Of a stretch of 35,771 nt of DNA, positions 1 through 35,771 are shown piece after piece. Origin of the DNA: Pseudolabrys sp. (GTDB lineage Bacteria; Pseudomonadota; Alphaproteobacteria; Rhizobiales; Xanthobacteraceae); NCBI GenBank assembly GCA_025451355.1, contig JANWKN010000046.1:1-35771 (forward strand). Reading direction: 5' to 3'. Numbering within the stretch: the first letter of the stretch is position 1; each line of letters starts with the position of its first letter. A program made the translations under genes and the position numbers. The notes under the pieces are model-generated. The model was not told where the DNA came from. It saw only the letters and a program-made list of their open reading frames with translations, and did not search any database.

Positions 1-2
1 GC

Positions 3-179
3 CTCGAGGAGCCCGCCGAATCGGTCAACGAGAGGCAACGCCGTCGGATTGCGGCTGCGGCGGAGGTTTGGTTGGCGGCAAATCCGGATGAAACGATCAG
101 AGATTGCCGATTCGATTCAATTCTGGTGACGCCAGGCAAAATTCCCCGTCACATCCCTGCCGCTTTTGAAACGGTCTGA
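3..179 (+). CDS. yraN: YraN/UPF0102 family protein, C-terminal fragment (5' end outside window)
   Basis: Frame 3 translates to LEEPAESVNERQRRRIAAAAEVWLAANPDETIRDCRFDSILVTPGKIPRHIPAAFETV*, with the UPF0102 C-terminal pattern (Q..RI..AA..WL, RFD.I.V.P...PRHI..AF); lies upstream of gshB as is common in alphaproteobacteria. Confidence 0.75.
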   Translation, partial: LEEPAESVNERQRRRIAAAAEVWLAANPDETIRDCRFDSILVTPGKIPRHIPAAFETV

Positions 180-1465
180 TCAGGCGCTTAGACGCTCGAA
201 GAATTGATCGACCTGAGCCCGGATGCGGCTGGCGACGCTGCCAAGATCATCGGCCACGGTCTTCACGGTGGTGGCGCTTGACCGCGTGTCATGCGTTGCG
301 AGACCCATCAGGTTGACCTGCTTGGCTGTCTCCACCGTGCGCTCTGCTGCAACTTCAACTCCGCGCGCAATTTCCTGCGTCGCCGCGCCTTGTTCGGTCA
401 CTGCTGCAGCAATTGCGCTGCTGATATTGCCGATTTCCCGGATCGTGTGCTCGATTCCAGTAATCGCGGTAAACGAGCGTTGGGTCGCGCGCTGCATGCC
501 AGCGATCTGCGCTCCGATTTCTTCTGTTGCACGACTGGTCTGACCGGCCAGCGCTTTCACTTGGCCGGCCACAACGGCGGATCCACGTCCGGCTTCGCCA
601 GCACGCGCCGCCTCAATCGTCGCATTCAACGCCAGCAGATTGGTCTGCTCGGCAATGTCGGTGATGAGCTTAATCACATCGCCGATGCGGCCGGCTGCCT
701 CGTCCAACTCCTTGACGGCAAGATTTGTCGATTCGACTTCGTTCACCGCTTTGTTCGCGATTGCATTGGATTGTGCGACTTGTCGGTCGATTTCGTTGAC
801 GGATGCCGACAACTCATCTAGCCGAAGCAATGTCGCGGACGTTGGCGGACGCTTCGGACGATGACTCCTCGGCACGTGCGGTCTTGGCTGAGGCATTGTC
901 GGCAGCGCTCCCGAGTTGCGTCGACGCTGCGAGCATCTCGTCGGAAATTCGTCCAAGCTCGGCAAGCGTTGCCTCTACCTCCGAAGATAAATGAGCGATT
1001 TCGTTTGAGTTGCTGACGCAGGTCTGCATCGTTGAGCACTGTCCGATTGAGCTCTACGTTTTTACGCATCGCGGTCTGAAAAATCCCGATCGACCGAGCG
1101 AGCGCACCGATTTCATCGCGACGATCGGTGAACGGAATAGTGATCGCGGCATCCCCGGCGGCAACTGCTTCGGTAACGCTTGTGATGTCCGAGATCGGCC
1201 CGGTTACGCTTGCAGCGCCATCGCGCTGGCGCTGGCTGGGATTGCGATCATTGCGCGCAGACGCGGCATCGGCCACATCGGCCGACATATATATACCGCG
1301 TTCGACATTCCAGCTGCCGGCATTGGCGGATTCGAATTCTTCCGTGAGAGCCGCATGAAAGCGCGCGTTCGACACAGCATATACCGACAGCGCCACGGTG
1401 GTCGCGGCCATCAATGCAAAGATCGCATATAGTCTGGCGGCAACCGAAAGCGTCGGTAGTTTCAC
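180..1465 (-). pseudogene. Methyl-accepting chemotaxis protein, disrupted by two frameshifts and an apparent internal deletion
   Basis: Three minus-strand ORFs (818..1465, 814..1029, 180..965) carry consecutive MCP parts: N-terminal TM + HAMP (DRRDEIGALARSIGIFQ), then [27 protein letters not shown], then the signalling hairpin ([29 protein letters not shown]). Confidence 0.85.
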
Positions 1466-1551
1466 CGGCGGCCCCCCGGCCGTGCAACAGCGCTCCCGAA
1501 GCGGCTATAGTGCGGGTAATTTGTTAACGCTTTATTCGTCTAAGGGTCGCC

Positions 1552-2496
1552 ATGAGCCTTAAAATCGCTGTCCAAATGGATCCGGTCCAGCGGATCAACA
1601 TCAAGGGCGACTCGACCTTCGCCCTGCTGCTGGAAGCGCAAAAGCGCGGTCATCAGCTTACGTACTACACGCCCGACCGGCTGGCATTGCTCAACGGTCA
1701 GGTGTTTGCGCACGTCGAATCTCTCAGCGTTCGCGACAAACCCGGCGACCATTTCACATTAGACAAGGCAAGGCGGGTCGCACTTGCCGAATTTGACGTC
1801 GTGCTGCTGCGCCAGGATCCTCCCTTTGATCTCGCCTATGTGACGACCACGCACCTGCTTGAACGCATCCACCCGAAGACCTTGGTCGTCAATGACCCTG
1901 CACACGTCCGCAACGCACCCGAGAAGGTGTTCGTCACGGAATTTGCCGATCTGATGCCACCGACACTGATCTCGCGCGACCTCGCCGAGATCAAAGCGTT
2001 TCGGGCGGAGCACGGCGACATCGTGATGAAGCCCCTCTATGGCAAAGGCGGCGAAGCGGTGTTTCGGCTCGAACGCGAGGATCTCAATTTCGGATCCCTT
2101 TACGATCTTTTCGCCAGCACCTTCCGCGAGCAATGGGTGGTTCAGAAATTTCTGCCCAACATCAAGCATGGTGACAAGCGCATCATATTGGTCGATGGCG
2201 AATACGCCGGCGCGGTGAACCGCATCCCGGCACCCGACGACCTGCGATCCAACATGGTGCGCGGTGGTGCTCCCGCCGCCACGGAATTGACAAACCGCGA
2301 AGCCGAGATCTGCAAGCGCATCGGCTCTCCTCTGCGCGAGCGCGGCTTATTGTTTGTCGGCATTGACGTAATCGACGGCTATCTCACCGAAATCAATGTC
2401 ACCTCGCCCACCGGAATTCGCGCCATCAAGAATCTCGGCGGACCTGACGTGGCGGCGTTGATCTGGGACAAGATCGAAGCCAAGCGGCGCACATGA
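1552..2496 (+). CDS. gshB: Glutathione synthase
   Basis: [34 protein letters not shown]... with ATP-grasp motifs ([46 protein letters not shown]). Confidence 0.97.
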
Positions 2497-2512
2497 CTTC
2501 GCGCATCAGCTC

Positions 2513-3499
2513 ATGAGCGTTGCACTCACCATCGCGACCACCGATTACGACCACTTCCGTGATTTTCGATTGGGATTGGTACGCGCCGAAGGCATTGACG
2601 CGAACTGGCTGACGCTTGGCCATCACGAAATCTTTTCGCGCTTCACATTCAATCGCGAATGGGACGTGTCGGAGCTTTCCTTTGCCAAGTTCACGGCGCA
2701 GGTAACCCGGAAAGATTCTGACATCATCGGCTTGCCAGTTTACGCTTCACGGCTGTTCCGTTTCGCTTCGTTCTATGTAAACCGCAAAGCGGGCATCATG
2801 ACCGCAAAAGATTTGCGTGGAAAGCGCATCGGCGTTCCTGAATGGGCGCATACTGCGGCCGTCTACATGCGCGGCTGGCTGATGCACGAGGGAGGCGTCG
2901 CACTGTCCGATATCGACTGGGTGCAAGCCGGCACAAACGAGGCCGGGCGCATCGAAAAGGTTGAAGTGTCGCTGCCTAAGGGCGTACGGCTGACGAGTAT
3001 GCCGGAGAAAACACTGAGTGGAATGATCGCCTCGGGTGAACTCGACTGCGTCATTATTGCCCGGCCGCCGAATTCGTTCCGCGAAAAGCACGTGGACGTA
3101 GTGCGTCTGTTTCCCGAGTATGAGACTCTTGAGCAGCGATACTACGAGCAGACGCGTGTCTACCCGATCATGCATGTCATTGCAGTGCGCAAGGCTATTC
3201 TCGACAACCAGCCCTGGGTTGCACGCAACCTCTACAATGCATTCGAGGAATCAAGGCGTCACAGTCTCGAGCGGATCCTCGATCCCGCGGTGTCGCGCTA
3301 TCCAGTGCCTTGGCTGACGGCGTACGCGACGCGCATGCAGCAGATGTTTGGCGGCGAACTTTTTCCCTATGGCATCGAGGCAAATCGGCCGACGCTGGAA
3401 TTGTTCCTGCACTATGCATACGAGCAAGGTATTGCCCATCGACTTGCGAAGCCTGAGGAAATCTTCCCGGCTGGTATTATGGCATCGGTGAAGATCTAG
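2513..3499 (+). CDS. Type-II periplasmic-binding-fold protein, 4,5-dihydroxyphthalate decarboxylase-like
   Basis: 328-aa ORF with no evident signal peptide; pattern MSVALTIATTDYDHFRDF...IGLPVYASRLFRFASFYVNRKAGIMTAKDLRGKRIGVPEWAHTAAVYMRGWL resembles Pht5/DHP-decarboxylase-like proteins. Confidence 0.75.
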   Translation: MSVALTIATTDYDHFRDFRLGLVRAEGIDANWLTLGHHEIFSRFTFNREWDVSELSFAKFTAQVTRKDSDIIGLPVYASRLFRFASFYVNRKAGIMTAKDLRGKRIGVPEWAHTAAVYMRGWLMHEGGVALSDIDWVQAGTNEAGRIEKVEVSLPKGVRLTSMPEKTLSGMIASGELDCVIIARPPNSFREKHVDVVRLFPEYETLEQRYYEQTRVYPIMHVIAVRKAILDNQPWVARNLYNAFEESRRHSLERILDPAVSRYPVPWLTAYATRMQQMFGGELFPYGIEANRPTLELFLHYAYEQGIAHRLAKPEEIFPAGIMASVKI

Positions 3500-4474
3500 C
3501 TATTCGGTGACACGCTTCATCGCCTCAACGCGGATTTCCGTATCAGTGATTTTGCTTAGATCGATCGGAGCCTTCATGTTGCCGGCTCTCACCAACTCGT
3601 TTTGCATCCAGTTCAATTTGTCGAAAGGCAATGTGGCTTGCGGATCTATGGCTTTCTGCCGGATGGTGTCGTCGAAGGCATAGGCTGGGCGCGGGTCGCC
3701 AGGCTTGGCGTTTATCGATTGCTGTGTGAGCTTTATCGTTTCATCTCGGTGGCTGACTGCAAATTTCAGCGCGTCCATTTCGGCCGAAACAAAATTGATC
3801 GCATCGTCACGTCGTGTAGAGATTGTCTTACCCGTCATGGTCAGGCATAGCCGCACATAGTTCGGCAACGCTTCATGACCCGTAACCAGCATCTTTAGGT
3901 CCGGCGGCGCGACCGCCATGAACTCAGCGGCAACGATGCCGCCTTCGGCGACACCCGCGATCACTGACTTGAATCGCTCGAGGTCTCCGCCCAGATTTGC
4001 AAAACGGACTTCACTTGCCGGAATCTTGTGTTGCTCGAGGATGGCGTTGATCAGCAGATTTGGCAGAGAGCCGGGTGCCGCCACGGCGATCGTCTTGCCC
4101 CTGAGATCCTCGACCTTGTTGACGTTCGATTTCACCATAAGACCGTGCGGTACGCCCGGCCAATCACACCCGAGGATCTTGATATCCGCCCCGTGGGCGC
4201 CCGCAAGAATCGTCGCCCCCGGACTAGACTCAATGCTGTCGAGTTCGCCAGCCAGTAGCGCTTTGTGTACCGTGGCACCGTTTTTCAGCGGTACGATTTC
4301 GATTCTAAGATTGTGCTTGGCGCCAAAGTCACGCTGACCAACCATCAGCATAAACCCCGCGTCCCCTTTCGGCTCGATCACGCCGTGTTTCCAGGTTTTG
4401 GGGTCCTGTGCAAAGACCGGGGTCGAGAGCGCCGCCAACAGAATTGAGCACACAAAGCAGCGGTCGATCCTCAT
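3500..4474 (-). CDS. ABC-transporter substrate-binding protein (NMT1/SsuA/THI5-like) with signal peptide
   Basis: MRIDRCFVCSILLAALSTPVFAQ signal peptide; NKVEDLRGKTIAVAAPGSLPNLLINAILEQHKI and GELDSIESSPG typical of NMT1-like SBPs. Confidence 0.8.
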   Translation of the reverse strand: MRIDRCFVCSILLAALSTPVFAQDPKTWKHGVIEPKGDAGFMLMVGQRDFGAKHNLRIEIVPLKNGATVHKALLAGELDSIESSPGATILAGAHGADIKILGCDWPGVPHGLMVKSNVNKVEDLRGKTIAVAAPGSLPNLLINAILEQHKIPASEVRFANLGGDLERFKSVIAGVAEGGIVAAEFMAVAPPDLKMLVTGHEALPNYVRLCLTMTGKTISTRRDDAINFVSAEMDALKFAVSHRDETIKLTQQSINAKPGDPRPAYAFDDTIRQKAIDPQATLPFDKLNWMQNELVRAGNMKAPIDLSKITDTEIRVEAMKRVTE

Positions 4475-4665
4475 CGCGATTGCTCCGGCATCCGGTACTA
4501 CATGATCGTTGGCGAAAAGTCCGAGATCAATCAGGTCCTTGCGGGCAAATCGTGGAAGTTTTTGTTCGTGAACTGTTCTTGTGCAACCTGCCCGCTTCGG
4601 ATACTACTTTTACGAGTACCACGCGAGATCAGGTTGTATGGTTCACCGCATCGCCACAGTAGCAT

Positions 4666-5825
4666 TTGAAGGTATCGAAGCGCACGCGGTCGACGTGCAA
4701 GTCCAGGTCACCCCCTTACGCGAACGCGGCCAAGACGTCCGGCGAAACGCTATTGTCGTTGATCGAGGAAATTCTCGATTTCTCCAAGATCGAAGCCGGC
4801 AAGCTTGATCTTGAGGCCCGCCCATTCACGGTCACGACGCTGGTGGAAGAAACAGTGGAGCTTATGGCTCCGCGCGCACAAACGAAGGGGATAGAAATAG
4901 CGTCATATGTCGACGAACGTCTCCCGCTTCAGCTGATCGGCGACGTCGCGCGGTTGCGACAGGTATTGCTCAATCTTGTCAGCAACGCGATCAAGTTTAC
5001 GGAAAAGGGTGGTGTGGCGGTCATCGCCGAGCAGGGCGATGACGAAAATGAAGTTCGCTTTGAAGTGCGCGACAGCGGAATCGGTCTGAAAGACGAAGAC
5101 ATTGCCCGTATCTTTCTTGACTTCGAGCAGGCTGACGGTTCCTACCCGGAAATTCGGCGGCACAGGATTGGGGCTTGCGATCTCCAAGCGCAGCGTTGAG
5201 CGCATGGAGGGACGTATTGCGGTGACGAGCAAGCAAAACGCGGGTTCAACTTTTGCAGTTAGTGTGCCGCTACAGCAGCGCCTGACGAACAGCAGGAGAA
5301 ATTCGCACCGCCGGATCTCAGTGGTACGTCGGTGATGATCGTCGCGTCGGTGGAAATCGAGGCGTCATTGCTCGCGCGCCGTCTTGGGCGTTGGGGCGCC
5401 AGAACTTGTGCCGTGACGCAGGAGAATATCGCCTTCGCACTGCTGCCAGAGCGTGCCTGGGACACGCTCGTGGTCGACTATCCGATCGCGTCTTCGTTCA
5501 TTGCGAGCGGAGATCTCCCCAAGCTCGGTGTTCAGAAACGGATCGTGCTCATTCGTCCGACCGAGCGCCACGAGCTGCACACACTGAAGGCAGCCGGTTT
5601 CACAGGATATTTGGTTAAACCGGTGCGCGCCGCTTCACTCGCAGCGATGTAGGCGACGCGAGGACCTACATCCTTGCGCTCACCGCCAATGCACAGACCG
5701 ATGATCGCGAGGCCGTGCTGTCCGCGAGGATAGACGGCTTCCTGATCAAACCACTCGATCGCGAGCGTCTACGCGAGGCGCTCAGCGCCGCCTCGGCGCG
5801 TGCTTTCGACCCGCTTGCAGCCTGA
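4666..5825 (+). pseudogene. Hybrid sensor histidine kinase / response regulator remnant
   Basis: 4666..5199 has dimerisation helix 2 and N-box (TLLSLIEEILDFSKIEAGKLDLE, RLRQVLLNLVSNAIKFTEKG, VRDSGIGL); 5102..5335 in another frame has the G2 box ([22 protein letters not shown]); 5332..5652 is a degenerate receiver; 5664..5825 encodes a receiver C-terminus (TYILALTANAQTDDREAVLSARIDGFLIKPLDRERLREAL). No H-box found upstream. Confidence 0.85.
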
Positions 5826-5954
5826 AGCGACTTTCCCCACACTGTCATAATTCCGTGGTCGGCCCGTGGTGTAGGGGACAACGGCAAATCCATCGCTGAT
5901 TCGCCAAGTCGAAACGACGCAGGGTTTTCGCGCATTTCGTCGAAGAGGACCCAA

Positions 5955-6911
5955 ATGCCTATCGGCACCCGCGGCACTTTTCTTCCTCAACGTGGTCTGT
6001 TTGAGCGTTTTCGCCCGGCGCCCGGCGGCCTTGGCGTCCCAGGCATCATACCGTCGTTACAAGCGTATGGCGGATTACAGGCTTGGGCGGCCCGCGCACA
6101 CCGGCCTTCGCAGAGTCTCGGCCGCGTTGGCTCGCTGGAAGTCCGGCTGGCGCAGACTGCCGCCGAAGTCCGTCAGGCGCAAAAGCTGCGTTACCATGTT
6201 TTCTATGAAGAAGGCGCCGCCATCCCCAATCCTGGGCGGCTTTTCGCGCGACGAGACATCGATGGCTATGACGCGATATGCGATCATTTGCTGGTTTTCG
6301 ACCATGCCGCGCGCGACCGCAATGCGCTGAACCGCCCGGCCGTCGTCGGAACGTATCGGCTCCTGCGACAGCCACTAGCCGAAGAATACGGCGGCTTCTA
6401 CACCGCAGGAGAGTTCGACATTGGTGAGCTGCTCGCGCGCCATGCCAAACTTCAGTTTTTGGAACTAGGCCGCTCCTGCGTACTCGCACCCTATCGCAAT
6501 AAACGTACTGTCGAACTTCTTTGGCACGGCATTCACGCATACGTTTTGCAGAACCACTGTGATGTCATGTTCGGATGCGCGAGCCTCGACGGTACCGACC
6601 CCGGGCGTCTCGCATTACCCCTCTCGTTTCTGCATCACTACGCGTCGGCGCCTGAGCCATGGCGCGCTCGCGCATTGCCACAGCGTTATGTCGAAATGAA
6701 CCGGACATCGAAAGAAACGATCGATGCAAAGGATGCGCTGCGCGCCCTTCCCCCGCTAATCAAGGGGTACCTAAGGCTCGGCGCCTACATCGGCGAGGGT
6801 GCGGTGGTTGACCACGAGTTCGGCACTACCGACGTATTTATAGTTATGCCGGTATCGGCAATAAAAAAACGTTACTTCGAACATTTCGATCTCAGTCGCC
6901 GGGCAGCGTAA
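5955..6911 (+). CDS. GNAT-superfamily N-acyltransferase, OlsB-like (ornithine lipid/hemolysin-like acyltransferase)
   Basis: LEVRLAQTAAEVRQAQKLRYHVFYEEG...RRDIDGYDAICDHLLVFD...VVGTYRLLRQ...FLELGRSCVLAPYRNKRTVELLWHGIHAYV...VMFGCASLDGTDP pattern of OlsB-like proteins. Confidence 0.85.
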   Translation: MPIGTRGTFLPQRGLFERFRPAPGGLGVPGIIPSLQAYGGLQAWAARAHRPSQSLGRVGSLEVRLAQTAAEVRQAQKLRYHVFYEEGAAIPNPGRLFARRDIDGYDAICDHLLVFDHAARDRNALNRPAVVGTYRLLRQPLAEEYGGFYTAGEFDIGELLARHAKLQFLELGRSCVLAPYRNKRTVELLWHGIHAYVLQNHCDVMFGCASLDGTDPGRLALPLSFLHHYASAPEPWRARALPQRYVEMNRTSKETIDAKDALRALPPLIKGYLRLGAYIGEGAVVDHEFGTTDVFIVMPVSAIKKRYFEHFDLSRRAA

Positions 6912-7874
6912 CTACAGCCGCCTTAGCGAAACATTTTCGACCAGGTGGGTTTCATTCTTTTTCAAGATGAGGTCGGCGCGCTGGCGCGTCGGCAGAATGT
7001 TTTCGTGCAGATTGACCAAATTGATGCGCGACCAGATTGATGACGCGGTTTCGACTGCTTGTTGATCCGACAGTCCCGAATAGCGGTGAAAGTACGATTT
7101 TGGATCGCGGAACGCCGTGCCGCGCAGAGTCAAAAACCGGTCCACGTACCAAGATTTGAGCACGTCCTCATCGGCATCGAGATAAACCGAGAAATCGAAA
7201 AAATCAGAGACAAACGGAATCGCCTTGCCGTCCTTGGGCAAGCGACCAGTCTGCAGGACATTCAAACCTTCAACAATAAGAATGTCCGACCTGTCGACCT
7301 CGACTGACTGATTCGGCATGACGTCATAGATCAAATGTGAGTAGATCGGAGCGCGCGCTGGGCGGCGTCCTGCTTTCACATCGGAAAGAAAACGCAATAG
7401 CGCCGGCAAATCGTAGCTTTCAGGAAAGCCCTTCTTTTCCATCAGGCCTTCGCGTTCCAGAACCGCGTTTGGATACAAAAAACCATCAGTCGTTATCAGA
7501 TCGACCTTCGGGACATTCGGCCAGCGCGCCAGCAAGGCCTGCAGAACGCGCGCCGTCGTTGACTTGCCGGCTGCAACAGATCCCGCGACGCCGATGATAT
7601 AGGGCATTTTCGCGTCTTCGGTTCCGAGAAAGCGCTGCTGCGCGCGGAACAGCCGCTGGGTCGCTGCCACATACATCGAAAGCAGCCGCGACAAGGGCAG
7701 ATAAATCTCTTCGACCTCAGCCATATCCAGGCGATCGTGCAGCGAACGAAGCCGCGTCACCTCTTCCGAGGTTAAGGTCATGGGCGTGTCTTCGCGCAGC
7801 ATTGCCCATTGCGCGCGGGAAAAAGTGCGGTACGGCGAGAGGTTCTCTTCGGTGCGCTGTTCCATCATTGACAC
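6912..7874 (-). CDS. coaA: Pantothenate kinase (type I)
   Basis: [27 protein letters not shown]...[31 protein letters not shown]. Confidence 0.97.
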
Positions 7875-8197
7875 TAATCGCGCGGACGTGAGGCCTTTTC
7901 CTCATGACCACTTTGCGCCGTTCGTTTATCGAGTGCCGCTTCGACCTCGGCCAACGAGACGCCGCGTGCTTCGAGCAGTACCAGCAGATGATAAAGTAGA
8001 TCGGCCGCTTCCGCGATCAAACGCTCTCTGTCCTCCTGGACGGCAGCCAGACCTGTCTCTATCGCCTCTTCGCCCAACTTTTTGGCGCAGTGAGCGACGC
8101 CCTTGTCGATCAGCGTACGCGTATACGATTCCGCGGCGCTCGCTTTGGCGCGTTCGTGTACCCGCTTTTCCAGATCTGCCAGCGTAATCTTACTCAT
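7874..8197 (-). CDS. hisE: Phosphoribosyl-ATP pyrophosphatase
   Basis: [20 protein letters not shown]...[29 protein letters not shown]...[16 protein letters not shown]; start placed at MSKITL inside ORF 7874..8224. Confidence 0.95.
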
Positions 8198-8232
8198 GAT
8201 TGCCTCTTCGGCGCTCAATAGCACTGTTGCGG

Positions 8233-9009
8233 TCAGGGATCGAGCCGCATCGGCAGGCCCGCCTCGGCCATGTACGCCTTGGCCTCGCGCACGCTGTGCT
8301 CGCCGAAATGGAAAATAGAGGCCGCCAGCACAGCAGTAGCGTGCCCGTCTCGAATACCCTCGACGAGGTGTTCGAGCGTGCCGACCCCTCCTGAGGCAAT
8401 AACCGGGACAGTGACGGCGTCCGCGATCACCCGCGTGAGCGGGAGGTCATAGCCTTTCTTGGTGCCGTCACGGTCCATTGATGTCAGCAGAATTTCTCCA
8501 GCCCCCAACGCAACAACCTCTTTGGCATAAGCAACTGCATCGAGGCCGGTCGGATTCCGACCGCCATGAGTAAAAATCTCCCAACGATCGTTTTCGCCCA
8601 CCTTCGATACTTTCTTGGCATCGATCGCCACGACAATGCACTGGTCGCCGAACTTCTCCGCCGCCTCTTTCACGAAAGCACGCCGGCTGACCGCGGCAGT
8701 ATTGATCGAAACCTTATCGGCGCCGCATGTCAGCAGTCTGCGGATGTCTTCTACCGTGCGCACTCCGCCGCCGACGGTAAGGGGCATGAAGCAAGCTTCC
8801 GCCGTCCGCGTCACGACGTCGTAGATCGTCTCGCGCTTTTCGTGGCTGGCAGTGATATCGAGAAAGCAGAGCTCGTCGGCGCCGGCCGCGTCGTATGCGA
8901 CAGAGGCCTCGACCGGATCACCGGCGTCCCGCAGATTGACGAAATTGACGCCCTTGACCACTCGGCCGTCTTTCACGTCGAGGCACGGGATAACGCGGAC
9001 CTTGAACAT
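8233..9009 (-). CDS. hisF: Imidazole glycerol phosphate synthase subunit HisF
   Basis: [34 protein letters not shown]...[13 protein letters not shown]...[10 protein letters not shown]...[12 protein letters not shown]. Confidence 0.98.
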
Positions 9010-9758
9010 CAGGCGGAAGCCCTTGCGGAGCGAATGAGCTTGAGCGCCTCGGCGGCGTCAAGGCGCCCATCGTAAAGCGCGCGGCCGGCAATGGCGCCCG
9101 CGAGCTTTCCCGCACGCGGCGAAAGTAATTCCTTGATGTCCTCGATGGAAGCTAGTCCTCCGGATGCAATGATGGGAATTCTGATCGCTTCAGCCAGCGC
9201 GACAGTTGCATCGAGATTGAGACCTTGCAGCATTCCGTCGCGCGCAATGTCGGTATACACGATCGCCGAAACGCCCACATCTTCGAAACGCCGCGCGATG
9301 TCGAGCACTGAAAGTTCGGATGTTTCCGCCCAACCCTCGACGGCAACTTTGCCATCGCGCGCATCCAGCCCCACCGCAATCCGCCCTGGATAATCGCGAG
9401 CAGCCTGTTTGACGAAAGGCGGGTCGCGCACGGCAGCGGTCCCGATGATAATGCGGTCAATTCCTTTCTCGAGCCAGTTCTCCACGGTTGCGGTATCGCG
9501 CACGCCGCCTCCGAGTTGCACCGGAATGCCGACGGTCTCGAGAATGCGATCAACAGCGGCCGCATTCATCGGCATTCCGGCAAAGGCGCCGTCGAGATCA
9601 ACGATATGCAGGTACTCGAAGCCTTGCTGCTCGAAAGCCCGCGCCTGCGCCGCCGGATCGCGGTGGAATATTGTCGCGCGCGCCATGTCCCCTTGCTCAA
9701 GCCGCACGGCGAGGCCTTCTTTGAGATCGATGGCCGGAAAAAGGATCACGGCGACCAC
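9009..9758 (-). CDS. hisA: ProFAR isomerase (HisA)
   Basis: [58 protein letters not shown]...VQLGGGVRD; adjoins hisF. Confidence 0.97.
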
Positions 9759-10399
9759 TTCAGAAAATTTGCGATCAAAGCAAGCCCCAGGCGTTGGCTC
9801 TTCTCCGGGTGGAACTGGGTGCCGACCATGTTGTCGCGAGCGACGATGGCCGTGAGCGGTCCGCCGTAGTCCGCCTGCGCGACCAGATCGTCGCGTTTAG
9901 CCGTTTTCAACTCGTATGAGTGCACGAAATAAGCGTGCAGTCCGCTAATTCCCACCGGAATGCCGGCGAGGAGCGGATGGGCTTTCAGTACATTAAGTGT
10001 GTTCCAGCCCATGTGCGGGATTTTCAAATCCGATTTCGACGGTCTGATGTGATCGACCTCCCCGGCGATCCAGCCAAGGCCCGGTGTTATTTTATATTCG
10101 CGGCCGCGGTCCGCCATCAGTTGCATCCCGACGCAGATGCCGAAGAAGGGCTTGCCCATTTTCCGCACGTTCTGCTCAAGCGCATCGACCATACCCGGAA
10201 TTTCGTCGAGTCCGCGGCGGCAATCGGCGAAGGCGCCAACGCCAGGCAGCACAATTCGGTTCGCGCGCGTGACCACGTCGGGATCGCTGGTGACGGCAAT
10301 TCGCTTCTCGTACCCGCTTTCACGCGCAGCACGTTCGAAAGCCTTCGCGGCCGAATGCAGATTACCCGAGCCATAATCGACAATAGCGACGCCGCTCAC
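9746..10399 (-). CDS. hisH: Imidazole glycerol phosphate synthase subunit HisH
   Basis: GTG start at 10399: [24 protein letters not shown]...[13 protein letters not shown]...[13 protein letters not shown]...[14 protein letters not shown]. The 407-aa ORF 9746..10969 is a 5' over-extension. Confidence 0.96.
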
Positions 10400-10914
10400 C
10401 GTTGAGCTCCCGGCTCGGGAAACAGGCCGATGACGTCTGATGGTGACGGAGGCCCACGCCGCACCGGTGCCGACTCGGGCTCTATTGAAGTCGGCGGCTG
10501 CGGCGAAGTCACGGCCCGCCTGGTCCACTCGGAAAAGAAACGCTGTTCGGCTATCTCGGCATCCTCGCCGACGACGAACCCAAGCGTGGTCCAGCCGCGC
10601 CGCGTCAACGTCCACCGCCAGATGCTCGGCGCTTCGAACCCGATCAACAAGGCGATCAGAAGGCCAGCCAGGAATTGCGCTTTCGCCGAGGCGTGCAGGA
10701 TGGTGAGCGCGCCGCCGACGACCCCGTAGCCCACGACATAAATAACCAGGGCAAGCCAGAGGCCGTGCAAAAGCAGCCACAGCGGCGTCAGCAGAAACGC
10801 CCAAAAATGAAAACCATCGCGCACAAACACGAAGCGCTCGGGCGCACTCGTTGTTTCGCCGTGATGCGGCGGCGGCGCGTGGACTGTATAGGTGGGCATC
10901 ACGCTGGTCCTCAA
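10396..10914 (-). CDS. DUF2628 domain membrane protein
   Basis: VHAPPP...[32 protein letters not shown]...[26 protein letters not shown]; position inside the alphaproteobacterial his operon. Confidence 0.8.
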
Positions 10915-11006
10915 TCCTCATATAAGCTGACGCGCGGTCCAAAAGCAGGGCGCGCCGGCAACGATTCAATCCGGCGCAGGAGCCGTTGTTTTCAGCCGCC
11001 AGGAAA

Positions 11007-11600
11007 TCATCCGCCGAGCGAACCCTTGGTCGAGGGTATTTCGTCCTTGGCGCGCTGATCGATGGTTACAGCCGCTTGCAACGCACGCGCCAAGCCTTTG
11101 AAGCACGACTCGGCTATGTGGTGATCGTTGCTACCGTACAACGTTTCCGCATGCAGCGTGACGCCGGCATTCATGGCAAAAGCCTGAAACCATTCCTGCA
11201 CCAACTCGGTATCGAACTCACCAACTTTGTCGCGCACGAACTCAGCCTTGAAGACAAGAAAAGGACGACCCGAAATGTCGATCGCGACCCGCGTCAGAGC
11301 CTCGTCCATCGGCACGTGCACATCTGCGTAGCGCGTGATTCCCTTCATATCGCCAAGGGCCTGCTTCACCGCCTGACCGAGGGCGATACCGACATCCTCG
11401 GTCGTGTGATGGTGATCTATGTGCAGATCGCCCTTCGCTTTGACGGTAATATCAATGCGCGAATGACGGGCCAGTAAGTCGAGCATGTGATCGAGGAACC
11501 CGATGCCGGTTGCAATTGACGCGCGGCCTGCACCATCGAGATTGACCGCGACCTCGACGTCAGTTTCCTTTGTCTTGCGCTTTACGGCGCCCTTGCGCAT
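11007..11600 (-). CDS. hisB: Imidazoleglycerol-phosphate dehydratase
   Basis: [16 protein letters not shown]...[49 protein letters not shown]. Confidence 0.98.
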
Positions 11601-11725
11601 GGCGAATATCCTTTGCCCGCGCGCCTTTTATCAGGGGTTTACCGGATTCGCCACAGCCGTTGCGAATGGTTTGCAAACGCGCAACGTCATACCTAGATGT
11701 CGCTGGTCTCGGGGGTTTTAAGCAC

Positions 11726-12280
11726 ATGTCACCGAACGAACTTCCCGCCTGGCACGGCACAACCATCTTAACTGTCCGCAAGGGCGGCAGCGTGGTTATC
11801 GGCGGAGATGGTCAGGTCACGATTGGCCAAACTATTGTTAAATCCAATGCCAAGAAGGTCCGCCGACTCGGCAAGGGTGATGTGATCGGCGGATTCGCAG
11901 GTGCCACCGCCGACGCGTTTACTCTGTTTGAGCGCCTGGAAGGCAAGCTCGAACAATACCCGGGGCAACTGACCCGCGCCGCTGTCGAGCTGGCAAAAGA
12001 CTGGCGTACCGATCGCTATTTGCGACGCCTCGAGGCAATGATGATCGTCGCCGATGCCAACGTGTCTTTAGTCCTTACCGGCACCGGCGACGTGCTGGAG
12101 CCCGAGAACGGAGTCATGGGCATCGGCTCCGGCGGCAATTACGCGCTTGCCTCCGCGCGCGCGTTGCTCGATGGAGCACTCGATGCAGAAGCTATCGTCC
12201 GCAAGTCGCTGGACATCGCTGCCGAAATTTGCGTGTTCACAAACCGCAACGTCACCGTCGAGACGTTGAAGAGCATCTAA
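11726..12280 (+). CDS. hslV: ATP-dependent protease subunit HslV
   Basis: [72 protein letters not shown]; start refined to ATG 11726 inside ORF 11570..12280. Confidence 0.97.
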
Positions 12281-12292
12281 CATTACAATTGC

Positions 12293-12772
12293 ATGTATGA
12301 GTTTCGTCCCATGACCGCCGACGACTTGCCACTGGTCCGGCACTGGCTCGCCGAGCCGCATGTCGTCAGATGGTGGGGCAATCCCGATCAGCAATTCGAT
12401 CTCGTCCGAGGCGATCTCGATGAACTAGCCATGGATCAGTTCATCGTGGTGCGCGACGCTCGGCCGTTCGCGTATCTGCAATGTTACGATCCGGAATCCT
12501 GGGGTAATTGCGGCTTGGGGCAGCAGCCTGCAGGGACGCGCGGGATCGATCAGTTCATTGGCGAAGCTGACATGCTCGACCGCGGCCACGGCTCCGCTTT
12601 TATCCGCTCTTTTATCGACCGCATGATGACAACCGGAACGCCGCGCATCATTACAGATCCCGACCCGGTGAATGTACGCGCCGTTCGCGCTTACGAAAAA
12701 GCGGGTTTCCAAAAAGATCGCATGATCGACACGTCCGAAGGACGTGTGCTTTTGATGGTACGCAACGCATGA
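12293..12772 (+). CDS. GNAT-family acetyltransferase (aminoglycoside 6'-N-acetyltransferase-like)
   Basis: [28 protein letters not shown]...[27 protein letters not shown]...[19 protein letters not shown]. Confidence 0.85.
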
Positions 12773-14076
12773 CCGACTTCTCCCCTCGTGAAATCGTATC
12801 CGAGCTTGACCGCTACATCGTTGGCCAAAGCGACGCCAAACGCGCGGTTGCCATCGCGCTGCGCAATCGCTGGCGGCGTCTGCAGCTCGATGAAAGACTG
12901 CGTGAAGAAGTTTTGCCCAAGAATATTCTGATGATCGGTCCGACCGGTGTCGGCAAAACTGAGATTTCCCGTCGCCTCGCCAAACTCGCCGGCGCCCCGT
13001 TTCTCAAAGTCGAGGCCACCAAATTTACGGAAGTCGGATATGTCGGGCGTGACGTTGAACAAATCGTCCGCGATCTGGTCGATATCGGAATTGCTCTCGT
13101 CCGCGAGAGAAAGCGCAAGGACGTGCAGGCGCGCGCCGAGCAATCGGCTGAAGAACGCGTGCTGAACGCTCTCGTCGGCCCCGGTGCAAGTCCGGCAACG
13201 CGCGAGAGCTTCCGCAAGAAATTGCGCGACGGTGAATTAAACAACAAGGAAATCGAGATCGAGGTCCAGGCCGGTGGTGGCAGCATGCCGCTGTTCGAAA
13301 TTCCTGGCATGCCGGGTGCGCAGATGGGCGCGATCAATATCGGCGACATTTTCGGGAAACTCGGCGGCGGCCGCACCAAGACCCGTCGTGTTACGGTCGA
13401 GGAATCCTACGGCATATTGATCAACGAGGAGTCCGACAAACTGCTCGACAACGATCAGCTTGTTCAAGAATCGATCCGTGCCGTCGAGCAGAACGGCATC
13501 GTTTTTCTTGACGAGATCGACAAGATCGCGGGCCGCGAAGGCTTGCGTGGTGCCGACGTATCTCGCGAAGGCGTACAGCGCGATTTATTGCCCCTGATCG
13601 AAGGCACTACCGTGAATACCAAGCACGGGTCGGTAAAGACCGACCACATTTTGTTCATTGCTTCCGGTGCCTTTCACATCTCGAAGCCGTCGGATCTCTT
13701 GCCTGAATTGCAAGGCCGCCTGCCAATCCGCGTGGAACTCAAGGCGCTTACCCGCGACGATTTCCGGCGTATCCTTACCGAGCCTGAAGCTTCGTTGATC
13801 AAGCAATATGTGGCGCTAATGGACACCGAAGGTGTGAAACTCGAATTCACTGAGGACGCGATCGATGCCCTCGCCGACATCGCAGTCGCCGTGAATGCCA
13901 GTGTCGAAAATATCGGCGCCCGCCGTCTGCAAACGGTGATGGAGCGGGTTCTCGACGAAGTGTCATTTACGGCGCCAGATCGTTCGGGCGAGACCGTCAA
14001 GATCGACACCGAATATGTGGAGAAGCACATTGGCGACCTCGCCAAGAACGCGGATCTCAGTCGGTTTATCCTTTGA
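12769..14076 (+). CDS. hslU: ATP-dependent protease ATPase subunit HslU
   Basis: [35 protein letters not shown]...[51 protein letters not shown]. Confidence 0.98.
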
Positions 14077-14090
14077 TCTAATCTCGGCGT

Positions 14091-14645
14091 CTATCCGGCG
14101 CGGACACGGCGTACGCGAACGTAAAGTGCGCCCTCGCCACCGTGAGCGATATGCGCTTCCTCAAATCCGATAACCCACGCACGAAACTCCGGTAGGCCCA
14201 ACCACTGCGGCACCTGCCGCTTGAGGATGCCCCGTTCGCCTTGGCCGGCGCCGCCCCCTTTTCCGGTGATGATCAGCACGAGCCGGGCGCCACGCGAACT
14301 CGCTGCACTGACAAAGCGCAACAAGGTGTCGTGGGCTTGGCGCTGCGTCAGCCCATGCAAGTCGAGACGCCCATCAATCGGTTCCTTGCCACGCGCGACT
14401 CGTTGTTTCGTCCGCCGGCCAAGTGATGTTAGCGGGGGCAGCTGTCTTTTCTCCGGAATTGGCGGCGCGATCGGGGCAGACTTCTCGGCGGGCCTGCTCC
14501 GCCGAGCGGGTACTGGCGCGTGCGCTTCATCATTTTCGTCCGGCGCGATGTCGCGCAAGGGCGCAATCGATTTTGTAACGGTGGTCCACAACACACGTTC
14601 CTCGGGAGAAAGAACGCGACGCCTCTTGCCGTCGCCGGAGCTCAT
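14091..14645 (-). CDS. Smr/MutS2-type domain protein
   Basis: GRLDLHGLTQRQAHDTLLRFVSAASSRGARLVLIITGKGG...GILKRQVPQWL (Smr DLHG and TGKG motifs); start at MSSGDGKRRR. Confidence 0.9.
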   Translation of the reverse strand: MSSGDGKRRRVLSPEERVLWTTVTKSIAPLRDIAPDENDEAHAPVPARRSRPAEKSAPIAPPIPEKRQLPPLTSLGRRTKQRVARGKEPIDGRLDLHGLTQRQAHDTLLRFVSAASSRGARLVLIITGKGGGAGQGERGILKRQVPQWLGLPEFRAWVIGFEEAHIAHGGEGALYVRVRRVRAG

Positions 14646-14649
14646 GATG

Positions 14650-15912
14650 TCAGGGCCGCGGCTTGTGCCGGTGCGCCCGTACATTTACCGTTGCCGGCGT
14701 GGTCGTTCGCGCCGCGGCGGTAACAACCAGTCCCGGGCGTGGTTTCGGAAGCGGGATATCTTTCGCCACCGCAACAGTGGTGCCGCCCAAAGGTACGTTC
14801 TGCGGCACCAGCAATACGAATTGTCCGTTCTGCTTGATGCGGCCCGCAATATGGCTGATCTCCTCCCCATGCCCGAAATAGATGTCGGCGCGTGCAGGCC
14901 CAACAATCGCTGAGCCGGTATCTTGCGCGAATAACAGCCGGCGGAATTTTGTCTCGGGCTTTTCGCTCTCGATCGGAAGTTGGGCTTCCACCCAGATGGG
15001 GGTCCCATAGACGTGGATGCGCTTGTCCACCGCTAACGAGCGTCCGGCTGTCAGCGGAACACCTTGCGCGCCTAAGCATTCGTCATTCACCCGCAACGGC
15101 GTTTCCTGGAAAAAGACGAATGATCGATTCTTGCGGCGCAACGCTTTGCCCTCTTCCGGGTTCGCTTCCATGTAGTCGCGGATCTTGTCCATCGACATTT
15201 CTTCCTTGGAAACGATACCGCGATCGATCAGAAATTTGCCGACCGGCGTATAGGGCATACCGTTGCTTGCAATATAGTTGAGCCGCAGAAGCCTCCCGTT
15301 GTCGAGCTTGACCCGCGTGGAGCCCTGGATCTGAGCGAAGAACGCGTCGATCGGACTCTTGACGTAGCAAATCTCCAGGTCTTTTCCGGCCAACGCACCG
15401 TCTTCGATCTTCGTGCGGTCGAGGTCAGAAAACACCGTACTTTTTTTTCGCGTCACAGTTCCAGTCGGCGCGGCGTAGATCGGCACCGTGTATTCATCGC
15501 TCGGGAAGCGTGAGCCTTCCACCTCTGTTTCGTAATAACCGGTGAAGAACCCTTCGGGTTGTCCGCCCGGCATGACCCGTACCGGCTTGAAATTGTTCTC
15601 GAAGAAAGCCCGCGCCTGGTCGCGATCCAGCTGCCCGGCTCCTACCGCGCGTTCGCACGCCTTGAACAATCCACCCAACATCGGTCGCGCTGACCGCATG
15701 ACCTTGTTTGCGTTGAGGATCGCGCGACAGCTATTCAGGAATGCGTTGAACGCCGCGGCCTGGTCATCATCCTTCCAGCCGTCGAGCGCAGAAAACGAAA
15801 GGGCCTCCAGTTTCGCATTGCGCAAGCTCATCGCGTCAGCCTGCGCGCTCACGGCCGCGATCACGCAGAAGCCAAATCCGAATCTATAGAGTGAGCGAAG
15901 GCTCGTCAGAGG
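14650..15912 (-). CDS. mltA: Membrane-bound lytic murein transglycosylase A (MltA)
   Basis: GFFTGYYETEVEGSRFPSDEYTVPIYAAP...YVKSPIDAFFAQIQGSTRVKLDNG...NRSFVFFQE...LFAQDTGSAIVGPARADIYFGHGEE; signal peptide MPLTSLRSLYRFGFGFCVIAAVSAQADA. Confidence 0.95.
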   Translation of the reverse strand, partial: PLTSLRSLYRFGFGFCVIAAVSAQADAMSLRNAKLEALSFSALDGWKDDDQAAAFNAFLNSCRAILNANKVMRSARPMLGGLFKACERAVGAGQLDRDQARAFFENNFKPVRVMPGGQPEGFFTGYYETEVEGSRFPSDEYTVPIYAAPTGTVTRKKSTVFSDLDRTKIEDGALAGKDLEICYVKSPIDAFFAQIQGSTRVKLDNGRLLRLNYIASNGMPYTPVGKFLIDRGIVSKEEMSMDKIRDYMEANPEEGKALRRKNRSFVFFQETPLRVNDECLGAQGVPLTAGRSLAVDKRIHVYGTPIWVEAQLPIESEKPETKFRRLLFAQDTGSAIVGPARADIYFGHGEEISHIAGRIKQNGQFVLLVPQNVPLGGTTVAVAKDIPLPKPRPGLVVTAAARTTTPATVNVRAHRHKPRP

Positions 15913-15917
15913 CATAC

Positions 15918-16634
15918 CTACTGCCCGGCCTCCGTTGCGAGCAGCTTCCAATTCGGATCACGCGAACTCAGGTCACGCGCAAATGTCCAAATGTCGGTGA
16001 TGTCGGTTACTCTTTCAGCATTGCCGTCAATAACGTTTCCATCTTTGTCGCGTGTGACCGAAACAAGCTTCGACCGGAAACGAACGGTGATCTGCGCATT
16101 GCGCCCGCGCAATTCAGCTCCGGTGATGTCGGCATTGTCGATCGACACAAAGCGGCTTTCCACTGTCTCGCCGCGCTTCTCGCGTTCGCTGATCGCAGAT
16201 TCGAAACCATCATAGACTTCGCGTGCGAGTAAATTCTTCAAAGTGCGCCGGTCGCCTTCAGCATAGGCATTGACGATCATTTCATATGCCGCCCGAGCAC
16301 CCGTCAGGAAATGTTGCGCATCAAAATTGGAATCCGCCGCAGCGATTGCGTCGAGTCCGGCCGCGACGGTCGTGCCTGGCTCGGCAATACCTTTCCAGCG
16401 CTCGCTAGAAATATCGGTCGGTTCGGTCGGCTTGGGCGCAACGCTCTCCGCCGAGCGATTGGGTAACGTAACGACTTTTTCAGCCGCGGGTCGTGCTGGC
16501 TCGCGAGCGGAGTAAGGATCGTACGGCGGGCGCTCGCGCCCCGTCCGTTGACCGAGCACGCTGCGCAATCGCAGGAAAATGAACACTGCGAGCGCTAGGA
16601 AAATGATGGTGTAGATATCGAACACGTCTCGCAT
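15918..16634 (-). CDS. Tim44/TimA-like domain protein
   Basis: N-terminal TM (FDIYTIIFLALAVFIFLRLRSVLGQRTGRERPPYDPYSARE) then Tim44-like domain (FDAQHFLTGARAAYEMIVNAYAEGDRRTLKNLLAREVYDGFESAI). Confidence 0.9.
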   Translation of the reverse strand: MRDVFDIYTIIFLALAVFIFLRLRSVLGQRTGRERPPYDPYSAREPARPAAEKVVTLPNRSAESVAPKPTEPTDISSERWKGIAEPGTTVAAGLDAIAAADSNFDAQHFLTGARAAYEMIVNAYAEGDRRTLKNLLAREVYDGFESAISEREKRGETVESRFVSIDNADITGAELRGRNAQITVRFRSKLVSVTRDKDGNVIDGNAERVTDITDIWTFARDLSSRDPNWKLLATEAGQ

Positions 16635-16843
16635 GCTTTCGGCTATCGTAACGGCACATGGGCCGAGTAGCGTTTCGGCCCTCGCCTGCCGGGCGGCGGA
16701 GCGGCCGCTCTTGCATCCGCCGGTGGTAGCACCAATCCTAAGGACCGGATCACGCCAGAAGCGCGGCGCTATTTCAACTCACTTGACCGAACCTTAGACG
16801 ATCAGGCGCCTTAGGCCAACATTACCTGACCCGAGAAACACTG

Positions 16844-17303
16844 ATGAATGTGGCAAAATGGTTGCTATCTATGCTGCTGGCGCTGCCCTTCGCGGAACTG
16901 GCGGCATTTATAGCGGTGTCCGCGTTTATTGGTTTCGGGTGGGCTCTGGTCCTGATACTGGCCGGTCGTCAGGCGGGCTCCTCATTTTGCGTCATGCCGG
17001 TGGTAATCATATCGAGCGGGTTCGTGTCGCTTTGGGTCACGGAGATTTCACCGCATTGCAGGTAATAGTTCCGCTGGGCTGGTCTTGCTGGCCGGGATTC
17101 TACTGTTGATTCCGGGATTTATTACGGACTTTCTGGCTGTGCTCCTGCTGGTGCCGCCGCTGCGCCGTGTCGCCGCCAACGCATTCGAAGCCCGCGCTAC
17201 GCGGCATGACAGAGATGCTGTCATCGATCTTGCGCCCGAGCAGTGGCACAAGGTGCCGGATCCATCGCTGCCCAAACGACGCCGCGAGAAAGACCCATGC
17301 TGA
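16844..17303 (+). pseudogene. fxsA: FxsA-family membrane protein disrupted by two frameshifts
   Basis: MNVAKWLLSMLLALPFAELAAFIAVSAFIGFGWALVLILA (16844..17065), GGLLILRHAGGNHIERVRVALGHGDFTALQ (16858..17109), LAGILLLIPGFITDFLAVLLLVPPLRRVAANAF (17085..17303): three consecutive parts of one FxsA protein in three frames. Confidence 0.85.
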
Positions 17304-17434
17304 GAGCGGCTCACCCGAACGGAGTGGCATCAAGTATCTCGCGCGCGACGCAAAACGATACCGTCCTTGTTCCCTTTCGGACCGTGTGTTAGCCAACCGC
17401 CGCGCACGCCGGTTCGTGGCGCCAAGGAGTATTT

Positions 17435-17929
17435 ATGACGATGACGACGAACGGGGGCCCGGCACAGGCCGCATCGCCGGAAATGCAGCCGCAGCTCACC
17501 GTAGTGTCCCAATATATAAAAGATTTTTCCTTCGAGAATCCGAACGCACCACAGTCGCTCGCTTCGCGTCAGGAGCAACCGCAGATCGGTATTCAGATCA
17601 ACGTCGGCGCAACGCCGCTATCGGACACCGATATCGAGGTCTCAATTAAGCTTGAGGGCAAGGCCGAAGTGGCGGGCGCCCTGCTGTTTCGTTTCGACCT
17701 GGAATTTGCAGGGGTATTCCGCATCCGCAACGTTCCGCAGGAAAGTCTGAATCCGGTTGTACTGATTGAATGTCCGCGCCTGCTCTTTCCGTTTGCACGA
17801 GAGATTATTGCGACAGCTGTTCGCAATGGCGGCTTCCCCCCGCTTTTGCTTGATCCGGTTGATTTTGTCAGCCTCTATCGCCAAAAAATGGCGCAGGCTC
17901 AGACAGCCGCTCCCGCCGTGCGAAGCTGA
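17435..17929 (+). CDS. secB: Protein-export chaperone SecB
   Basis: [24 protein letters not shown]...[74 protein letters not shown]. Confidence 0.98.
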
Positions 17930-17933
17930 ACGT

Positions 17934-18635
17934 TCAGCTGACGATTGGACGATACTCTCGCCACAACGCATTTTCTCCGAGGCCAGCTACAAATTCACCA
18001 TGCGCCGCAACGTCGGCTTCGCTTAGCCGCAACATAAGCGGTGCAGGCCGCTCGCGTACGACAATGATACCTTCAGACCCATCGGCATGTCGGTCCCTGC
18101 CTTCAGTCAGGCCGAGCTGCGCCTGACGCGCGCCAATCAGCTCGACATAGACCTCGGCAAGAATTTCGGCGTCTAGCAGTGCGCCGTGTTTGGTACGCCG
18201 CGAGTTGTCGATTCCGTACCTCGCGCACAAGTCGTCAAGTTTGTTTGGACCGGCGGGATGCTTGCGACGCGCCAACAAAAGCGTATCAACGAGCCGCTCG
18301 CGTGCGATCAATGTGCGCTCGACTCTTTTTAGCTCGGCACAGAGAAAACCATGATCGAAACCGGCGTTGTGGATCACCAGCGGTGCGTCACCAATAAACG
18401 CAAGAAATTCATCCGTAACGTCGATGAAACGTTTGTGTTGTTTCAAAAACTCGGTTGAAAGTCCGTGGACTGCGAAAGCCTCGGCCGGCATATCACGGTC
18501 GGGATTTAGGTAGACGTGAAAGGTCGCTCCCGTTGGAATCCGGTTCAGCAGTTCGATGCACCCGACTTCGACAATCCGGTGGCCCTGACTCGGATCAAGA
18601 CCGGTTGTTTCGACGTCCAGAACGATTTCGCGCAT
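17934..18635 (-). CDS. dnaQ: DNA polymerase III epsilon subunit
   Basis: REIVLDVETTGLDPSQGHRIVEVGCIELLNRIPTGATFHVYLNPDRDMPAEAFAVHGLSTEFL...LVIHNAGFDHGFLCAEL...HGALLDAEILAEVYVEL. Confidence 0.97.
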   Translation of the reverse strand: MREIVLDVETTGLDPSQGHRIVEVGCIELLNRIPTGATFHVYLNPDRDMPAEAFAVHGLSTEFLKQHKRFIDVTDEFLAFIGDAPLVIHNAGFDHGFLCAELKRVERTLIARERLVDTLLLARRKHPAGPNKLDDLCARYGIDNSRRTKHGALLDAEILAEVYVELIGARQAQLGLTEGRDRHADGSEGIIVVRERPAPLMLRLSEADVAAHGEFVAGLGENALWREYRPIVS

Positions 18636-18655
18636 TATCAGTCCGGTTTAGAGAA

Positions 18656-19255
18656 TCACCTGTGCCGTTTCGGCATTGTAGCAGCGCGCGCAAGAATTTC
18701 ACGTACTTGAGCGCGTGCCGCGCCGAAACCCGTTGACGTATCCACCAGGAAATCGGCGCGTGCACGTTTTTCCGCGTCGGGCATTTGTTTGACGAGTATC
18801 GCGTCAAACTTCTCTTCGGTCATACCGGGACGCTCGAATACGCGCGCGCGCTGCACGTCCGCCGGTGCTGAGACAACGACCACCGCATCACACCGCCTGT
18901 CGGCGCCGGTTTCAAACAACAATGGAATATCGAGCAGTACTATCGACGCACCTTTTCGAGCCGCCTCAGCCAGAAAGTGCTCTTCAGCACGCCGGACCAG
19001 CGGATGAACGATGCCTTCCAGCTTTCTGATCGCAACGGGGTCGCCGAGGACCCTTTGGGCGAGTTTGTCGCGGTCAACCTTGCCGCCAACCGTCGTGCCC
19101 GGAAATGCCGCCTCGATCAGTGGCGTTGCGTCTCGCTCGTAAAGCCGATGAACTTCGGCATCCGCATCGTGGAGCGGAACGCCCTCCTCCGCGAAGAACT
19201 TTGCGGTGGTGGATTTACCCATCCCAAGCGAACCTGTCAGACCGAGAACAAACAT
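18656..19255 (-). CDS. coaE: Dephospho-CoA kinase
   Basis: [40 protein letters not shown]...[27 protein letters not shown]. Confidence 0.97.
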
Positions 19256-19258
19256 TGG

Positions 19259-19867
19259 CTAGCCATCGACGAGTTTGTTTTGTCGGAGGAAAGTCAACAG
19301 TGGCAAAAGCGGAAGGCCGAGGATCGTGAAATAGTCCCCCTCGATCCGCTCGAACAAGTGTATGCCGATGCCTTCGAGCTGATAGCCTCCGACGCTTGTC
19401 ATCGCAGTGTCTCCAGCCAAATCGAGATATTCATTGAGAAAACGATCGGAAAAATCGCGCATGATAAGCTTAGCGGTATCAAGGCAAGAAAAAATAGATT
19501 GGTCGCCACGTACCAGTGCAAGCGCAGAGTGAAGTTCGTGTGTACGCCCGCGCAATGTCCGCAATTGATCGGCGGCTTCAGCTCTGCTGGCGGGCTTATT
19601 GAGGCGCTTTGCTCCGCTCGCCAATGTCTGATCGGCACCCAGTACCAGGTGTCCCGGTAAAACGGCTGCTACGGCCGCAGCCTTGGTGCGCGCCAAATGG
19701 CGGGCCACACCAGCCGCATCGAGCTCTCCGGATTTAGCCTCCACCGCGCGCTCGTCGATTTGGGATGGCCTGATTTCAAACCGCAGACCGGCGGCCGCCA
19801 GGATCTTTCCGCGAACCTCGCTTCTGGATGCGAGCACCAGTGGTTGAGGGGCAAGCCAAAGCGCCAT
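19259..19867 (-). CDS. maf: Maf-like nucleotide pyrophosphatase
   Basis: LVLASRSEVRGKILAAAGLRFEIRPSQIDERAVE...HLVLGADQTL...YLDLAGDTAMTSVGGYQLEGIGIHLFERIEGDYFTILGLPLLPLLTFLR. Confidence 0.95.
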   Translation of the reverse strand: MALWLAPQPLVLASRSEVRGKILAAAGLRFEIRPSQIDERAVEAKSGELDAAGVARHLARTKAAAVAAVLPGHLVLGADQTLASGAKRLNKPASRAEAADQLRTLRGRTHELHSALALVRGDQSIFSCLDTAKLIMRDFSDRFLNEYLDLAGDTAMTSVGGYQLEGIGIHLFERIEGDYFTILGLPLLPLLTFLRQNKLVDG

Positions 19868-19870
19868 GGA

Positions 19871-20704
19871 TCATGCCACAGGGTGCCGGCGTCGCTCGCT
19901 TAAAAGCCGCATGACCGCCGCCGCAGTTTCCTCGATCGAACGCCGGGTCACGTCGATCGTCGGCCAACTGTGCCTGGCGCAGAGCCGGCGCGAAAACGAG
20001 ACCTCCTCGGCTACCGCAGCTTTATCGATATATTGATCGTCGTCACGATGCGCTTTCAATCCGAGCAGTCGATTTTCGCGGATCTGCACGATACGCTCAG
20101 GGCTCGCATATAGCCCAACGACAAGCGGCCGGGTGAGCTTCTCGACCGCGGGTGCCAATGGCACGCTCGGTACAAGCGGCACATTGCCGGTTTTTACCCC
20201 GCGATTGGCGAGATAGATGGAAGTCGGTGTCTTCGAAGTTCGCGAAACGCCTACAAGAACAACGTCGGCTTCTTCAAGCCCTTCAACATGCTGGCCGTCG
20301 TCATGTAGCATAGTGAAATTGAGCGCATCGATGCGCTGGAAGTATTCTGCATTCAGCACGTGCTGAGCGCCGGCCCGGTGAATGGTTTCAGCGCCCAGGT
20401 AGGACTGAAACAGCCGCAACACTGGCCCAAGCACGGACATGCAGGGCAGGCCGAGCTCACGACATTTTTTCTCAAGCAACTGAATCAGATCTTCTTCGAG
20501 CAGCGTGTACAAAACCAAACCTGGCGACTCCGTGATTTCCGCCAACGCAAGGTCAAGCTGCTTTTTGGAACGGACCATCGGATAAAGGTGTTCGACCGGC
20601 GACACATTGGCGTATTGCGCCGCAGCGGCACGCGCGACCGTAATCAAGGTCTCACCGGTTGCGTCAGATACCAGGTGAAGATGGAAATAACCGGTCTCAG
20701 ACAT
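19871..20704 (-). CDS. ppsR: Pyruvate, water dikinase regulatory protein (DUF299/PpsR-type)
   Basis: [51 protein letters not shown]...[37 protein letters not shown]; start at [14 protein letters not shown] (20704). Confidence 0.93.
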
Positions 20705-21057
20705 CTGTATAACGGCCGGATAGCGTGTGGATATTAGGGGAAGAGGCCATGGCTTGACCTTACAGGCAACCTGACGTCGGTTTGAAGTCCAATATCCATC
20801 CACACTGGTGACAATGGGACGAGTACTGGGACGAATGTGGTTCATGTCGTTTTATTGTGCATACCCTCTTGGGGATGGACGGGGATAGCTACCGAAAACC
20901 CCTGCAAAATAGGCGCTGGGGCTGTGGAAGAGTTACCTGCCCGATTGGGCCTTATTCTGGATAGAGCCCTTCCATCCAGTGGACAGAATGTTGACTGGCA
21001 GGCATGAGTCCAATCAACGCTCTAACAACCACAACAGATTCTTAGAAGAGTCTTTGA
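20705..21057. promoter_or_regulatory. Candidate oriC / cell-cycle regulatory region in the ppsR-hemE divergent intergenic
   Basis: hemE-adjacent intergenic; TGTGGATAT (20726-20734) is one mismatch from the DnaA box TGTGGATAA; weaker matches at 20796-20804, 20836-20844, 20923-20931; three GANTC sites at 21006-21010, 21037-21041, 21048-21052. Confidence 0.35.
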
Positions 21058-22107
21058 ATGCAAGAAGACGGATCAGCAGGTGCCGTGGGGAAAAAACTGT
21101 TGCGCGTGCTTGCCGGCAAGCATGAGGCAGTTCCGCCCGTCTGGTTGATGCGACAAGCAGGACGCTATTTGCCGGAGTATCGGGCGATCAGAGAAAGGGC
21201 GGGTGGTTTTCTCGATCTTTGCCTTAACCCGGAATTAGCTGCGGAGGTGACGTTACAACCAGTACGACGGTTTGGTTTTGACGCCGCTATCCTGTTTTCT
21301 GACATTTTGGTTGTACCACTTGCACTTGGGCGGAAAGTCGAATTCCTCGTCGGCGAAGGTCCAAAGCTTGAGCCGCTTGCTGATGGTGAAGGACTTGCGG
21401 CTCTACGTGACAATCTTGATGAGAGAGTGGTAGCGCCTGTTTACGAAACGGTGCGTTCGGTCAAGGCGCTGCTTGGCAGTAAGACGACCTTGATCGGATT
21501 TTGCGGTGCTCCGTGGACCGTTGCGACTTATATGGTTGCGGGACAAGGGACATCCGATCAGGCACCGGCTAGGCGATTCGCCCACTACGATGCGGACAAT
21601 TTCCAGCGATTGATCGATCGACTGGTGCAAGCCTCGACCGAATATCTAACCGGTCAATTCAGGGCAGGCGCCGAAGTTGTACAGGTTTTCGATACATGGG
21701 CTGGTGTGCTCTCACCCGATCAATTCGATCGTTGGTGTATCCTGCCAATGCAAAAGATTGTCGAAGGAGTACGGAAAGAGGTTCCGGGTGCAAAAATCAT
21801 AGGGTTTCCACGCGGTGCAACCGCGATGACACTGCCCTATGTCGAAATGACCGGTGTAAGCGCAATCGGTATTGACTGGACGTTCCCTCGCATGATTGCG
21901 CGTGAAACATTGCAACAGCGAGTGCCAGTTCAGGGAAACGTCGATCCGCTGGCTCTGCTCGCTGGAGGTACGGCCCTCGACCGGGAGGTGGATGACGTGA
22001 TGAAAGAACTTGGCGGTGGACCGCTGATTTTCAATCTTGGCCACGGGATTCTTCCTGAGACCCCAATTGTAAACGTTGAGCGCATGCTCAAGCGCGTTCG
22101 TGGATAA
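21058..22107 (+). CDS. hemE: Uroporphyrinogen decarboxylase
   Basis: [63 protein letters not shown]...[21 protein letters not shown]. Confidence 0.98.
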
Positions 22108-22112
22108 ATTTT

Positions 22113-22535
22113 ATGTATTTATGGCTTAAAGCCCTGCACATCGTGGCCGTGATCGCCTGGATGGCAGGCATGCTCTATTTGCCTCGACTGTTCGTCTATC
22201 ACTCAGCGGCTCGACCCAAGTCCGAACTGTCGGAAACTCTGAAGACAATGGAGCGTCGCCTGCTCAACTTCATCATGACGCCGGCGATGATGGTCACTTG
22301 GATTGTCGGTATCGTCTTGCTGTTGCAAGGTCAGTGGCTTGGAGCCGGTTGGTTTCATATTAAATTTGTTGCGGTTATCGTCATGACGATCCTGCACGGA
22401 TTATTTGCGCGTTGGGTAAACGAATTCAGATTTGATAGAAGCAAGCACTCTGCCAAATTCTATCGTATTATCAATGAGGTACCGACAGCTTTATTGATTG
22501 TGATCGTGGCGCTGGTGGTGGTGAAGCCGTTTTAG
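22113..22535 (+). CDS. hemJ: Protoporphyrinogen oxidase HemJ
   Basis: WLKALHIVAVIAWMAGMLYLPRLFVYH...LLNFIMTPAMMVTWIVGIVLLL...WFHIKFVAVIVMTILHGLFARW...YRIINEVPT. Confidence 0.95.
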   Translation: MYLWLKALHIVAVIAWMAGMLYLPRLFVYHSAARPKSELSETLKTMERRLLNFIMTPAMMVTWIVGIVLLLQGQWLGAGWFHIKFVAVIVMTILHGLFARWVNEFRFDRSKHSAKFYRIINEVPTALLIVIVALVVVKPF

Positions 22536-22799
22536 CCGATCGCGCGAAACACACACACTGCGCTCCAACCTCTTGCGTGCGACGCCGGCTCAACCTATGT
22601 TGCGTTCATCCCACCGAACGCAGGCGGATGCAGTCGCGTTCCGGCTCCCGTGTTTTGGGCCGGTCGCAGCATCGGGTTCCGGGATCTTTCCCATCTTTCT
22701 CGTCACCCAAGACCTGCGATCTCTCTCCTAAGTCAAACGGCGCAAGTCTTTCCTTTTTCACAAACTCCGCCGTAACGCTCCCAAGGACGTAAACCCCCA

Positions 22800-24065
22800 A
22801 TGCGGGAAATGAAACTCCAGGACCTCAAGTCCAAGACACCTGCCGAACTCGTCGCATTCGCTGAAGAGCACCAGGTCGAAAACGCCAGCACCATGCGCAA
22901 GCAGGAGCTGATGTTTGCAATTCTAAAACAACTCGCCACTCAGGAAGTCGATATCATCGGCGAAGGCGTGGTCGAGGTCCTATCTGATGGTTTCGGTTTT
23001 TTGCGCTCGCCGGAATCAAACTATCTCTCTGGGCCGGACGACATCTATGTTTCTCCAAGCCAGATTCGCCGTTTTGGTCTGCGCACCGGCGACACAGTCG
23101 AGGGACATATTCGCTCTCCGAAAGAGGGAGAGCGCTATTTCGCACTGCTCAAGGTCAATACGATTAATTTCGAGGACCCCGAGAAGGCCCGCCACAAAGT
23201 CAATTTCGACAACCTGACGCCGCTTTATCCCGACGAACGGCTCAAGATGGAATACGAGGATCCTACCAAGAAGGATCTCTCCGCGCGCGTGATCGATATC
23301 GTTGCGCCAATCGGCAAGGGACAACGTGCGTTGATCGTTTCGCCACCGCGCACCGGCAAAACAGTACTGCTTCAGAATATCGCGCACTCAATCACTGCCA
23401 ATCATCCTGAGACTTACCTGATTGTGCTGCTCATCGACGAGCGGCCGGAGGAAGTCACCGACATGCAGCGCTCGGTGAAGGGTGAGGTCATCTCATCAAC
23501 CTTCGATGAACCGGCTTCGCGTCACGTCCAGGTCGCGGAAATGGTGATCGAGAAAGCCAAGCGGCTTGTAGAACATCAACGCGATGTTGTCATTCTGCTA
23601 GATTCGATTACCCGTCTCGGCCGCGCCTACAACACTGTGGTCCCCTCGTCCGGTAAAGTACTGACCGGCGGTGTCGACGCCAACGCATTGCAGCGCCCGA
23701 AGCGCTTCTTCGGGGCGGCACGCAATATCGAGGAAGGCGGCTCGCTCACCATCATCGCCACGGCGCTGATCGATACCGGCAGCCGCATGGACGAAGTGAT
23801 TTTCGAAGAGTTTAAGGGTACCGGCAACTCCGAGTTGATCCTTGACCGCAAGGTGGCTGACAAGCGGACCTTCCCGGCAATCGACATCACGCGCTCCGGC
23901 ACGCGCAAGGAAGAGCTGCTGACCGATCCTGCTATCCTCAAGAAAATGTATGTCCTTCGCCGAATTCTCAATCCGATGGGCACGATGGACGCCATCGACT
24001 TCCTGTTAGACAAGCTGCGCAACACGAAGAACAACGGCGAATTCTTCGAATCGATGAATACCTGA
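22800..24065 (+). CDS. rho: Transcription termination factor Rho
   Basis: [43 protein letters not shown]...[47 protein letters not shown]...[26 protein letters not shown]. Confidence 0.99.
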
Positions 24066-24085
24066 CGCTTGGCCGCCAGAAATTA

Positions 24086-24120
24086 AAATGGCCGGGCAAA
24101 GGCCCGGCCATTTCTTTTGT
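24086..24120 (+). terminator. Intrinsic terminator downstream of rho
   Basis: Perfect 12-bp stem AAATGGCCGGGC / GCCCGGCCATTT with AAAG loop (24086-24113) followed by CTTTTGT. Confidence 0.85.
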
Positions 24121-24365
24121 CTGTGTCGGATTTCGAAAACGAAATGCCTCGAAGCCTTGGAGGCAACAGAAGCCCTGGTTCGCATAGGTGTGGTCCCCAC
24201 GGTTTGAAACCGAAAATTGACGACTCGTAGTGCAGCTCAGGCCGTCTGATTATGGCCGCGGGGACTTCGAAGCGCGTCGTGCGATCGGGGGGAAGTACTT
24301 GTTAATTTTAATGTTTGTTCATCGGGCGACCGGCGAGCATTTGATCTCGACCGTTCGGAGTATAG

Positions 24366-26399
24366 TCAAGAACCGCGCATCGCTGCGAGGACTGCGGCGA
24401 TATCGGCTGGCTCCGTAATCGGCAATGAGCACCGTTCTCCGATGCACACGAAGATTGCGTTTCGCGCGGACTTTATGTTTTCTTGGGCCGGGTGTGATGC
24501 CGCCAGTTCGGTTGCGTCGGCGGCGCGGAGTACAATCCTCTCAACGAACGGCATTTTGAGCGCCGTTCTTGCGAAACGCTCGGAGTCTTTTCCCGTCACC
24601 ACGATTTCGGCGCCCCGCAATCGGAGATCCAATGCGTTGAGCAGCGCCACATGGCCGAATAGATTTCGATCGGCCGCGGAGAGAATTCCTTCGATTAATC
24701 GATCGGCCTTCTCGCGCCATTTGTCGTCACCGGTAAGGGCAGCCAAGCGGACAAGATTTTGCGCTGCTACCGCATTCGGATTGGGAATCGCATCGTCCTG
24801 CGTTGAATGCGGGCGCAGCAACAGGTCTGATGCGTCGTCGGCAGAAAGAAAGTACCAGCCGGTGTCTGAGTCGGCGTAATGTGTATCGAACGCGGTTTGC
24901 CAAGCGAGCGCATGCCCAAGATAGGATCGGCCGCCAGTTGCCTCATAAAGAGCAAGCGCGGCGCGGATCATGGCGGCGAAATCGGATGCGAGGCCTGGAA
25001 AAAGCAATTTGTCGTCGCGCCAGGAATGTCCCAGCCGGAGCCCCTTGGTCATGCTACGCGCGATGAAGTCGAACGCACGCTCGGCCATGGCGAGCCAATT
25101 CGGTTCATCGAGAAGAATACTCGCATTGACCAGAGCGCCGATCATTAGCCCGTTCCAGTCGGCCAACACTTTGTCGTCCAGCCCCGGGCGCACGCGGCCC
25201 GAGCGCCCTCGCAGCAATGCAGCGCGCAACTGCGAAAGTCGCGCCTCATCGGCCTCGCTCCGCGGAACGGTGTTGAGGCGATTCAGAATATTGTGGCCTT
25301 CGAAATTGCCTTCGTCGCTCACGTCGTAGTGCCGGGCAAAGAATTCGCCGTCATCAGGTCCAAGAAGTTCGAGGATCTCGCTCTTCGACCAGACATAAAA
25401 CTTGCCCTCTTCGCCTTCTGAATCCGCATCGAGCGACGCGGCAAAGGCGCCCCCATCAGTTGTCATCTCGCGCGCCAGCCAAGCTACGGTTTCGCGCGCT
25501 CGCCGGGCAAATATGAGTGCCCCGCTGTGCTGCCAGGCGAGCGCCAGCAGTTCAAGCAGTTGGGCGTTGTCGTACAGCATCTTCTCGAAATGTGGCACCA
25601 GCCATTTTTCGTCCACGGAATAGCGTGAGAAACCTCCACCGAGATGGTCGTAAATGCCACCCTCACTCATTCTTTCGAGAGTGTGTTCGACCGTTTCAAA
25701 GAAACGGGCGTCTTTCGTGCGCAGCCCCGCACGCCACAACATTTCCAGGATGGCGGGTTGCGGAAACTTCGGTGCCCCGCGCAGGCCTCCATTGATCGAA
25801 TCAAACATGTTCCCGACCTGCATCCCGGCGGCATCGAGTTCTTTTAACCCGATTGTTACGCGGCCAGCCGGCCGGGCTTTATCGGCCAGGCGCGCTAGCA
25901 GCGCGGCACGATTCTGCTCAATCCGGTTTGGCTCCTCGCGAAACAGTCGGGAAACCTCTCGCAGCACGTCTACGAATGCGGGTCTGCCGAAGCGCGCTTC
26001 CTTCGGAAAGTATGTGCCGCCCCATACCGGCTCGGCTTGCGGGGTGAGAAACATCGTCAACGGCCAGCCGCCCTGCTCACCGAGGAGATGCAGCGCGTTC
26101 ATGTAGATCTGGTCAATGTCAGGTCGTTCTTCCCGGTCCACCTTGATGTTGACGAACAATTCGTTCATCACGCGTGCAGTGGCCTCATCCTCAAACGACT
26201 CGTGCGCCATCACGTGACACCAGTGGCACGCAGCGTAACCGACAGAAAGCAGAATTGGCCGGTCTGAAGCTTTTGCTTCGGCCAGAGCCTCGGGGCCCCA
26301 CGTCCACCAGTCCACCGGATTGTGCTTGTGCTGCAGCAGATACGGAGACGTTGCCTCGCTGAGACGATTCACGTGCGCGGTATTTTGAATAGACGCCAT
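24366..26399 (-). CDS. Thioredoxin-domain protein, YyaL/DUF255 (Spata20-like) family
   Basis: RLSEATSPYLLQHKHNPVDWWTWGPEALAEAKASDRPILLSVGYAACHWCHVMAHESFEDEATARVMNELFVNIKVDREERPDID. Confidence 0.96.
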   Translation of the reverse strand: MASIQNTAHVNRLSEATSPYLLQHKHNPVDWWTWGPEALAEAKASDRPILLSVGYAACHWCHVMAHESFEDEATARVMNELFVNIKVDREERPDIDQIYMNALHLLGEQGGWPLTMFLTPQAEPVWGGTYFPKEARFGRPAFVDVLREVSRLFREEPNRIEQNRAALLARLADKARPAGRVTIGLKELDAAGMQVGNMFDSINGGLRGAPKFPQPAILEMLWRAGLRTKDARFFETVEHTLERMSEGGIYDHLGGGFSRYSVDEKWLVPHFEKMLYDNAQLLELLALAWQHSGALIFARRARETVAWLAREMTTDGGAFAASLDADSEGEEGKFYVWSKSEILELLGPDDGEFFARHYDVSDEGNFEGHNILNRLNTVPRSEADEARLSQLRAALLRGRSGRVRPGLDDKVLADWNGLMIGALVNASILLDEPNWLAMAERAFDFIARSMTKGLRLGHSWRDDKLLFPGLASDFAAMIRAALALYEATGGRSYLGHALAWQTAFDTHYADSDTGWYFLSADDASDLLLRPHSTQDDAIPNPNAVAAQNLVRLAALTGDDKWREKADRLIEGILSAADRNLFGHVALLNALDLRLRGAEIVVTGKDSERFARTALKMPFVERIVLRAADATELAASHPAQENIKSARNAIFVCIGERCSLPITEPADIAAVLAAMRGS

Positions 26400-26437
26400 C
26401 GCCGCAGCCTAGCGTGGATTACCGCTGACAGGAAACC

Positions 26438-27769
26438 TCAGCGCGTGCCCGTTTGTGCAGCCTGTGTCACGCGCCAAACAGCGTTGCCGACATCATCGGC
26501 GACCAGAAGTGAACCATCGCGGGCCACGCTCACGCCGACGGGACGTCCCAAAGAGTTTTCGTCGGCACTTAAAAAGCCGGTGAGGACATCAAGCGGTGAA
26601 CCAGTCGGCCTCCCCTCACTGAAGGCAACGAAAACAACCTTGTAGCCGCTCAGCGGTCTACGATTCCAAGAGCCGTGTTCTCCGATAAATACGCCATGCG
26701 CGAATTGCTCGCCCAGCTTTGCGCCATCGGCAAACGTCATGCCGAGCGGCGCGACATGGTTGCCGAGTGCGTAATCGGGCAAAATTGCTTTGGCGACGAG
26801 TTCGGGATTTTGAGGCTGCACGCGATCATCGACGTGCTGTCCCCAATAGCTGAACGGCCAGCCATAAAATGCGCCCTCTTTTACTGACGTGAGATAGTCC
26901 GGCACCAGGTCGCTGCCCAGTTCGTCGCGTTCGTTGACGACCGTCCAAAGCTGCCCGGTTTGCGGCTCCCATCCCATCCCGTTCGGATTCCGCAAGCCGG
27001 ATGCGAATACGCGCGACTGTCCGCTCTTCAGGTCAATTTCAAGAATGGTTGCGCGCATCTTTTCGGCTTCGAGACCATTCTCGCCAACGTTGCTGTTGGA
27101 GCCGACCGTTGCATAAAGCTTCGTGCCATCCTTGCTGGCGATGATGTTTTTAGTCCAGTGATGGTTGATAGGTCCACCAGGCAGACCCGCAACTTTCTCT
27201 CCATTGCCCGCGAGCTCCGTCGCACCCTCCTGATATTTAAATCGCAGGATGGCGTCTGCATTGGCGACGTAGAGATCGTTGCCGATCAAGGCCATGCCGA
27301 ATGGCGAATGGAGATTTTTCAGAAAGACGGTACGCGTCTCGGCGACGCCGTCGCCATCCTTATCTCGCAATAGAGTTATGCGATCCGGACTGGGGACGCC
27401 CGCTCCTGCCCATTTCTGTACCTTTTGGTAGACCCATCCTCTGATGCTCTTGCCTTCCTCGGGCCGCTGGGGCGCGTTGCTCTCGGCTACCAAAACATCA
27501 CCATTCGGAAGTACGAAAAGCCAACGCGGATGCTCGAGGCCTTTGGCGAAGCCATTGACGCTGAGGTTTGGAGCCGCGGTTGGCTTGCCGTCCGCCGACC
27601 ACCCCTTCGCGGGAGCGATCTTGATGGTCGGAATGTATGACTTGGTCGGCTGTGGGATCGTCGGGTTTGCGCCGACAGAGGCTTGTTCGGGCAATTTTGC
27701 GTTGTCGCCGCAGCCAGCGAGCAGCGACGTTGCGGCCCCAGCTAGGAGCAAACTCAAAAGTGTGCGCAT
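26438..27769 (-). CDS. PQQ-type sugar/L-sorbosone dehydrogenase-like lipoprotein
   Basis: Lipobox-type N-terminus MRTLLSLLLAGAATSLLAGCGDN; NGFAKGLEHPRWLFVLPNGDVLVAESNAP...GLRNPNGMGWEPQTGQLWTVVNERDELGSDLVPDYLTSVKEGAFYGWPFSYWG. Confidence 0.88.
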   Translation of the reverse strand: MRTLLSLLLAGAATSLLAGCGDNAKLPEQASVGANPTIPQPTKSYIPTIKIAPAKGWSADGKPTAAPNLSVNGFAKGLEHPRWLFVLPNGDVLVAESNAPQRPEEGKSIRGWVYQKVQKWAGAGVPSPDRITLLRDKDGDGVAETRTVFLKNLHSPFGMALIGNDLYVANADAILRFKYQEGATELAGNGEKVAGLPGGPINHHWTKNIIASKDGTKLYATVGSNSNVGENGLEAEKMRATILEIDLKSGQSRVFASGLRNPNGMGWEPQTGQLWTVVNERDELGSDLVPDYLTSVKEGAFYGWPFSYWGQHVDDRVQPQNPELVAKAILPDYALGNHVAPLGMTFADGAKLGEQFAHGVFIGEHGSWNRRPLSGYKVVFVAFSEGRPTGSPLDVLTGFLSADENSLGRPVGVSVARDGSLLVADDVGNAVWRVTQAAQTGTR

Positions 27770-27838
27770 GGAATCACCGACGCTGATTGAGCTGCAGGCT
27801 GCGGTGAATCGTTCCGCAATCGCGCTTATCAAACATGG

Positions 27839-28642
27839 TCAGGGTAATATTGCGAATGCCCGCGCCGGGAACCCGAGTCCTTTGCGCACTTTCGGCCAAG
27901 TGACGACGATCAAGGCGCCTTTCGTGGGGACTTTATCGAGGTTGGCCATGATCTCGATCTGATAGTGGCCGTGCTGGAGAATATACGTTTCAGATTCCAT
28001 CTTGTCGGTTGTGTCAGTGTCCATTGCCTCGTGGCCGGTCGCCGTCACACCGCGCTGCTCGTAAAGGAACCTGATGGTCTCAAACGCCCAGGCAGGGAAT
28101 GGCGCACGCTTGAAACGTTCTGGATTGCTGTCCCAGTCTTTGTACATGTCGGTACGTAGCGCGACGAATGCGCCGCGCGGAACGCGACCGTTCCTCTTCT
28201 CCCATCGTTGCAGATCAGCGACCGAGAACGCGTGGCTCTCGTCCTTGGCTTGATAAGGCGTATTGTCGAGGACGACTAGCGGCAAAATCATCTGCTTCAG
28301 CGGGATCTCATCCAGGGTAATTCCTTTCTGATCGAAATGCGCTGGAGGATCGACGTGCGTGCCGTATTGCCCGACCATTTCGTAAAACGTCGCGCGGAAA
28401 CCGTCTTTGGCAATCGTGTAAGGCTCGTGCGTTTTGGGATCGACCGCAGCCGTCATCTTTGCCTGACCAAATCCCGACCACACAGGCGTGTCAGGCCCAA
28501 AGCTATGCGTGAGATCGACATATTGTTTAGACGCGATCACGCGATACGCGCGCGTCAGATCGCTCTGGGCTCTCGTTGATGATGCTGAGCAGATTGAAAC
28601 CGTAATGGAAAGAAGGACAACAAGTCGAAGCTTCGAAATCAT
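27839..28642 (-). CDS. Cyclase-family protein (kynurenine formamidase-like), exported
   Basis: Signal peptide MISKLRLVVLLSITVSICSASSTRAQ; YVDLTHSFGPDTPVW...YGTHVDPPAHFDQKG...GAFVALRTDMYKDW...GHEAMDTD. Confidence 0.88.
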   Translation of the reverse strand: MISKLRLVVLLSITVSICSASSTRAQSDLTRAYRVIASKQYVDLTHSFGPDTPVWSGFGQAKMTAAVDPKTHEPYTIAKDGFRATFYEMVGQYGTHVDPPAHFDQKGITLDEIPLKQMILPLVVLDNTPYQAKDESHAFSVADLQRWEKRNGRVPRGAFVALRTDMYKDWDSNPERFKRAPFPAWAFETIRFLYEQRGVTATGHEAMDTDTTDKMESETYILQHGHYQIEIMANLDKVPTKGALIVVTWPKVRKGLGFPARAFAILP

Positions 28643-28771
28643 GGCGCGTCTCCGGATCGGAAAAACGCAAGATCATATCGTGACCGCTCCTCGCGATCAC
28701 GCGCGCGCTTAAATGACCCGGTAGAGGCGCACGACCGTTGCCTCGGGCAACGCGGGTTCACAAGCTAAGGT

Positions 28772-28972
28772 TCAATGCCAAGAATAAATTCCTCTAGGGC
28801 TTAACGCCCCATAAAGTGTGTAGGCGCCGTAGAGAATGAACGCGCGAGTGCGCTCGGGGTACGTTGCGGTGAAAGGATACGCGCTAAGCAGGGCCGCACG
28901 CTGCGCCAAAGCGTTTGCGGGGCTTGACCCATGCTCGGGCCGGCGCTTCCGTGCGCCGCGATGTCTAAACAC
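28772..28972 (-). pseudogene. Possible alpha/beta-hydrolase relic
   Basis: Minus-strand ORF contains ATYPERTRAFILYGAYTLYG, resembling the ATYPERVxALVLYGAY motif of alpha/beta hydrolases; no flanking domain found. Confidence 0.3.
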
Positions 28973-30433
28973 ACGCGTGAGACCATTTACGCGCTTTCGT
29001 CAGGTCGGCCGCCGGCGGCGATCGCGGTTATCCGCATTTCCGGACCGGCCGCTGGCGAGGCGCTTAAGACAATTGCTGGAAAGATTCCTGAAGCGCGAAC
29101 TGCGACACTCGGGCGTGTCCGGGGACGCGATGGCGAGATCATAGATGAAGCCCTGACGCTGTGGTTTCCGGCGCCGCACAGCGAGACGGGCGAGGACGTT
29201 GCCGAGCTCCAGGTTCATGGTGGGCGCGCAATCATTGCATCCGTTTTTGAGGCACTTTCGTGCGTGCCCGGATTGCGTCCGGCGGAGGCCGGTGAGTTCA
29301 CTCGGCGAGCTTTCGAGAACGGCAAGCTTGATCTCACCGCCGTGGAAGGTCTTGCAGACCTGGTGATGGCGGAGACGGAAGGTCAACGTCGCCTTGCCCT
29401 TCGCCAGATGCGCGGGGCATTGGGTAACCGCGCCGAAAATTGGCGAGCACAACTGATACAGGCGTTCGCGCTAGTTGAAGCGCGCATTGATTTTTCCGAT
29501 GAGGCTGACATCCCGCAGGATCTGGTGACTCCCGCGCTACGGATCGTGCGCGCGCTCGAAGGGGAGATCGCGTCTGTATTGGCCGACCGTGGCCGGGGCG
29601 AAAAACTGCGCGAGGGTCTGGTGGTCGCCATCGCCGGTCCACCCAATGCCGGAAAGTCGACGTTGCTTAATCGAATTGCAAAACGCGAAGCGGCGATCGT
29701 TTCACCGTATGCTGGGACTACGCGCGACGTCATCGAGGTCCACCTCGATCTCGGAGGACTGCCGATGACACTCGTCGACACGGCGGGCATTCGCGAGACC
29801 GATGATCCCGTCGAGCTTGAGGGTGTTCGACGGGCGCGCGACCGCGCCAACGCAGCCGATTTGGTCCTTTGGGTGGTGGACGCGAGTGAGAAAGTGACGT
29901 CACCCCTCCTCGATCGAACGTCCGCCGGAAAGATGGCTGCCGCCGCACCGGTCTGGGTCGTGCGCAACAAGATCGACCTTGTGCAGAACGGCGAACAAAG
30001 AAATGAACACCGAAGCCAAAGCAACGGAAGCAGTGAACCCCAATACCGGGTTAACAAGCCGTTAGCGGACGTGGTTAACCATCAGTTAACGCGTACTAAT
30101 GAATTTGAATTCAATGTAGGTGAACCGGCATTCGATCTTTCAGCCAAGTCTGGCGAAGGATTCGGTACCCTGATTGACCGGCTTACGATGCATGCCGAGA
30201 CCTACCTGACCGGAGCCGAGGCGGCACTAGTCACCCGCGAACGCCATCGGCGAGCCCTTGAGGATGTGGTGGCTGCGCTGCGCCGAGCACTGCGGGATGA
30301 TCTGGCAAGGCGCGAAGATCTGCTCGCTGAGGAACTGCGAATCGCCGCTTGCGCCCTTGGCCGCTTGACCGGCCGAGTTGACGTTGAGGATATCCTGGAC
30401 GCGATCTTCCGGGATTTCTGTATCGGCAAATAG
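28961..30433 (+). CDS. mnmE: tRNA uridine-5-carboxymethylaminomethyl modification GTPase MnmE (TrmE)
   Basis: MSKHTRETIYALSSGRPPAAIAVIRISGPAA...VVAIAGPPNAGKSTLLNRIAKREAAIVSPYAGTTRDVIEVHLDLGGLPMTLVDTAGIRET...C-terminal DFCIGK. Confidence 0.98.
   Translation: MSKHTRETIYALSSGRPPAAIAVIRISGPAAGEALKTIAGKIPEARTATLGRVRGRDGEIIDEALTLWFPAPHSETGEDVAELQVHGGRAIIASVFEALSCVPGLRPAEAGEFTRRAFENGKLDLTAVEGLADLVMAETEGQRRLALRQMRGALGNRAENWRAQLIQAFALVEARIDFSDEADIPQDLVTPALRIVRALEGEIASVLADRGRGEKLREGLVVAIAGPPNAGKSTLLNRIAKREAAIVSPYAGTTRDVIEVHLDLGGLPMTLVDTAGIRETDDPVELEGVRRARDRANAADLVLWVVDASEKVTSPLLDRTSAGKMAAAAPVWVVRNKIDLVQNGEQRNEHRSQSNGSSEPQYRVNKPLADVVNHQLTRTNEFEFNVGEPAFDLSAKSGEGFGTLIDRLTMHAETYLTGAEAALVTRERHRRALEDVVAALRRALRDDLARREDLLAEELRIAACALGRLTGRVDVEDILDAIFRDFCIGK
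29981..30130 (+). other. Enlarged, low-complexity linker in the MnmE G domain (between NKxD and SAK)
   Basis: 50 residues VQNGEQRNEHRSQSNGSSEPQYRVNKPLADVVNHQLTRTNEFEFNVGEPA lie between NKIDL and FDLSAKSGEG. Confidence 0.7.
30051..30089. promoter_or_regulatory. Tandem CtrA-like boxes inside mnmE
   Basis: TTAACAAGCCGTTAG (30051-30065; TTAA-N7-TTAG) and TTAACCATCAGTTAA (30075-30089; perfect TTAA-N7-TTAA), 24 bp apart. Confidence 0.45.
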
Positions 30434-30483
30434 GGCAAAAGATGGTGGGGAGCGAGGGCCAAGTTCCCTCCCTGCCCTCGAAA

Positions 30484-30499
30484 TGTTTCACGTGAAACA
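30484..30499. promoter_or_regulatory. parS: parS centromere site (perfect 16-bp palindrome)
   Basis: TGTTTCACGTGAAACA in the mnmE-mnmG intergenic, near parAB. Confidence 0.95.
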
Positions 30500-30576
30500 C
30501 TTTAGAAAACACTTTGCTGAAGCCAATGTTTTTGACCCCTCCTCCCGCCTCCGGTAAAACCCCGACCTCTGAGGTC

Positions 30577-32451
30577 ATGATGGCTATCCGATTCGACGTC
30601 GCGGTCATTGGCGGCGGCCACGCCGGCTGTGAAGCCGCGGCTGCAGCCGCCCGTATGGGAGCCCGAACGGCGCTCTTCACTCACCGCTTTGCGACCATCG
30701 GGGCTATGTCCTGCAATCCGGCAATTGGCGGACTGGGAAAAGGCCATCTGGTCCGTGAAATAGATGCTTTGGGTGGCCTCATGGGCCGGATTGCCGATTT
30801 GGGTGGGATACAATTTCGCGTTTTGAACCGGCGCAAAGGACCTGCGGTCCGCGGTCCGCGGGCCCAGGCTGATCGCAAGCTGTATGCATCCGCGATGCAG
30901 AGCGCGATCTGCGCCACGCCAAACCTTGAGGTGATTGAAGCTGAAGTGGACGACCTCAAGCTAACAAACGGCCAGGTCCACGGAGTGAAATTGGCCGATG
31001 GACGCGATATCTCGGTGGGCGCCGTCGTGCTCACGACCGGCACGTTTCTGAGAGGCCTGATTCATATTGGCGAAAAACAAATACCGGCGGGCCGTGTCGA
31101 CGAAGCGCCGGCCATGGGCCTTTCCAGAACACTTGAGAATTTCGGATTTTCGCTGGGGCGTTTAAAGACCGGAACGCCACCACGGCTCGATGGCCGCACA
31201 ATCGATTGGTCCGCGCTTGAGATGCAGCCTGGCGATGATCCGCCTGAGCCTTTTTCAGTTCTGACCGCGCGAATTGAAAACCCTCAGATCGAATGCGGTA
31301 TCACGCGTACCGTCGAAGCGACCCACAGAATTATCCGGGACAACGTCCATCGCTCACCTATGTATTCGGGACAGATCGCGAGCCGTGGTCCGCGCTATTG
31401 TCCTTCGATCGAAGACAAGATCGTCAAATTTGGGGAGCGGGAAGGGCACCAGATCTTTCTGGAGCCCGAAGGTCTCGACGATCACACCGTCTATCCAAAT
31501 GGAATTTCTACGTCGCTTCCGGAAGAAGTTCAGCACGCTCTCGTGGTTACAATTCCTGGCTTGCGCAATGTGCGATTAATACGTCCGGGTTATGCGATCG
31601 AATACGATTACATCGACCCGCGAGAGCTCGCGCCAACGCTGCAAACAAAACGTTTGCGCGGTTTGTTTTTGGCTGGGCAGATAAATGGTACGACAGGTTA
31701 CGAAGAGGCGGCCGCACAAGGCATTCTGGCGGGCCTCAATGCAGCTGCGCTGGCCGGAGAGGGCGATGAAATCGTCGTCGATCGCGCGCAAGCTTATCTT
31801 GGTGTGATGATCGACGATCTCGTTACGCGTGGTGTCAGCGAGCCTTATCGCATGTTTACGTCGCGCGCCGAATATCGTTTGCAATTGCGCGCGGACAATG
31901 CTGATCAGCGATTAACAGATACCGGAATTGCAATTGGATGTGTGACCGGTGAGCGAGCGCGCACACACAAAGCAAAATCGTTAGCGCTGAAAGACGCGCG
32001 CGAGTTTGCAAAGTCAATTTCGATCACGCCAAAAGAAGCTGAACGTTTTGGATTATCTCTGAACAAGGATGGGCAACGGCGCACCGCGTTCGAGTTGTTG
32101 TCACATCCGAACATTACGATTTCAGATCTCGCAAAGGTCTGGCCACGCTTTAACGAACTCCCAGTGAAACTCGCAGAGCAAATCGAGATAGACGCGAAGT
32201 ACGATGTTTATCTTTCGCGCCAGGCCGCGGATATCGCAGCATATCGGCGCGATGAAGGTTTTCAATTGCCGCCCGACTTCGACTACGCGGCGTTGCCCGG
32301 TCTCTCGAATGAGATGAAACAAAAACTGCAAACGCATCGTCCACGCACGATCGGACATGCAAGTCGTATCGACGGCGTCACGCCGGCGGCGCTAACTTTG
32401 CTTGTCGCGCATGTCCGGCGCGGCAAAAAACCTTCAACGAAATCTGCGTGA
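30577..32451 (+). CDS. mnmG: tRNA modification enzyme MnmG (GidA)
   Basis: [65 protein letters not shown]...start refined to MMAIRFD. Confidence 0.98.
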
Positions 32452-33116
32452 GCAAGGGCGGGCAGGGGGCTCCCGATTCTGTTGTCGATAAAGCGCGCGC
32501 ACTCGCGCTCGTTCCTGTTTCACGTGAAACGGAAGCGCGGCTCGACATTTTTGTCGATCGCTTGGTGCACTGGCAAAGCAAACTGAACCTTGTGGCGCCA
32601 TCGACGCTTCGCGACCTGTGGACGCGCCACCTTGCTGATTCGCTCCAACTCCTGCCCTTAGCTCCGCAGGCTCGCGTTTGGGCCGATTTCGGTTCGGGTG
32701 GTGGCTTCCCCGGGGTACCAATTGCTTGTGCCCTTGCTGAGCAAGCCGGCGCCAGGGTTCACCTCATTGAAAGCAATGGCAAAAAGGCAGCCTTCCTTCG
32801 CGAGGTGGTAAGGGCGGCCGTTCTCCCTGCGGTCGTCCACCAGGAGCGCATCGAAAAATTTGGGGAAAGCTGTGCAGAAGCCGTGCAGGTCGTCACAGCG
32901 CGTGCCTTGGCCCCATTGAAAACATTGTGCGCTCAGGCATTTCCTTTCGTTGCTGCAGGAGCCATGGGTCTGTTCCTAAAGGGACAAGATGTAGAGGCTG
33001 AATTGACCGATGCCGCTAAATATTGGAGACTTGAGGCATCGAGGGTACCAAGCAAGACCGATCCCGGCGGCTCAATTGTTGTGATCCGGAGCCTTGAATC
33101 TCTGCGCGAATCCTAG
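32448..33116 (+). CDS. rsmG: 16S rRNA (guanine-N7) methyltransferase RsmG (GidB)
   Basis: [52 protein letters not shown]...[19 protein letters not shown] start overlapping the mnmG stop. Confidence 0.96.
32516..32531. promoter_or_regulatory. parS: parS-like site inside rsmG (15/16 match)
   Basis: TGTTTCACGTGAAACG within the codons for PVSRETE. Confidence 0.85.
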
Positions 33117-33185
33117 GACTGTCATTTCGACAGCGATTTCAGCGGCTTATGAAGAAGCGCGTCTAACACCTCTGGAATGGGGAAA

Positions 33186-34061
33186 ATGACCGACCCAATC
33201 ACCGAGCAGCCCGTTGATCCCTTGGTCGTGCCCTTTGCAAAACAGGCAGTCCGGCCCGATACACCTCGTCCGCGCGTGCTGGCGATCGCGAACCAGAAGG
33301 GCGGGGTCGGCAAAACAACAACCGCAATCAATCTGGGTACCGCGCTTGCTGCGATCGGCGAACATGTGCTTATCGTCGACCTCGATCCGCAAGGCAACGC
33401 CTCAACCGGTCTCGGCATCGAGCGCAAATCGCGACGCACATCGACCTACGACGTTTTGACGGGGGCGGCCCCAATGCGGGACGCTGTATTGCAAACCGCC
33501 GTACCGCAACTCTACATCGCGCCATCAACGCTTGATCTCTCGGGACTTGAGCTTGAGATCGGTCAACAGCGCGATCGCGCATTTCGCCTGCGAAACTCCC
33601 TTCGGCAGCTCAACAGCGGCGCGCGTGTGCACGACTTCACGTATGTTCTTGTCGATTGTCCACCGTCGCTCAACCTGCTCACCGTCAACGCGATGGCCGC
33701 AGCGGATTCGATTCTCGTCCCGCTGCAATGCGAGTTCTTTGCGCTCGAAGGGTTATCGCAGCTTCTGAAAACGGTCGAGCAAGTAAAAACCACGCTGAAT
33801 CCAACTTTGTCGATCCACGGCATCGTACTGACGATGTACGACTCACGTAACAATCTCTCTAATCAAGTCGTCGCGGATGTTCGTCAGTTTATGGGCAACA
33901 AAGTGTACGACACCATAATTCCGCGCAACGTGCGGATATCGGAGGCACCTTCGTATGGGAAGCCGGTGCTTGTCTACGATCTAAAATGCGTAGGCAGCGA
34001 AGCCTATCTGCGATTGGCGACGGAGATTATTCAGCGTGAAAAAACATTGAAGGCCGGGTGA
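33186..34061 (+). CDS. parA: Chromosome partitioning ATPase ParA
   Basis: RVLAIANQKGGVGKTTTAINLGTALAAIGEHVLIVDLDPQGNASTGLGIE...VLVDCPPSLNLLTVNA; start at MTDPITEQ. Confidence 0.98.
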   Translation: MTDPITEQPVDPLVVPFAKQAVRPDTPRPRVLAIANQKGGVGKTTTAINLGTALAAIGEHVLIVDLDPQGNASTGLGIERKSRRTSTYDVLTGAAPMRDAVLQTAVPQLYIAPSTLDLSGLELEIGQQRDRAFRLRNSLRQLNSGARVHDFTYVLVDCPPSLNLLTVNAMAAADSILVPLQCEFFALEGLSQLLKTVEQVKTTLNPTLSIHGIVLTMYDSRNNLSNQVVADVRQFMGNKVYDTIIPRNVRISEAPSYGKPVLVYDLKCVGSEAYLRLATEIIQREKTLKAG

Positions 34062-34094
34062 TCGCGATTTTGCAAATCACTATCGCGAAATTGG

Positions 34095-35003
34095 ATGGGT
34101 AATTTTATGGCGCATTCGGGAGCGGCGGCAATGGCGGATCACTCGCGATTGGGACGCGGTCTGGCTGCCCTAATCGGAGATGTCGACGACGAAACCTCCG
34201 TTGCTGACGGCGGGCGCAAGGCGCGACGTGCGCCCATCGAAAATCTTCGTCCTAATCCGCGGAATCCGCGTCGCATGTTCACGGACGACGAGCTCGATGA
34301 GCTGTCCGCTTCGATTCGCGAGCGGGGAATCATTCAACCGATCGTCGTGCGCGCGCTACAAGACGACAAGTTCGAAATCATTGCTGGCGAGCGACGCTGG
34401 CGCGCGGCACAGCGTGCGGGCCTGCACGACGTGCCCATCGCCGTCGTCGAAGCGAACGATGCTCAGTCGCTCGAATTTGCTATCATTGAAAACGTGCAGC
34501 GCGCCGATCTCAATCCGATTGAGGAGGCGAGTGGCTACCTCGCACTGATGGACGATTTCAACCGTACACAGGACGAAGTGGCAAAGATCGTCGGCAAAAG
34601 CCGGCCGCATGTCGCAAACACCATTCGACTGCTCAAACTTGCGGAGCCAGTGAAGCAATTGGTGCGATCAGGCAAGATATCGGCCGGCCACGCTCGGCTG
34701 CTGCTCGGCCAATCAAATGCCGAAACGATCGCACAAGAAATCATCGAAAAAGGTCTGAGCGTACGCCAGGTCGAAGTAGCCCTACGCAAGGACGATGCGA
34801 CGCGTGTCCGCGACGCGCAGCGTGAGGCAAGAGGTCGCGCCGCTGGCGCAAAAGATGCAAACACGCGAGCGTTGGAAAAGCGACTGGCCGATTCATTGGG
34901 ACTTGAAGTGAGTGTTGAGCACCGCGGCGAGGGCGGCACCCTGAAAATCAAATACCGGAACTTGGAACAACTCGATGCGGTATTGAAAAAACTCAGCCGC
35001 TAA
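34095..35003 (+). CDS. parB: Chromosome partitioning protein ParB (alternative starts 34107, 34131)
   Basis: DHSRLGRGLAALIGD...IENLRPNPRNPRRMFTDDELDELSASIRERGIIQPIVVR...IIAGERRWRAAQRAGL...ENVQRADLNPIEEA. Confidence 0.98.
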   Translation: MGNFMAHSGAAAMADHSRLGRGLAALIGDVDDETSVADGGRKARRAPIENLRPNPRNPRRMFTDDELDELSASIRERGIIQPIVVRALQDDKFEIIAGERRWRAAQRAGLHDVPIAVVEANDAQSLEFAIIENVQRADLNPIEEASGYLALMDDFNRTQDEVAKIVGKSRPHVANTIRLLKLAEPVKQLVRSGKISAGHARLLLGQSNAETIAQEIIEKGLSVRQVEVALRKDDATRVRDAQREARGRAAGAKDANTRALEKRLADSLGLEVSVEHRGEGGTLKIKYRNLEQLDAVLKKLSR

Positions 35004-35164
35004 GGGCTACCGGCCGCTAAATTATTGTCTCATCGGGTTATTTCACACGCCACGTTCATCTTTCGTGGCTCAACAGGAACATCGACATCGGCAGTATAAT
35101 TAACGAAAATCAAAAGTGTCCGGAACGTCTGGTGGTGAAGTACGTGCGGCATCAGGAGGTTGCG

Positions 35165-35771
35165 ATGTCAAAGTTTGGTCGCGTGGGGTCTTGTGTCGTC
35201 GGGTTTGTCTTTGTGTTTTCGATCGCGTCCGGACTAAACGAGGCAAGCGCCAGAGGCGGTTTTGGCGGTCACGGAGGCAGCGGAGGCTTTAGAGCTGGCG
35301 GTGGCGGCGGTCATTTCGGAGGCGCGAGTTTCCGCGGAATGGGCGGTGGCGGCCTTCGGAGCGGAATGGGCGGATTTAACCGAAATTTCGCGGTGCGATC
35401 CTCGTCAATGGGACGATCATTTTCGGGACTTCGCTCGACGCGGCAATTTCACACGTCCCGGAGTTTGGTTTCACGAAATTTCACACGCATGAGCTCCAGC
35501 CATGCGCTGACCCGCAGCGGGAATCAGACGGTCCGCAATCTTAAGGTCGGTTCAAATAAGTTTAGCGCCGCCAATCAGAAGTTTGCGGGCGTCAATAGCA
35601 ACTTGGTTACCGGTTCGATCAAAGGTGTCGGCCGGACCTCGCTGGTGCGCAACACCGCGCTTGCATCGTTTGCGTCACGCAACGGAAGGGCTGGGATGCT
35701 GAGGCAGGCGAGCTTCCACGGCGCGCTCGCGGGCAAGAATTGGAAGAATTGGAATGGCAATTGGCACGGCA
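35165..35771 (+). CDS. Gly-rich predicted secreted protein, 3' end outside window
   Basis: ATG 35165 preceded by AGGAGG (35154-35159); signal peptide-like MSKFGRVGSCVVGFVFVFSIASGLNEASA, then RGGFGGHGGSGGFRAGGGGGHFGGASFRGMGGGGLRSGMGGFNRNF...GKNWKNWNGNWHG; frame open to window end, so absent from the ORF track. Confidence 0.8.
   Translation, partial: MSKFGRVGSCVVGFVFVFSIASGLNEASARGGFGGHGGSGGFRAGGGGGHFGGASFRGMGGGGLRSGMGGFNRNFAVRSSSMGRSFSGLRSTRQFHTSRSLVSRNFTRMSSSHALTRSGNQTVRNLKVGSNKFSAANQKFAGVNSNLVTGSIKGVGRTSLVRNTALASFASRNGRAGMLRQASFHGALAGKNWKNWNGNWHG

Follow-up and report, generated by a model that had tools for sequence, protein, structure and literature searches.

The mnmE gene of a Pseudolabrys genome carries, between the G4 and G5 motifs of its product, an AT-rich in-frame insert with two CtrA-type boxes (TTAA-N7-TTAA) close to a parS site, which raises the question of whether these letters are kept for the DNA or for the protein. 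In the window, by which we mean the whole analyzed stretch of 35,771 nucleotides, the main features are as follows.

28931–30433, plus strand: mnmE, the host gene, encoding a tRNA modification GTPase (Pfam TrmE_N, MMR_HSR1, and MnmE_helical)
29978–30139, plus strand: insert of 54 residues between G4 (NKID) and G5 (SAKSGEG), AT-rich and disordered in the structure model
30051–30065, no strand: box 1, TTAACAAGCCGTTAG, one base off TTAA-N7-TTAA and perfect in some relatives, for example, G033 and G029
30075–30089, no strand: box 2, TTAACCATCAGTTAA, a perfect TTAA-N7-TTAA that recurs in relatives
30484–30499, no strand: parS, TGTTTCACGTGAAACA, in the gap between mnmE and mnmG

An alternative start codon of mnmE, ATG at 28964, may be the true start, and the gene is followed by parS, mnmG, rsmG, parA, and parB. 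An earlier note on this DNA had described a perfect TTAA-N7-TTAA in mnmE, a box one base off 24 bp upstream of it, the location of both within an extra MnmE segment, and their closeness to parS. All of this was found in the window: box 1 starts 24 bp before box 2, both are in the mnmE frame within the 54-residue G4–G5 stretch, and some 400 bp separate parS from box 2. Likewise, the hemE intergenic region, which the note had described as free of TTAA-N7-TTAA, contains none between hemE and ppsR (20846–21057). No TTAA-N7-TTAA other than box 2 occurs in the window; dinucleotide shuffles predict 0.12 copies, with at least one in 11 of 100 shuffles, and on the window alone box 2 is only mildly improbable. 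The significance of the boxes comes from their conservation in relatives and not from the window alone.

The insert has a GC content of 46%, as compared with 62% in the remainder of the mnmE ORF. In the AlphaFold model of MnmE, it forms the sole long stretch of low confidence, with pLDDT below 50 at residues 346–385, and in an alignment to solved MnmE it falls in a gap; the loop is predicted from the model to be disordered. Tandem repeat finder detected no array spanning the window insert, and an Rfam search over 28500–32500 found no known RNA. Among 35 genomes of the same genus, the G4–G5 stretch ranges from 18 to 208 residues and usually has 25 to 45% GC, against 62 to 71% for the gene; in a few of the long inserts, GC-rich sequence takes up much of the length. 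The MnmE frame of G003 (L084) has 977 codons and an insert of 208 residues, which is GC-rich but has an AT-rich end with ARTGAAY. In the parseable representatives of other genera of the family, the stretch has 13 to 39 residues of mostly ordinary composition, and short AT-rich linkers are present at G4–G5 in some near genera.

TTAA-N7-TTAA occurs in 16 of the 35 genus inserts, at 22 sites, in species that share descent and are thus non-independent. Synonymous shuffles of the 35 inserts, in which every protein sequence and each insert's codon set were preserved, gave about 6 to 7 sites, and none of 500 reached 22. With 20 spread representatives, 15 sites were observed as compared with 5.0 in shuffles, and 0 of 2000 reached 15. 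Spacings from N0 to N15 other than N7 are absent or rare in the 35 inserts, with the exception of N9, which is the gap between paired boxes. In these genomes, neither the box nor plus-strand ARTGAAY occurs in 39,399 bases of mnmE preceding the insert, as compared with 22 and 78 copies, respectively, in 7,557 bases of insert. The layout recurs as one or two TTAA-N7-TTAA 24 bp apart, followed by ARTGAAY nine bases past the last GTTA; this module is 66 bp (22 codons) long, and some relatives have two copies of the 66-bp unit.

On the MnmE tree, the module is found within one clade (30 rows, support 97/87), in which 15 rows have boxes and several losses occurred; G020, which has a box, lies outside this clade. 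No close replacement box was present in the four box-less clade members examined, and no TTAA-N7-TTAA was detected in the fetched mnmE region of the genomes sampled from the family's other genera. Because these other genera were sampled without boxes and several clade members lost them, the element is lineage-specific and dispensable over evolutionary time. The earlier note had held that its idea would fail if the motif was not conserved in relatives with the insert; the 16 box-bearing inserts favor the idea, and the losses in several lineages count against it.

Codon usage within the module was compared with the rest of mnmE. Valine is encoded by GTT in 16 of 16 cases (12% outside), leucine by TTA in 17 of 18 (1.5% outside), serine before GAA by AGT in 8 of 8 (5% outside), asparagine before GAA by AAT in 8 of 8, and glutamate by GAA in 16 of 17; in the rest of the gene, TTA, AGT, and GTT are minor codons. 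As to conservation of the boxes versus the amino acids, a comparison that the earlier note had proposed, the wobble bases in box 2 and ARTGAA are fixed (codon identity of 0.86–1.0 given the same residue), the asparagine wobble in the box 2 spacer is free (0.45), and the mnmE flanks have a value of 0.54. Box 1 is looser than box 2, with its leucine encoded by TTA or TTG. Moreover, Asn, Ser, Thr, Asp, and His interchange between species and the DNA stays xxTGAA. The best reading of these patterns is that the DNA letters of the insert are under selection. The proposal that the insert is kept for a DNA-level rather than a protein-level role is upheld in so far as the boxes recur, the choice among synonymous codons tracks the letters of the boxes, and the loop is predicted to be disordered; its origin role, discussed below, is not.

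The insert also holds ARTGAAY and an associated inverted repeat.

30002–30008, plus strand: ARTGAAY copy 1 (AATGAAC)
30032–30038, plus strand: ARTGAAY copy 2 (AGTGAAC)
30098–30104, plus strand: ARTGAAY copy 3 (AATGAAT), at the end of the 66-bp module
30100–30113, no strand: TGAATTTGAATTCA, a TGAA-N6-TTCA-type inverted repeat

The ARTGAAY motif, which RTTCA often follows, has a wider distribution than the TTAA boxes and, counting both strands, is found in every one of the 35 inserts, with or without boxes. TGAA-N6-TTCA occurs 23 times in the 35 inserts versus 9.2 in shuffles, and xxTGAATC is present in the short AT-rich linkers of near genera. Because the motif is strand-biased and all 78 plus-strand copies are in frame 0, there are hints of a codon- or protein-level contribution at ARTGAAY. 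Among other candidate motifs, GANTC (CcrM) was rejected with a count in the inserts not above shuffles, as was the alphaproteobacterial LexA-type GAAC-N7-GAAC, of which the inserts have none. An IHF-like GATCAA-N4-TTR is found in seven inserts versus 1.9 expected from shuffles, with a first base that misfits the consensus W, and the IHF consensus WATCAA-N4-TTR itself is not enriched in the inserts. The carriers of the IHF-like motif are G025, G015, G006, G032, G013, G018, and G028, mostly with the motif soon after G4. The G020 insert (L085) has four GAAC-N4-GTTC inverted repeats, and the G007 insert (L025) has a parS-like GTTTCACGTGAAAC within mnmE.

Judged from motif and gene content, CtrA is likely the reader of the boxes. 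It is a credible one because the genome encodes it and sister genomes show an excess of TTAAC-N6-TTAAC. The ortholog in the window's own genome, at G000:C94:2447–3118, has 85% identity to a Caulobacter CtrA query. Genome-wide motif statistics were obtained as pattern counts against a reversed-motif control. TTAAC-N6-TTAAC occurs 259 times versus 61 for the control, summed over 22 genus genomes, and 22 of its 30 loci in G006 and G013 are outside long frames. In the own genome (G000), the counts are 6 versus 10. The genome-wide frequency that the earlier note had asked about likewise gave no excess there, with TTAA-N7-TTAA counts of 17 versus 31. The ctrA upstream region, taken as a positive control, has no perfect box within 500 bp in the genus. 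In H. neptunium, the CtrA consensus is TTAA-N7-TTAAC, and intergenic DNA contains 211 of the 222 CtrA sites (PMC7200025). A literature search for Pseudolabrys and CtrA returned no match, and one for CtrA and mnmE matched only gene transfer agent work.

The insert could also be viewed as the chromosomal origin or a part of it, in line with the replication control that the earlier note had considered. The insert is AT-rich, the GC-skew minimum is in the neighborhood, and TTATCCACA, a perfect DnaA box, is present in inserts. However, the window insert has no DnaA box, and the hemE–ppsR intergenic region is oriC-like, with DnaA-box-like repeats, a DnaA-trio-like CTACTACTA, and an AT-rich stretch in several genus members. 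The skew minimum lies from about 22 kb to a few kb upstream of the insert in most genomes, which is too broad to decide alone. In G012 (L105–L114), the hemE/ppsR/rho block is inverted and found 45 kb from mnmE on the other side, and the skew minimum, at +38 to +48 kb, has moved along with hemE, not mnmE. The oriC-like DNA and the skew minimum thus go with hemE–ppsR, 9 to 45 kb away; an origin inside mnmE was ruled out by these two observations, the insert is not the chromosomal origin, and we give the origin view next to no weight. An indirect effect of the insert on replication may exist. The likely oriC is the ppsR–hemE region of the window (20846–21057) and the same intergenic region in G004, G028, G034, and G035, with GTGGACA/GGGGATA repeats and AT-rich DNA; three of these four relatives have the trio-like stretch. 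The DnaA box is restricted to 3 of the 35 inserts, those of G005 (L023), G022 (L024), and G004 (L034), and the G004 copy is the sole one in 200 kb.

We therefore favor, with a probability of roughly 0.55, a DNA control element that sits within a translated, disordered MnmE loop and is bound by CtrA. The AT-rich in-frame G4–G5 insert carries the module, selection acts on the DNA letters, and the protein loop is probably a passenger. Phosphorylated CtrA would bind the boxes, and ARTGAAY/RTTCA is a second signal with a wider distribution. Bound CtrA might alter transcription through or from mnmE toward mnmG–rsmG–parA–parB or, alternatively, the state of the nearby parS region, and the outcome could be a cell-cycle input. 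Control of mnmG–rsmG–parAB by the boxes may be the simplest idea of their role. A scan of 29700–30700 for sigma-70-like promoters gave no match near the boxes, and in G020 another gene is located between mnmE and mnmG with the box still present. In all genus members amenable to the check, parS lies close to the stop codon of mnmE, and it is near mnmE in most genera without the insert as well. In G020, G012, and G017 (L085, L044, and L087), mnmE and mnmG are separated by about 1 to 2 kb and parS stays beside mnmE; the intervening frame in G020 is chemotaxis-receptor-like. A fuller version, in which the disposable loop of a tRNA-modification gene holds cell-cycle regulator sites beside the centromere parS and links CtrA to mnmG–parAB transcription or to segregation, with a second factor reading TGAAY-N4-RTTCA, is tentative and possible rather than probable.

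The element could instead be selected as DNA and read by another factor, such as a nucleoid protein, a partition-linked protein, or a regulator of TGAAY-N4-RTTCA, in which case the TTAA boxes would not be CtrA sites. The presence of ARTGAAY in box-less inserts, xxTGAATC in the near-genus linkers, and the lack of CtrA-motif enrichment in the own genome would fit such a reader, whereas the exact N7 spacing and the TTAAC-N6-TTAAC excess of the sister genomes point to CtrA, and we regard another reader as unlikely. An insert acting at the level of translation or protein, with the boxes as by-products, would be an AT-rich linker of rare codons or a peptide repeat (K/R-N/S-E) that serves the folding or interactions of MnmE; it would explain the single frame of plus-strand ARTGAAY, the minor codons, and module copies that differ by 22 codons. 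However, shuffles that keep protein and codon set fail to give the observed box counts, the wobble constraint ends at the box edges, and the predicted disordered loop is very variable in length and sequence, leaving this explanation quite improbable. That boxes arose by chance in AT-rich DNA and were retained by common descent accords with the mild improbability of the single window box, the relatedness of the species, and the losses; it is largely refuted by the shuffles and by flank codons that are far diverged while box codons stay, and is very improbable. Rickettsia palindromic elements are in-frame DNA inserts in conserved genes, and the mnmE insert, which is in-frame, repeat-built, and equipped with inverted repeats, resembles them in this respect. 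Those elements are dispersed, whereas the mnmE insert is a single locus: DNA and protein searches found no second copy in the genome, such that a mobile palindromic element was rejected and has a negligible chance of being correct.

The proposed element shares with known alphaproteobacterial CtrA boxes (TTAA-N7-TTAA[C]) the half-sites, spacing, and tandem arrangement, in a genome with a CtrA gene. However, its boxes are inside an ORF, in a translated loop that seemingly exists for them, whereas H. neptunium sites are mostly intergenic (PMC7200025). Similar to the CtrA sites at the Caulobacter origin (PMC7200025), the boxes are in an origin-proximal region, but they are away from oriC, and the window hemE–ppsR region lacks a perfect box, as the S. 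meliloti origin lacks CtrA motifs (PMC4433202). In Caulobacter operons, internal cell-cycle promoters have transcription starts inside coding sequences that control downstream operon genes, with factor motifs nearby (PMC4287350); those starts are in existing genes, whereas here a dedicated insert holds the sites. It looks like a regulatory array for which the protein made room, as opposed to one squeezed into existing codons, and it offers a natural system in which selection on the DNA and selection on the protein can be told apart within the same codons. If CtrA binds, the insert would give these Hyphomicrobiales a possible route by which CtrA reaches the centromere region near the origin with no CtrA sites in oriC itself.
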